DNA from: an uncultured Pelagibacteraceae bacterium
Lineage (GTDB): Bacteria; Pseudomonadota; Alphaproteobacteria; Pelagibacterales; Pelagibacteraceae
Length of the DNA: 64,000 nt
NCBI GenBank assembly: GCA_902525935.1
Contig: CABZJA010000002.1
Location: 40,385-104,384, forward strand
Direction: 5' to 3'
Made by a program: the position numbers and the translations under genes. How positions within the stretch are numbered: the first letter of the stretch is position 1; each line of letters opens with the position of its first letter. The notes under the pieces are model-generated. The model made no database searches and was not told the origin of the DNA. It saw only the letters and a list, made by a program, of their open reading frames with translations. Positions 1-64,000 of the stretch are shown piece by piece.

Positions 1-524
1 TTACTAACAATAGATTTAATAATATTAATTTAAATGAAAATGCACCACCTAAAGTTAGCGAGAAAATGTATAAGGCTGTCTTAAAAGATTTTAGTAATCC
101 AGCAAGTTTGGATGAGCAAAATTTAATTATTTTTGAAAATAATCTTTCTTTTGAGTTCACTGATTTCAAAGACCATAAATTTAAAAAGATTTATTTAGTT
201 AATAATAATAACGACAGTAGAAATATTAAACTTAGTGAAAAAACATTGAAATTTAAGACTAATTTAATTCAGGATCAAAAAAGAAGGTTGGATCAAAAAT
301 CTTTGGATTGTGAAATTATTGATATTGGTAGCCTTAAAACAATTGAGAATAGTTATTTTTTATATCCTTGTGTTGGAGAAAATTTAGATTTTCTAACTTC
401 TCAAGGAATAAATAATATAAAATTTCTTTATCGTAATTTAGACCGAAGTTCTTGGAAATATTGCAATAAAGGTTTTTTTAATTTCAAAAAGTATATACCA
501 ACTATAATTAAAGAATTTTTTTAA
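1..524 (+). CDS. Hypothetical protein, 5' truncated by window start
   Basis: The frame is open from base 3 upstream of the listed ATG at 66 (TNNRFNNINLNENAPPKVSEKMYKAV...) and stops at 524. No family recognised. Confidence 0.6.
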   Translation, partial: TNNRFNNINLNENAPPKVSEKMYKAVLKDFSNPASLDEQNLIIFENNLSFEFTDFKDHKFKKIYLVNNNNDSRNIKLSEKTLKFKTNLIQDQKRRLDQKSLDCEIIDIGSLKTIENSYFLYPCVGENLDFLTSQGINNIKFLYRNLDRSSWKYCNKGFFNFKKYIPTIIKEFF

Positions 525-565
525 AGAACTATTGTAAATTATCAAAATTATGTGATAATAATAAT

Positions 566-796
566 ATGAGTAACTTGCAAGTTCTTGAAATTATTGAAAA
601 TCTTAAAGGTAGAAGAAATTACGAAGAAAAGAAAGCTTCAAAATTGGGTTTCAACTCCCTTTATGCGTACATTGAAAGTAAATTATTAAAAGAGAAAGAA
701 GCTGAAGCAGCAAAAATTCTTGAACAATCAGCTGCTAAGGAAGAAATGATTGAGGAAAAAAAACTAGAGAAAAAGAAAAGCTGCTCTTGTTGTTAA
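566..796 (+). CDS. Small charged helical hypothetical protein ending in CSCC
   Basis: 76-aa ORF, Lys/Glu rich, C-terminus KKKSCSCC. Confidence 0.65.
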   Translation: MSNLQVLEIIENLKGRRNYEEKKASKLGFNSLYAYIESKLLKEKEAEAAKILEQSAAKEEMIEEKKLEKKKSCSCC

Positions 797-925
797 TTAG
801 TTATTTTTTGAACATTTCTTAGAACAATATTTCACTTTATCCCAGTTTAATTTCCATTTTTTTCTCCAAGTAAAAGGTCTCTTACATGCAGGGCAAATTT
901 TTGTGGGTAAATTTTCTTTTCTCAC
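797..925 (-). CDS. DUF2256-type small zinc-ribbon-like protein (not in supplied ORF track)
   Basis: GTG start at 925 overlaps the TAG stop of the upstream photolyase gene (TAGTG). Translation VRKENLPTKICPACKRPFTWRKKWKLNWDKVKYCSKKCSKNN* has the CPxCxRPFxWRKKW...WDxVxYCSxxC pattern. Confidence 0.85.
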   Translation of the reverse strand: MRKENLPTKICPACKRPFTWRKKWKLNWDKVKYCSKKCSKNN

Positions 926-2415
926 TATGCAGTATTTTGTTTAATAAATTTTTCTGCCTCAGCTAAAATTAATTTTTTTCTATCAGGTTTCATTTTATCG
1001 AAAATTCTAACCATCATGGATAGTCTAGGATTTTTTAAGAAGAAAGCTCTATTTCTATTTATGAATCTCCAATAAAGACCATCCATGGTATTGCACCATT
1101 CTCCTTTTTTAAAATCCATCATTTTCATGAAATAAGCAGAGCCACAAATATATGGTTTTGTTGCAAATATTCCTCCATCACTGAAAAGCCCCATTCCATA
1201 AACATTCGGGACCATTACCCAGTCAGAGGAATCTACAAACATTTCCATAAACCATTTGTAAACATACGTTGGCTTCACCTCACATAAATTCATTATGTTT
1301 GATAAAATCATTAACCTTTCAATATGATGTGACCAACCATAATTCACTGCATTTTTAATAGCATAATCTAGAGGTGGTAATCCTGTTGTTCCTTCGTACC
1401 ATGAGTTTTTCATTTTTCTATTTTGTTTAAAAAAATTTCTAGTTTCCATTTCTTTTGAATAGCTTTGATAAATACCCCTCATAAATTCTCTCCATCCGAT
1501 TACTTGACGAATATAACCCTCTAAGGAATTTAATCTTATTTTATTTTTATTGTGAAAATCTAAAACTTTTTTAATTATAAATTCTGGAGTGATAAGACCT
1601 AAATTGATATAAGGACTTAAAGCACTATGAAATAATATATTGTCTTTCTGATCAACTGCATCTTCATAATCCCCAAATAAATTTGATTTCTCTTTAATAA
1701 AAAAATTTAATAATTTAATTACATCATCATATTCCGTAGCAAGCCAAAAGTCTTTCGTATTACCTGGGTGACTTTTAAAATTTTTATCAACTAAAATTTT
1801 TAATTTTTTAGTATGAACAGTCTCAGTAATTTTAGGAAATTTGGGTATAGATATATTTTTTGGAAGTTTATTTCGATTTTCTTCGTCAAAACTCCATTTG
1901 CCTCCTTCTGGATTACCATCTTTTTTCATGAGTATATCCAAATCTCTTCTAGTCTCTTTATAAAAAACTGCCATAAAAGGTTTTTTTGATTTTGATAAAT
2001 AATCTTTAAATTTTTCTCTTGAATTCAAAAACATTGGTGTTTGAATAATATTCCATTTAATTTTTTCTTTTTTTAAAAAATTGGTAATTTTATTTTCAAA
2101 AAACTTATCCTCAATTTCGAAACTTGAAATTTCTTTAATTTTCTTTGCTTTAATTATTTTTTTTAATTTTTCTGTGTAATCCAGCTTGAAAAATTTATCC
2201 TCGATCGAAGAATATTCTAATTGAAATTTATTTTTTTTTAGTCTATCTGCGTGAGATCGCATGCAAGATAAAAATAATAATATCTTTTGTTTATGGTGCT
2301 TTTCGTATGTGCACAGCTGATAATCTTCAGCCATGAAGAAAAAGTGGTCTTTTTTGTACTTTTCTAGATATTTCTGGGAGAAAAGCTGATTTCCAAGTAG
2401 AAAAAATAATTTCAT
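925..2415 (-). CDS. Cryptochrome/photolyase family protein (PhrB / FeS-BCP-like, (6-4) photolyase clade)
   Basis: 496 aa. Motifs GWREFMRGIYQ, NYGWSHHIERLMILSN, MFVDSSDWVMVPNVYGMG, KPYICGSAYFMKMMDFKKGEWCNTMDGLYWRFI. Confidence 0.9.
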   Translation of the reverse strand: MKLFFLLGNQLFSQKYLEKYKKDHFFFMAEDYQLCTYEKHHKQKILLFLSCMRSHADRLKKNKFQLEYSSIEDKFFKLDYTEKLKKIIKAKKIKEISSFEIEDKFFENKITNFLKKEKIKWNIIQTPMFLNSREKFKDYLSKSKKPFMAVFYKETRRDLDILMKKDGNPEGGKWSFDEENRNKLPKNISIPKFPKITETVHTKKLKILVDKNFKSHPGNTKDFWLATEYDDVIKLLNFFIKEKSNLFGDYEDAVDQKDNILFHSALSPYINLGLITPEFIIKKVLDFHNKNKIRLNSLEGYIRQVIGWREFMRGIYQSYSKEMETRNFFKQNRKMKNSWYEGTTGLPPLDYAIKNAVNYGWSHHIERLMILSNIMNLCEVKPTYVYKWFMEMFVDSSDWVMVPNVYGMGLFSDGGIFATKPYICGSAYFMKMMDFKKGEWCNTMDGLYWRFINRNRAFFLKNPRLSMMVRIFDKMKPDRKKLILAEAEKFIKQNTA

Positions 2416-2442
2416 TAACTATATATAACCCTTTAAAAATTT

Positions 2443-3153
2443 ATGTCAGAAAAATATTTAGTAATAGGTGCGACAGGATCTATCGGATCTAATTTAGCCG
2501 AACAGTTATACGCAGCTGGCAAAGAAGTACATTTAGTTGGTAGGGATGAAGAAAGAACAAAATCTTTATCTGAAAAACTAAATTGCAAATATACAATTTC
2601 TGATGTCTTAGAAAATAGTTTTGTTGAAAAGATTAAGTCCGAAATAGATGATATAAAAGGTGTAGCTTATTGTGTTGGTTCAATTGATTTAAAACCTTTG
2701 AGAATGGTTTCCGAGCAAGATTTTACAAAATGTATGAAACTAAATTTATATTCTGCAGTAGATTTAATCAAAGGTTATCAAGAAAGTTTAAAAAAAAATA
2801 AAGGATCGATTGTCTTGTTTTCAACTGTAGCTGCTCGAAGAGGTTTTACAAATCATTCAATTATTGCATCGACAAAAGCTGCTGTTGAAGGATTAACTGT
2901 TTCTTTAGCAGCAGAATTTGCTCCTAATATTAGAGTAAATTGCATTGCACCAAGTTTAACTAATTCAAAAATAGCTGAACCAATGTTAAAAAATAAAGCA
3001 ATAGCTGATGGTATTGCGAGAGCTCATCCATTAAAGAGACTTGGAGAAGGTAAAGACTCAGCTTCGCTTGCAAAATTTTTAATAACTGAAGAAAGTTCTT
3101 GGGTTACAGGACAAATTATTGCTGTCGATGGTGGTAGATCAAAACTTTCATAG
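2443..3153 (+). CDS. SDR family oxidoreductase
   Basis: N-terminal GATGSIGSN Rossmann motif, catalytic-region S/Y/K pattern, C-terminal GQIIAVDGGRS. Confidence 0.88.
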   Translation: MSEKYLVIGATGSIGSNLAEQLYAAGKEVHLVGRDEERTKSLSEKLNCKYTISDVLENSFVEKIKSEIDDIKGVAYCVGSIDLKPLRMVSEQDFTKCMKLNLYSAVDLIKGYQESLKKNKGSIVLFSTVAARRGFTNHSIIASTKAAVEGLTVSLAAEFAPNIRVNCIAPSLTNSKIAEPMLKNKAIADGIARAHPLKRLGEGKDSASLAKFLITEESSWVTGQIIAVDGGRSKLS

Positions 3154-3154
3154 A

Positions 3155-4219
3155 GTGAAGAAATTATTATTTCTTTTATCATTAATACTATTCTCAACTA
3201 ATTCATTTAGTAAAAATTTTAATTTTAATAAAATTATTGAATTAGAAGCACCTTGGGGTTCGTCATTCGTTAATGATAACGAAATGATTGTTACCGAGAA
3301 AGGTGGCAAAATAAAATTTGTTAATATTTCTACAAGAGAGATAAATGAAATTGGTCATAATTTAAATTTTATAGAATATGGACAGGGAGGATTATTAGAT
3401 ATTCTGTATCATGAAGATTACATTTACGTCTCATACACAGAAAATAGAAATAATTGGAAGACTAGTACTTCAATTGCACGTGCAAAATTTAATAAAAATA
3501 AATTAAATTTTAAAAATATTTTTCAAGCCAATCCACCAATTGACTCGCCTTATCATTTTGGTTCAAGACTGGCAATTAAAGACAATTATTTATTTGCTTC
3601 TGCAGGTGAAAGAGGTGGGGGAATGATTGCTCAAGATGGAAATAAACATCCAGGAAGTATAATTAGAATTTATCTAAATGGTGGCATTCCAAAAGACAAT
3701 CCTCGTTTTGAGGGGAAATCAGACTGGCTACCTGAAATATATCAAATTGGTGTAAGAAATCCTCAAGGTTTAACTTTATCACCTTTTGATGGAAAAATTT
3801 ATATGAGCAATCATGGCGCTAAAGGAGGCGATTGGTTTGGTGAAGCAAAGAAAGGTGAAAATTATGGTTGGAAAATTCTTGGATGGGGTGGCACAAATTA
3901 TTCAGGTATACCAATAGGGCCAAAATGGAAACCTGGCTTTACAAAAGCCATTCAATATTGGGTTCCATCTATAGCCACAAGTGCAATCACAATTTACAAA
4001 GGGAATGAATTTAAAGAATGGAATGGTCATGCATTAATTACTTCTCTTAAAGATAAGTCTTTAAGAAAATTAGAGTTTAATGATTTATCAGATGTAAAAG
4101 AGGAAATAATATTTAAAGATAAAATTGGAAGAATCAGAGACATACAAATTCATCCTATAAACGGTAAACTATATTTTTTAAATCAAAATGGATTGTGGTT
4201 GATGGAAAACTCTAGTTAG
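3155..4219 (+). CDS. PQQ-dependent sugar dehydrogenase-like protein (secreted beta-propeller)
   Basis: The ORF track starts at 3119, but a GTG at 3155 directly after the SDR stop begins a good signal peptide (VKKLLFLLSLILFSTNSFS). Motifs GQGGLLDI, YQIGVRNPQGL, HGAKGGDWFGE, NYGW. Confidence 0.85.
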   Translation: MKKLLFLLSLILFSTNSFSKNFNFNKIIELEAPWGSSFVNDNEMIVTEKGGKIKFVNISTREINEIGHNLNFIEYGQGGLLDILYHEDYIYVSYTENRNNWKTSTSIARAKFNKNKLNFKNIFQANPPIDSPYHFGSRLAIKDNYLFASAGERGGGMIAQDGNKHPGSIIRIYLNGGIPKDNPRFEGKSDWLPEIYQIGVRNPQGLTLSPFDGKIYMSNHGAKGGDWFGEAKKGENYGWKILGWGGTNYSGIPIGPKWKPGFTKAIQYWVPSIATSAITIYKGNEFKEWNGHALITSLKDKSLRKLEFNDLSDVKEEIIFKDKIGRIRDIQIHPINGKLYFLNQNGLWLMENSS

Positions 4220-5213
4220 TATCAAAAAGTTCTTTAAATAATTTAAACTCACCAATTTTAAAAATAATTGCATCATCTTTTTTAAATCCAAATCTTTCTG
4301 CATTTTGCTTAAACCTTAAAGGGGGCTCTAATATTGGCTCAAGTGATAAAACAAAAGTTCCCCAATGCATTCCAATTACTTTTTTACTTTTTAAATCTTT
4401 AGCTAGTCCAAGGGCTTCTTCAGGGTTAGTGTGGTAAGCAGAAGAATCTTTAATTGAAGCCATAGGATAAAAATTATATGCACCAATATTAATAAATGTT
4501 AAATCAATTGGACCATACTTATCTCCCAATTCTTTATATATTTTTCCAACTCCAGTATCACATGAAAATAATATTTTTTTTCCTTTGTATTCAATCAAAT
4601 AGCTACCCCATAAAGTTTTGTTAGTATCCGTTAAACTCCTTTTTGACCAGTGAACTGAAGGCAAAAAAGTAATATTTAAATTCTGATTTATTCTTATTTG
4701 ATCATACCAATCCATTTCATTTACATCTTTAAATCTATTAATTTTAAAATATTTTCTCAGTCCTAAAGGTACCAAAACTTTAGAATCTTTATAAGGAAAT
4801 CTCATTATTGTTTTCATGTCTTGATGATCATAGTGATTGTGAGTTAGTAGAAAAATATCTGTTCTTGGTATCTCATTAAGTTTTAATGCTGGTTCGGTAA
4901 ATCTCTTTGGCCCAAAAAATAAAGGTCCTGCATTTTTTGAAAAAACTGGATCTGTTATTATTGTTATTTCCCCTAATTTTATTAAAAATGTTGCATGACC
5001 TATCCATGCTACATAATCTTCTTTTTGAAAATTATTTAAATCCAATAAAGCTTTTTCTTTCTTAATAATATTACTTTCAGGAAAAGTCATATCTAATTTT
5101 TTTTTTTCTTTATTAAATACCTTAAACGACCAATTGAAATTCATATCAATCACCTTTGATCCTTCAGGATTGCGAAATGTGCCATTTGCTAAATGATGAT
5201 ATTTTTTTTTCAT
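4212..5213 (-). CDS. MBL-fold metallo-hydrolase (NAPE-PLD/RomA-like)
   Basis: WIGHATFLIKLG, TDPVFS, LLTHNHYDHQD, HWSKR, GMHWGTF. Confidence 0.88.
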   Translation of the reverse strand: MKKKYHHLANGTFRNPEGSKVIDMNFNWSFKVFNKEKKKLDMTFPESNIIKKEKALLDLNNFQKEDYVAWIGHATFLIKLGEITIITDPVFSKNAGPLFFGPKRFTEPALKLNEIPRTDIFLLTHNHYDHQDMKTIMRFPYKDSKVLVPLGLRKYFKINRFKDVNEMDWYDQIRINQNLNITFLPSVHWSKRSLTDTNKTLWGSYLIEYKGKKILFSCDTGVGKIYKELGDKYGPIDLTFINIGAYNFYPMASIKDSSAYHTNPEEALGLAKDLKSKKVIGMHWGTFVLSLEPILEPPLRFKQNAERFGFKKDDAIIFKIGEFKLFKELFDTN

Positions 5214-5219
5214 ATCCGA

Positions 5220-5828
5220 TTAATAATTTTTTAAAATAATATCTTGAATTGTATTACTTATAACTATTGTTCCAGCTTTGTTAGGGTGTATTCCATCTTG
5301 TTGATTTAGATTTGGATCAAGAGCAACACCCTCTAACAAAAATGGAATTAGAGGTAAATTATATTTTTTTGACAATTTAGGATAAATAGCATCAAAATTT
5401 TTTTTATATTTAGTTCCATGTGTTGTTGGTGCAACCATACCAGCTATTATAATTTTTATTTTTTTACTATTAGCAATATTAATTATTCCCTCTAAATTTC
5501 TTTCAGTTTCGTCTGGTTGAATTCCTCTAAGCATATCATTTGCCCCAAGACCAAGGATGATTAAATCAATACCAGGTTCTGATAAACTCCATTCTGCTCT
5601 ATTCAATCCACCAGAAGAAGTACTTCCTGACACACTTCCATTTATTACCTTAATATTTAAACCACTCCTAACGAGATTATTTTCTAAAACCAAAGATAAG
5701 TGTTGTTCTTTAGGTAGACCATAACCCGCCATTAAACTATCACCGAATAATATAACCTTTTCTATTGCACTTGCATTTATGTGCACTAGAAAGATTAACA
5801 ATATTTTTATAAATAAACTTTTATTCAT
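5220..5828 (-). CDS. tesA: Arylesterase / lysophospholipase L1-like SGNH hydrolase
   Basis: ILFGDSLMAGYGLP, LGLGANDMLRG, DGIHPN. The internal Met at 5828 starts a signal peptide (MNKSLFIKILLIFLVHINASA), so this start is preferred to 5891. Confidence 0.85.
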   Translation of the reverse strand: MNKSLFIKILLIFLVHINASAIEKVILFGDSLMAGYGLPKEQHLSLVLENNLVRSGLNIKVINGSVSGSTSSGGLNRAEWSLSEPGIDLIILGLGANDMLRGIQPDETERNLEGIINIANSKKIKIIIAGMVAPTTHGTKYKKNFDAIYPKLSKKYNLPLIPFLLEGVALDPNLNQQDGIHPNKAGTIVISNTIQDIILKNY

Positions 5829-6492
5829 GAACACACTTCTTAAATTAAAAAAAATAAATCTCAAATACCAAACTGGAAAGGATAATATCAATGTTTTAAA
5901 AAATATTGATTTAACTATAAAAAAAAAAGAAACTGTGTCTGTGGTTGGAGAAAGTGGGTCAGGAAAAACAAGCTTGATTATGTTAATTGGTGGACTAGAA
6001 CGTCCAACCTCAGGGAAAATTATATTTCAAGACAGGGAAATAACAAATCTTAATGAAGACAAAGTATCTGAAATTAGAAAGCAAAATATAGGAATTATAT
6101 TTCAATCATTCTATTTAATTCCAAATTATACAGCTGTTGAAAATGTAGCTTTAACACTTGAACTTAATGAATTTAAAAATCCTGAGAAAGAAGCAAAAAG
6201 TTTGTTAGATCGATTTGGTCTAAAACATAGATTCAATAATCTTCCAAGTCAATTATCTGGCGGAGAGCAACAACGTGTGGCGATTGCAAGAGCTATTGCA
6301 ATGAAACCAGGTTTGATTTTAGCTGATGAACCAACTGGTAACCTAGATACCGAAAACTCAATAATGATCTCTGAAATTTTATTTAAATACGTCAAAGAAG
6401 AAGGGTCGTCTTTAATAATAGTGACACATGATCCAAAATTAGCAGACAAAGCAAAACGAAAAATTAAAATCAAAGATGGAAAAATTAAATAA
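5827..6492 (+). CDS. ybbA: ABC transporter ATP-binding protein (YbbA/LolD-like)
   Basis: Walker A GESGSGKTS, signature LSGGEQQRVAIARA, Walker B LILADEPTGNLD. Start taken at the MNTLLKLK Met, 5827. Confidence 0.88.
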   Translation: MNTLLKLKKINLKYQTGKDNINVLKNIDLTIKKKETVSVVGESGSGKTSLIMLIGGLERPTSGKIIFQDREITNLNEDKVSEIRKQNIGIIFQSFYLIPNYTAVENVALTLELNEFKNPEKEAKSLLDRFGLKHRFNNLPSQLSGGEQQRVAIARAIAMKPGLILADEPTGNLDTENSIMISEILFKYVKEEGSSLIIVTHDPKLADKAKRKIKIKDGKIK

Positions 6493-9013
6493 TTCTTCGA
6501 AGTTAAGTTTAATATTCAAGTATGCTTTAAAGGATTTAAGCAGAAATTATAAAAAAATTTCAAGCATTATTGTAACGCTGTTTATCAGTCTTTTTATTTT
6601 AAGTGCCATCTTTACAATCGAAGATAGTTTAAAAAAAGAGCTTAACGATAATGCAAAAGTTCTTTTAGGTGGAGATCTTGAAATCGATTATAACCGTAAT
6701 CAGGGGGATCTTAATTTAGTCAATAAAGTAAAGGAATTTTCAACTGTCTCACAAATGATAGAGTTCAGTACAATGCTTTCTACGACAGGCAGAGAAAAAA
6801 ATAAATCATTATTTACAAGAATTAAAACAGTTGATGAAAAATATCCGTTATACGGTGAAGTTGTTTATCAGCCGGAAGATGCTTATGAAAGAATACAAAA
6901 GGAACCCAAGACAATTTTGATTAATGAAAGTTTATCAAAAACTTTAAAGATAAAAATAAATGATAAAGTTAAGGTACAAGATCAAAGTTTCATAGTTGTT
7001 GGAATTATAAAATCTGTACCTGATGTCAGTGGGTTTGTAGCTTTTGGAGATTGGGCATTAGCAGGAAAACAAACTTTGGAGATACTAAAATTAAATGGAA
7101 TTGGTAGTTTTTTAAATTATGAATATAAAGTAAAGTTCAAACTAGGTGATGATCCAGAAAAAATAGAAAGTAAGATCAAAGATATTTTCAAAGATGACCA
7201 AAAGGTAAAGCTTAGATTTCCAGAAAATTCTGCTAGTGGCTTAAAAAGGATAATTAATAATTTTTCCCAATTTCTCTCTTTAGTTTCAATCAGTGCAATG
7301 TTGATTGCTGGAATAGGTATCGCTAATACATTGTTGTCATTTATAAACCAGAATAATATGTCTATAGCTGTAAGAAAAGCTGTAGGATTTTATTCAGGAA
7401 ATATAAAAACACTTTATTATCTTCAATTATTAATATTATTATTTATTATTACTGTAATTTCTTATGGCTCAAGTTTTTTAATTGTACCAATTGCAGATAA
7501 ATATTTATCTGATGGTTTGGGATTAAATGTTTATCCAAAATTCTCTTTAATTAATTTTATAAAAATATTTATTGTAGGTTTGTTAGTTCTTATAATTTTT
7601 TCAATACCAACAATAAGTTCAATTGATCAAGTTAAAGCATCAAACCTATTTAGAAATGTATTCCAAAACCTACAATTTTATTATTCAAAAAAGTCAATAA
7701 TTTTGAGTTTTATCTTGTTATCATTTTTAGTTTTATTGTTTACACTAGGATCTGAAAGGCCTTCTTATAACTTGGGTTATTTCTTGGCTTTTTTTGTATG
7801 TCTAATTGTATTTTTTTTACTTTCAAAAATTATGATTTATTTACTGAAAAAGTTTAATTTTAGCTCAAATATTTCTTTAAAGGTTTCAATAAAAAATATC
7901 ACCCAAACAAAAAGTATTACTCCTATTACAATTATGTCTTTAGGTTTAGGAGTAACTTTATTATTAACATTAGCTTTAGTTGGAACAAATTTTAAAAGAG
8001 AAATTGCAAGATCTATTCCAGATATTGCACCTGATTATTTTTTTGTTGGAATTCAAAAGGGTGAAAAGGAAAAATTTGAACAAGGTGTTTACAAAATGGA
8101 CCCTGATGCGAACATTGAAATAGTACCCATGGTTTCTTCAGGAATAGTAAAAATTAACGGTGTAAATCCAAATAGCTATATTAAACCAGATAATGATAGT
8201 TATTGGGTGATTGGAAGTGAAAGAAGATCTTCTTGGGTTGAAAATATGCCTAAAGATAATCCAATTTTAAAAGGGGAATGGTGGGATTTATCAAAACCTA
8301 ACCAACTTCAGATATCACTTGATACAAAAGTGGCTAAAGATTTTAATATTGAGTTGGGAGATATTTTTACTTTAAACATTTATGGTCGAGAAATTGATGG
8401 AGAAATAGTTAATTTTAGAGAAGTTGATTATCGTGATCTAAATATTAATTTTGTCATGTTATTTAATCCACAATTTGCAAAAAATATTCCACATGAATAT
8501 TTGGCAACTGCCAAATTTAAAAATCCAGATAGGTTTGAAGAGACAGAAATGTTAGAAGTATTACCCAGTTTATCTATGATAAAAATTGCCGATTACTTGA
8601 ATAAAGTAACAGCAGTTTTAAATAAAGTTTTCATAGCTGTAACCCTAATTTCTGGTGTAACAATTGTCATTGGATTGATTGTTATCTCAAGTGCTATAAT
8701 GGTCCAAGGAAAAGTAAAAGAGTACCAAAATCTTGTGTTTAAAATTCTAGGTTTTTCTAAAAAAGAAATTATATTTTCCTCTTTAATAGAATTTATTATT
8801 ATTTTTATGTCTGTAATATTAATCGCAATCTTTTTTGCGGTGATTGGTTCAAAATTTATTATTGAGAATATTTTTGAATTAGTATGGCAATTTGATTTTG
8901 AGGTTTTAATTTACCTTGGCGCCTCTATAGGAATTGTGACCTTGATTTTAATTATGCTAACTAATGTTAGATACTTGAGTCCTAAAGTTTACCCTTTAAT
9001 TAGAAATCAGTAA
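6476..9013 (+). CDS. ybbP: ABC transporter permease, FtsX-like (YbbP family)
   Basis: 845 aa, multiple TM segments, FtsX-like repeats, overlaps ybbA by 17 bp. Confidence 0.88.
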   Translation: MEKLNNSSKLSLIFKYALKDLSRNYKKISSIIVTLFISLFILSAIFTIEDSLKKELNDNAKVLLGGDLEIDYNRNQGDLNLVNKVKEFSTVSQMIEFSTMLSTTGREKNKSLFTRIKTVDEKYPLYGEVVYQPEDAYERIQKEPKTILINESLSKTLKIKINDKVKVQDQSFIVVGIIKSVPDVSGFVAFGDWALAGKQTLEILKLNGIGSFLNYEYKVKFKLGDDPEKIESKIKDIFKDDQKVKLRFPENSASGLKRIINNFSQFLSLVSISAMLIAGIGIANTLLSFINQNNMSIAVRKAVGFYSGNIKTLYYLQLLILLFIITVISYGSSFLIVPIADKYLSDGLGLNVYPKFSLINFIKIFIVGLLVLIIFSIPTISSIDQVKASNLFRNVFQNLQFYYSKKSIILSFILLSFLVLLFTLGSERPSYNLGYFLAFFVCLIVFFLLSKIMIYLLKKFNFSSNISLKVSIKNITQTKSITPITIMSLGLGVTLLLTLALVGTNFKREIARSIPDIAPDYFFVGIQKGEKEKFEQGVYKMDPDANIEIVPMVSSGIVKINGVNPNSYIKPDNDSYWVIGSERRSSWVENMPKDNPILKGEWWDLSKPNQLQISLDTKVAKDFNIELGDIFTLNIYGREIDGEIVNFREVDYRDLNINFVMLFNPQFAKNIPHEYLATAKFKNPDRFEETEMLEVLPSLSMIKIADYLNKVTAVLNKVFIAVTLISGVTIVIGLIVISSAIMVQGKVKEYQNLVFKILGFSKKEIIFSSLIEFIIIFMSVILIAIFFAVIGSKFIIENIFELVWQFDFEVLIYLGASIGIVTLILIMLTNVRYLSPKVYPLIRNQ

Positions 9014-9019
9014 TAAATT

Positions 9020-9865
9020 TTATTTATTTGCTCTCTTAAAACACTCAATTGTATTTTTAAGTAAACATGCAATAGTCATAGGTCCAACTCCACCTGGAAC
9101 TGGAGTTAAAGCTTTTGCAACTTTTGATACTTCATCAAATGCGACATCGCCAACTAAGCCGTTTTCAGTTTTATTAATTCCAACATCAATAACAATTGCA
9201 TCTTTTTTCACCCAATCACCTTTCACAAGCTCAGGAATTCCAACAGCAGCAACTATAATGTCACCTTTTAAACATTCACCTTTAAGATCATTTGTTTTTG
9301 AATGAGTAATTGTAACTGTGCAATTTTCTTTCAACAACAACTGTGTCATTGGCTTACCATTTAAATTTGATCTACCAACAATTACAGCCTTTTTACCATT
9401 AAGGTTTGGTTCAATTTTTTTTATTAATAGATAACAACCTAAAGGAGTGCATGGAATAGAACTTTCATAACCTGACGACAGATTACCAACATTCATGGGA
9501 TGAAATCCATCTACATCTTTCTCTGGTATAATTGCCTCTATAACTTTTTGTTTATCAATATGTTTTGGAAGTGGAAGCTGAACTAAAATTCCTGAAACAG
9601 AATCGTTCTTGTTAAGTTCATCAATCTTTTTTAAAACTTCACTTTCTTCAACACTGTCAGGGTATCTAATCACCTCTGATTTAAGACCTACTTCATTAGC
9701 AGATTTCTCTTTATTTCTAACATAAATTTGGCTAGGTGCTAAATCACCAATCAATATTACTGTTAAACCTGGTACTTTATTGTGCTTATCTTTTAATGAT
9801 AAGACTTCTTTCTTGAGCTCATCTCTTAGATCAGCGGCAGCTTTTTTCCCGTCAATTAAAATCAT
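9020..9865 (-). CDS. folD: Bifunctional methylenetetrahydrofolate dehydrogenase/cyclohydrolase
   Basis: GILVQLPLPKHID, PEKDVDGFHPMNVG, VGRSNLNGKPM, TPVPGGVGPMT. Confidence 0.96.
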   Translation of the reverse strand: MILIDGKKAAADLRDELKKEVLSLKDKHNKVPGLTVILIGDLAPSQIYVRNKEKSANEVGLKSEVIRYPDSVEESEVLKKIDELNKNDSVSGILVQLPLPKHIDKQKVIEAIIPEKDVDGFHPMNVGNLSSGYESSIPCTPLGCYLLIKKIEPNLNGKKAVIVGRSNLNGKPMTQLLLKENCTVTITHSKTNDLKGECLKGDIIVAAVGIPELVKGDWVKKDAIVIDVGINKTENGLVGDVAFDEVSKVAKALTPVPGGVGPMTIACLLKNTIECFKRANK

Positions 9866-9868
9866 TTA

Positions 9869-10159
9869 TTAAAATATTAGTGGTGCAATGTAGAGCTTCA
9901 TACACATTTCTATGAACCATATCAACAAAAGAAGTACGATAGGTGAAATATCAAAAGCTCCAAGGTTAGGTAAAAATCTTCTAATTCTCATTAAAATTGG
10001 TTCTGTCATTTTGTAAGTGAAATCTAATATTAAGTATACAAACCGATTACTTGTATTTAACACATTAAAAGCAACTAACCAACTTATGACTACATTAGCA
10101 ATGACAACATATGAATAAAGTTTCAAAATTTGAAGTGCTAAATAAAATATAGCGATCAT
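9869..10159 (-). CDS. YggT family membrane protein
   Basis: 96 aa, two hydrophobic blocks, ...TEPILMRIRRFLPNLGAFDISPIVLLLLIWFIE. Confidence 0.85.
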   Translation of the reverse strand: MIAIFYLALQILKLYSYVVIANVVISWLVAFNVLNTSNRFVYLILDFTYKMTEPILMRIRRFLPNLGAFDISPIVLLLLIWFIEMCMKLYIAPLIF

Positions 10160-11241
10160 TTTTTTTCAACATAGATGGACTGACTTGGGAATGCAAAAGC
10201 AGCTCCCTTACCTTCAACAATTTTTTTTATTTCAAGTGCCAAATTTTCTTTTACTTGTAAATAATTAGTCCAACTATTTGTTTTTGTAAAACATCTAACA
10301 TACATATCAATCGAACTATCTGAAAACTTATCTATTCTTACGGCGACTCCTACAGATTGGTCGTAATCGTCACCTTTATTTATATGATGTTCAATCTCAT
10401 CTCTTATTGTTTTCAATTGATCAATTGTAGTGTCATATTGAAGAGTTATTATCCAACTAATAGCCCAGTTAGTCTTTCTTGTGTTATTAATCACTGCATT
10501 TTCTGCAAATTGAAAATTAGGAATAATAGCCAGTGATTTGTCAAATTTTCTTATAACAGTTGATCTAAATCCAATGTTCTCAACAACCCCTTCGATAACT
10601 CCTTCAACTTTAATCCAATCACCAATTCTAAATCTTTTTTCAACTAAAACTAAAATTCCAGAAATTAAATTTTTAAATAAATCCTGAGCGCCCAATGCTA
10701 CTGCTACTCCAAATAAACCTAAACCTGCTATTATTGGTCCAATTTTAATTCCCCATAACTCAAGAACAGCAGCTGTTCCTAAAATAAAAATTAAAATTTT
10801 AAGAGACTTTATAATCCAGCCTATTAATTCTTTTGTCAGGACTTTATCTAATCCACTTAAAATATAAGATATTGGCTCAATTATCTGATGTATTATCCAA
10901 AATATTAAAATTGTTATTAAAGTTCTGTTAACGTTATCTATAAAACCTCTAGTCTCATTATCAAATGACATATAGTAACTGGCAAAAAATACACCAAGAA
11001 CAATTGGAAGAAACCTTGCAGGACCTTCCATAGATTTTACAAAAGTATCATCTAATTTATTAGTTGTCCTTTTTGAAATTAATTCTAATTTTTTTATTAC
11101 AAGTTTGCTAATTAGACCTCTAAATATTAAAAATAATACAAATATTCCAAGACCTACTATTATCTGAAAAAAATCTACCCCAAGAATTCCCTGCTTCCAA
11201 ACAGATAAAAATAACTCATTTAGTTTATTTAAAACGTCCAT
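10156..11241 (-). CDS. Mechanosensitive ion channel family protein (MscS-like)
   Basis: GLGLFGVAVALGAQDLFKNLISG, FRIGDWIKVEGVIEGVVENIGFRSTVIR. Confidence 0.93.
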   Translation of the reverse strand: MDVLNKLNELFLSVWKQGILGVDFFQIIVGLGIFVLFLIFRGLISKLVIKKLELISKRTTNKLDDTFVKSMEGPARFLPIVLGVFFASYYMSFDNETRGFIDNVNRTLITILIFWIIHQIIEPISYILSGLDKVLTKELIGWIIKSLKILIFILGTAAVLELWGIKIGPIIAGLGLFGVAVALGAQDLFKNLISGILVLVEKRFRIGDWIKVEGVIEGVVENIGFRSTVIRKFDKSLAIIPNFQFAENAVINNTRKTNWAISWIITLQYDTTIDQLKTIRDEIEHHINKGDDYDQSVGVAVRIDKFSDSSIDMYVRCFTKTNSWTNYLQVKENLALEIKKIVEGKGAAFAFPSQSIYVEKK

Positions 11242-11243
11242 TT

Positions 11244-11942
11244 TTAGATTTTATATAGCAAAAACTCCTCTTCACCAGGATTAAAAAGAAAAATTTTTTT
11301 CCATTTTATATCATTCAATGCTGATGATGCTTTTTCGCCTATACACATTAGGTTAGTTTCCATCCAAATATTATCTAAATTATATTTTTTAATTAACTTA
11401 AAAAATGTCTTCGCACTATTTTCGGAATATATATAAACAATTTCTGGCACAGAAGATTTGATATCTCTAAGAAAGTCATTACTTAAATTTTCATTGGGTA
11501 TTGCAGTATAATTTATAATTCTCTTGATAACATAGTTTTCTGAAATTAAGTCTTGATCAAGATTATAAGAAACAATTTCTCCACTAATGTAGGCCATTGG
11601 TCCGATCTTTGGGTCAAAGTTTTGTAAAATTAATTCTTTTAGATTATTTACATTACCTTCAGCGCAGAAAATATTTTGAAAGCCTACTTCTTTTGCCTTT
11701 CTTTCTGTTACAAGACCAACACAAAAACAAATTATTTTTTTGTCTATTTTTGAAATATTTAAATTTTTTAAAGAATTAGCGCTCGTGAAAATGACACCTT
11801 TGAATTGGTTAAAATCTATTTCTTGTGTTTCTATTTTTTTTATTTGTAATAAGGGTAGATGAGAAACTTTATGTTTCATCGAGGTAAATTTTAAAATTAA
11901 TTCTTTGCTATCATCTAATGGTCTTGTTAATAAAATATGCAT
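11244..11942 (-). CDS. hemD: Uroporphyrinogen-III synthase
   Basis: ILLTRPLDDSKEL, GVIFTSANSL, YIYSENSAKTF; directly downstream of hemC. Confidence 0.85.
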   Translation of the reverse strand: MHILLTRPLDDSKELILKFTSMKHKVSHLPLLQIKKIETQEIDFNQFKGVIFTSANSLKNLNISKIDKKIICFCVGLVTERKAKEVGFQNIFCAEGNVNNLKELILQNFDPKIGPMAYISGEIVSYNLDQDLISENYVIKRIINYTAIPNENLSNDFLRDIKSSVPEIVYIYSENSAKTFFKLIKKYNLDNIWMETNLMCIGEKASSALNDIKWKKIFLFNPGEEEFLLYKI

Positions 11943-11943
11943 T

Positions 11944-12855
11944 TTAGTTTTTATAAGAACCTTTTGATTTTAATTTAAGCTCTTCTCCAACCATTCTACT
12001 AGTAGACTCAATATCATCTTTTTGAAGACTTTTTTTTATGAAATATCTATTTTTTCCATCGATAGAAAACAATTCGGTCAATAGGTCTACTTTTTTACCA
12101 TTTGATTTTGCAAATACACCTACTGCAGTGTCACAATCTCCTTCAAGAACTTTTAAAACCTCTCTTTCTGCTTTTGCGACTGTTCTTGTTTCTTGATCAT
12201 TAATGTTTTCAAGTAATTTTTTAATTTCATTATCATCTTCTCTACATTGAATTGCTATAATTCCTTGTCCTGCACAAGGTATAAGTTCGTCAACACTAAA
12301 TTCTTGTGAAATTTTATGTTGTAAATTTAAAGCATCTATACCTGCTTTTGAGAGAATTATTGCATCATATTCACCTTTTTCTACTTTTTGAACTCTAGTA
12401 TCTACATTTCCTCTGATAAGTTTATATTTTAAGTTGGGTCTTTTTTTCTTAAGTTGATATTCTCTTCTATAAGATGATGTACCAATAATTGAGTTTGGCT
12501 CTAAATCTTCAAATCTTATATTATTTTTACTTATTAAAATTTCATTAGGTGAATTTCTTTTTAAAAAAATATTAGTTAAAAGATTTTCAGTTTCTTCGGT
12601 AGGCATATCTTTAAAAGCATGTACCGCAATATCTATATTTTTATTTAATAAATCTTTTTCAATTTGTTTTGAAAATAACCCTTTGCCTCCTATTTCAGAT
12701 AATCTCTCATCTTGCTTTTGATCTCCTGTTGTTACTATTTTTTTTAATTCGATCTCTTTAGAAAAATATTTTTTTAGTTCTTTTTTCACATTTTCTGAGT
12801 AAATCATTGCTAACTTACTTCCACGTGTCCCAATTACAAGATTAGCTCTTTTCAT
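11944..12855 (-). CDS. hemC: Hydroxymethylbilane synthase (porphobilinogen deaminase)
   Basis: GTRGSKLAM, VHAFKDMPTE, GTSSYRR, LIRGNVDTR, PCAGQGIIAIQ, LEGDCDTAVG. Confidence 0.96.
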   Translation of the reverse strand: MKRANLVIGTRGSKLAMIYSENVKKELKKYFSKEIELKKIVTTGDQKQDERLSEIGGKGLFSKQIEKDLLNKNIDIAVHAFKDMPTEETENLLTNIFLKRNSPNEILISKNNIRFEDLEPNSIIGTSSYRREYQLKKKRPNLKYKLIRGNVDTRVQKVEKGEYDAIILSKAGIDALNLQHKISQEFSVDELIPCAGQGIIAIQCREDDNEIKKLLENINDQETRTVAKAEREVLKVLEGDCDTAVGVFAKSNGKKVDLLTELFSIDGKNRYFIKKSLQKDDIESTSRMVGEELKLKSKGSYKN

Positions 12856-12913
12856 AAAAGTTATTTTTATTACATTCTTATAGATTAATTGTATTAATTA
12901 AAAAAAATATTTT

Positions 12914-13987
12914 ATGAATAAAAGACCAATAATATTAGGAATTGAGACAAGTTGTGATGAGACAGCAGTTTCAATTATTCAAGATAATGAAAGTGGTATA
13001 CCAAAAATTTTATCAAACATAGTTTCAAGTCAATTTGACATTCATAAAGAATTTGGGGGAGTTGTTCCAGAATTAGCAGCAAGGTCACATGTTGAAAAAA
13101 TTAATTTAATTGCAAAAAAAGCTTTGGATGAGAGTGGTATAACTCTTGATAAGGTATCTGCTGTTGCTGTAACATCAGGGCCTGGATTAATAATTTGTCT
13201 TAGTGTTGGTTTAAATTTTGCAAAATCACTCGCATCATCTTTAAAGGTTCCATTTATTGGTGTTAATCATCTAGAGGGTCATGCTTTAAGTCCAAGACTT
13301 CAAACTAATATTAATTATCCATATTTACTCCTGTTGATTTCGGGTGGACACAGTCAATTTTTAAGTGTGAATGGATTAGGTAGTTATACAAGATTAGGTA
13401 CAACAATTGATGATGCTTTAGGAGAAGCATTTGACAAAACTGCGAAACTTTTAGGAATAGAATTTCCAGGTGGTCCTAAGTTAGAAAAGTTTGCAGAAAA
13501 AGGTGATCCAAATAAATTTAAATTACCTAAACCAATAATAAATAAAGGTGGATGTAATTTATCATTTGCTGGACTTAAAACTGCAATACTGAGGATTATG
13601 AAAAATATAAATTCAGAACAAGCAAAATATGATTTGGCAGCCTCTTTTCAAAAAACTATTGAGGAAATATTATATTTTAAATCTAAGATTGCATTTAAAG
13701 AATTTTCAAAAAATAAAGTGCTTGAGGAGAAAAATTTTATTGTTGCTGGTGGAGTTGCTGCAAACAATGGAATTAGAAAAAAGTTAATTCAAGTTAGCAA
13801 TGAGAATAATTTCAAATCTATATTTCCTGATTTTGAGTTATGTGGTGATAATGCTGCTATGATAGCATTAGTTGGTTTAGAAAAATTTAAACAAAATAAG
13901 TTCAACAATCTTGATTTATCTGCAAGTCCGAGATTGCCTTTAGACAGTAGTGCTAAATTTTTAAAAGGTCCTGGAATAAAACTATAA
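12914..13987 (+). CDS. tsaD: tRNA N6-adenosine threonylcarbamoyltransferase
   Basis: GIETSCDETAVSI, SGPGL, NHLEGHALSPRL, SGGHSQF, GGVAANNGIR. Confidence 0.97.
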   Translation: MNKRPIILGIETSCDETAVSIIQDNESGIPKILSNIVSSQFDIHKEFGGVVPELAARSHVEKINLIAKKALDESGITLDKVSAVAVTSGPGLIICLSVGLNFAKSLASSLKVPFIGVNHLEGHALSPRLQTNINYPYLLLLISGGHSQFLSVNGLGSYTRLGTTIDDALGEAFDKTAKLLGIEFPGGPKLEKFAEKGDPNKFKLPKPIINKGGCNLSFAGLKTAILRIMKNINSEQAKYDLAASFQKTIEEILYFKSKIAFKEFSKNKVLEEKNFIVAGGVAANNGIRKKLIQVSNENNFKSIFPDFELCGDNAAMIALVGLEKFKQNKFNNLDLSASPRLPLDSSAKFLKGPGIKL

Positions 13988-14830
13988 ATATCCCAATTCA
14001 GACATTTCGTTTTTGAAATTATTTTCTATTTCGTTGCTAATTTTTTTGTCTATTATTTTCTTCCAATTATTTTTTGGTCCAAGATTAAAAAATTTAATTT
14101 TATCTTTACTTTTCAAATCAAAAACATTTTCTGTAAATAAATTTTTATCCTCTTTTTTTTGCATATTTGAAAATGAAGTTTGTTCTATAATTTCTTGTAT
14201 CATGTTTTTATCTTTATCAATTCTGATAAATTTTTTTACAAATTCACACAATTTGTCAAATTCCTTTTGAGGATCTTTAAGTAAATTTTCGTACTTAATT
14301 AATAAATAGTTTTTAGGAAAAGTTTTCCATGAATTGAAATGCAATCCCCAAGAGCCAATGTATATCGGAATTTCAAAATTTTTTTTCTCATTTGCATCAG
14401 TTAACCCAATCCAATTATAATCATTAAAAATAAACCTTTTCGCTTCACTTTGATCTGAAATGGAGAAATGATTCATAATTGAAGATATGACATTTCTAGG
14501 ATCGCGAACTACATGTATCACTCCTAAAGAATTTTTTAGATCTGAGAAATTATACCCTTTTATATTGCACATTACGTTGTGGGTCTTAAAAATTTTTACC
14601 TCAGGATTTAAGTTAAGAACTTCTTGAGCAGTTATCCACTTTTTTATTAATTCATCTCTGTTTTGAACATTATTACATAATCCATGAAAGTCTCTTATTT
14701 TTGGAAACGTTCTTATTTTGCTGAGATTTTCAAAACTTACGTGATTATTTTCTGAATAAATTAAAGTTGATAAGAAAGTTCTAACCCAAGTATTTCCGCT
14801 TTTGGGGTATGATGCTAACCAGAAAATCAT
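13982..14830 (-). CDS. Sulfotransferase domain protein (copy 1)
   Basis: PAPS-binding WLASYPKSGNTWVRTFLS, VVRDPRNVISS; paralogue at 54107..54946. Confidence 0.85.
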   Translation of the reverse strand: MIFWLASYPKSGNTWVRTFLSTLIYSENNHVSFENLSKIRTFPKIRDFHGLCNNVQNRDELIKKWITAQEVLNLNPEVKIFKTHNVMCNIKGYNFSDLKNSLGVIHVVRDPRNVISSIMNHFSISDQSEAKRFIFNDYNWIGLTDANEKKNFEIPIYIGSWGLHFNSWKTFPKNYLLIKYENLLKDPQKEFDKLCEFVKKFIRIDKDKNMIQEIIEQTSFSNMQKKEDKNLFTENVFDLKSKDKIKFFNLGPKNNWKKIIDKKISNEIENNFKNEMSELGYL

Positions 14831-14869
14831 TTATAAATACACATGATATAATATATTTTAAAAAATAAA

Positions 14870-15283
14870 ATGCAGTATTGGTTGTTAAAATCAGAGCCTA
14901 ACGTTTGGTCAGTAGATCAACAAATTAAAACTGGCAGCAAAGGTGCTAATTGGGATGGAGTAAGAAATTATCAAGCAGCAAATAATTTGAAAAAAATGAA
15001 GAAGGGTGATCTTTGTTTTTTTTACCATTCAAATATTGGTAAAGAAATCGTTGGAATTGTTGAAGTAATTAAAACAGCATTTATCGACCCAACAGATAGA
15101 GATAAGCGATTTGTAGCAGTAAAAGTTAAGTATAAAAGTAAACTAAAAACACCTGTTTCTCTTGAAAACATTAAAAAAAATAAAGATTTAAAAGATATTG
15201 CATTAATAAAACAAAGCAGACTGTCTGTAATGCCAATTGACACTAAATGCTGGAAAATTATTTTGAAGATGGGTAGTATCTGA
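14870..15283 (+). CDS. EVE domain-containing protein
   Basis: YWLLKSEPNVWSVDQ, WDGVRNYQAANNLKKMKKGDLCFFYHSN. Confidence 0.92.
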   Translation: MQYWLLKSEPNVWSVDQQIKTGSKGANWDGVRNYQAANNLKKMKKGDLCFFYHSNIGKEIVGIVEVIKTAFIDPTDRDKRFVAVKVKYKSKLKTPVSLENIKKNKDLKDIALIKQSRLSVMPIDTKCWKIILKMGSI

Positions 15284-15297
15284 AAAATTTATAACCA

Positions 15298-17319
15298 ATG
15301 CCAAAAAAAAAAACTAAAAAAAAAAAGAAAAAAATAATCACTAAAAAGAAATCTAAAGTAAAGTCTTTTACGCCAAAGCAAGAAAAAGAGCTTATATATA
15401 GAACAAAGAAAGACTGGATTAGCAAAGCTCTAGTAAATAAATCTCAGTACGAAAAAAAATATAAAGCTTCAATAAAAGATAATGATGGTTTCTGGAAAAA
15501 AGAAGGAAAAAGAATTAATTGGATAAAACCATATACAAAAATTAAAGATGTCAAATATAGTAAATCAGATGTTAAAATAAAATGGTTTTATGATGGTACT
15601 CTTAATGCATCGGCAAATTGTATTGATAGACACTTAAAAAAAAATAAAGACAAAACTGCAATTGTATGGGTTGGTGATGACCCAAAAGTTCAGAAGAAAA
15701 TTTCTTATAAGGAATTGCACAAAGAAGTTTCAAAAGCTTCAAATGGACTTAAAGAATTGGGAGTTAAAAAAGGAGACCGAGTTACAATTTACCTTACCAT
15801 GATACCTGAATTAGCATACACTATGTTAGCCTGTGCGAGAATAGGAGCGGTGCATTCAATAATTTTTGGAGGCTTTTCCCCTGATAGTATTTCTGGAAGA
15901 ATAAATGATTGTGAGTCTGATTATTTAATTACAGCTGATGAAGGAGTAAGAGGAGGAAAGATAATACCTCTAAAATCAATTGCTGACGAAGCTTTAGTAA
16001 ATTGTCCAAATGTAAAAAAATGTGTAGTTGTCAAAAGGACAGGTAATAGAATTAATTGGGATGAACGAAGAGACGTTTGGTATCACGAGTTAACAAAAAA
16101 AGTTTCGAATAAATGTGACCCTGAAGAAATGAATGCAGAAGATCCCTTATTTATTTTATATACATCAGGATCGACTGGTAAACCAAAAGGTGTGATGCAC
16201 ACAACGGGTGGTTACATGGTTTATGCTTCAATGACCCATCAATATATATTCAATTATAAACCTAAAGATATTTATTGGTGTACAGCCGACATTGGTTGGG
16301 TAACTGGTCATAGCTATATTATTTATGGACCATTATCAAATGGAGCAACAACTATAATGTTTGAAGGAATTCCAACTTATCCTGATAGTTCAAGATGGTG
16401 GCAAATCGTTGACAAGTATAAAGTGAATATTTTTTATACTGCCCCAACAGCAATAAGAGCTTTAATGAGAGAAGGTGATAAACCCGTTAAGAGAACATCA
16501 AGAAAATCACTGAAATTGTTAGGAACCGTAGGTGAGCCAATCAATCCAGAAGCATGGGAGTGGTATTATAAAACTGTTGGAGATTCTAATTGTCCGATTG
16601 TTGATACTTGGTGGCAAACTGAAACTGGTGGAATATTAATTAGTCCACAAACAGGTGCTATAAATTTAAAACCAGGCTCAGCCACAAAACCATTTTACGG
16701 AATTAAACCAGTAATAGTTAATAAAGATGGAAAAGTTTTAAAAGGAGAGGCAGAAGGTCGTTTGTGTGTTGCACAATCTTGGCCTGGTCAAATGCGAACA
16801 GTTTATGGCGATCATCAAAGATTCATTGACACATATTTTTCTCAATTTGATGGTAAATATTTTACAGGAGATGGATGCAGAAGAGATAAAGATGGATATT
16901 ACTGGATCACAGGAAGAGTTGATGATGTAATTATTGTTTCAGGTCACAATCTTGGAACTGCCGAAATAGAAAGTGCCTTCGTTGCTCATCCAAAAGTAGC
17001 AGAAGCTGCTGTAGTTGGATATCCACATGATATTAAAGGTAATGGTTTATATTGTTACGTTACTTTAAATGTGGGAGAAAAATCAACTTTAGATTTAGAG
17101 AGAGATTTAAAGCTATGGGTAAGAAAACAAATTGGTCCGATAGCTACACCTGATCTAATTCAATTTTCAACTGGACTTCCAAAAACTAGATCAGGCAAAA
17201 TTATGAGAAGAATTCTCAGAAAAATTGCTGCAAATGAACATGACCAATTAGGTGACACAACAACTTTGGCAGATCCAAGTGTAGTAAAAAGCTTAGTTGA
17301 AAATAGAAAAAATACTTAA
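15298..17319 (+). CDS. acs: Acetate-CoA ligase (acetyl-CoA synthetase)
   Basis: [84 protein letters not shown]. Lys-rich N-terminal extension. Confidence 0.95.
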
Positions 17320-17945
17320 AAATTTATTAATTCAATAAATTCCTTTTTAACATTATCCCATTTTAAAATCATAGAATTCAAAACTATTTTTTTGTCTAAA
17401 GATTTTAATTCTTCAGCGATTGGAGACCATTCATATAATGATAGCGCGCTGGTATTAAATGGTAATGACTTATGATATTCATTCCAATTAATGTTTTGAT
17501 ATCTCTCAAGAAAATTTTTTTTTGCATTTTCATATATTTCGTTTGGCATTTCATTTTTCTGAAGTTCATTATTCAAAATTTGAAAATAGATTTCATTTGC
17601 TTTTTCAGTATCATGTTGATTTCTGATATTTTTTAAAAAAGAGATTGTATAAAAAGTTAAATCCTGTAACGCAGTTGAATAAATATTCCATTTAGCTTTG
17701 TTAATCGATCCTAAAAATATTTCATCTTCAAACATCAATACATATTTTGCCCCCATTCTAGTTTTCAGATATCCATAAAGAGTTACTTGACTTACCCATG
17801 CAGATTTTTTTTGGATAAATTTTTTCAATTCAGAATAGTTTTCAATTTTTTTTGTTTTTTTAAAATATTTTAAGAATGGAATGAAATATTCCTTTAAATA
17901 CTCAAATTTCAAATCTTTGAGCTTTAATTTGTATTTGATGCCCAT
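17316..17945 (-). CDS. Conserved-looking hypothetical protein
   Basis: 209-aa ORF between acs and the symporter; no family recognised. Confidence 0.65.
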
Positions 17946-18040
17946 TTAGAACCGATATTACAACTTTTACTATAAATATATGCCATTTTTTACCCTTTAA
18001 ATATCACTTTAAATGAGTATGAATTATATTTTTAACCTAT

Positions 18041-18047
18041 AGGGAGG
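18041..18047 (+). promoter_or_regulatory. Strong Shine-Dalgarno upstream of the DUF4212 gene
   Basis: AGGGAGG ten bases upstream of the ATG at 18057. Confidence 0.7.
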
Positions 18048-18056
18048 ATTAAAATA

Positions 18057-18314
18057 ATGTCAAACAAAGAAAAGCACTGGGAAAAAACCAAAGGATTAAT
18101 GATAATTACATTAATTATCTGGTTTGTTTTCGGTTATCTGATCTTCATGTTTGGTTCTGACCTAAACACTTCAAGTTTTATGGGATATCCATTAGCGTAT
18201 TATATGTGTGCGCAAGGTTCCATCATTGCATTTGTGGTCCTAATTTTTTGGTTTGCAAATAGACAGGAAAAAATCGATGAAGAGTTTGGTTTTACCGAAA
18301 AGGAGGATGATTAA
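18057..18314 (+). CDS. DUF4212 domain protein (putative symporter small subunit)
   Basis: 85 aa, two TM segments, ...EKHWEKTKGLMIITLIIWFVFGY; overlaps the symporter gene start. Confidence 0.88.
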   Translation: MSNKEKHWEKTKGLMIITLIIWFVFGYLIFMFGSDLNTSSFMGYPLAYYMCAQGSIIAFVVLIFWFANRQEKIDEEFGFTEKEDD

Positions 18315-20152
18315 TGTTTAAAGGCAATTTTATTGACAACCTACCAAAAATTTACGGAACATATACTGGGGGCTTCTTCATTTTCATCATTTTGATGGCA
18401 ATAGCAGAGCAAGCAGGTATGACCGCAAAAACAATTGGTATTTTGTTTGTAGCATTTACAGTTTGTATATATGCCATAATTGGATATCTATCTAGAACTG
18501 TACAAGTCGACGCTTATTATGTTGCTGGAAGACAAGTGCCAACAGTATTTAACGGAATGGCAACTGCAGCTGACTGGATGTCAGGCGCATCATTCGTTGC
18601 AATGGCTGGTGGTATTTATTTTGGTGGTTATACTTATATGGCTTTCTTAGTCGGATGGACTGGGGGATACGTTTTAGTATCATCACTTTTAGCACCATAC
18701 TTAAGAAAATTTGGATGTTATACTGTGCCAGATTTCATTGGAACAAGATACGGCGGAAACTTTGCAAGGTTCTGTGCTGTAGTTGTTTTAACTTTGGCTT
18801 CTTTCACGTATGTAACAGCTCAAATTAACGCAACAGGAACAATTGCATCTAGAGCGCTAAGTATACCATTTGAATTAGGAGTTTGGGTTGGACTAGTAAG
18901 TATTTTACTGTGTTCAATGCTAGGCGGAATGAGAGCAGTAACTTGGACACAGGTTGCACAATACATAGTACTGATTGTTGCTTATCTGATTCCAGTATTC
19001 TGGATCAGTAACAAAGCTGGATTTGGTTTCTTTCCACACTTTATGTTAGGTGAGGAAGTGGCTAGATTAGGTGCACTTGAATCGCAATTTGGATTAGTAA
19101 AAAATGCTGCTGCGGATATCAAAGCTGCAGGTGTACCAGGTGGTCTAAAATCTATCGCTGTATCGCACGCAGGTGTGCCAGAAGGTGGAATGGCTGCATG
19201 GAAGTTTATTTCATTAGCGCTATGTATGATGGTAGGAACAGCTTCTTTACCACACATTTTAATGAGATACTTCACTACTCCAAGTGTTAAGGCTGCAAGA
19301 AAATCAGTGGCATGGTCACTATTCTTTATTGCATTGCTTTACACTTCAGCGCCAATGCTTGCAACGTTATCCAAAATCTCACTAATAGATCCAAACTTAC
19401 CAACAGGTATTATTGGAAAACCAATTGCTGAAATTATGCAGATTGAGTGGGTAAATGCTTGGATTAATGTAAAGCAAGCCTTCATAGCAGACTTTAACGG
19501 AGATGGTATTCTTCAGTTAAATGAATGGTTTATGAGAGGTGACGTAGTTGTGCTAGCAACTCCTGAAGTTGCTGGATTACCATACGTAATCTCTGGACTA
19601 GTTGCTGCAGGAGGAATGGCTGCTGCGATGTCAACTGCTGATGGTCTAATTCTTGCTATCGCAAACGCTTTATCACATGATATTTATTACAAAATCATTG
19701 ATCCAAAGGCGGATGTAAGAAAAAGATTGTTAGTTGCTAGAGCACTTCTAATTGTTATTGGAGCTGCTGGAGCATACATTGCATCGATGAGGATCACTAG
19801 TATCCTTGGTGCAGTTGCTTGGGCATTTGACTTTGCAATGTCAGGATTGTTCTTCCCATTAATACTTGGTGTATGGTGGAAGAGAGCAACAAGACAAGGG
19901 GCAATAGCAGGTATGATAGCAGGTCTTGCATCTGGAACGGCTTATCTAATTTATGTGTATCCTAAGTTTATGGGCAATGCACCTTGGTTAGGTATTGACC
20001 ATTTACGTTTTGGTATTATCGGGGCGTCGGTCTGTTTAGTTGTAATGGTTGTAGTAAGTTTAATGACTGAAGAACCAGATAAAGCTACTCAGCAAATGGT
20101 AGACGAAGTTCGTGTTCCATCAGGTAAGACAATACTTGGTAAGCAACACTAA
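18314..20152 (+). CDS. Sodium:solute symporter (ActP-like, VC_2705-type large subunit)
   Basis: AGRQVPTVFNGMATAADWMSGASF, GGYVLVSSLLAPYLRKFGCYTVPDFIGTRYG, many TM helices. Confidence 0.92.
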   Translation: MFKGNFIDNLPKIYGTYTGGFFIFIILMAIAEQAGMTAKTIGILFVAFTVCIYAIIGYLSRTVQVDAYYVAGRQVPTVFNGMATAADWMSGASFVAMAGGIYFGGYTYMAFLVGWTGGYVLVSSLLAPYLRKFGCYTVPDFIGTRYGGNFARFCAVVVLTLASFTYVTAQINATGTIASRALSIPFELGVWVGLVSILLCSMLGGMRAVTWTQVAQYIVLIVAYLIPVFWISNKAGFGFFPHFMLGEEVARLGALESQFGLVKNAAADIKAAGVPGGLKSIAVSHAGVPEGGMAAWKFISLALCMMVGTASLPHILMRYFTTPSVKAARKSVAWSLFFIALLYTSAPMLATLSKISLIDPNLPTGIIGKPIAEIMQIEWVNAWINVKQAFIADFNGDGILQLNEWFMRGDVVVLATPEVAGLPYVISGLVAAGGMAAAMSTADGLILAIANALSHDIYYKIIDPKADVRKRLLVARALLIVIGAAGAYIASMRITSILGAVAWAFDFAMSGLFFPLILGVWWKRATRQGAIAGMIAGLASGTAYLIYVYPKFMGNAPWLGIDHLRFGIIGASVCLVVMVVVSLMTEEPDKATQQMVDEVRVPSGKTILGKQH

Positions 20153-20165
20153 ATTAAACTTTATT

Positions 20166-20191
20166 GGGGGCGATATTCGCCCCCATCTTTT
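20166..20191 (+). terminator. Rho-independent terminator after the symporter gene
   Basis: Perfect hairpin GGGGGCGA-TAT-TCGCCCCC (20166-20184) followed by ATCTTTT. Confidence 0.88.
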
Positions 20192-20197
20192 CAAAAA

Positions 20198-20533
20198 ATG
20201 CCAATATATATTTTAGTAATAGACTACATTTTAGGTATAATCATGTGGACTTTAATTGGTAGATCTGCAATGAATATTTTCCAAAAAGAAGACTCTGAAT
20301 TTTTTTTCATGAAGGTCTTTGTAAAATATACAAATCCAATAATAAAAATTTTTAAATTCATAACCCCTAGCTTCATTATAGGACCGCTAGTGCCACTTTA
20401 TGTTGCATGGTTTTTTTATATGTTTAGATTTTATTTAATGCCTTATTTAATGGGTTATTCTGTTATGGGAATGTTATCATTTCCATTAGAAAGTGAAATA
20501 GCTGCAGAAATTTACAAAGTATTTGGTAAATAA
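20198..20533 (+). CDS. Small membrane protein, loosely YggT-like topology
   Basis: 111 aa, hydrophobic blocks, NPIIKIFKFITPSFIIGPLVPLYVAWFFYMFRFYL. Confidence 0.65.
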   Translation: MPIYILVIDYILGIIMWTLIGRSAMNIFQKEDSEFFFMKVFVKYTNPIIKIFKFITPSFIIGPLVPLYVAWFFYMFRFYLMPYLMGYSVMGMLSFPLESEIAAEIYKVFGK

Positions 20534-20576
20534 TAATTCAAATATATTTAAAAATTGATAGTACTAGTTTTTATTA

Positions 20577-21236
20577 ATGAAAAATATACAAATTTCACCT
20601 TCAATACTCTCAGCAGATTTTAGTCAGTTAGGTAATGAGATTAAACGTCTAGAGGATGGTGGTGCAGATTTGATTCATGTTGATGTAATGGATGGACATT
20701 TTGTTCCGAACATCACAATAGGTCCCCCAGTGATAAAAACTTTAAGAAATTATACAAATTTACCTTTTGATGTACATTTGATGATATCGCCTGTTCATAA
20801 ATATATTAAAAATTTTGCTGAAGCAGGATCTGATATAATAACAATTCATCCTGAAGCAACTAATAATTTAATTGAGTCAATTCAATTTATAAAGCAATTA
20901 AAGAAAAAAGTAGGATTATCTTTAAATCCAAATACGGAAATAAATATCATAGAAAAACTTTTAAAGAATATTGATTTAGTTTTAATCATGAGTGTACACC
21001 CAGGATTTGGTGGCCAAAAATTTATGCCCGAGGTAATTGAGAAAATTAAAAAGCTTCATCAAATTAAAAAAGATAATAAATTAAACTTTGATATTGAAGT
21101 TGATGGTGGAATTAATTTTTCTAATTCAAAGGAAGTTATATCAGCAGGAGCAAATATATTGGTTTCGGGAACAACTATATTTAATGAAAATAATGGTAAT
21201 ATTAAAAAAAATATAGAAACGCTAAGATCAATGTAA
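20577..21236 (+). CDS. rpe: Ribulose-phosphate 3-epimerase
   Basis: SPSILSADFSQLG, HVDVMDGHFVPNITIGP, MSVHPGFGGQKF, VDGGIN. Confidence 0.97.
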   Translation: MKNIQISPSILSADFSQLGNEIKRLEDGGADLIHVDVMDGHFVPNITIGPPVIKTLRNYTNLPFDVHLMISPVHKYIKNFAEAGSDIITIHPEATNNLIESIQFIKQLKKKVGLSLNPNTEINIIEKLLKNIDLVLIMSVHPGFGGQKFMPEVIEKIKKLHQIKKDNKLNFDIEVDGGINFSNSKEVISAGANILVSGTTIFNENNGNIKKNIETLRSM

Positions 21237-21237
21237 G

Positions 21238-22863
21238 ATGTATTTAAAAAATTCTTTATCTTTCATAAATGAATTTTTTAACACATCCAAAAATCAAATA
21301 AGAAAATTATACTTAAAATCAAATTTTTATAATAATAAAATTTCAAAAATTGAAACAAGTAATATTACATATAGACCAAGTCTAAGTATTCTGAGTTGCT
21401 TAGTTAAATATGATAAAAAAAAAATTAAAATTGAGGAATTAGATAAAAATAATATTTGGGAAAATAAATTATTAAGTGGACATAACTTATATAAACTTAA
21501 TAATTTTTATTGGTTATTTAGTATCGATTTAAAATCTTCACCAAATGTTACACAATCAATAATTACTAAATGGATTGAAAAAAATCGAAATTACAATTCA
21601 TTAACATGGCAAATCGATATTTTATCAAAGAGAATAATATCTTGGATTGCAAACTCTAAATTATCTTACGATGAAAGTGACGCTAAATATAAGAATAAAT
21701 TTAATTTTTCTGTAAACAAACAAATTAATCATTTAATAAATGAAATAAGCAAATCTCAATCTGTTAATGATAAATTATTAGGATGTACTGCAATAATAAT
21801 CACAGGATTATCATACGAAAATGAAAAGTTTTTACAATATGGATTAGAATTACTTAGAAAAATTATTATCAATTCTTTTGACGATGAGTATTTTCCAAAA
21901 ACAAGAAGTATTAGGCAATTAAATTTTTATTTAAAATATTTTATTCTTGTTAGAGAAATATTAAAGGAGTCTTTTAATGATATACCTGAGTACCTTGATG
22001 AAATAATTTTCTATCTAGGAAAATCTTATTCTGTTTTTTCTAAAATCGAACAAAGTTTACTATTCAATGGGAACCATCAAAATGATTTAAAAGAATTTAA
22101 TAAATATCTTTCACTTTATAAATATAAGTTTGAAAATTCAAATAATGAAGTAGGAGGTTATGCTATTTTGAAAAACAAAAATTGCATTCTTGCAATGGAT
22201 GTTGGAAATTCACCACAAAAAACATTTTCATATAACTATCAAAGTGGGGCTCTTTCATTTGAATTTTTCTACAAAGATAAGAAACTTATTTCGAATTCTG
22301 GTTACTTTCAGGATTATAAAAATAAATTAAATCTAATTTCAAAATCTACTGCTGCTCATTCAGCACTTATAATTGATAATCATTCAAGTTGTTCGTTTAG
22401 AAACAATGGAAACTATAAAACATTAGAAAATGGTTTAAAAATTAGTGATAAAAATATTGTTAATGAAAAGAACTATTGGTTAATAAAAGCATCTCATAAT
22501 GGTTTTTTAAAAAAATTTGGAGTTTTATATGAAAGATCTGTAGAATTTTTTCTTGAAAAAAATAAATTGATAGGAACTGATAAAATAATTTCAAAAAACA
22601 AGCTAGATCTCAAAAAATATGATATCAGATTTCATATGGAGCCAGGTGTTAAATTAACAAAAACTTTAGATAACAAAACCATACTAATTGAAATTGAGAA
22701 TTCTGGATGGAAATTTTCTACTAGCTGCGAGATTATAAATATTGAATCGGGTATATATTTCGGTAATAAAAATTTAATTAGTGAAAACCAAAATATATGT
22801 TTATCAGGCAAAATAAAGGATATAACACAAGAAATTAAATGGGAATTCGAAAAAATACAATAA
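21238..22863 (+). CDS. Heparinase II/III family protein
   Basis: Motif region NSGYFQDYKN...STAAHSALIIDNHSSCSFR; placed directly upstream of purH as seen in other alphaproteobacteria. Confidence 0.8.
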   Translation: MYLKNSLSFINEFFNTSKNQIRKLYLKSNFYNNKISKIETSNITYRPSLSILSCLVKYDKKKIKIEELDKNNIWENKLLSGHNLYKLNNFYWLFSIDLKSSPNVTQSIITKWIEKNRNYNSLTWQIDILSKRIISWIANSKLSYDESDAKYKNKFNFSVNKQINHLINEISKSQSVNDKLLGCTAIIITGLSYENEKFLQYGLELLRKIIINSFDDEYFPKTRSIRQLNFYLKYFILVREILKESFNDIPEYLDEIIFYLGKSYSVFSKIEQSLLFNGNHQNDLKEFNKYLSLYKYKFENSNNEVGGYAILKNKNCILAMDVGNSPQKTFSYNYQSGALSFEFFYKDKKLISNSGYFQDYKNKLNLISKSTAAHSALIIDNHSSCSFRNNGNYKTLENGLKISDKNIVNEKNYWLIKASHNGFLKKFGVLYERSVEFFLEKNKLIGTDKIISKNKLDLKKYDIRFHMEPGVKLTKTLDNKTILIEIENSGWKFSTSCEIINIESGIYFGNKNLISENQNICLSGKIKDITQEIKWEFEKIQ

Positions 22864-24398
22864 AAATTAAGACCGCTTTAATTTCATTGTCTGATAAATC
22901 CAGTTTAAGGCCATTATTAAATTTACTAAAAAAATACAAAATCAAAATAATAAGTTCCGGCGGCACATATAAAAAAATTAAAAGTATGGGTTTTAAATGC
23001 TTAGAAGTATCTAAATTTACAAATTCAAAAGAGCTATTAGATGGAAGAGTAAAAACATTACATCCAAAAATTCATTCTGGGATTTTGAGTGTAAGGCAGA
23101 ATAAAAAACATCAAAAAGAAATGAAAATTAACAGTTATGAAAATATAGATTTAGTTATTATAAATTTTTATCCGTTTGAAAGAGTTTTGTTAAGTAATTC
23201 TGACCACAAAATTATAATTGAAAATATAGATATTGGAGGACCAACAATGGTTAGATCAGCTGCAAAAAATTATAATGATGTAGTTATCCTAAGTAACGTA
23301 AAACAGTATGAAGATTTAATTATTGAGTTAAATAAAAATAGAGGATCTACGAATTTAAAATTTAGGGAAAAATTGGCTGAGGCAGCATTTATGGAAACAG
23401 CATATTATGAGTCAAAAATTTTTAATTATTTCTATCAAAAGTCAAAAAACCTTTTCCCGATTAAGAACATTTTTTCTGGAAAGTTAGTTGAGGAGACAAG
23501 GTATGGAGAAAACCCTCATCAAAAAGCAGCAATATATACACAAAATAACAAACAAGAAATTATTCAAATCAGTGGAAAACAACTAAGTTACAACAACTAT
23601 AACGATATTTATTCAGCTTTAAGTATATCCAAAACTTTGCCAAGAAATAAAGGTGTAGTAATAATTAAGCATGCGAATCCCTGCGGTGTTTCCATTAATC
23701 CAAACAAAATCAGATCTTTTAAAGAGGCTTTAGAAAGTGACCCAATTAGTGCCTATGGTGGTATTGTATCATGTAACTTTAAATTAAATATTGGTTTAGC
23801 TAAAGAGATTAATAAAATATTTTTTGAGGTAATAATTGCAAATGGATTTGACAAAAAATCAGTCAAACTTTTAAAAAAGAAAAAAAATCTAAGGCTAATT
23901 GATTCTAGTAAAGTAGAAAAAAATTTTAAATTTAATTTTATAAATAAATTTAATTCTATTTTAATTCAAGATCCAGATAATCAAAATTTTTCTAGGAATG
24001 ATTTTAAAATTGTATCAAAATTAAAACCTACTAATAAAACTTTAAACAAACTTATTTTTGCATTTAATATATGCAGAAGTGTAAAATCGAATGCGATAGT
24101 CATTACAAAAGATTACAAGACAATAGGCATAGGTTCTGGTCAACCAAGTAGGTTAGATAGTTGCAAAATAGCAATTGATAAAATGAAAAAGTTTCAGAAA
24201 ATAAGCGAAAGTGATGAAATCCTAGCAGCATCTGATGCGTTTTTCCCGTTTGTGGATGGTATAGAAAAGTTGGTACAAGCAGGAATTTCAGCTGTCATTC
24301 AACCGTCGGGTTCAAAAAATGATAAAGAAATTATTAAATTTGCTAACCAAACAAATACTATTTTGGTATTTTCCAAAACAAGACACTTTAATCACTAA
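22839..24398 (+). CDS. purH: Bifunctional AICAR formyltransferase / IMP cyclohydrolase
   Basis: ALISLSDKSSL, SSGGTYK, DGRVKTLHPKIHSGIL, INFYPFE, RYGENPHQKAA, KHANPCGV, SDAFFPFVDGIEKLVQAG. Confidence 0.97.
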   Translation: MGIRKNTIKIKTALISLSDKSSLRPLLNLLKKYKIKIISSGGTYKKIKSMGFKCLEVSKFTNSKELLDGRVKTLHPKIHSGILSVRQNKKHQKEMKINSYENIDLVIINFYPFERVLLSNSDHKIIIENIDIGGPTMVRSAAKNYNDVVILSNVKQYEDLIIELNKNRGSTNLKFREKLAEAAFMETAYYESKIFNYFYQKSKNLFPIKNIFSGKLVEETRYGENPHQKAAIYTQNNKQEIIQISGKQLSYNNYNDIYSALSISKTLPRNKGVVIIKHANPCGVSINPNKIRSFKEALESDPISAYGGIVSCNFKLNIGLAKEINKIFFEVIIANGFDKKSVKLLKKKKNLRLIDSSKVEKNFKFNFINKFNSILIQDPDNQNFSRNDFKIVSKLKPTNKTLNKLIFAFNICRSVKSNAIVITKDYKTIGIGSGQPSRLDSCKIAIDKMKKFQKISESDEILAASDAFFPFVDGIEKLVQAGISAVIQPSGSKNDKEIIKFANQTNTILVFSKTRHFNH

Positions 24399-24737
24399 TC
24401 ATTTTATCTTATCTATTTTAGCAGCTAAAATAAAATCACTCTCTGCAAGACCTTTGATTGCGTGAGTAAATATTTTAATTCTTGCATAGCCCCACCCAAA
24501 CCACAGATCAGGGTGATGTCCCTCTGTTTCAGCAATTTCTCCAACTTTATTGATAAATTCTTGACTTTGTAAGAAATCATCAAATTTAAAATTTTTTATT
24601 AAATGAAATCCATCGATTTTATCCTCTATAACTTCCCATCCATCAACTTGTTTTAAATATTTATGAATTTCTTCTGTGTTAAATGGCGGGATATTGCCTT
24701 CACACGGGATACATTTTTTACTTGCTAAATCACTCAT
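24399..24737 (-). CDS. phhB: 4a-hydroxytetrahydrobiopterin dehydratase
   Basis: DGWEVIED, FKFDDFLQSQEFINKVGEIAETEGHHPDLWFGWGYARIKIFTHAIKGL. Confidence 0.93.
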   Translation of the reverse strand: MSDLASKKCIPCEGNIPPFNTEEIHKYLKQVDGWEVIEDKIDGFHLIKNFKFDDFLQSQEFINKVGEIAETEGHHPDLWFGWGYARIKIFTHAIKGLAESDFILAAKIDKIK

Positions 24738-24753
24738 AATATAATTCCTTTAA

Positions 24754-24828
24754 TGGAGCGGGCAATGGGACTTGAACCCACGACCTTCTCGTTGGCAACG
24801 AGACGCTCTACCACTGAGCTATGCCCGC
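24754..24828 (-). tRNA. tRNA-Gly (anticodon GCC)
   Basis: Reverse complement GCGGGCATAGCTCAGTGGTAGAGCGTCTCGTTGCCAACGAGAAGGTCGTGGGTTCAAGTCCCATTGCCCGCTCCA folds as a cloverleaf: acceptor GCGGGCA/TGCCCGC, anticodon stem TCTCG/CGAGA with loop TTGCCAA, T-loop GTTCAAGTC, encoded CCA. Confidence 0.97.
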
Positions 24829-24950
24829 TTATTCTTACAAAACAAAATTAAAAGCTTTTTTTGAATTTAGCAAGTGATTAAATAGTTAAATGCGACTACG
24901 AATCATTTCTGTATAGTTGTAACCTAGAAAAGAATTATTATAATTAAGTT

Positions 24951-25592
24951 ATGAAACTCGAAGAATTACCGAAAACTATACCAATTTTCCCTTTATCAAA
25001 TTTTATAATGTTTCCTGGGACAACTGTTCCACTAAACATTTTTGAGCCACGATATTTACAAATGGTAAATGATAGTATGAAAAAGCACAGAATGATTGGA
25101 ATGATACAGCCAAAAAAAACAGGATCTTTAAAAAAACCCGATTTATACGAAATAGGATGTATTGGAAAAATCACAAGTTTCAATGAAACAGATGACGGGA
25201 GAATACTTATTATTTTAAACGGGATTTGTAGATACAAAATTAACTCAGAGTTAGATACCGACAAAATGTACCGTGAATGCAATGTTCAATATGATCATTT
25301 TTCAAAAGATATAATTCAAAAAAGTAACGAAGTTAACTTTTCAGACTTAAGCTTAATTATGAAGAACATGAGAACATTTTTCAAGAAACAAGGATATATT
25401 GTGAACTTAAAAGATTTAGAAAAGAAAGATCTAAGCCAAACTCTTAATGATTTATCAATGGCATCACCGTTCTCATTGGAAGAAAAACAGATATTATTAG
25501 AAAGTCTTGATATAAATATAAGAAAAGAGAAAATGGAACAAATACTAAATAATTATATTAAAGACGAGTTTGAAAATACTACTCTTCAATAA
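24951..25592 (+). CDS. LON peptidase substrate-binding domain protein
   Basis: IPIFPLSNFIMFPGTTVPLNIFEPRYLQMVNDSM, GCIGKI, GICRYKI. Confidence 0.9.
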   Translation: MKLEELPKTIPIFPLSNFIMFPGTTVPLNIFEPRYLQMVNDSMKKHRMIGMIQPKKTGSLKKPDLYEIGCIGKITSFNETDDGRILIILNGICRYKINSELDTDKMYRECNVQYDHFSKDIIQKSNEVNFSDLSLIMKNMRTFFKKQGYIVNLKDLEKKDLSQTLNDLSMASPFSLEEKQILLESLDINIRKEKMEQILNNYIKDEFENTTLQ

Positions 25593-25593
25593 T

Positions 25594-26676
25594 TTATAAA
25601 TTTAATCCTTTATCTGATAAAATATTAGAATATTTTTTAAAAATAGAATTATTATTTAAAATGTTAAAAACTGGTTTTGAAATTGAGTTGTTAACATTGT
25701 TATCTAATCTAAAAAATTCGTATATTCCATCTATTGCTTTTCCATAAAGATAATTAAGATGTTTTGTAGAACTCTGGAAATCTTCAGCAACAGAGATGTC
25801 TATTGGAAGACCTAGAGATATTCTATCATTAACTATTTTTGATATTATTTGAATATCTCTAATTGTCATATTAAATCCTTGGCCTGCGAGGGGATGTATA
25901 CGATGTATTAAATCACCAAAGGCAAGGATATTATTATAAGTATAATTTCTAAGCATTTCAAAACTCAGACTAAACTTTTCAATTTTACTAATTTTAGTAA
26001 ATGAATAGAAAGAATTATATTTTTTGAATATATCGACTATTTTTTCATCATCTATTTTCGTTCCCTTATAAGAAAAAACTATTGAAGTTTTAGTATCAGA
26101 CAATGGCAGGAATGCCAAAGGTCCAAATTTTGTAAAAACTTGAATAGCTATATTATTATCTTTACGTCGATGATTTATTAGAAATGTATATGCTCTACTT
26201 CTATAATCTTTTTTTATTTTATTTGTAAAAAATTTATTTGAAATAAAATTTTTGTTTTCACTATTTATTACTAAATCATAAATTTTAGTTGTTTTTAGAA
26301 TGTCTTGACTAACAGTGTCTGAATTAAAGAATTTTATAAATTTAGATTTTTTTACTTTTTTTAAAAAAATTTCGTTTAATTCGGAATAAGATATTAAATT
26401 AAAAACCTCCTTATTTTTTTTATTAAAATTAATTTTTTCTTTAGATCGAGAGTCTTCAGTAAAAATTTTAATTTCTTTGCTTTTCCAGTGTTTAATATTC
26501 GATTTTGTTAAAGATTTTAAATAATCAAAGTTCTCACTCGATAGAGCTATTGTTCTATTTGTTTTTACCTTTTGAATTTTTTTATTTAAATATATGTCAA
26601 CATTGAGTTTTTTTTCAGAAAAAAGGTAAGCAAGAATCAAATTAGTTAAATTATGGCCTATAAGACAAATTTTCAT
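25594..26676 (-). CDS. UbiH/UbiF/COQ6-family FAD monooxygenase (ubiquinone biosynthesis)
   Basis: GHNLTNLILAYLFSEKKLNVDIYL, AFGDLIHRIHPLAGQGFNMTIRDI. Confidence 0.85.
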   Translation of the reverse strand: MKICLIGHNLTNLILAYLFSEKKLNVDIYLNKKIQKVKTNRTIALSSENFDYLKSLTKSNIKHWKSKEIKIFTEDSRSKEKINFNKKNKEVFNLISYSELNEIFLKKVKKSKFIKFFNSDTVSQDILKTTKIYDLVINSENKNFISNKFFTNKIKKDYRSRAYTFLINHRRKDNNIAIQVFTKFGPLAFLPLSDTKTSIVFSYKGTKIDDEKIVDIFKKYNSFYSFTKISKIEKFSLSFEMLRNYTYNNILAFGDLIHRIHPLAGQGFNMTIRDIQIISKIVNDRISLGLPIDISVAEDFQSSTKHLNYLYGKAIDGIYEFFRLDNNVNNSISKPVFNILNNNSIFKKYSNILSDKGLNL

Positions 26677-26737
26677 AACAAAATAATTTTAACAATAAAA
26701 ATTAAATGATACAAAGTGACAAATGCAGTTTTGATTC

Positions 26738-28816
26738 ATGATATTTAAAAATTATATCAATAAAATAGGTGATTTTATAATAAAGAGATTGGCAGAACTA
26801 ATAGGTATTTTTTTAATAGTTACTTCAATATTACTTTTTATATCTCTAATTAGCTATTCACCAGAAGATCCAAATTTTTTATTTCCAGAAGATCAGGAAA
26901 TAAAAAATTTTCTTGGTTTTAGAGGAAGTTTTGTTGCTGATATATTTTTTCAGTCAATTGGTATAATATCACTTTTAATTCCTTTTTCTCTTCTTTTCAC
27001 TGGGCTATCAATAACAATTAATAAAAAATTAATTGTTATTATAGAAAATATTTTTTTCGTAATAATTTACATTATTGTTGCAACATTTTTCTTTGGTATT
27101 TTCCATAAAGAAACCTATTGGTTAATAATAAATGGAAACAATGGTTTTGTAGGTGATTTAATGTCTGAGACTATAATTGCAGACTTTTTGGAAATTAATA
27201 AAACATCAAGTTATTATTTATTAATATTTTTAATTTTATTTTTTTTTCTTTTAAGCAGTAATTTCAAAATTATACATATTTTAAACTTTTTCGCGTCGAT
27301 AAAAAAATTGTTTTTTTCAAATAAAAGCAGTTCTATTAATCAAGAAAATATATTTAAAGAAAGCTCTATAATTGAAAAAGTTAAGGAGCCGCCTATTCAA
27401 GAAGATTTATTTGCTAGCAATAAATCAATTTTAAAAGATATAAAAATTAAATTACCTTTAATTGATTTTTTAAAAAGACCTGAAAAGATCTCAAATAAAA
27501 AAGAAGATATTAAAATTGATGCAGAGGGATTGGAAAAAATACTTCTTGATTTTGGTGTAGAAGGAAAAATAAAAAAAATAAGTCATGGTCCAGTTGTTTC
27601 ACTAAATGAATTTGAACCAGCAGCTGGAGTTAAGGTTTCTAAAATTATTAATTTAGCAGAAGACATTGCTAGAAATACAAGCTCAGAATCTGCTAGAATA
27701 GCTACAATCCCTGGAAGTAACACAGTTGGTATTGAGCTACCTAAAATTTCTAGAGAAAATGTTTTTTTAAGAGAAATAATTTCAGATAAGAATTTTAAAA
27801 AAAGAGAAATTAAATTACCAGTTGCTCTTGGTAAAAGTATTTCTGGAGAACCAATAACCAGCGATTTAGGCTCAATGCCGCATTTATTAATAGCTGGAAC
27901 TACTGGCTCAGGAAAATCAGTATGTATTAATACAATTATCTTATCACTAATTTACAAACATACCCCTGATATCTGTAAGTTCATTTTAATTGATCCAAAA
28001 ATGTTAGAGCTTTCAACTTATGAAGGAATACCTCATTTATTATGCCCAGTTATAACAGAAGCAAAGAAAGCAACGTCTGTTCTAGGTTGGGTAGTTAAAG
28101 AAATGGAAAGCAGATACAGGTTAATGACAAAAGTGGGCGTAAAGAACATTGATGGTTATAATGGAAAGCACAAAGTCAAAATGCCTTATATTGTTGTGAT
28201 TGTTGATGAAATGTCAGATCTTATGTTGGTAGCTGGTAAAGAGATTGAGAACTATATTCAAAAATTATCACAAATGGCCAGAGCAGCCGGAATTCATATA
28301 ATAATGGCCACTCAAAGACCAAGCGTAGACGTAATAACTGGAACTATAAAGGCCAATTTTCCTACTCGTATTTCATTCCAAGTAACCTCTAAAATTGATA
28401 GCAGAACAATTTTAGGTGAGCAAGGAGCTGAACAACTTTTAGGTAAAGGAGACATGCTATTTATGTCTTCGGCAAACAGAATCACAAGGATACATGCACC
28501 TTATGTGTCTGAGTTAGAAATAGACAAGGTAAATAACTACCTAAGAAATCAAGCAGAGCCTGACTATGTTGATGAAATTTTGAACTTTGCTGATGAAAAA
28601 GAGATAAATGAAAAAAATAAAGATAACCCTGATACTGATGAATTATACTATGACGCATTAGAAATAATTAAATCTGAAAGAAAAGCATCTACTTCATTTT
28701 TACAAAGAAAATTACAGATTGGATATAATAGAGCAGCAAGGATCATCGATCAAATGGAAGAAAATGGAGAAGTTAGTAAGGCTAATCATGTAGGCAAAAG
28801 AGAGGTTTTAAAATAG
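26738..28816 (+). CDS. ftsK: DNA translocase FtsK
   Basis: N-terminal TM segments, GTTGSGKSVCIN Walker A, IDPKMLELSTYEGIPHLL, VDEMSDLML, C-terminal gamma winged helix. Confidence 0.96.
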   Translation: MIFKNYINKIGDFIIKRLAELIGIFLIVTSILLFISLISYSPEDPNFLFPEDQEIKNFLGFRGSFVADIFFQSIGIISLLIPFSLLFTGLSITINKKLIVIIENIFFVIIYIIVATFFFGIFHKETYWLIINGNNGFVGDLMSETIIADFLEINKTSSYYLLIFLILFFFLLSSNFKIIHILNFFASIKKLFFSNKSSSINQENIFKESSIIEKVKEPPIQEDLFASNKSILKDIKIKLPLIDFLKRPEKISNKKEDIKIDAEGLEKILLDFGVEGKIKKISHGPVVSLNEFEPAAGVKVSKIINLAEDIARNTSSESARIATIPGSNTVGIELPKISRENVFLREIISDKNFKKREIKLPVALGKSISGEPITSDLGSMPHLLIAGTTGSGKSVCINTIILSLIYKHTPDICKFILIDPKMLELSTYEGIPHLLCPVITEAKKATSVLGWVVKEMESRYRLMTKVGVKNIDGYNGKHKVKMPYIVVIVDEMSDLMLVAGKEIENYIQKLSQMARAAGIHIIMATQRPSVDVITGTIKANFPTRISFQVTSKIDSRTILGEQGAEQLLGKGDMLFMSSANRITRIHAPYVSELEIDKVNNYLRNQAEPDYVDEILNFADEKEINEKNKDNPDTDELYYDALEIIKSERKASTSFLQRKLQIGYNRAARIIDQMEENGEVSKANHVGKREVLK

Positions 28817-29370
28817 TGAAATTGATAGTTTTTATTTTGATATTTTTTTATCCATTAAATATCCATGCATCTTCAAAGAAACTAATAAAAAATAAATTGG
28901 AAGAAACTAATAATATATCATTTCAATTTATACAAAAAATTGGAAAAAAAACTGAGAAAGGAAAATGTACAATTTCATATCCAAAAAAAATTTTATGTAA
29001 GTATGATGATATTTATAGTAAAATTTTAGTTTCTAATGGAAAATCGTTGATAATTAACAGTAAAAAAATTACAAATTACTTAAGATATCAACTTAAAGAT
29101 ACACCTCTCAATTTAATTTTAGATAGAAGATTTCTTATTGAGGAACTAGAAAAAGTCGAAATTGTTAAAGAAAATGATGAAACATTTTCTTTCAGCATAA
29201 TACATAACAATAATTTATTAAACATTTTTTTTGATAAAGAAAATTATGAGATTAGAGGATGGATAACAACCGATATTTATCTGAACAGAGTTGAAACTAA
29301 ATTATTTAATATAGAGAGAAATATGATGATTGATCAAAGCTTATTTCGAATTCAAAATTATATTAACTAA
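28816..29370 (+). CDS. lolA: Outer membrane lipoprotein carrier LolA
   Basis: Signal peptide, NNISFQFIQKIGKKTEKGKCTISYPKKILCKYDD, DTPLNLIL. GTG start overlaps the ftsK stop (TAGTG). Confidence 0.85.
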   Translation: MKLIVFILIFFYPLNIHASSKKLIKNKLEETNNISFQFIQKIGKKTEKGKCTISYPKKILCKYDDIYSKILVSNGKSLIINSKKITNYLRYQLKDTPLNLILDRRFLIEELEKVEIVKENDETFSFSIIHNNNLLNIFFDKENYEIRGWITTDIYLNRVETKLFNIERNMMIDQSLFRIQNYIN

Positions 29371-29872
29371 TATTTAAATTAATGGTTTCGGATTTAAAAA
29401 TTTTCATCCCTCTGCCTAAATAATTTTTTAGTGCATGTTTATGATCTAAAGAGCATGTATGAAGCCATACTTTTTTTGTATTTTTTCTAAATCCCAACTT
29501 CAAGGCTTCAGTTAAAAGATATTTTCCATAATTTTTTCCAATATATTGATCCAAAATTCCAAAATAAGCGACTTCACACTTATTAGTTTCAGGATGGAAT
29601 AAGAGCTCAAAAAAACCAATTAAATCGTCATTTTCTCTCAATATATAAGTTTCTAAATTTGAATTATTTGTATAAGTCATCCATTTTGTATCGTTCCACG
29701 CCAATCTATCAATCCACCGGTAGCTTTTACCAATTTGCTTATAAAAAAATCTATTTATTTGAAAATCTGGAGGATTTTTAATTTCAATTTTACAATTAAT
29801 CTTTGGCTCAGATGAAACAATTTCATTAGGAGAACTAATTTCCAAATACTTTCTGTCAACCTTAGTTATCAC
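29363..29872 (-). CDS. GNAT family N-acetyltransferase
   Basis: EVAYFGILDQYIGKNYGKYLLTEALKLGFRKNTKKVWLHTCSLDHKHALKNY. Confidence 0.88.
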   Translation of the reverse strand: MITKVDRKYLEISSPNEIVSSEPKINCKIEIKNPPDFQINRFFYKQIGKSYRWIDRLAWNDTKWMTYTNNSNLETYILRENDDLIGFFELLFHPETNKCEVAYFGILDQYIGKNYGKYLLTEALKLGFRKNTKKVWLHTCSLDHKHALKNYLGRGMKIFKSETINLNIS

Positions 29873-30234
29873 GATACCATTTTTCCTACTTTTTCACCAC
29901 CAAACAAATGAAAATGTAAGTGTGGTACTTCTTGGCCACCATAGTCACTAATATTAGCAAGTGCTCTGTACCCATTACCATCAATTGATGAAATTCCTAA
30001 TTTTTTTGAAACCGTAGTTATACCTTTCATCAAACCTACTATTTCGTCATTTGAAGCATTTGAATTGAAATCATCTAAATCAATATATTTTCCTTTTGGA
30101 ATTACTAATGCATGAATTTTTTTTTGAGGATTGATGTCATAGAAGGATAACACAAAATCATCTTCATATATTTTATCACAAGGAATTTCTCCTCTTAAAA
30201 TTTTAGCAAAAATATTTTGCTCATTGTATGCCAT
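29869..30234 (-). CDS. HIT family protein (HinT-like)
   Basis: IFAKILRGEIPCDKIYEDDFVLSFYDINPQ, VIPKGKYI, GGQEVPHLHFHLFGG. Confidence 0.95.
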   Translation of the reverse strand: MAYNEQNIFAKILRGEIPCDKIYEDDFVLSFYDINPQKKIHALVIPKGKYIDLDDFNSNASNDEIVGLMKGITTVSKKLGISSIDGNGYRALANISDYGGQEVPHLHFHLFGGEKVGKMVS

Positions 30235-30267
30235 TTTATAAAAATATATATTTAAATTAAAAGTCTT

Positions 30268-30741
30268 TCAATTACCACTAATTGTTGTCTCAACTATATT
30301 TCCATTGCAAAGCGTTCTAATCCTAATTGAGTTATTATTAGTATAATAATAAGTTTCACCCTCGTTTGTTGGCTTACTACTATTACCTGCCCAAGTGTAT
30401 CCCCAATGATTATTTGGACTATAAACATTTTTTATGAAATTAGTCATGTGAATACCAACATTTTGGGCCAGGTTTTCAAAATTGTTGGAACATTTAAAAT
30501 CATATTCTGCCCCTTTTTTGAAACCAAAAAACCATGTTCTAAGTTTAATTGTACTTTCAAATTCGCAAATTGCACTTTTTTGCTTTATCTGTTTTACTAT
30601 TTTATCGTGATTTGCTCTGCATACTTTTTCTTTAGCTGATTTAGTATATCCACTATATGCAACTACACCAACAGCAGCTAAAATACCAATTATTGCAACA
30701 ACAACTAAAAGTTCTATTAATGTAAAACCTTTTCTGCACAT
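30268..30741 (-). CDS. Type IV pilin-like protein (array copy 3)
   Basis: Prepilin motif RKGFTLIELLVVVAIIGILAAVGVVAYSGYTKSAKEK. Confidence 0.9.
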   Translation of the reverse strand: MCRKGFTLIELLVVVAIIGILAAVGVVAYSGYTKSAKEKVCRANHDKIVKQIKQKSAICEFESTIKLRTWFFGFKKGAEYDFKCSNNFENLAQNVGIHMTNFIKNVYSPNNHWGYTWAGNSSKPTNEGETYYYTNNNSIRIRTLCNGNIVETTISGN

Positions 30742-30750
30742 TTATAATTG

Positions 30751-31272
30751 TTAATCTAAAGCTACCGCCAAGTTTAAAATATATTGGTAGTTGCCGTTAG
30801 AATCTTTTGTATTACATGGTAGTTTATAGCACATCTCAACTGTGGCATTTTTATTACCTTGGGTATTTATTATAATATAGCCAAGTTGTTTATCGTCATA
30901 AGCGGCACCTCCACTCTTTATTGCTTTTTCAGTTGTTCCATCTGACTTACCAAATGGATTTTTATAACTATACTTTTTAAATGCTTCATCAACATATTGA
31001 GCTATTGTCTGTGCCTTAACACTCCCACATTTTACATTGTTCTGATTAAATGGGTATCGATCTGGATCAACATTACAAAGCATTAATTCATTTGAAATAT
31101 ATTTTGAAACACTACTAAAATTTGCTTTTGCAGCAGCAATTTTTGCTCCAGAGGTATAACCACTATATGCAACTACACCAACCGCTGCTAGAATACCAAT
31201 AATCGCTACTACAACTAAAAGTTCAATTAAAGTAAAACCTTTTGGCTTAGTATTTTTAATCCATGTATACAT
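30751..31272 (-). CDS. Type IV pilin-like protein (array copy 2)
   Basis: Prepilin motif PKGFTLIELLVVVAIIGILAAVGVVAYSGYTSGAKIAAAKANF. Confidence 0.9.
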   Translation of the reverse strand: MYTWIKNTKPKGFTLIELLVVVAIIGILAAVGVVAYSGYTSGAKIAAAKANFSSVSKYISNELMLCNVDPDRYPFNQNNVKCGSVKAQTIAQYVDEAFKKYSYKNPFGKSDGTTEKAIKSGGAAYDDKQLGYIIINTQGNKNATVEMCYKLPCNTKDSNGNYQYILNLAVALD

Positions 31273-31729
31273 AGCTTATAATTCTGTTGTTAGTATTGCT
31301 ACATGGTATTTCAAAACAAGTGGCAATTAAAACATTATTCCAGGCATTTTGACCCATTAAAGTTCTTCCTAAATTTTTATCATCATTATAATTAAACCAA
31401 TTTTGATTAGTTGCACTTTCTGATGTATTAAACGGATTTTTGAATGTATCAATAATACCAGCACCTGACTTATGTATTGCAATTATAATTTGTGATGAGT
31501 TTGTTATTGGACAAGCTAATTGACCAGACATAACATTAGGTTCACCTATATTACATTTTAGTATCTCAGCAGCCATAAATTTCTTTATTGAAGAGTGATT
31601 AGATTTAGCTGCTTGTTTTTTTGCTCCAGCTGTGTATCCACTATATGCAACAACTCCTACAGCCGCAAGAATGCCAATGATTGCTACTACAACTAAGAGT
31701 TCAATTAAAGTAAAACCATTGTGCTTCAT
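31256..31729 (-). CDS. Type IV pilin-like protein (array copy 1)
   Basis: Prepilin motif HNGFTLIELLVVVAIIGILAAVGVVAYSGYTAGAKKQAAKSNH; overlaps copy 2 by 17 bp. Confidence 0.9.
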   Translation of the reverse strand: MKHNGFTLIELLVVVAIIGILAAVGVVAYSGYTAGAKKQAAKSNHSSIKKFMAAEILKCNIGEPNVMSGQLACPITNSSQIIIAIHKSGAGIIDTFKNPFNTSESATNQNWFNYNDDKNLGRTLMGQNAWNNVLIATCFEIPCSNTNNRIISYVYMD

Positions 31730-31815
31730 AAAGATATTTTACTAAATTTTTTTAAAATTTACATTGTTTAAATATATGCAATTAATAAAATATAATTCTA
31801 AAAAAGAGAGGAAAA

Positions 31816-32832
31816 ATGAGTAAATTAAAATCTATATACAAAGCTGTAATCAGCTTAACATTTATATTTTCATTTGTTCTTACTTCTACAGCTGCGTTTT
31901 CGGAAATAGTAGGAAGATTATCTGTTCACTGGAGCCCGAAGCATCATAGTGCAAAACATTCACAGATATTTGCTGATGAAGTCAATAAAAGATCAAATGG
32001 AAGATTAAAAATTGAAGTTTATCCATCAAAACAATTATTTGGAGTAAGAGAAGTGATGGGTGCAGTTGCCTCTGGCGCTGTAGAATTGGGCGGAATTCTT
32101 GGAGTAGTTAGTTTTCCTCCGATTAACAAAAACTTTAATGTTGCATCATTTCCAGGGTTATTTAACTCTTGGGAACAACAAAGGGGTTTTTTTCAGAATT
32201 CACCAAAGGGAAAAGAAATTTGGGGTGAATTAACAAAGAAAACCAACTCAACATTAATTATGTATAACCCCGTTGGACCAGTTATGAACTTTTCAAGCGC
32301 AAGAGAACTAACAGGTGTTGATGCCATGAAAGGTTTAAAAGCTAGAAGATTACTTAAAACTGATGAGCCAATGTGGGATGCATTAGAGGCTAATCGTGTC
32401 TCATTACCTACTGGAGAAGTGTATACTTCGCTTCAAACTGGAATGATTGATACAATAAGCAGTCCTCCAGGCAGTATAGAAGCTTATAGTTGGTGGGAAT
32501 TTCTGAAATACGGTCAAAAGCCATATCAATATTATGCTGATGCATACATAATGGCAAACTCAACTTGGTTTAATAGCCTACCCGCTGATCTTCAGAAAAT
32601 AATTATGGATGTTGGTAAAGAAGTTGGAAAACTTTCAACAGACAGAATTATGGATACAGGTGAAAGCACACTTAAAAAGTTTCAAGAAAGAGGTGGGATT
32701 GTAACAACTCTTTCAGGGGCAGAAAAAGCTAAGTTTGATAAGCTTATGAAAGATAAAGTTATGCCTGCCATGGCTAAAATGATGGATGCTGACGCTTTAC
32801 TTGCTGCTCAAGAGTATGCAAAAAATAATTAA
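31816..32832 (+). CDS. dctP: TRAP transporter substrate-binding protein (DctP family)
   Basis: Signal peptide, HSQIFADEVNKRSNGRLKIEVYPSKQLFG, followed by DctQ and DctM. Confidence 0.92.
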   Translation: MSKLKSIYKAVISLTFIFSFVLTSTAAFSEIVGRLSVHWSPKHHSAKHSQIFADEVNKRSNGRLKIEVYPSKQLFGVREVMGAVASGAVELGGILGVVSFPPINKNFNVASFPGLFNSWEQQRGFFQNSPKGKEIWGELTKKTNSTLIMYNPVGPVMNFSSARELTGVDAMKGLKARRLLKTDEPMWDALEANRVSLPTGEVYTSLQTGMIDTISSPPGSIEAYSWWEFLKYGQKPYQYYADAYIMANSTWFNSLPADLQKIIMDVGKEVGKLSTDRIMDTGESTLKKFQERGGIVTTLSGAEKAKFDKLMKDKVMPAMAKMMDADALLAAQEYAKNN

Positions 32833-32861
32833 AGTAAGACATAAAAACTTATTTTAAAATT

Positions 32862-33356
32862 ATGAACATATTGCGAGCTGTTAATAGCATTTTATCTAAA
32901 ATAGCTATGACACTCGCAACATGTATAATCTTTATAATGGTTGCAGCATTAACCTTAAGTGCTAGCACCAGATTTATAACCGGCTCTGGATTTGCCTGGT
33001 TTATAGAACTTCCACCAGTTTTAGTAAGTTGGTTAGTTTTTCCACTACTTGGTCCATTATTAAAAAGAAGCCAACACATTCAAGTTGATTTTATTACCTC
33101 ATTAATTTCAAAAAAATCAAAGAGAATTTTAAACTTTATTGTAAATTTTGTAGTTCTTATTTCATCGTGTGTTTTTCTCAAAGCAGGATACGATGCAACA
33201 GTTTTATATTTTAATTTAGGTCAAATGCTTGAAATTGAAATGAGTGTTCCAATTTGGTGGATGTTTTTGGCATTTCCAGTTGGATTTTTTATACTGGGAT
33301 TAGTTTCAATTGAACTTCTTATTGAAAACATCAAAGAATTTTCGAAAGTATATTAA
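32862..33356 (+). CDS. dctQ: TRAP transporter small permease (DctQ)
   Basis: 164 aa, four TM segments, between DctP and DctM. Confidence 0.88.
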   Translation: MNILRAVNSILSKIAMTLATCIIFIMVAALTLSASTRFITGSGFAWFIELPPVLVSWLVFPLLGPLLKRSQHIQVDFITSLISKKSKRILNFIVNFVVLISSCVFLKAGYDATVLYFNLGQMLEIEMSVPIWWMFLAFPVGFFILGLVSIELLIENIKEFSKVY

Positions 33357-34621
33357 TGTTTGCATCTGCTTTTATTGTTTCATTTATTACATTAATAATT
33401 TCAGTTCCAATCTTTTTAGTTTTTGGATTGGGAAGTTCTATTGCTGCGATCGGTGGTCTTAATTTACCTTGGTCTGTTTTGATACAAGTATCTTTTGGCG
33501 CATTAACAAAACATGTTCTTATTGCAGTTCCATTATTTATATTTGCTGGCATGGCAATGCTCAAAGGTGGCGCTGCTTCACGTTTAGTAAAATTCACAAC
33601 AACTCTTGTTGGTCATTGGCCTGGTGGACTTGGTGTTGCAATGGTTATTGCTATGGGTTTCTTTGCTGCCTTTTGTGGATCAATATTGGCAGCTATCACA
33701 GCCGTAGGTACAATAATGATGCCTAAGATGATTGAACAAGGATACCCAACTCCTTTTGTAGTCGTTCTAGCAGCTTCAGCTGCTCTATTGGAAGCATTGA
33801 TACCTCCATCCAATGCAGCAATCCTATTCAGCGCCTTAACTAATGTACCAGTATCAAAAACATTTGCTGCTGGAGTTATTCCAGGATTAGTTCTGTTAGT
33901 TTTAATGGTCCTTCTAGTTTTGTTTAAATGCAGGCATATTAGAACAGATGAGAAGGCTTCTCTCAAAGAAAGAATAAGTTCTTTTATCTCTGCTCTACCA
34001 GCATTGATAACACCAGTTATAATTTTGGGTGGAATTTATGCAGGGATACTAACCCCATCTGAGTCAGCAGCTGTTGCGGGTGTTTATGCAGTGTTAATTG
34101 GTTTTATAATTTACAGAGAACTGACTTTTAAATCCTTGATTGATTGTTTGAGAGAAACTGCGATTATCACAGCAGTAATATTTTCAATAATTGCAACAGC
34201 AACTTTCTTAAGTGTTGTTTTAACTTACACTCAAGCTCCACAAACAATTATTACTTTCTTCACGGATAAAGGTGTCAGTGTAAATTTATTCTGGATTATG
34301 CTCGGAGCAATCTGTTTAATCCTTGGAACTTTTATTGAAATAGTTCCTGTTTTTTATTTAACAGTTCCAATTTTTGCAGCTATCACATTATCCTTTAATC
34401 AAAGTTTACTTCATCTTTACGTAGTATTTGTTGCGTTTGCAGGAATAGGAATGATAACACCTCCAGTATGTGTTGGTATTTATACAGCTGCTGGAGTTAT
34501 AAAAGAAAATCCTGCAAAAGCATTTAAAGAAGTTCCATTATTTACAATCGTTGGAATAATTTATGGAATACTAATGATACTATTTCCAGCATTCTCAACA
34601 TGGTTGCCTGGAAAATTATAA
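33356..34621 (+). CDS. dctM: TRAP transporter large permease (DctM)
   Basis: ALTKHVLIAVPLFIFAGMAM, GFFAAFCGSILAAITAVGTIMMPKMIEQGY, IPPSNAAILFS, GILTPSESAAVAGVYA. Confidence 0.95.
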   Translation: MFASAFIVSFITLIISVPIFLVFGLGSSIAAIGGLNLPWSVLIQVSFGALTKHVLIAVPLFIFAGMAMLKGGAASRLVKFTTTLVGHWPGGLGVAMVIAMGFFAAFCGSILAAITAVGTIMMPKMIEQGYPTPFVVVLAASAALLEALIPPSNAAILFSALTNVPVSKTFAAGVIPGLVLLVLMVLLVLFKCRHIRTDEKASLKERISSFISALPALITPVIILGGIYAGILTPSESAAVAGVYAVLIGFIIYRELTFKSLIDCLRETAIITAVIFSIIATATFLSVVLTYTQAPQTIITFFTDKGVSVNLFWIMLGAICLILGTFIEIVPVFYLTVPIFAAITLSFNQSLLHLYVVFVAFAGIGMITPPVCVGIYTAAGVIKENPAKAFKEVPLFTIVGIIYGILMILFPAFSTWLPGKL

Positions 34622-34765
34622 TTAAAAAAAGAAATGGTAAATTAATAGTCCTACCAAAATTCCCTTAATAAAAGACAACCAAGCGAGACCGTGTTCTGAA
34701 ACCCCAAGTTTTTTCTTCCACCATTGAATTTGTCTTTTTTCCCAATTTATGTAACTTTGCATCAT
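34622..34765 (-). CDS. 47-aa putative single-TM membrane protein (not in supplied ORF track)
   Basis: Translation MMQSYINWEKRQIQWWKKKLGVSEHGLAWLSFIKGILVGLLIYHFFF*; amphipathic Trp/Lys N-terminus then a hydrophobic segment. Confidence 0.6.
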   Translation of the reverse strand: MMQSYINWEKRQIQWWKKKLGVSEHGLAWLSFIKGILVGLLIYHFFF

Positions 34766-34819
34766 ATTTATTTACGTTATGTTTATCATAAAATTTTTAT
34801 TATAGTTAAATCTTTAAAA

Positions 34820-37459
34820 TCAATTTTTTATTAAAAGATCTCTCTCTGTTTTGAGTTTATTGTTTTCTTTGATTAATTGAATAATCATATCTTTCATTAT
34901 TCTGTTTTCCTCAACTGCTCTACCAGTTATCTCTGCCAATCTCTCATTTTCTTTAGCTAATTGTAATTGATCAAACAGTTTCTCTAATTCAGGATCAATT
35001 GGTTGGCCCTCTATTTTCTTGATTATATTATTTTGAATTTTCTTAGATAAAGAAATATTTACCTGGCTATCTTTAAGTCCATTTTGTTCATTTAACTCTA
35101 GATTAAAGTTAAGTCCAAAATTATCAGTATTTTTGGTAATATTTAAACCTGCTTTTATTGCTAAATCATCATCCATAAAATGAACAGCATCTTTTCTTTC
35201 TCCATCTGCAATTATATCTATTTTTTCACTTAAAGTTTTATTTATAGACAAACCCATGTAAGGTTTAAGAACAAATCCATTTTCAAAAGACTTTGAATAT
35301 TCTACATTAAAGCCTGCTGATAATACTTGATCTACCGCATCATCAATAGAAAGGTCTCCATCTGTAAAAGAAGTTAAGTAAGTAGGAAGTCTTTTTAATC
35401 CATATTTACCATCTACTTCAATATTTATACTTTGGTTCTCATTGATCTCTAATTCTCTTGACGCTTTATAATTAACAGCAGCAAACTGACCAAAATCTTC
35501 TTTTAAAATTGTCTGTTTTGTTTCAGTTTCAAGGTCTAAATATTTATTTTTTGTTAATCCTACTATTGAAACTACTGAAAATTTAAATTTCTCATACTCA
35601 CTTTCTTTTTTTACACCTACCACCAAGTTTTCACTATCCAAAGACTCGCCATTATTAAATTTTGCATGTTGACTTGAATAATTTAGGAAAGGTGTAAAAT
35701 TATCATTTTCTATTTTAAAATCTCCAGTTATGCCTGCTGTTTGATTAGTATAAATATTGTTTCTTTTTTTTACAGAGTAGTATCCACTAGATTTTTTTTC
35801 TTCAGACACTGAGTTAAAAATATCATTTAGTTTAGATAAAAATATTTCTGTTCTATATTTTTTATTATTACTATTAATATCTAAATCTTCTCCGTAAACA
35901 TACAAAAAACCATTTGTTTCTGAATTATCTGTATCTGGATCACTATTAATATCTAATATTTCATAAGTATCATTTCCACATAGATTATTAGTAATCACCA
36001 TATTAGTTTTGCTATGGATTTCTATTTTTTGATCTTTTGAAATACTACAATCTAAAGTCATTGTAGTTACAGTAGAGTTTAAATCAATCTCACCCTCATA
36101 AGAACCTTCGCCTTTTGTAACAATATTAATATCTGTAGCGCCATTGTTAACAACTAATATAGAATTATCAGATCCTGATATTGTTCCAGAATTATTTATT
36201 GTAAGATCATTTGTCGGTTGTGCGGATTTACCAATTGCTACACCATCAGAATTACTACCACCTGGTGCGCTTATTGTTCCAAAGTTATTGAGAATATTGT
36301 TTACTCTTGTAGAGCCATCATTTGAATACCATACTCCATATCCATCGCTTGCTGTAGCTGTGATTGTTCCATAATTCGTTATTGTTGAGTTGTCAGAATG
36401 ACCAATGTCAATTCCTCTACCTACACCCGTAATACTCCCGGTGTTTTGAACTGTTGTCCCATTTGTTTGTCCTATGAAAAGACCGGCATTACTATCTGTA
36501 GCAGTTATTGTTCCAGAATTTATAATAGTGTTTGCTGGCCCATTAGCGTACGCAGCATTATTCCTGTCAAATACTACGGTATTATTAGTTGAAGTGATTG
36601 TACCAGAATTAGTAAAAGTAGCATCTGAACATTCTCTACACCAAATTGCATTTTGCGCTGCTGCTTTAATAATTCCCTCATTATATATATTTAAATTAGT
36701 TGAACCATCAAGATATAAAGCATATCTATCACCTCCATCTATTGTTGCTCCTTCATAATTGTAAATATGGATATCTTCACTAGATTTTGATCTAATCGGA
36801 GCTTGTCCTGTAGTAGTTTTAATTATTCCTCCGTTGTAATTGTAGATCCTAAGATTTTTTGACCCATTAGTTGTTCCACCAGTACCACCAAAAATAGTTC
36901 TTTCTTGAGCACTTATTGTTCCGTAATTATATAATTTTAATCCAACACCACTTGAAGAACTAAGACTGGGGTGACATCCGCTTGATCCATTTTTATTGCA
37001 ATCCCCAATATTGTTACCTCCAATTGCATAGGCATCAGCTGAATTTATTGTTGCACCTGAATTATTTGTAATTGTTATATTTTCTGCTCCCGTAAGTTTA
37101 ATAGCATAATCCTCAGTTGCATCTGTTGCTAAATCAATTGTACCATTATTTGTTATAGTGGTATTTAAAGACGTGCTTGCATCAATCAGGTTGCTGTGGG
37201 TATTATTACTTCCATCTGCAGCATTTGTTATGGTGCCATCATTTTCAATTTGAACTCCAGAGATATCAACTATATTAATAGCTGACTCTACAATATAAGT
37301 AAGAGATCCACTTGAATTGACACTTAGGATGTCATCATCAGAACAATTTAATTGTGGTTGATTTGACAACGCAACAGTTACTGTTCTTAAACAATCACCC
37401 GCATAGCTTGTTGAAGTAAATATAAGAAAGAAGACAATACTAAGTAAAATCTTCTTCAT
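34820..37459 (-). CDS. Autotransporter-like secreted repeat protein: beta-helix passenger, barrel-like region, C-terminal helical tail
   Basis: Signal peptide MKKILLSIVFFLIFTSTSYAG, many degenerate ITNSGTI/IYNYGTI repeats, alternating amphipathic strands in the C-terminal third, then about 63 aa charged helix. Confidence 0.78.
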   Translation of the reverse strand: MKKILLSIVFFLIFTSTSYAGDCLRTVTVALSNQPQLNCSDDDILSVNSSGSLTYIVESAINIVDISGVQIENDGTITNAADGSNNTHSNLIDASTSLNTTITNNGTIDLATDATEDYAIKLTGAENITITNNSGATINSADAYAIGGNNIGDCNKNGSSGCHPSLSSSSGVGLKLYNYGTISAQERTIFGGTGGTTNGSKNLRIYNYNGGIIKTTTGQAPIRSKSSEDIHIYNYEGATIDGGDRYALYLDGSTNLNIYNEGIIKAAAQNAIWCRECSDATFTNSGTITSTNNTVVFDRNNAAYANGPANTIINSGTITATDSNAGLFIGQTNGTTVQNTGSITGVGRGIDIGHSDNSTITNYGTITATASDGYGVWYSNDGSTRVNNILNNFGTISAPGGSNSDGVAIGKSAQPTNDLTINNSGTISGSDNSILVVNNGATDINIVTKGEGSYEGEIDLNSTVTTMTLDCSISKDQKIEIHSKTNMVITNNLCGNDTYEILDINSDPDTDNSETNGFLYVYGEDLDINSNNKKYRTEIFLSKLNDIFNSVSEEKKSSGYYSVKKRNNIYTNQTAGITGDFKIENDNFTPFLNYSSQHAKFNNGESLDSENLVVGVKKESEYEKFKFSVVSIVGLTKNKYLDLETETKQTILKEDFGQFAAVNYKASRELEINENQSINIEVDGKYGLKRLPTYLTSFTDGDLSIDDAVDQVLSAGFNVEYSKSFENGFVLKPYMGLSINKTLSEKIDIIADGERKDAVHFMDDDLAIKAGLNITKNTDNFGLNFNLELNEQNGLKDSQVNISLSKKIQNNIIKKIEGQPIDPELEKLFDQLQLAKENERLAEITGRAVEENRIMKDMIIQLIKENNKLKTERDLLIKN

Positions 37460-37463
37460 TTAC

Positions 37464-37736
37464 TTATTTTTTTCTCGAGATCAGTTCTTCCATCACCTCT
37501 TCAATTTTTATACCACTTTTTTCTAGGTACATTATTAAGTGATAGAAAACATCAGCAGCTTCATGAATTTTATTTGAGTCTTGATCTACAGCCTCTATTA
37601 ACTCATTTATCTCTTCTAAAACCTTTTCTTTTGCTAATGATTTATCTTCTAAAAGCTTGTTAGTATATGAGCCTTCAACAGGATTGCTTTTCCGCTCTCT
37701 TGCAAGGGTAACGAGATCTTCTAATATCTTTAACAT
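37464..37736 (-). CDS. hisE: Phosphoribosyl-ATP pyrophosphatase
   Basis: LEDLVTLARERKSNPVEGSYTNKLLE, KVLEEINELIEAVDQ, EAADVFYHLIMYLEKSGI. Start moved to internal Met at 37736, just after the hisF stop. Confidence 0.93.
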   Translation of the reverse strand: MLKILEDLVTLARERKSNPVEGSYTNKLLEDKSLAKEKVLEEINELIEAVDQDSNKIHEAADVFYHLIMYLEKSGIKIEEVMEELISRKK

Positions 37737-37737
37737 A

Positions 37738-38490
37738 TTAAATTCTAACAGGTATATCTTTTGAAGCCAAATATTGCTTAGCTTCATTTACTGAATAAGT
37801 CCCATAATGGAATATAGATGCAGCTAAAACTGCACTTGCTCCTGATTTTATTCCATCAACTAAGTGATCTAAAGTTCCAACCCCACCTGATGCAATAACT
37901 GGAATATTAGCCATTGATGATATCTTTTGCATTAATTCAATGTCATATCCAGACTGAGTTCCATCTTTATCCATTGATGTCACAAGAAGCTCTCCAGCAC
38001 CACATTTTTCCATTTTAGAAGCAAATTCTAACGCATTTATGCCAGTTGGATTTCTTCCCCCGTGAGTGAAGATTTCCCAACCGTCGTCTTTTCTTTTTGC
38101 ATCAATTGCAACTACAATGCACTGTGAGCCAAATTTTCTAGAGCTATCCTCAACCACTTTAGAATTTTGAACAGCTGCTGTATTGATTGATACTTTATCA
38201 GCTCCACAATTAAGCAATTTATTAATATCATCAATACTTCTAACGCCACCACCTACAGTTAATGGTACGAAACATTTTTTAGAAGTTTTCTCAACCACTT
38301 CATAAATAGTATCTCTATTTTCATTAGAAGCGGTAATATCTAAAAAACAAATTTCATCGGCACCACCATCACTATAAATTTTTGCTTGTTCTACAGGATC
38401 TCCTGCATCTTTTAGATCAACAAAGTTAATACCCTTTACAACTCTACCATTTTTAACATCTAAACAAGGTATAATTCTATTTTTAAGCAT
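37738..38490 (-). CDS. hisF: Imidazole glycerol phosphate synthase subunit HisF
   Basis: [39 protein letters not shown]. Confidence 0.97.
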
Positions 38491-39202
38491 CTATTTCTTT
38501 TGCAAGTTCATCTAGTTTTATATCTCCATCGTATATAGCTTTTCCAACTATAATACCTTCGATATTATTTAATTTTCTAGCTTTTTTAATATCATCAATT
38601 GATGAAACGCCTCCAGATATAACTACTGGACAGTTTGAAATATCTGCAACTTTTTGTGTTTCTTCAAAATTTGGACTTTGCTTAGTTCCATCTCTATCAA
38701 TATCTGTGTAAATTATCCTACTAACCCCATATTCATTTACTTTTTTTAAGTATTCTGTTGTTAATTTATCAGACTCTTCTGTCCATCCTGAAATCGCAAG
38801 ATGACCATCTTTTGCATCTAAACCTAATGCAATTTGATTTGAAAATTTTTTACAAGCTTCTTCTAAAAATCTTCTATCTTTTATAGCAGCACTTCCTAAT
38901 ATTACTTTTTCAACACCAGCATCAATATACTTTTGAATAGTCTCAAAATTTCTAACTCCTCCTCCTATTTCAACCTTAAGATCAAATTTTCCAACAATAT
39001 CTTGAATAATATCAATATTTATCGGATCTCCAGTTAATGCACCATCCAGATCAACTATATGTAAATTTTTAAATCCATTATCTTTATATCTTTCAGCTTG
39101 GTCCACAGGCGACATTTCATATTCTGTTTTATTTTCAAAGTCTCCTTTGATTAATCTAACACACCTTTTATCTTTAATATCTATTGCTGGAAATATTTTC
39201 AC
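38483..39202 (-). CDS. hisA: Phosphoribosylformimino-AICAR ribotide isomerase
   Basis: [48 protein letters not shown] start. Confidence 0.96.
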
Positions 39203-39330
39203 TTTGATTTTATTTTTCCTTCAGTTGTTACGTTCATATTTTTTAAATTATCTGAACTATCTCTTTTAATTTCGTAAGGGCTTTGGCATGAAGCCAAAAC
39301 AAAAAAAATAATAAGTAGAATTTTTTTCAT
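39199..39330 (-). CDS. 43-aa putative lipoprotein (not in supplied ORF track)
   Basis: [43 protein letters not shown]: lipobox LASC. Its TGA stop overlaps the hisA GTG start (GTGA). Confidence 0.75.
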   Translation of the reverse strand: MKKILLIIFFVLASCQSPYEIKRDSSDNLKNMNVTTEGKIKSK

Positions 39331-39331
39331 T

Positions 39332-40270
39332 TTAATTTAGAATTTTTTTTTTAGCTTTTTCAAATTCATCTTTTGATAAAACACCCGATTTATATAAACT
39401 ATTAAGTTTCTCTAACTGTTCAACAATATTAGAATTTATATCATTACTATTATTTATTTTTACTTTATTGATTTTAGTATTACTGAAAGAATTTTTTTTC
39501 ATTTTATCAAATTTAGAATTAAATTTTGAGCAATTTGCATAACACGCTGAAATTAACATAATTGCCTTATCATTATGCTCGGTTAAAAAAAGATTTAAAT
39601 CTATATCTAATCTCATAGGACCGAATATATAAATAAAATCACCAGCAGATCTTAAATATAATTGATTATTTTTATTTTTTGATATTTTAAATTTTGATAA
39701 ATTTATTGTCATATCATCATTAATTGGAATACTTTTATTATTGCCGGACAAACTTGTAATCATTTTTCTAATCTCTTTTGTTTGTTCAGCCAATTCAGAA
39801 GAATTCATCTGATTTAATTCATCTATAATTCCTAAAAAATCGTTGTCAGGGAAAGTTTTTTTTAAATTTTGGTCTGAAAATATTACATAAGATATAAAGT
39901 CAATTTTCTCTTTTTTCATTATTTTTTTTACTTCTGTCATTACCCACTTAGAGGCTTGAACCTCATCTTTAAAATTCTTATTTTCCATTTTTTTCATGAT
40001 TGATTTTGCATATTGATTATTCATAACATCTTCACCATTTAAAATAGCTCTTTCTAAATCAACATATTTTTTAGGTCCCATAAGATACATTTTGATATTT
40101 GCTGAATTCATAAACTCCTGGAAAAAATCTTCAACTTCATCATTCGTATACTCAATGAAAATATGGCTTTGAGGAACATCAAAGTTAATATCTTGAATGT
40201 TAATATTTTTAGAATTTGCACTACCAATGATTAGAATTGTCAAAAAAATAATAAGATTAATTAATTTCAT
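39332..40270 (-). CDS. Secreted hypothetical protein with SHOCT-like C-terminus
   Basis: Signal peptide MKLINLIIFLTILIIGSANS; C-terminus VEQLEKLNSLYKSGVLSKDEFEKAKKKILN. Confidence 0.75.
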   Translation of the reverse strand: MKLINLIIFLTILIIGSANSKNINIQDINFDVPQSHIFIEYTNDEVEDFFQEFMNSANIKMYLMGPKKYVDLERAILNGEDVMNNQYAKSIMKKMENKNFKDEVQASKWVMTEVKKIMKKEKIDFISYVIFSDQNLKKTFPDNDFLGIIDELNQMNSSELAEQTKEIRKMITSLSGNNKSIPINDDMTINLSKFKISKNKNNQLYLRSAGDFIYIFGPMRLDIDLNLFLTEHNDKAIMLISACYANCSKFNSKFDKMKKNSFSNTKINKVKINNSNDINSNIVEQLEKLNSLYKSGVLSKDEFEKAKKKILN

Positions 40271-40274
40271 TGTT

Positions 40275-40901
40275 TTATAAATTTATAAAATTATCAATTA
40301 TTTTTAGACCAGTTTTGTCACTTTTTTCGGGATGAAACTGAGTTCCAAATATATTTTCTTTTTCTACTGCACAAACTATATTTGATGCATAATCTGTTGT
40401 TGCAGCAGTAACTGAATTATCATTTGGAATAAATTCATAACTGTGAACAAAGTACATGTGGGCTTTATTTTCTATATCTTTAAAAATTTTACTTTCTTTT
40501 ACAATATTGATTTCGTTCCAACCAATGTGGGGTAGTTTATATTTTCCATTTTGATTATCAATTTTAGATACTTTTCCAGAAATCCATCCTAAACCTTTTG
40601 TTTCAACCTCCTCATATCCAATATCTGCAAACATTTGAAGGCCTACGCAAATTCCTAAGAGAGGTTTTTTATTATATAATGCAAACTGGCTTAGAGTGTC
40701 TATTAGGCCATTTATGCTATTTAAACCGTCAATGCAGCTCTTAAATGATCCCTGCCCTGGTAAAACTATTTTATCACTAGACTTAATTTTATTTAAATCT
40801 GAAGTTACTTCGATATTAACTTTATCTTTAGCAACTTCCTTAAAAGAATTAATTACTGAGCTAATATTTCCAGATTTATAGTCAACAATAGTGACGTCCA
40901 T
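40275..40901 (-). CDS. hisH: Imidazole glycerol phosphate synthase subunit HisH
   Basis: VDYKSGNISSV, LPGQGSF, LLGICVGLQMF, FVHSYEF, GTQFHPEKS. Confidence 0.96.
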   Translation of the reverse strand: MDVTIVDYKSGNISSVINSFKEVAKDKVNIEVTSDLNKIKSSDKIVLPGQGSFKSCIDGLNSINGLIDTLSQFALYNKKPLLGICVGLQMFADIGYEEVETKGLGWISGKVSKIDNQNGKYKLPHIGWNEINIVKESKIFKDIENKAHMYFVHSYEFIPNDNSVTAATTDYASNIVCAVEKENIFGTQFHPEKSDKTGLKIIDNFINL

Positions 40902-40906
40902 TAATC

Positions 40907-41497
40907 TTATAAAGAGCCTTTTGTAGAAGGAATTGTACTTTTGTTTCTTGGATCTAACTCTAATGCATCTCTTAAAGTTCTTGCAAGGCCTTTATAGCAA
41001 GACTCTATGATATGGTGACTATTATCACCGTAAATATTTTCAACGTGCAAAGTAATTCCAGCTGCTTGTGAAAATGCCTGGAACCATTCTTTAAATAATT
41101 CAGTGTCCATTTCACCAAGTTTCTCAACTTTTAATTTTACATTCCATATCAAATAAGGTCTGTTTGAAACATCTATTGCAACTCTTGTTAATGTTTCATC
41201 CATCGGTAATAAAATGTGAGCATATCTTTTAATACCTACAAATTTTTTTGAAGCCTTCTTTAAGCATTCACCAATAGCAATTCCAGTGTCTTCCGTTGTG
41301 TGGTGAAGATCAATGTGTGTGTCACCTTTAGCTTTAACAGTTAAATCCATTGATGAGTGTTTAGATAACTGTTCGAGCATGTGATCCAGAAAACCTATTC
41401 CTGTGTCAACTTTGTACTTACCTTTTCCATCAATATTAAGGTCAACATTGATATTGGTTTCTTTTGTTTTTCTAGCAATTTTTGCTTTTCTTTTCAT
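40907..41497 (-). CDS. hisB: Imidazoleglycerol-phosphate dehydratase
   Basis: [51 protein letters not shown]. Confidence 0.97.
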
Positions 41498-41552
41498 AAT
41501 CTAAATTAGGTATATAGGTATTTTTGATTATATCAATAATACCAAACCTGGG

Positions 41553-41580
41553 CTTGAACTATTTAAATTCATATCCATTT
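41553..41580 (+). promoter_or_regulatory. Putative sigma-32 (RpoH) promoter of hslVU
   Basis: CTTGAAC (41553-41559), 14-nt spacer, TCCATTT (41574-41580); close to CTTGAAA-N11-16-CCCATnT, upstream of a heat-shock operon. Confidence 0.45.
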
Positions 41581-41587
41581 ATAGTCC

Positions 41588-42103
41588 ATGACAACAATTG
41601 TACTTGTAAGAAAAAATAATGACGTAGTTGTGGCCAGTGACGGTCAAGTTAGCATGGGTAATACTATAATAAAGAAAACTGCAAATAAAGTTCGTAAAAT
41701 TGAGAAAAGAAATGTGATCGCAGGTTTTGCTGGATCAACTGCAGATGCACTGACTTTGTTTGAAAGACTAGAATCAAAGCTTGAAAAACATGCGGGCAAT
41801 TTAACAAGGGCTGCTGTAGAATTAGCAAAAGATTGGCGTACAGATAAATATTTAAGAAGGTTAGAGGCTTTAATGGCAATAGGCGATAAAGAAAAAAGTT
41901 TTATAATATCTGGAACAGGTGATGTTCTTGAACCTGAGGGTGATGTTATTGGAATTGGTTCAGGAGGAAATTATGCTTTAGCAGCTGCAAAGGTTTTAAT
42001 GGATACTGAAATGTCTGCTGAAGAAATTGCAAAAAAATCTATTAAAGTCGCATCTGATATTTGTGTATTTACTAATGAAAATTTGAGTATGGAGAGAATA
42101 TAA
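41588..42103 (+). CDS. hslV: ATP-dependent protease subunit HslV
   Basis: [48 protein letters not shown]. Confidence 0.97.
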
Positions 42104-43470
42104 TGGAAAAATCAAATGTTACATCATTTCCAAAAGGCAAAGTTGCAAAAGAGAAAACTACAATTGCAAATTCATTATCACCAAGAGAAATTGTTTCAGA
42201 ATTAGATAGATTTGTTGTTGGGCAAAATAAAGCTAAAAGAGCTGTTGCTATCGCTTTAAGAAATAGATGGAGAAGACAAGCATTAGAAAATGATATGAAA
42301 GACGAAGTTCTTCCAAAAAATATATTAATGATCGGACCAACTGGTGTTGGAAAAACTGAAATCTCAAGAAGACTTTCAAAATTAGCGGAAGCGCCGTTTG
42401 TAAAAGTTGAAGCTACAAGATTTACAGAAGTTGGGTATGTGGGACGTGATGTAGAACAAATTGTAAGAGATTTATTAGAAATCGCAATTGCAATGGAAAA
42501 AGTAAAGAAAAGAAAAGAAGTTCATGCTCAAGCACAAAAATTGGCTGAAGACAGAGTTTTGGATGCACTGGTAGGTAATAAAGCAAGTGTTGCAACAAGA
42601 GAAAGTTTTAGAAAAAGACTAAGAGATGGAGATTTAGATGATAATGAAATTGAAATAGCTATTAGTGAATCTAATCAGATGCCATCATTTGAGATACCTG
42701 GAATGCCAGGAGCAAATGTTGGAATGATAAATATTTCTGACATGCTTGGGAAGTCCATAGGTCAAAAGCCTAAGAAAAAGAAAATGTCAGTCAAAGAATC
42801 CCACGAAATTTTAATAAATGAAGAATCAGATAAACTTATCGAACAAGACAAAATTATAAAATCAGCAAAAGATTCAACTGAAAATAATGGTATCGTATTT
42901 TTAGATGAAATTGATAAAATTTCTGCAAGAACAGATAGGGTTGGTGGTGATGTTTCAAGAGAGGGTGTTCAAAGAGATTTATTACCATTAATAGAAGGAA
43001 CAACAGTAAGTACAAAATATGGACCTGTTAAAACAGATCATATTTTATTTATTGCTTCAGGGGCTTTTCAATTAGCAAAACCTTCGGATCTTTTACCTGA
43101 GTTGCAAGGCAGACTACCAATAAGAGTTGAGCTAGACGCACTAAATAGTGAAGATTTTATAAGAATATTAAAAGAACCAGATAATAGCTTAATAAAACAA
43201 TATAAAGCGCTTTTAAAAACAGAAAATGTGGACTTGGAATTTACAGAAGATGGAATAAATACTATTGCTCATATAGCTAGTGAAGTCAATTCCTCTGTTG
43301 AAAACATAGGTGCAAGAAGACTTCATACGATTATCGAGAGAGTTTTAGATGAAATTAGTTTTACAGCAACAGATAGAGCTGGAGAAAAAATTACCGTAGA
43401 CGGTAAATATATAAAAGATAATATTGGTGAATTAGTAAAAGATACTGATCTTTCAAAGTTTATTTTATAG
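42103..43470 (+). CDS. hslU: ATP-dependent protease ATPase subunit HslU
   Basis: [84 protein letters not shown]. Confidence 0.98.
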
Positions 43471-43873
43471 TTTTCATAAATATATCAAAATTTCCTTTTG
43501 AAGGACTATTAACTGCTTCAAAGTCAATTTTAATAATTTTATTCATTAATTCAGTATTGTTTTTGATATATTCAGGTACTGAATATTTTAAGATACTTAA
43601 GTCTTTAGATTGATATGGATCTTCTAAATTTTTTGATCTCATTCCTTTTCCAGTAATAACATTTACTTTCTTTACTTTCTTTACATAGCAATACTCAATA
43701 AATTCAGAAATTTTTTTGTTAGCCTCTTCTAAAGTATACCCATGAAGATCAATTGATCTTTCTGAAATTAATTGATTTTTTAACCGATCAATATCTTTGC
43801 TTTGAAGTTTTTCTGAACTATCTAGGAAATCTTGCCAGTCTTTTTTATCTTTATCTGATAGCTTATTTGTCAA
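43460..43873 (-). CDS. Smr/MutS2-domain protein
   Basis: [41 protein letters not shown]. Confidence 0.92.
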
Positions 43874-44457
43874 GCTTGGGTATCAATTAGAAGCCAATTA
43901 GGATTTGAAGATCGACTATCTTTAGAAAATTTCCAAGTATCTAGAACTTTTTTAATTTTTTCAGGATCACCTGAAACAACTTTGTTATCTTTATCTTTCA
44001 CACATGAAATAATTTCACTTACGAATTCTACCGTAACTTCTAACATATTTTTATTTTGTTGATGTTCTTTGACTTCAGCTGAGTTAATTCCAATGAATGT
44101 TGTTTCCGATGATAACTTTTTTTCGTCTCTATCTTTTATCGCTTCCTCAAATTGCAAATAAACTTTTTTATCAAGTAATGATTTTATGTCTTTTAACTTT
44201 CCATTTGCAAAATTAGAGATTATGGTTTCGTAAGCAATCTCGGCACCTTTAACAAACTCTTTTTTAGCGTTTTCGTCAAACGTGTTTGCATTTAAATCAA
44301 CAGTAGGTTTAGATGGCGGGGCTTCATGAGCAAAACTTGACTCTATATCTTCTTCAAATCCAGTTTTTTTGCCTAAAATTCCACGTAATCTTAAAAAAAT
44401 AAACCCTGCAATCATTGCAAGAAGTATAATATCGATGTATTCAAAGCTATAACTCAT
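43870..44457 (-). CDS. Tim44/TimA-domain protein
   Basis: N-terminal [63 protein letters not shown]. Confidence 0.92.
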   Translation of the reverse strand: MSYSFEYIDIILLAMIAGFIFLRLRGILGKKTGFEEDIESSFAHEAPPSKPTVDLNANTFDENAKKEFVKGAEIAYETIISNFANGKLKDIKSLLDKKVYLQFEEAIKDRDEKKLSSETTFIGINSAEVKEHQQNKNMLEVTVEFVSEIISCVKDKDNKVVSGDPEKIKKVLDTWKFSKDSRSSNPNWLLIDTQA

Positions 44458-44514
44458 ATGAGTATAATATTTACTATGTTGATAATTTCAACCTGCTAAT
44501 TAAATTATAGACAA

Positions 44515-44940
44515 ATGAACACAGTATTATTTTTGATTATAGGTATTCCTCTTATTGAAATTTACTTATTTATCAAAATTGGTTCTCAAATAGGAGCATT
44601 TAACACAGTTTTACTCATATTAATCACTGCAGTGGCAGGAGTTGCTTATGCAAGGTATGAAGGATTTAACACTCTTAAATCAGGAATGAGTCAGTTAATT
44701 AAAAATGAAATGCCAATTTATGAGTTAATCTCTGGAGCAACATTAGCCTTTGCAGCTTTACTTTTAATATTTCCTGGGTTTGCAACAGATTTAATTGGGA
44801 TTTTATTGGTGGTGCCAATAACAAGACGATTAATTTTGGGAAAATTTATAAAAAAAAAGCAGTATAAAAAAAAAGAAAATAATAATTATATTGATGGAGA
44901 ATACGAAGATTTAGGTGAAGATGATGACAAAAAAATATGA
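44515..44940 (+). CDS. fxsA: FxsA family membrane protein
   Basis: GIPLIEIYLFIKIGSQIGAFNTVLLILITAVAGVAYAR, LLIFPGFATDLIGILLVVP. Confidence 0.92.
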   Translation: MNTVLFLIIGIPLIEIYLFIKIGSQIGAFNTVLLILITAVAGVAYARYEGFNTLKSGMSQLIKNEMPIYELISGATLAFAALLLIFPGFATDLIGILLVVPITRRLILGKFIKKKQYKKKENNNYIDGEYEDLGEDDDKKI

Positions 44941-45346
44941 AATTGTTTTGAATTATATAAAAGATCTTTCAGTAGAAATTCCTGACGCTCAGACTTTTAT
45001 TTTAAGCAAAGAATATATTACAAAATACAAACTTGGTATTAATGTTACTACAAAGGCGATGAAAAACGACATGATAGAGGTAATTACAAAATTACATTAT
45101 AAGGATCCTAACGATAATAAAAGAAAGTCATATTTTGAAATTTCATATTCGACAGTTATAAAAATAATAGACAAAAATTTAAAAAAAGATGATTTAGAAA
45201 AAATCATACTTATTGAAGTCCAAAATGAGATTTACCCAGGTTTAGAAAAAATATTTTTAAATGTTATTAAAGATGCAGGTTTTCCAGATTTGGCTTTAGA
45301 GAAAAAAGTTGATTTTGAAAAGTTATATAATCAAAGATTTAACTAA
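44924..45346 (+). CDS. secB: Protein-export chaperone SecB
   Basis: YIKDLSVEIPDAQTF, C-terminal LNVIKDAGFPDLALEKKVDFEKLY. Start uncertain (44915, 44921 or 44924), overlaps fxsA. Confidence 0.88.
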   Translation: MTKKYEIVLNYIKDLSVEIPDAQTFILSKEYITKYKLGINVTTKAMKNDMIEVITKLHYKDPNDNKRKSYFEISYSTVIKIIDKNLKKDDLEKIILIEVQNEIYPGLEKIFLNVIKDAGFPDLALEKKVDFEKLYNQRFN

Positions 45347-46008
45347 TAAAAATTTTTTTTTAGTTCTTTGTTGATAAATTTTTTATGTTCTGAGAATTCA
45401 TTATCAGATACTTTAATAATAATTTTTGAATAATTATAAGTTTTTTTACTAACAGAATTTTGGTTATTCTTTTGACTTAAAAATTCAAAAGACGGCTCTT
45501 TTTGGCCTATCAAGTTTATATAAACTTTAGATAATAATTCACAATCAAGTATAGCAGTATGCTTATCTCGTCTTGAATTATCAATCCTAAACCTTTTACA
45601 AAGGGCATCCAAACTAATTCCTGAACCAGGAAACTTATTTCTGGCTATTTCTAAAGTGTCTGTAACATTTTCCATTATAATATGTTTCCTACCTATCAAT
45701 GAAAGTTCATTATTTAAGTGGCTTATATCAAAATCGGCATTGTGAATAATAATTTTCTTTCCCTCTATAAATTCTAAAAATTCATCTACTACTTCATTAA
45801 ATTTCTTTTTAGTTGATAAGAATTCATCAGTATATCCATGGACCTTAAGAGCACTCTCAGATACTTTTCTCTCTGGATTTAAATAACAGTGAAAAATATG
45901 TTTAGTTGGAACTAAATTGTCTAGTTCTATACAACCTATTTCGACAATTCTGTGTCCGTCTTTTATAGATAAGCCTGTTGTTTCTGTATCAAGTACTATT
46001 TCTTTCAT
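45343..46008 (-). CDS. dnaQ: DNA polymerase III subunit epsilon
   Basis: EIVLDTETTGLSIKDGHRIVEIGCIEL, IIHNADFDISHLNNEL, RRDKHTAILDCELL. Confidence 0.96.
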   Translation of the reverse strand: MKEIVLDTETTGLSIKDGHRIVEIGCIELDNLVPTKHIFHCYLNPERKVSESALKVHGYTDEFLSTKKKFNEVVDEFLEFIEGKKIIIHNADFDISHLNNELSLIGRKHIIMENVTDTLEIARNKFPGSGISLDALCKRFRIDNSRRDKHTAILDCELLSKVYINLIGQKEPSFEFLSQKNNQNSVSKKTYNYSKIIIKVSDNEFSEHKKFINKELKKNFY

Positions 46009-46576
46009 TTAAAATTATTTTTTTTAAAATGTTAATTTTTTTTTTCATTATATTAGGACCATAATTATTATCGACAATATATTTTGCTAATTTTCTTTTT
46101 TTTGACAGCATGACTTGATTTTCTTTAAGTTTCTTAAAAATATTTGCATTATAATTTTTTCTTTTTTTTAGTCTTTTTATAACCTTATTTTTTTTAGAAT
46201 TAACAAATATTAAGATGTGATCTTTTTTGTAGAGTTTATTTTCTACAAGTAAAGGGACGTCAAGAACTACAATTTTATTTTTTTTATTTTTTCTTAAAAA
46301 AGTATTCATTTTTTTTCGTACCAATGGATGAACAATTGACGATATTTTTTTTAAATTTTGATTGTTATAATTGATTGCTGCTATAAGTTCTTTTTTTGAT
46401 ATTGGGAAAGATTTTACAAATTTTGGAATTTGATTTTTTAATTTTGTGAAACAATTCTTGCTGTTTTTGTATAAATAATTTACTTCTTTATCTGCATTAA
46501 AAACTGGTGAATTAAATAGCTTTGCAATAAAAGATTTTCCAGATCCAATGCCACCCACAATTCCTATTTTAATCAT
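45989..46576 (-). CDS. coaE: Dephospho-CoA kinase
   Basis: MIKIGIVGGIGSGKSFIAKLF, FNADKEV, VVLDVPLLVENKLYKK. Start moved from 46606 to the Met at 46576. Confidence 0.92.
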   Translation of the reverse strand: MIKIGIVGGIGSGKSFIAKLFNSPVFNADKEVNYLYKNSKNCFTKLKNQIPKFVKSFPISKKELIAAINYNNQNLKKISSIVHPLVRKKMNTFLRKNKKNKIVVLDVPLLVENKLYKKDHILIFVNSKKNKVIKRLKKRKNYNANIFKKLKENQVMLSKKRKLAKYIVDNNYGPNIMKKKINILKKIILNERNST

Positions 46577-46583
46577 AAAAATA

Positions 46584-47324
46584 TTATATACATCTTCCAC
46601 CATCAACTTCTAAAATGGTTCCTGTAATCATACTTGACTCATCTGAACATAAGAAACATGCCGCATTCCCCATATCTAGTGGGGTTGAGAATCTTCCAAT
46701 TGGAATCGTGGACAAGAATGCTTGTTTTTTCTTTTTTGAATTACCACCCATAAAAGATTTTAATAAAGGAGTTTTTCCAGCAACTGGGGCAATAGCATTA
46801 ACTCTGACATTGTATGGAGCCAATTCTATAGCCATAGCTTTTGTTGCTGTAATCATCCAACCTTTGCTTGCATTATACCAATTTAATTTTGGTCTTGGGG
46901 ATAACCCAGCTGTAGAAGCAACATTTAAAATTACTCCCCTCTTTTTTTTTTTCATTTTCGGTACAAAATATTTTCCAGAAAAATAAACAGACTTTGCATT
47001 TACATTAAATACATTATCAAACTCTTTTTCAGTCACAGTTTCCATGGCTTTGGGTTTGTGTGTAATTCCAGCATTGTTCACAAATATATCAACAGAATTG
47101 AATTTTCTATTCACATATTTTAATAGAGAATTAAAGTCTTTAGCTCTAGATACATCAGCAACAAAATAATCTTGTGATAAATTTTTTGAAACTTTCTTTA
47201 ATAATTTTGAATTTATATCTACCATTATTAAGTTTGCCCCTTCATCTGTAAACTTTTTTGCAATACCCTCGCCAAAACCGGAAGCAGAGCCTGTTATTAT
47301 TGCTGTTTTTTTGTTAAGTCTCAC
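46584..47324 (-). CDS. SDR family oxidoreductase
   Basis: AIITGSASGFGEGIAKKF, NNAGIT, YNASKGWMITATKAMAIELAPYNVRVNAIAP, TGTILEVDGGR. Confidence 0.93.
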   Translation of the reverse strand: MRLNKKTAIITGSASGFGEGIAKKFTDEGANLIMVDINSKLLKKVSKNLSQDYFVADVSRAKDFNSLLKYVNRKFNSVDIFVNNAGITHKPKAMETVTEKEFDNVFNVNAKSVYFSGKYFVPKMKKKKRGVILNVASTAGLSPRPKLNWYNASKGWMITATKAMAIELAPYNVRVNAIAPVAGKTPLLKSFMGGNSKKKKQAFLSTIPIGRFSTPLDMGNAACFLCSDESSMITGTILEVDGGRCI

Positions 47325-48124
47325 TAATTTTTACCATTCAAAAATCGTATTACACCCTGGTCAATCTTTGGCTCAATATTATGCCAAATACTAAATGCTT
47401 TCTGAGCTTGAAATAAGAACATATACAAACCATTTTCGAATATATTTCCTGGTTTATTTCCAGCTTCAGCAAACTCTGTATTGAAAGGACTATATATAAC
47501 ATCAAAAAAAAATTTGTCTTCGCCAAATTTTGAAAAATCAATTTCGAACTTATCATTTTTTTTTAACCCCAAACTAGTTGCATTTATAATCATATCAAAT
47601 TCAGGAAGTTTGCCCCACTCAAAAACTTCTACTTCATCAAATATATTTTTTAATATATCTGCTTTCTTTCTGGTTCTATTGCTTAAATAGATTTGGGATG
47701 CATCCATTTTTTTTAAAGCATATATTATTGAGGGCACAACCCCTCCTGCTCCCAAAATAATTATTTTTTTGTTAGCCACATCATAACTTAGTTTTTTGAT
47801 GCTAAGCTCAAATCCATCTATATCAGTATTGTATCCTGTTACAATTCCGTTGTTTAAACGAACTGTATTAACAGATTGAGTTCTTAACGCATGACCACTG
47901 AGCATATCCAAAAAGGGAATAATTTTTTTCTTAAAAGGAACTGTAACGTTTAGCCCATCTAGTTGACCATTTTTAATATTGTTACACAATTCTTTCAAAT
48001 CTTCATCATGCGCTTGTAATTTGCCATAAATTGCCTCAATTTTATTTAATTTTATCCAATAATTTTGAAGTTTCGGGGATAAGGAATGATCTATAGGATT
48101 ACCAATAACTAAATATTTTTTCAT
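47324..48124 (-). CDS. aroE: Shikimate dehydrogenase
   Basis: VIGNPIDHSLSPKLQN, GLNVTVPFKK, NTDIDGF, LGAGGVVPSI, NATSLGL. Confidence 0.96.
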   Translation of the reverse strand: MKKYLVIGNPIDHSLSPKLQNYWIKLNKIEAIYGKLQAHDEDLKELCNNIKNGQLDGLNVTVPFKKKIIPFLDMLSGHALRTQSVNTVRLNNGIVTGYNTDIDGFELSIKKLSYDVANKKIIILGAGGVVPSIIYALKKMDASQIYLSNRTRKKADILKNIFDEVEVFEWGKLPEFDMIINATSLGLKKNDKFEIDFSKFGEDKFFFDVIYSPFNTEFAEAGNKPGNIFENGLYMFLFQAQKAFSIWHNIEPKIDQGVIRFLNGKN

Positions 48125-48705
48125 TACAAGCTCTCAACATATTGTTTAATTTTATCAACAGGAAGTCCCATTATAGTATTTTCATCTCCATCAATTTTAG
48201 AAAACAGTTTCTTTCCTTCTCCCTCTATTTGATACACATTATATGAATATAAAGCTTCATCTGTTAATTTTTCTAGATATTTTTTTAATTCACCGTCTGA
48301 AAATTCTTTCATTGTTAGATTTGCTTTATCTGTATAGTTCCATATCATAGATCCGTTTTTTGATATACATACAGAGCTTATCAATTTATGTACTTTTCCA
48401 TTTAATTTTTTTAGTATGTTGAAAGCCTGATTTCTATTTTCAGGTTTAGAGATCAATTCACCATTTAAATCAATTACACTATCAGCACCGAGAACTAAGT
48501 GGTTATTTATTTTTTGACTAACTTTATTAGCTTTTAATTCTGCCAAATTCTTAGATATAACTTCTGGTGATGCACCTTCGTTTAAGAGACTTTTTTTAAA
48601 TGGTTCTTCATCAATATTGGAGTGTTCAACGATACAATCGATGTTATATTTAAATAATATTTCTTTTCTTACTTTGCTTTTAGAAGCTAAAATTATTTTA
48701 TTCAT
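48124..48705 (-). CDS. maf: Maf family nucleotide pyrophosphatase
   Basis: ILASKSKVRKEIL, LGADSVIDLNGELISKP, YQIEGEGKKLFSKIDGDENTIMGLPV. Confidence 0.95.
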   Translation of the reverse strand: MNKIILASKSKVRKEILFKYNIDCIVEHSNIDEEPFKKSLLNEGASPEVISKNLAELKANKVSQKINNHLVLGADSVIDLNGELISKPENRNQAFNILKKLNGKVHKLISSVCISKNGSMIWNYTDKANLTMKEFSDGELKKYLEKLTDEALYSYNVYQIEGEGKKLFSKIDGDENTIMGLPVDKIKQYVESL

Positions 48706-49519
48706 TTTTATTTTTTATCTCAAATATTTTAATAATAGAAGCAGCAGTCTCCTCAACAGATTTCCTTGTAACATCTATAGTCGGCCACTTATTTTTTTTG
48801 AATATTTTCTTAGACTCTTCTACTTCAGATTTTATCTTTTCTAAATTGGTATAATCTGATGCCTCATTTTCTTTCAATGTATTTAGTCTATTCCGTCTAA
48901 TATCAAATAATCGTTCAGCTTCAGTTACCAATCCAACAATGCACAAATTTGTTGCACTTATTACATCTCTCGGAATGCTCATTTCATTAACTAATGGTAT
49001 ATTAGATGTTTTTAAACCTTTGTTTGCTAGATAGATAGAAGTTGGAGTTTTGCTTGTTCTACTAACTCCAACCAAAATTATATCGGATTCAAGTATGTTT
49101 TCAGTTTGATTTCCATCATCATGGTTCATGGTAAATTGGATTGCCTCAATCCTTTTATAGTATTCTTCATCAAGAACATGTTGGCCGCTAGGTTTATGTG
49201 TTGCTTTTTGATTTAAAATTTTTGAAAAGTTTAAAATTAAATCCCCCAATACCCCAAAGCACGGTATGTTAACTTTATTTGACTCTTCGGCTAAAAACTT
49301 TGCAAGTTTACTATTAACCACGGTATATAATATAATTGGACTATCTTGTTTTTTTGCATCCTTAAGAATAGTAGATATCTGGGTCTCAGTTCTAGTAAAT
49401 GAGAATTGATTTAATTCATATTCGAAATTGTTAAACTGTGCTTTAAGAGCCATAAATATTCTATCTAATGTCTCTCCTGTTGAGTCAGAAATTAAGAATA
49501 TTTGGTGTGTATTTTTCAT
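48698..49519 (-). CDS. Pyruvate, water/phosphate dikinase regulatory protein (kinase/pyrophosphorylase)
   Basis: IFLISDSTGETLDRI, ILVGVSRTSKTPTSIYLANKGLKTSNIPLV, RLNTLKE. Confidence 0.94.
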   Translation of the reverse strand: MKNTHQIFLISDSTGETLDRIFMALKAQFNNFEYELNQFSFTRTETQISTILKDAKKQDSPIILYTVVNSKLAKFLAEESNKVNIPCFGVLGDLILNFSKILNQKATHKPSGQHVLDEEYYKRIEAIQFTMNHDDGNQTENILESDIILVGVSRTSKTPTSIYLANKGLKTSNIPLVNEMSIPRDVISATNLCIVGLVTEAERLFDIRRNRLNTLKENEASDYTNLEKIKSEVEESKKIFKKNKWPTIDVTRKSVEETAASIIKIFEIKNKNE

Positions 49520-49800
49520 GTATAATTCGTTTATAAATTAATTAAAGATTAAAAGAATTTGTTGAATAAGACAAAATTCTAAAATAAATTTTTTTTCGAT
49601 CATTTAATTAACATTAAAATTTAGTGTGAATATCTTATTAACAATTTTAAAGCTTTATAAAATAATAAAATAGACCAGTGTTTAAAGGACTTTTTACAAA
49701 GTGGAATGTATAAATAGTTAATAAAATGTTTAAATTGAGTAATTTACGTTATCCACAATACATACTAATAATACAATTAAATATAATTATCTTATTATAA
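49520..49800. other. oriC: Candidate chromosomal replication origin (oriC)
   Basis: 281-bp very AT-rich gap, the longest intergenic space in the window. It has DnaA box TTATCCACA (49749-49757), a one-mismatch box TGTGAATAT (49625-49633, complement ATATTCACA) and a TTAA-N7-TTAA CtrA-like motif (49538-49552). It lies next to hemE, with genes diverging on either side. Confidence 0.65.
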
Positions 49801-50802
49801 ATGACACCAATAAAAGAATGTTTGATAAATAAAAGTACTAAAATTAATCCTATATGGTTAATGAGACAGGCCGGAAGATACCTGCCAGAGTTTAGAGAGA
49901 TTAGAAAAGAAAATCCTAATTTTATTAAATTGTGTTTAAACCCTCATTTATCAGAAGAGATAACGCTACAACCTCTAAAAAGATTTAATTTTGACGCTGC
50001 AATAATCTTTTCAGATATACTAATGGTTCCATATGGCATGGGGCAGTCTGTAGAGTTTAAAAAAAATTTAGGTCCTAGTTTAGGAAATTTCAGAATAACT
50101 GACATTCAAAAAATTACAGAAAATGATTTTAAAAATAATTTATTACCAATATATAAATTATTATCAAATCTAAAGAATAGCAAAGACCTGAACAATAAAG
50201 ATATAATAGGTTTTGTCGGAGCTCCGTGGACATTATTAGTCTATATGCTTAATAAAGTTTCCCCTAAGAATGGTTTACCTAATGATTTTCTCAAAGATAA
50301 AATACTTATAGATGAGATATTAAAATTATTGGATACATTTATTAAAATTCACATAGAAAACCAAATAAATGCTGGGGCTACAATCATTCAAATTTTTGAC
50401 AGTTGGGCTGGTCTTATAAAGAAAGATTTTGACAGGTTTTTATACAATCCAACCTTGTCACTAGTTAATCATGTAAAAAAGCTTGGAGTACCAGTTATAT
50501 GTTTTCCAAGAGGTATATCAGATTATGTAAAATTTTCTAAACTAGTAAAACCTAGTATGATAAATATCGATTACAATGTAGATGCTGAAAATATAGTAAA
50601 ATTATTAGACATACCAATTCAAGGTGGGCTAGATCCAAAATTACTTCTCACAAATAAAGAAATTTTGAAAAGAGAAACACAAAAGTATCTAGAAATATTC
50701 AAAGACCACCCTTATGTATTTAATCTAGGACATGGCATCTTACCTGAAACAGAGGTTGAAATGGTTTACGAATTAATAGAAATAGTAAGAGGTTATAAAT
50801 GA
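49801..50802 (+). CDS. hemE: Uroporphyrinogen decarboxylase
   Basis: PIWLMRQAGRYLPEFREIRKENPNF, FSDILMVPYGMG, GAPWTLLVYML, FDSWAG, GLDPKLLL, NLGHGILPET. Confidence 0.97.
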   Translation: MTPIKECLINKSTKINPIWLMRQAGRYLPEFREIRKENPNFIKLCLNPHLSEEITLQPLKRFNFDAAIIFSDILMVPYGMGQSVEFKKNLGPSLGNFRITDIQKITENDFKNNLLPIYKLLSNLKNSKDLNNKDIIGFVGAPWTLLVYMLNKVSPKNGLPNDFLKDKILIDEILKLLDTFIKIHIENQINAGATIIQIFDSWAGLIKKDFDRFLYNPTLSLVNHVKKLGVPVICFPRGISDYVKFSKLVKPSMINIDYNVDAENIVKLLDIPIQGGLDPKLLLTNKEILKRETQKYLEIFKDHPYVFNLGHGILPETEVEMVYELIEIVRGYK

Positions 50803-51791
50803 ATCAAGAACATCCACCTGTTAAATTCGGGAAAACAGGTATACTGCTAATTAATTTAGGCACACCCGACACCACAAGCTGGCTTGATATTAGAAAATAT
50901 TTAAAAGAGTTTCTATCTGATAAGAGAGTTATCGAACTTAATCCTATTATATGGCAAATAATTCTAAATCTTTTTATTCTTACTTTTAGACCCTCTAAGA
51001 CAGCAAAGGCTTACAAAGAAATTTGGATGAAGAAGGAAAATATGTCACCTCTACTTTATTACACTATAAAACAAACCGAAAAAGTGTCTGCTTCCTTAAG
51101 TAATGAAAATTTGGTTATAGATTTTGCAATGAGATATGGAAACCCAAGCATTAAAAGTAAAATTAGCAAGCTACACAAAGAGGGATGCGAAAATTTAGTA
51201 ATTTTACCATTATATCCTCAATATGCTGCTGCTACTACAGCCACAGTTTGTGATGAAGTCTATAGATCATTAATGAATATGAGATGGCAGCCATCCTTAA
51301 ATATAATACCTCATTATGAGTCACATCCATTATATATCGATGCATTAGTTAATTCTATTAATAAGAAAATTAGTGAAATAAATTGGAAACCAGATTTAAT
51401 TCTAGCATCCTATCATGGCATTCCAAGAAAATATTTTGATAAAGGAGATCCGTATCATTGTTATTGTCATAAAACTACTCGGTTAATATCAGAAAAATTT
51501 AATTCAATTAAGATTAAAACTACCTTTCAATCGAGGTTTGGTCCCCAAGAATGGCTCCAACCGTACACTGATAAAACATTAGAAAAATTACCTAAAGAAG
51601 GTGTAAAAAATGTTCTTGCAATTTGTCCTGGGTTTTCTTCGGACTGTGTAGAAACTTTAGAAGAAATATTAATCCAAGGCAAAGAAAGCTTTATAGAGTC
51701 TGGTGGAGAAAATTTTGATATGATTCCATGTTTAAACGATAATGATGATCATATAAAACTTATAAATAATCTTATTCAAAAAAACACATAA
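50799..51791 (+). CDS. hemH: Ferrochelatase
   Basis: ILLINLGTPD, YLKEFLSDKRVIEL, AMRYGNPSI, LPLYPQYAAATTATV, SYHGIPRKYFDKGDPY, TFQSRFGPQEWLQPYTD, CPGFSSDCVETLEEI. Confidence 0.97.
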   Translation: MNQEHPPVKFGKTGILLINLGTPDTTSWLDIRKYLKEFLSDKRVIELNPIIWQIILNLFILTFRPSKTAKAYKEIWMKKENMSPLLYYTIKQTEKVSASLSNENLVIDFAMRYGNPSIKSKISKLHKEGCENLVILPLYPQYAAATTATVCDEVYRSLMNMRWQPSLNIIPHYESHPLYIDALVNSINKKISEINWKPDLILASYHGIPRKYFDKGDPYHCYCHKTTRLISEKFNSIKIKTTFQSRFGPQEWLQPYTDKTLEKLPKEGVKNVLAICPGFSSDCVETLEEILIQGKESFIESGGENFDMIPCLNDNDDHIKLINNLIQKNT

Positions 51792-51793
51792 AA

Positions 51794-52315
51794 ATGAACG
51801 ATTTGATTATTTATTCATCAACGGATGGCCAAACAAAAAAAATTTGTGAAACAATAAAAAATAATTTACCATTGAATGATAAAATTAAAATAATTTCTCT
51901 AAATGAAGCCAGCGATATCAATTTAGAAAATTCAAAAAAAATAATAATAGGAGCAAGTATCAGGTATGGCAGACACAGCAGAAAAGTCGAAAATTTTGTT
52001 ATAAAAAATAAAAAAATCTTACAAGAAAAAAAAACTGCTTTTTTTTCTGTAAATGTTGTAGCAAGAAAGAATGAGAAAAGTACTCCTGAAACAAATCCTT
52101 ATGTAATAAATTTTCTTGCTAAAACCAAGTGGAATCCAAATAAGGTAGCAGTTTTCGCTGGTAAGGTCGATTATCCTAATTATAATTTCATTAATAAAAA
52201 TGTCATTAGATTTATTATGTTGATTACGAAAGGTCCAACAAACACAAAAAACTCGTATGAATTTACAAATTGGGATATGGTAAAAAAATTCGCACTGGAG
52301 TTAAAATTATTATAA
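51794..52315 (+). CDS. hemG: Flavodoxin-type protoporphyrinogen oxidase (HemG)
   Basis: IYSSTDGQTKKI, GASIRYGRHSRKVENFV, FFSVNVVARKNEKSTPETNPYVINFL, KWNPNKVAVFAGKVDYPNYNF, EFTNWDMVKKFA; follows hemEH. Confidence 0.9.
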   Translation: MNDLIIYSSTDGQTKKICETIKNNLPLNDKIKIISLNEASDINLENSKKIIIGASIRYGRHSRKVENFVIKNKKILQEKKTAFFSVNVVARKNEKSTPETNPYVINFLAKTKWNPNKVAVFAGKVDYPNYNFINKNVIRFIMLITKGPTNTKNSYEFTNWDMVKKFALELKLL

Positions 52316-52316
52316 T

Positions 52317-52724
52317 TTATTTATATTTAATTTGTCTTACAAATTTAAAAGACATAAAACACAAGTAGACAAAAATACTACCAGTTATTAGCATCATAAG
52401 TTTTGATAAATCTGCCCAGAAGTTACCAAAAATATTACCTTTTACGATTACTCTTATTAGATCAAAACCACCCAACATAGTTATAAGACCAAATAAGGCG
52501 ACTAAGTGCATGAGTAATTTTTTCTTACTTATAAATTTTGTTGATAAAAAAGATAAAATTAAAATTATTAAACCTAAATAGCTTGGTATGAAGGATGTAA
52601 AGGATTTACTATCTGAAACAAAGCTTATTGTTATTCCCCAAATAATAAGAAAAAATCCATAATAAATGGATATTTGCTCAATATTTCTGTTTAAAATCTT
52701 AAATTCTTTATTATCTTCTTCCAT
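52317..52724 (-). CDS. Hypothetical four-TM membrane protein
   Basis: 135 aa, about four hydrophobic helices; no family recognised. Confidence 0.65.
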   Translation of the reverse strand: MEEDNKEFKILNRNIEQISIYYGFFLIIWGITISFVSDSKSFTSFIPSYLGLIILILSFLSTKFISKKKLLMHLVALFGLITMLGGFDLIRVIVKGNIFGNFWADLSKLMMLITGSIFVYLCFMSFKFVRQIKYK

Positions 52725-52833
52725 ATTTGCTGTATCTAATACATATTTTTAAATTTTTAAAGATAATCAGGGGTTGAAATTCCGTATTTAGCAAACTATA
52801 TTGATTATATCTAATTAACTATTTCCACACATT

Positions 52834-54105
52834 ATGAATATACAAGAATTAAAAGAAAAAAGCTCTGAAAAGCTGATCTCAGAAGCTGAAAACCTAGGGA
52901 TAGAAAATGCTAGCACCCTAAGAAGACAAGAAATCTACTTTGCAATATTAAAGAAATTAGCAGAAAAAGGAGAAGAAATTACCGGTGGTGGTGTTCTTCA
53001 ATTATTACAAGATGGTTTTGGTTTTCTTAGAGCAATAGAATCAAATTATTTACCTGGTGCAGATGATATTTATGTTAGCCCAAATCAGATAAGAAGATTT
53101 GGACTGAGAACAGGAGATACTGTCGAAGGACCAATTAGAGCACCAAAGGAAGGAGAAAGATATTTTGCACTATTACAGGTCAGTAAAATTAATTTTGAAG
53201 AAACTGACAAATTCAAACATAAAATTGCTTTTGATAACTTGACACCTCTTTATCCAAACAAACAATTGGTTATGGAAGTAGAAACCAATAAAGTTGAAAA
53301 AAAAATAGATCTAACTCCAAGATTAATAGATTTGGTAAGTCCTATTGGAAAAGGCCAAAGATCTTTAATTATTTCTCCTCCAAAAGCAGGAAAAACTATG
53401 ATTCTACAAAGTATAGCAAATTCAATTACAGCAAATCACCCTGAGTGTTATCTTATGGTGCTACTTATTGATGAGAGACCAGAAGAAGTAACTGACATGC
53501 AAAGAACAGTGAAGGGAGAAGTAATTAGTTCAACTTTTGATGAACCTGCACAAAGACATGTGGCAGTTGCCGAAATGGTAATTGAAAAAGCAAAACGTTT
53601 AACAGAACATAAAAAAGATGTTGTAATTCTTCTCGATTCAATAACAAGGCTTGGTAGAGCTTATAATGCAGTTGTGCCTAGTTCTGGTAAGGTATTAACG
53701 GGAGGTGTTGACGCAAATGCTCTTCAAAGACCAAAAAGATTTTTTGGAGCTGCAAGAAATATTGAAGAAGGTGGATCATTAACTATAATTGCAACAGCAT
53801 TAATAGACACTGGTAGTAGAATGGATGAGGTTATATTTGAGGAATTTAAAGGAACTGGAAATAGTGAAACAATATTAGATAGAAAAATTTCAGAAAAGAG
53901 AATATTTCCTGCAATCGATATAACAAAATCAGGAACTAGAAGAGAAGAACTAATTTTTGAAAAAAATGATCTTCAAAAAATGAATGTTTTAAGAAGAATT
54001 ATTGCCCCAATGGGATCAATGGATGCAATTGAATTTATTAATTCTAAGCTTAAAAATACAAAGAATAACTCAGAATTCTTTAATTCTATGAATAAACCTG
54101 CATAG
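52834..54105 (+). CDS. rho: Transcription termination factor Rho
   Basis: [88 protein letters not shown]. Confidence 0.98.
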
Positions 54106-54106
54106 T

Positions 54107-54946
54107 TTAAAGATAACCCAATTCTTTCATCTCCTTTTCAAACAAACCTTCTATGACTTTTGATGTCTTAGGTTTGAGAAGATTTTTGTAATTATTTTTA
54201 CTTCCTAAATTAAAAAATGGTTTCATTTTTCCTTCTTTTGAGGAATAAACCGCCTCATCAAATCCCTCATATTCCTCTTTTTTTTGTAATACTTCAAAAT
54301 TTGTAGTTTCTATAGCTAGCTTAAATTTATTTTCATCAATCTTTTTTTCTTTCTTTATTATATTATTTGTAAAATTAACAATTTTTGAAAATGTGTTATA
54401 TGTATCATTTTCTAAATCCTCATACTTAATTAGTAAGATATTAAAATTCTTAGATACTTTCCATGAATTATAATTATTAGACCAAGAACTTATAAAAGAA
54501 TAACTTGCGTAATTATTTTCATCATTTTCATCTTTTAAATTACGGTAAATACTATTTATCATTTTTAGTGCATCACTTTCATTTAAAGAATAATGATTCA
54601 TCATGGAGCTTAAGACATTTCTCGGATCTCTAATAATATAAATTGCTCCCGCTGTGAATTCAGATGAAGTAAAACTATTTCCTTTGAATGCACCATTTAC
54701 ATTATGAGTTTTAAGAAAGCATAATTCTTTTTTATTTTTAATTTTTTTTTGACCAACCAACCAATTTTCAGATGCCTCATCAACACTTAATAACTTCTGA
54801 TCAAAAAACTCCTTGCTTGGAAACTGCTTAATTTTTTTTAGCAATTCAAAAGTAAATTTTCCATCACTAGAATAGTAATATGCTGACAAGAATGCCCTAA
54901 CCCATGTGTTTCCACTTTTTGGATAAGATGCTAGCCAAATAATCAT
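54107..54946 (-). CDS. Sulfotransferase domain protein (copy 2)
   Basis: IIWLASYPKSGNTWVRAFLSAYYYS, IYIIRDPRNVLSSMMNHYSL; paralogue of 13982..14830. Confidence 0.85.
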   Translation of the reverse strand: MIIWLASYPKSGNTWVRAFLSAYYYSSDGKFTFELLKKIKQFPSKEFFDQKLLSVDEASENWLVGQKKIKNKKELCFLKTHNVNGAFKGNSFTSSEFTAGAIYIIRDPRNVLSSMMNHYSLNESDALKMINSIYRNLKDENDENNYASYSFISSWSNNYNSWKVSKNFNILLIKYEDLENDTYNTFSKIVNFTNNIIKKEKKIDENKFKLAIETTNFEVLQKKEEYEGFDEAVYSSKEGKMKPFFNLGSKNNYKNLLKPKTSKVIEGLFEKEMKELGYL

Positions 54947-54988
54947 TGAATTATTTCTATATTAAATTCATATTGTAGCTATAACAAA

Positions 54989-56320
54989 ATGACTATTTTC
55001 GCACTTTCATCAGGGCCAGGATTGTCTGGTATTGCTGTAATTAGAGTTTCAGGTCCAAATACAAAAAATGTGTTGAAAAATTTGACTATTTCACCGATTC
55101 CGAGCCCCAAAGTTGCAGTAGTAAGAAAGTTTATAAATCCTAAAACAAAGGATTTGATAGATCAGGGAATTTTATTATGGTTTCCAGGTCCTGAGAGTTA
55201 CACAGGTGAAGATATGGCTGAATTTCATGTCCACGGAAGCAAAGCTGTAATTGAAGCTATAAATCTGTCTTTATCAAAAATTGAAGGTTGTAGATTAGCC
55301 GAGCCAGGTGAATTTACCAAGATTGCATTCCAAAATGGAAAAATAAATTTACTTAAAGCTGAAAGTATCTCTGACTTAATTTCATCGGAAACTGAAATCC
55401 AAAGAAAACAAGCTATAAAAATCATGTCTGGCAAAAGCTCAGATAAATTTAATTCACTTAGAGAAAGATTATTAAAAATATTGTCAAACATTGAAGCCAA
55501 AATTGATTTTCCTGATGAAGATTTGCCAGATAATATTTTAAAAAATATTCATTCAGAAACTAAAAGTATCAAAAATGAGATAGATAAAATATTGAATGAT
55601 CAAAAAGTTGGAGAAAGAATAAGAGAAGGTTTTAAAATTGCAATTATTGGTCCCACAAATGCTGGAAAATCTTCTTTGTTAAATTATCTATCAAAAAGGG
55701 ATATTGCAATTGTTTCTGAAATTGCAGGAACTACAAGAGATGTTATTGAGGCGCACCTTAATCTAAATGGTTATCCTGTTGTAATTTCTGATACCGCCGG
55801 GATAAGAGATTCAAAAGACGAAATTGAAAAAAAGGGTATTAAATTAGCTTTAGAAAGAGCAGAAAACGCTGATTTAAATTTAATAGTTATTGAGCCTAAA
55901 AGTGTTGATTTTTCACGCTTTTTAAAGAAATTTCGACCAAAAAACTCTATTTTGGTAATTAATAAGATGGAATTAGGTGTTGATAATATTGCAGAAGAAA
56001 TAAAAAATTATGACCCGATTTCAATTTCAATAAAAAAGGAAAAAAATTTAGATAAACTTATAAGTTTGATCAAAGAAAATTTAAAAAATAAATTTATTCT
56101 TCAAGATGATATATATATTACAAGACAACGACACAGGACTAATCTTGAAAAGTGTGTGGAGCATTTAAAAAATTTTGAAGAAAAAAATTCCTTAGAAGAT
56201 TTTGATAAAGCGGCAGAAGACTTAAGATTAGCAACCAGATATCTTGGAACTATCGTTGGAAAGGTCGATGTAGAGGAGATATTGGGATCAATTTTTAATG
56301 ATTTTTGCATTGGTAAATAA
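54989..56320 (+). CDS. mnmE: tRNA modification GTPase MnmE
   Basis: TIFALSSGPGLSGIAVIRVSGP, FHVHGSKAVIEA, GPTNAGKSSLLN, VSEIAGTTRDVIEA, SDTAGIRDS, C-terminal GSIFNDFCIGK. Confidence 0.98.
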   Translation: MTIFALSSGPGLSGIAVIRVSGPNTKNVLKNLTISPIPSPKVAVVRKFINPKTKDLIDQGILLWFPGPESYTGEDMAEFHVHGSKAVIEAINLSLSKIEGCRLAEPGEFTKIAFQNGKINLLKAESISDLISSETEIQRKQAIKIMSGKSSDKFNSLRERLLKILSNIEAKIDFPDEDLPDNILKNIHSETKSIKNEIDKILNDQKVGERIREGFKIAIIGPTNAGKSSLLNYLSKRDIAIVSEIAGTTRDVIEAHLNLNGYPVVISDTAGIRDSKDEIEKKGIKLALERAENADLNLIVIEPKSVDFSRFLKKFRPKNSILVINKMELGVDNIAEEIKNYDPISISIKKEKNLDKLISLIKENLKNKFILQDDIYITRQRHRTNLEKCVEHLKNFEEKNSLEDFDKAAEDLRLATRYLGTIVGKVDVEEILGSIFNDFCIGK

Positions 56321-56396
56321 ACGTTGGAATTACTCACTTTTTAAACAAATTTAAGTGTTTTCTTGTAAATTTTAGGATCAATAATAAATTACAAAT

Positions 56397-58268
56397 ATGA
56401 AAAACGAATTAACATTTGATGTAGTGGTAATAGGAGGGGGTCATGCTGGGTGTGAGGCAGCTGCTGCATCTGCCAGGTTGGGTGTTAACACCGCTTTGTT
56501 TACACACAAATTTAATACAATAGGAGAGATGTCTTGTAATCCAGCAATTGGTGGATTAGGAAAAGGACATCTAGTCAGAGAAATAGATGCATTAGATGGC
56601 GTGATGGGAGAAGTAGCAGATAAATCAGGTATTCAATTTAGATTACTAAATAGAAGCAGGGGGCCTGCAGTTAGAGGACCCAGAACTCAAAGTGATAGAT
56701 CATTATATAAAAAATTTATGCAAAAAAAACTTGTAAACTACTGTAATTTAAGCATATTTAGTGATCCTGTAATTAGGTTTTATTTTAAAAATAACAGTAT
56801 AATTGGTTTTTTAACACAATCAGGTAAAGAAATTAAATCGTCTAAGATAATTTTAACAACTGGCACTTTCTTAAATGGTTTGATACATATTGGTGAAAAT
56901 AAAATACCAGCTGGTCGGTTTGATGAGAAACCTTCAACAGGTTTAAGTGAACAGTTAGAGAAGTATAATTTTAAAATAGGAAGACTAAAAACTGGAACTC
57001 CGCCTAGACTTGACTCTCGAACAATAAATTTTGAAAATTTAGAAGAGCAGCAAGCTGATGATGAACCATACTTTTTTTCTTTCCTTACAAGAAAAAAATA
57101 CAATAAACAGATTTCATGTAGAATGACGTATACTAATCGAGCAGTTCATAAAATTATTTCTAAAAATATAAAACGAAGCGCTATGTACTCTGGAACCATA
57201 AAAGGAGTAGGTCCAAGATATTGCCCCTCTATAGAGGATAAAATTAAAAAATTTGCAGATAAACAAAGACATCAAATTTTTTTAGAGCCAGAAGGTTTAA
57301 ATGATTTTACAATTTATCCAAATGGAATTTCGACATCTTTACCTGCTGACGTACAGCAAGAAATATGTAGTAAAATCAATGGTTTAGAGAAAGTTAAAAT
57401 TTTAAGACCTGGATATGCCATAGAGTATGATTTTATAGATCCAAGAGAGCTTTTTTTAACTTTGGAGACTAAGAAAATTAAAAACCTTTATTTAGCCGGC
57501 CAGATAAATGGAACTACTGGATATGAAGAAGCCGCAGCCCAAGGCCTTATCGCTGGAATTAATGCTGCACTAGCCTTTAAAGAAGAAGAGCCGTTTATTT
57601 TAGATAGGTCTGAAGCTTATATAGGAGTTATGATAGATGATCTTATAACAAAAGGTGTTGCAGAGCCATATAGAATGTTTACATCAAGGGCCGAATATAG
57701 ACTCTCATTAAGATCTGACAACGCAGATGTTAGACTTACAAAAAAAGGAATTGATATAGGACTAGTTTTAGATCAAAGAAAGAAGATTTATAAAGATAAA
57801 TTTAGTAATTTATCAATAATTCAGTCTAAAATGGATAAATTGATGATTTCACCATCAAAAGCCTCTAAATTTGCAATAAATATTGCAAAAGATGGTGTGA
57901 GCCGATCAGCAAATCAGTTATTAGGACAAAAATCTGTTAATATGAATAAAATAAGAGAAATATGGCCAGATATACCATATTTTTCACGTGAAATTGATGA
58001 ACAATTAGAGATAAATTCACATTATAAAGGTTATTTAAATAAGCAAAAAGCAGATATTTTAGCATTTAAAAGAGATGAAAATTTATTAATTCCAGAAAAC
58101 CTAAATTATGATAGTTTTTCCGGGCTTTCAAACGAAGTAAAATCAAAATTTAAAAAAATAAGACCTAAAACAATGGGACAAGCATTAAGAATAGATGGAA
58201 TTACTCCTGCTGCTGTATATATTTTGTTGTCTCATCTTAAAAGAAAGTCTATTAAGCATATAGCTTGA
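56397..58268 (+). CDS. mnmG: tRNA uridine-5-carboxymethylaminomethyl modification enzyme MnmG
   Basis: [104 protein letters not shown]. Confidence 0.98.
57980..57995. promoter_or_regulatory. Degenerate parS-like site inside mnmG
   Basis: TTTTTCACGTGAAATT keeps the 12-bp core palindrome TTTCACGTGAAA; 13/16 match to TGTTTCACGTGAAACA. Confidence 0.45.
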
Positions 58269-58909
58269 TTGATTCGAATATTTTAAAATTATATAATGCG
58301 AAATCCATAAATGTTTCACGTGAAACATTAAAGGCGTTAGAAGACTATTCAAATGCAATCATTTCAAGAAATAAAAGAATAAATTTGATCAGTAAAAGCA
58401 CTGAAAATTCCATAAAACAAAGGCATATAGAAGATAGTGCGCAAATTATTGATTTTGTTGATAAAAATGATATAAAAATTTGTACAGATCTAGGGTCTGG
58501 TGCTGGTTTACCTGGTATAGTTTTAGGTATTTTGATGAAACCAAAAAAACCATTATTTAAGATAATTTTCTATGAAAAGAGCTATCACAAAAGTCTTTTC
58601 TTAAGAGAAATGGCAGATAAATTTAGTCTAAATTCAGAAATTCATCGAAAAAATATTTTTGGGGAAAAAGATTTAACAACGGATGTTATAATTTCAAGAG
58701 CATTCAAACCTTTGCCAATAATTTTTCAAATAGCAAAAAATAATTTTAAAAAATTCAAGTATATTATTTTATTTTTAGGTAAGACTGGAAAGACAGTTAT
58801 TGATAATGCGCGTGAGAATTGGAATTTTGATTATGAAAAAAAAAAAAGTTTAACAAGTAACCAATCTTTAATAGTAAAAATTTCAAATCTAAAAAAAAAA
58901 AATGTTTAA
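58265..58909 (+). CDS. rsmG: 16S rRNA (guanine527-N7)-methyltransferase RsmG
   Basis: [72 protein letters not shown] start overlaps the mnmG stop. Confidence 0.96.
58312..58327. promoter_or_regulatory. parS: parS centromere site (ParB-binding)
   Basis: Perfect 16-bp palindrome TGTTTCACGTGAAACA, encoding the NVSRET stretch of RsmG, about 0.7 kb upstream of parAB. Confidence 0.96.
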
Positions 58910-59003
58910 TAAAGATATTTTCTTTAAAAAAAATTTTAATGAGACACAACAATTAAAGAGGGAATTAGAAAAATTATAAAAATGAAAAATATATATAAAA
59001 ATA

Positions 59004-59804
59004 ATGGATAAAAAAATAATTTCAGTAATAAATCAAAAGGGAGGAGTGGGCAAAACCACAACAGTAATTAATCTAGCGGCAGGACTATCAATGAAGGAAA
59101 AAAAAGTTTTAGTAATAGACTTAGATCCACAAGGTAATGCTTCAACTGGTCTTGGATTATCTAACACAACTAATTCAGAGAAAAATATTTACAGTGTTCT
59201 AAATGGAAATAAGAAAATTTCAGAGGTTATACAATCATCAAGCTTTGAAAATCTAAATGTAATAACTTCAAATGTTGATTTATCAGGTCTCGAGGTCGAA
59301 ACGGCTGGGGATAGTCGAAGGGCCTTTAAATTAAAAGACGAATTAGGCCTGATTTTAAATGATTCTAGAACACTGTATGATTACATAATAATTGACTGCC
59401 CTCCATCCCTAAGTTTACTTACAATTATGGCATTGGTGGCTTCCGACTCTTTAGTGGTTCCACTGCAGACAGAATTTTTTGCATTAGAAGGACTTACTCA
59501 ACTCATGAAGACTATAGAAAGAATAAAATCCAATTTAAATCCATCATTAGAAATTAGAGGCATACTGCTTACAATGTTTGACAAGCGAAATAAACTTTCG
59601 GGTCAAGTGGAGATAGAGGCAAGGAACTATTTTAAGGAAAAAGTTTACTCAACTGCTGTGCCAAGAAATGTTAGATTGTCTGAGGCACCATCCCACGGCA
59701 TACCTGTCCTGATATATGACAAAATATGTCCTGGAAGTAAGGCTTACTTTGAATTTACTGATGAATTCTTAGAACAAGATAAACCAGTGGAGAGTGCTGC
59801 ATGA
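59004..59804 (+). CDS. parA: Chromosome partitioning ATPase ParA
   Basis: ISVINQKGGVGKTTTVINLAAGL, VLVIDLDPQGNASTGLG, YIIIDCPPSLSLLT. Confidence 0.97.
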   Translation: MDKKIISVINQKGGVGKTTTVINLAAGLSMKEKKVLVIDLDPQGNASTGLGLSNTTNSEKNIYSVLNGNKKISEVIQSSSFENLNVITSNVDLSGLEVETAGDSRRAFKLKDELGLILNDSRTLYDYIIIDCPPSLSLLTIMALVASDSLVVPLQTEFFALEGLTQLMKTIERIKSNLNPSLEIRGILLTMFDKRNKLSGQVEIEARNYFKEKVYSTAVPRNVRLSEAPSHGIPVLIYDKICPGSKAYFEFTDEFLEQDKPVESAA

Positions 59805-60652
59805 TAAATCCTTTTAAAAATAAGAAGGGTTTAGGAAGGGGCCTATCATCACTGATCGGTGATAGTGATATAAAAACATCTAAAGAAAAAATTTCTATAA
59901 GTTCTATAGTTCCAAATAAAAATCAACCTAGAAAATTATTTGAAAAGGAGTCTTTAGAAGAATTAAAAAATTCGATTAGTGAAAGAGGCATAATCCAACC
60001 ATTAATTGTTAGAAAATCAGATGATCAAGACGATAAATTTGAATTAATAGCAGGCGAAAGAAGATGGCAAGCAGCCCAATCAGCTGGCCTTCATGAAGTG
60101 CCTGTAGTTATTATTGAGGCAGATAATCTAAAATCGTTAGAATTAGCAATTATAGAAAACGTTCAGAGAAAAGATCTAAATCCTATAGAGGAGGCTGAAA
60201 GTTACAATAATCTAATTCAAAATTTTGGATATGATCATGAAAAAGTTTCCCAGTTTATTGGAAAAAGTAGATCACATATCTCCAACTCTATTCGTTTACT
60301 GTCTCTTCCAGAAAAGATATTGGACTTGATAAGAAATAATAAAATTTCTCAAGGTCACGCTAAAGTTTTAGTTGGTCTAGAAAATGCCCTTTTATTAGCA
60401 GATAAAATAATTAAAAAAAAACTGTCTGTAAGGCAATTAGAAAGTTTAGTCAGACTTTTTAAAAAGGGATCTAACAATTCTTTCAAGTCAAAGGACTCAA
60501 ATATAATTTCAACGGAAAACGATTTATCTGAGAAAATTGGCATGAGAGTTATTCTAAATAACAAAAAAAATAATTCTGGAACTTTATCATTTGAGTATAA
60601 AGGAATTGATCAGCTTGATAGACTAATTGAAGTTATAAAGAAAAATTATTAA
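59801..60652 (+). CDS. parB: Chromosome partitioning protein ParB
   Basis: GLGRGLSSLIG, IVPNKNQPRKLF, LIAGERRWQAAQSAGLHEVPVVI, ENVQRKDLNPIEEAESY, GKSRSHISNSIRLLSLP. ATGA overlap with parA. Confidence 0.97.
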   Translation: MINPFKNKKGLGRGLSSLIGDSDIKTSKEKISISSIVPNKNQPRKLFEKESLEELKNSISERGIIQPLIVRKSDDQDDKFELIAGERRWQAAQSAGLHEVPVVIIEADNLKSLELAIIENVQRKDLNPIEEAESYNNLIQNFGYDHEKVSQFIGKSRSHISNSIRLLSLPEKILDLIRNNKISQGHAKVLVGLENALLLADKIIKKKLSVRQLESLVRLFKKGSNNSFKSKDSNIISTENDLSEKIGMRVILNNKKNNSGTLSFEYKGIDQLDRLIEVIKKNY

Positions 60653-61626
60653 TAATTAACTATAAAATCAGAGACTAAGTTCAAGGAATTTTTAGAATTA
60701 CTTTTTACCAACGTTTCTACTTCATTTATTTGAAACATTTTGGTCTTCAAGTCTTTTAATTCCCATGTATTTGCTTGTCTTTTCACAACTTCTTTATCTT
60801 TCCAAAAAATTGGTGGTTTTGTTTTGGAAATAACGTCATCAAGATTTTCATTTTTTTTATAATTTTCCAATATATTTAGTAATCTTTTAGATTTATTTAA
60901 AATTGTTCTTAAAATCAAAATACAGTCATCATCTGAATAGTTATTTTCATTTAGAATCTTAATTATATTTTTTTTATTCTTACTAAGATAATTATCAGCT
61001 AATTCATTCACACCGAAATTTTCTGCTAAATTAGATAGTTTTTTTACTACCTCAAAAGTGATTTCTTTATTAGATTGTGAATAATTGAAGATTTTACTCA
61101 ATTCTTTTTTTAAATTTTCTCTACTCCCACTTGATCTTCCAACTAGAAGGTTAATAGATTCTCTAGATAGTTTTATCTTATTTTTATTTAAATACTCATT
61201 AGCTATTGAGCTTAAAGTTCTAGCATCATCTTCATAAAAAGGAATTATTGCAAGTTTTTTACTTTTCTCAAAAAAAATTCGTAATTTTGATCTTTTTTCC
61301 AGCAATCCAGCTCTTAATATAATTACAATATCCTCGATATTTCTATCTGATATTTCTTCAATATATTTTAGTATTCTTTCTCCCACCCTGGAGATTATTA
61401 ATATTTTTTTTTCGTCAAATAGCGATTTTGTTAATATTTCTGAAGATATTGTTTCATAACTATTTATAAACTCATTTTCATCGTATTTATTTATTGATCC
61501 CTTGAAATCAGCAATAAAAGTTTTTTCCACTGTTTCATTTTGCAAACCTTCATTTTTTCCATAAAGAAGTATCATGTTACGTCTTTCTAAATTGGATTTA
61601 TTTGCCTCATAAGATTTAATAATCAT
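60649..61626 (-). CDS. holA: DNA polymerase III subunit delta
   Basis: ILLYGKNEGL, IVIILRAGLLEKRSKLRIFFEKSKKLAIIPFYEDD, upstream neighbours lptE and leuS. Confidence 0.9.
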   Translation of the reverse strand: MIIKSYEANKSNLERRNMILLYGKNEGLQNETVEKTFIADFKGSINKYDENEFINSYETISSEILTKSLFDEKKILIISRVGERILKYIEEISDRNIEDIVIILRAGLLEKRSKLRIFFEKSKKLAIIPFYEDDARTLSSIANEYLNKNKIKLSRESINLLVGRSSGSRENLKKELSKIFNYSQSNKEITFEVVKKLSNLAENFGVNELADNYLSKNKKNIIKILNENNYSDDDCILILRTILNKSKRLLNILENYKKNENLDDVISKTKPPIFWKDKEVVKRQANTWELKDLKTKMFQINEVETLVKSNSKNSLNLVSDFIVNY

Positions 61627-62075
61627 TTATTTAAAGTTTTGATTCCAAAAAGTATATCTTGAGAAATACTATCACTTAAATTATTTATTAAATTATCTTC
61701 ATATTGTGAAAGTTCATATTTATCTTTAATACTATTATAGGTTATTTGCTTATTAATTTGATCTTTTATAATTTTTTTTCCATTATGATCTACTTGATAT
61801 TCTAAATTTATAATAAGTTTGTAGATTTTTGGATCACCTTTGGTATCAGATGTCACTATTTCTTTTCTTTTAAAAGTTTTAAAATACAAATCATAATTTT
61901 CATCTCCATTTGTATTATTTTTCAAAAATTTTTTAATTGAATTGTTGATTTTTACATCACCATCTGAAGTTATTTCTTCAAATTTAAAGTTATAATTTTT
62001 ATTTAGATAAACTGGTTCGTAAGCGCACGATTGTAATAGAAGAATTATTGCAAAGAATTTAAATATATTATTCAT
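61623..62075 (-). CDS. lptE: LPS-assembly lipoprotein LptE
   Basis: Lipobox [12 protein letters not shown]; between leuS and holA, the usual arrangement. Confidence 0.8.
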
Positions 62076-64000
62076 TCAACAAAATATTAATTAATTTATC
62101 TTTAATAAATATAATCTTAACAATTTTTTTATTATCTAAGTATTTAAAAATATTTTTATCTTTTTTGGAGTAATCTAATATTTCTGTTTCTCCTAAACCT
62201 TTTTTTGTGTTTAAAATTGACCTTTTTTTGCCGTTTATTTGAACAACGATGCTCACTTTTTCTTCTTCCAAGGCCTTTTCATCATGCTTTGGCCAATTAT
62301 ATTCATTTTGAAAACCAATATCTTCCAAGCATTCACTAGCGAAGTGAGGAATAATAGGTAAAAAACAGATAAGAATTTTATAGTAGTTATCTTTTAAGTT
62401 TTTTAAACTTTTCTCTTCCTTTAAATAATTAATTAAAAAATTATATGTTTCATACATGTTCGCAATTATTACATTGTAGTTAAATTTTTCAAGATTTACT
62501 GTTATTTTTGAAATCATCTGGTTTACAAATTTTTCAATTTGTTTGTCATCCTTCTCATATTTGTTGTTAAATATTATATTCTTGATCTCATTGTGTAAAA
62601 TCCAAAGTTTTTGTACAAATTTATAAGAAGATACCATTCCTTGTTCAGACCACTGAACATCTTTCTCTGGTGGGCTATCAGATAAAATAAACAACCTTAC
62701 GGCATCAGCTCCATAATTTTTAATTATAAATTCTGGATCAATTACATTTTTTTTTGATTTTGACATTGATTCAGATGGACCAACTTTGACTATTTTGTTT
62801 TCATCAATTTTCTTTACAATTTTACCATTTACTTTTTCAACTTCATCTGGGCTTAACCAATTATTATCTTCATCTTTGTAAGTTTCATGACAAACCATTC
62901 CTTGTGTAAATAAACTTTGAAATGGTTCCTTTATTTGAAAATTTTCATTTTTATAATCTATGGCCCTCATAAAAAAACGTGAATATAATAAATGTAAAAT
63001 TGCGTGCTCGACTCCTCCTATGTATTGATCTACAGGCATCCAGTAATCTATTTCCTCCTTATTAAAACCATAATGTTTTTCATTAGGAGAACAAAACCTT
63101 AAATAATACCAAGAAGAGCATACAAAAGTATCTAAAGTATCAGTTTCTCTTGTCATTTTTTTTCCATCTATAATTATCTCTTTCCAACTTTTTTGACTAT
63201 CTAATGGATTTCCTTTTACCTTAAGGTCTATATTTTCAGGAAGTTTCACTGGTAACATTGATTTAGGTATTTGATGAACCTTACCATCCTCATCATAAGC
63301 TACTGGTATGGGACACCCCCAATACCTTTGACGTGATACACCCCAATCTTTTAATCGATAGTTAATTTGTTTTTTGCCTAAATTTTTTTTTTCTAATATT
63401 TTAATTGTTTCTAAGACAGAATTTTGTGGTGCCTCTAAGCCATTTAAAAAGTCAGAATTTATTAATATACCTGGACCTGCATACGCTTTTTCTTTGACTT
63501 CAAAATTTTCATCTTTGTCAAAAGGCTTAACAACTGTTTTGATATTTAAGCCATATTTTTTTGCAAAATCAAAATCTCTTTGATCATGACCTGGGCAACC
63601 AAATACTGCTCCAAAACCATAGTCCATTAATACAAAATTCGCAAAATAAACAGGCACTTTTTGTGATGGGTTCAAAGGATTTATTGCCTCTAAATTTGTC
63701 TTAAAGCCAATTTTTTCACCAACTGCTATCGCCTCTTCTGTTGTTCCTGTTTTAGAACATTCATTTTTAAATTTTTGGAAATCTTTATCGTTAATAAAAT
63801 ATTTAGATACCTCATGATCTACTGAAAGTGCTAAAAAAGAAAAACCAAATAAGGTATCAGGTCTAGTTGTAAAGCATCGAATTTTCTCCACTGGCAAATC
63901 CCCCTCGATTTTAAATTCAATTTCACAACCAAAGGATTTCCCAATCCAATTTTTTTGCATTGTCTTAACCTTATTTGGCCAAGTCTCTAAACTTTCAAGG
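62068..64000 (-). CDS. leuS: Leucine-tRNA ligase, N-terminal part beyond window
   Basis: [78 protein letters not shown]. Frame open to the window end ([15 protein letters not shown]). Confidence 0.97.

Follow-up and report, generated by a model that had tools for sequence, protein, structure and literature searches.

Chromosomal replication origins between hemE and a COG1806 gene have been described for Caulobacter and Rickettsia (PMC1914354). CtrA sites vary among the alphaproteobacterial hemE-type origins and are absent in some; in the Caulobacter origin, Cori, the binding of CtrA blocks DnaA (PMC1914354). Another described arrangement is BUS of Bacillus subtilis and others, in which a DnaA box is followed by a spacer and DnaA-trios, the latter being defined by an adenine in the middle position of the complementary strand (PMC8287927). 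Within the Pelagibacterales, the oriC of Ca. Pelagibacter ubique HTCC1062 was 'manually identified' and assigned for genome plots, and the accessible text of that paper marks only this position, with sequence elements and coordinates absent (PMC4033161). A description of SAR11 origin elements was not found in our literature search, which was of incomplete coverage and had prediction databases such as DoriC outside its range; an element-level map is added here. For the oriC of E. coli, Rozgaja reportedly described in 2011 that DnaA sites of low affinity form arrays with close spacing.

The window analysed here is a stretch of 64,000 nucleotides (C2:40385-104384) from a 1.06-Mb Pelagibacterales (SAR11) assembly of 41 contigs. 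It contains a divergent pair of genes recognised by domain matches, ppsR (COG1806, PF03618; 48698-49519, minus strand) and hemE (PF01208, URO-D; 49801-50802, plus strand), and the intergenic gap of 281 bp between them (49520-49800) is very probably the chromosomal replication origin of this bacterium, judged from its sequence and that of its relatives. A preliminary description of the window had placed a candidate origin beside hemE as in Caulobacter, and the ppsR(-)/hemE(+) boundary is indeed the same in Cori and in the Rickettsia origin (PMC1914354). With the origins of Caulobacter crescentus and Rickettsia prowazekii the SAR11 gap shares the divergent boundary genes, an AT-rich gap, several DnaA boxes and a dnaA gene that is not adjacent. 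It differs in length, about 281 bp versus more than 400 bp (PMC1914354), and is without conserved CtrA sites, without an IHF consensus above chance and almost without GANTC. This compact, DnaA-only layout is a distinctive feature among the known hemE-COG1806 origins. Common to BUS and the SAR11 gap are a strong box, a 4-bp spacer and three or more trinucleotides whose middle base is the required one, and the strong box is likewise abutted by a degenerate one (4 mismatches); in the SAR11 gap, however, the repeat often has A in first place, not the commonest C (3'-GAT-5'), and the downstream box is the closer match. The arrays of the E. coli oriC are alike in having weak 9-mers 2 bp apart, in the same orientation and beside a stronger site, whereas SAR11 has a single array of three, predicted weak from sequence.

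The intergenic gap and its flanking genes

Left of the gap, ppsR is followed by maf, aroE, coaE and a DnaQ-type exonuclease gene; on the right lie hemE, hemH, rho, mnmE, mnmG, rsmG, parA and parB. The genes directly to the left are encoded on the minus strand and the rightward genes mostly on the plus strand, a layout that had been noted before. The gap had also been called the largest in the window, which is true with small ORFs and a tRNA counted: two longer gaps in the list of ORFs of at least 90 aa contain ORFs of 76, 42 and 85 aa. With 17 % GC the gap has an AT content above that of the genome, for which the closed relative G012 (28.5 % GC) served as reference.

By HemE, the relatives are labelled Pelagibacteraceae, Pelagibacter or Pelagibacterales, the nearest with 95 % identity. 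All 109 family loci with both genes have ppsR and hemE in divergent orientation and a gap length of 254-289 bp, with HemE identities down to ~57 %. In a class-wide sample the pair was divergent in 30 of 30 loci, with gaps of about 336-1116 bp. Close to hemE, conserved columns contain the -10-like hexamer TATAAT (49782-49787, plus strand), which may belong to a hemE promoter; TA.AAT or TATA.T was present at most 30 bp from hemE in 97 of the 106 sequences of relatives.

Conserved DnaA boxes

The perfect DnaA box TTATCCACA reported in the preliminary description does sit at 49749-49757. A window of this kind is expected to hold 0.66 perfect boxes, and at least one was present in 48 of 100 shuffles; a single perfect box in one window is unremarkable. 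The motifs of the window alone are near chance and are thus weak evidence. Synteny and gap size are better clues than the motifs cited at first, and the strength of the proposal comes from the comparison with relatives. The conservation of boxes in relatives, a check named beforehand, was found: an alignment of the 106 distinct gap sequences of the family shows islands of conservation with seven conserved DnaA-box positions, two on the plus strand (49605 and 49749) and five on the minus strand (49528, 49625, 49705, 49716 and 49727). Scored with the canonical TTATCCACA, the six best positions beat 2000 of 2000 column-permuted controls.

The leftmost predicted box (49528-49536, minus strand) reads TTATAAACG in the window and TTATTAACA in the consensus of the relatives; in 104 of 106 sequences, 8 bp separate it from the start codon of ppsR. 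For the predicted box at 49605-49613 (plus strand; TAATTAACA in the window) the consensus is again TTATTAACA, with the C of position 8 kept in 104/106. The 'one-mismatch box' claimed at 49625-49633 is a conserved, weaker predicted box by the alignment, yet its mismatches had been miscounted: ATATTCACA on the minus strand deviates twice from TTATCCACA and once from TTATNCACA. Many close relatives have TTATTCACA here, and the position ranks among the weakest of the seven. Three weak boxes are predicted as an array on the minus strand, TTATACATT at 49705-49713, TTATTAACT at 49716-49724 and ATTTAAACA at 49727-49735, with the second and the third following in an 11-bp register in 106/106 and 105/106 sequences, respectively. 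A possible degenerate tandem box with 4 mismatches, TAATTTACG (49740-49748, plus strand), lies in conserved columns and abuts upstream the predicted strong box of 49749-49757 (plus strand). The latter is TTAT[CT][CA]ACA in the relatives, mostly TTATTCACA, and 87 % of them have no more than 2 mismatches in it. The window strain has no perfect box besides this one, and several of its boxes are degenerate, which counts against the reading as oriC.

In all 61 long loci, the gap was the densest 280-bp window of DnaA boxes. Boxes of the pattern TTATNMACA occurred 3.41 times per gap versus 0.052 times per 280 bp elsewhere, a 65-fold figure that is somewhat circular since the pattern was picked after the alignment was seen; the permutation test, run with canonical TTATCCACA, is free of this circularity. 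On the 1.34-Mb chromosome of G012 the gap was the only three-box window.

A core of fixed length with a DnaA-trio-like repeat

In 104 of 106 sequences, the stretch from the first weak box (49705) through the strong box to a repeat at 49762 measures 57 bp. The linkers flanking this core vary, 72-86 bp on the left and mostly 34-40 bp in the spacer to hemE. A rigid core with flexible flanks would fit a nucleoprotein assembly site more than a plain promoter region. The repeat, ATA CTA ATA ATA (49762-49773, plus strand; complement 3'-NAT-5' x4), is a DnaA-trio candidate and is separated from the strong box by a 4-bp spacer, a distance kept in 86/106. Bases 2 and 3 of its triplets are mostly near-invariant in the 106-sequence alignment and base 1 is variable, a conservation that corresponds in sequence to the DnaA-trio pattern. 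At least four NTA units were present in 52 % of the relatives versus 2.2 % of shuffles.

The published rule for box, spacer and trios allows up to 2 mismatches in the DnaA box and a spacer of 0-16 bp and demands at least 3 trios (PMC8287927); it was tightened here to NTA units. The window conforms with 0 mismatches, a 4-bp spacer and 4 units. At this position, 60 of 109 relatives passed the tightened rule versus 0.5 % of shuffles; the relatives that failed carry shorter or interrupted repeats. A strict scan of the class-wide sample gave 1/30 with 0.5 expected, hence no trio claim is made for the class.

Position on the chromosome

As the window genome is in 41 contigs, GC skew was computed in the closed relatives G012 and G132. 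In this check, also proposed in the preliminary description, the minimum and the gap were 18-29 kb apart, and about half a chromosome separated the gap from the maximum. The cumulative skew of G012 has its minimum at 1,290,841 and its maximum at 615,774, with the gap at about 1,262,000; the minimum is flat over about 1.24-1.30 Mb (about 60 kb), thus skew by itself cannot exclude positions nearby. In G132, which belongs to another genus of the family and of which 0.81 of 1.21 Mb were read, the skew extremes are at 159,778 (minimum) and 771,546 (maximum), and within the part read boxes are densest in the window 141,280-141,340, beside ppsR. The gene after this gap (L269, G132:C1:141308 onward) reads as rho, not hemE (translated start MNLQELKDKSPADL); hemE has moved or was lost in this genome, and the box cluster remains by ppsR. 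In G012, forks that leave the gap would run in the same direction as 65 % of the coding length, a share above all circular shifts, and the rRNA operon is likewise co-directional.

The parS-parAB locus had been located about 8.5 kb away, in agreement with a perfect parS, TGTTTCACGTGAAACA, at 58312-58327 and with parA and parB at 59004-60652 (plus strand, domain matches). This parS, the single perfect one of the window, falls within the reading frame of rsmG, just upstream of parA. In three genomes parS is 7-20 kb from the gap. Of possible terminus markers, dif is reported to be absent from Pelagibacter ubique, as is Xer (PMC2731167).

Alternative readings of the gap

Synteny, boxes of fixed spacing, the uniqueness of the cluster, the skew of two relatives, gene co-orientation and the nearby parS together argue for the gap as oriC, so that the candidate gained support from the comparison with relatives. 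A very unlikely alternative is that the gap is merely the divergent promoter region of ppsR and hemE, perhaps regulated by DnaA, and that the origin lies elsewhere. Promoters can be regulated by DnaA boxes, and the -10-like hexamer just upstream of hemE is conserved; however, the gap outlasts a change of its neighbours, an observation that speaks against a function in either promoter only. In a sister family within the order, ppsR was detected in none of 8 genomes, and 20 loci (L212-L231) keep a gap of 262-275 bp, now between maf and hemE. A conserved block of the CACAGG...CAACTAC type precedes hemE there (ACAACTACTACTACTA in L227); the strict box-spacer-trio rule was passed by 1/20 (L227), and the alignment shows a similar block of box, GG and repeat upstream of hemE. 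Gap length and the box-plus-repeat layout thus survive the loss of ppsR, and in G132, where hemE is gone, the gap still has the densest cluster of boxes in the part read. Seven box positions with an 11-bp array exceed the needs of autoregulation, skew, co-orientation and parS narrow the position of the origin to tens of kb, and no other cluster of at least three boxes exists in G012. An origin adjoining dnaA, as in many bacteria, is extremely improbable. The dnaA gene is found on the same contig 63-72 kb from the gap in six relatives checked, near the broad skew minimum, but the cumulative skew of G012 at dnaA is above the minimum, and the region upstream of G012 dnaA has no TTATNMACA box and no three-box cluster. 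A skew minimum next to dnaA, which had been named as an observation that would speak against the candidate, was not what the closed relatives displayed.

The preliminary description had further pointed to a CtrA-like motif, TTAA-N7-TTAA at 49538-49552. The motif is present next to the left box, and a Caulobacter-type origin, in which CtrA bound at this site blocks DnaA, would work as Cori does (PMC1914354); we regard it as highly improbable here. The window holds 15 such motifs versus 17.9 expected, without enrichment, and the aligned site has it in only 10/106 sequences. The closed G012 has four OmpR-family DNA-binding proteins, none of them near the cut-off of the CtrA model, which among the hits was built for Rhodobacterales and may miss a very diverged CtrA; one of the four passes the PhoB cut-off. 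With a motif at chance level, little conservation and no CtrA recognised in G012, a CtrA site at 49538-49552 was rejected. The IHF consensus WATCAN5WTR, a pattern that a diverged site could escape, occurred 0.22 times per gap versus 0.46 times in shuffles, and GANTC was absent in 102 of 106 gap sequences.

A protein of 187 aa, in which an OmpR-type DNA-binding domain was matched but no receiver domain, is encoded at L211:1492-2055 (minus strand), in G012 near 1,244 kb, about 17 kb from the origin gap.

Proposed initiation at the gap

If the gap is the origin, DnaA-ATP would bind the strong box at 49749-49757 and may also fill the three weak boxes spaced by 11 bp (49705-49735) and the left boxes at 49528, 49605 and 49625. 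From the strong box, DnaA would extend onto the neighbouring repeat (49762-49773) as a single strand. The AT-rich stretch before hemE would then open, the helicase could load and two forks would depart in opposite directions. We see an even chance that the SAR11 origin is a pared-down, DnaA-only type, in which the inputs of CtrA, IHF and GANTC are gone, the rigid 57-bp core brings about the opening and DnaA itself mainly sets initiation. If true, DnaA-only initiation applies to one of the most abundant groups of marine bacteria. As a compact natural system, the SAR11 gap allows a test of the minimum that an alphaproteobacterial origin requires. The position of the origin also anchors growth estimates from peak-to-trough read depth in the ocean, which require it.

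Skew at fourfold-degenerate sites

The skews of Pelagibacter have been termed atypical (PMC2031905). In leading-strand genes of G012, fourfold-degenerate sites have a relative excess of C and A on the coding strand, with a difference in GC skew of about -0.06 (95 % CI -0.097 to -0.027); the leading strand usually has a G/T excess instead. The skew at these sites, corrected for coding strand, was considered as a sharper locator of the origin and was dropped, since its sign is reversed, a point against the reading as oriC, and the change points were imprecise. The total cumulative skew of G012 is normal despite the reversed sign at fourfold sites.
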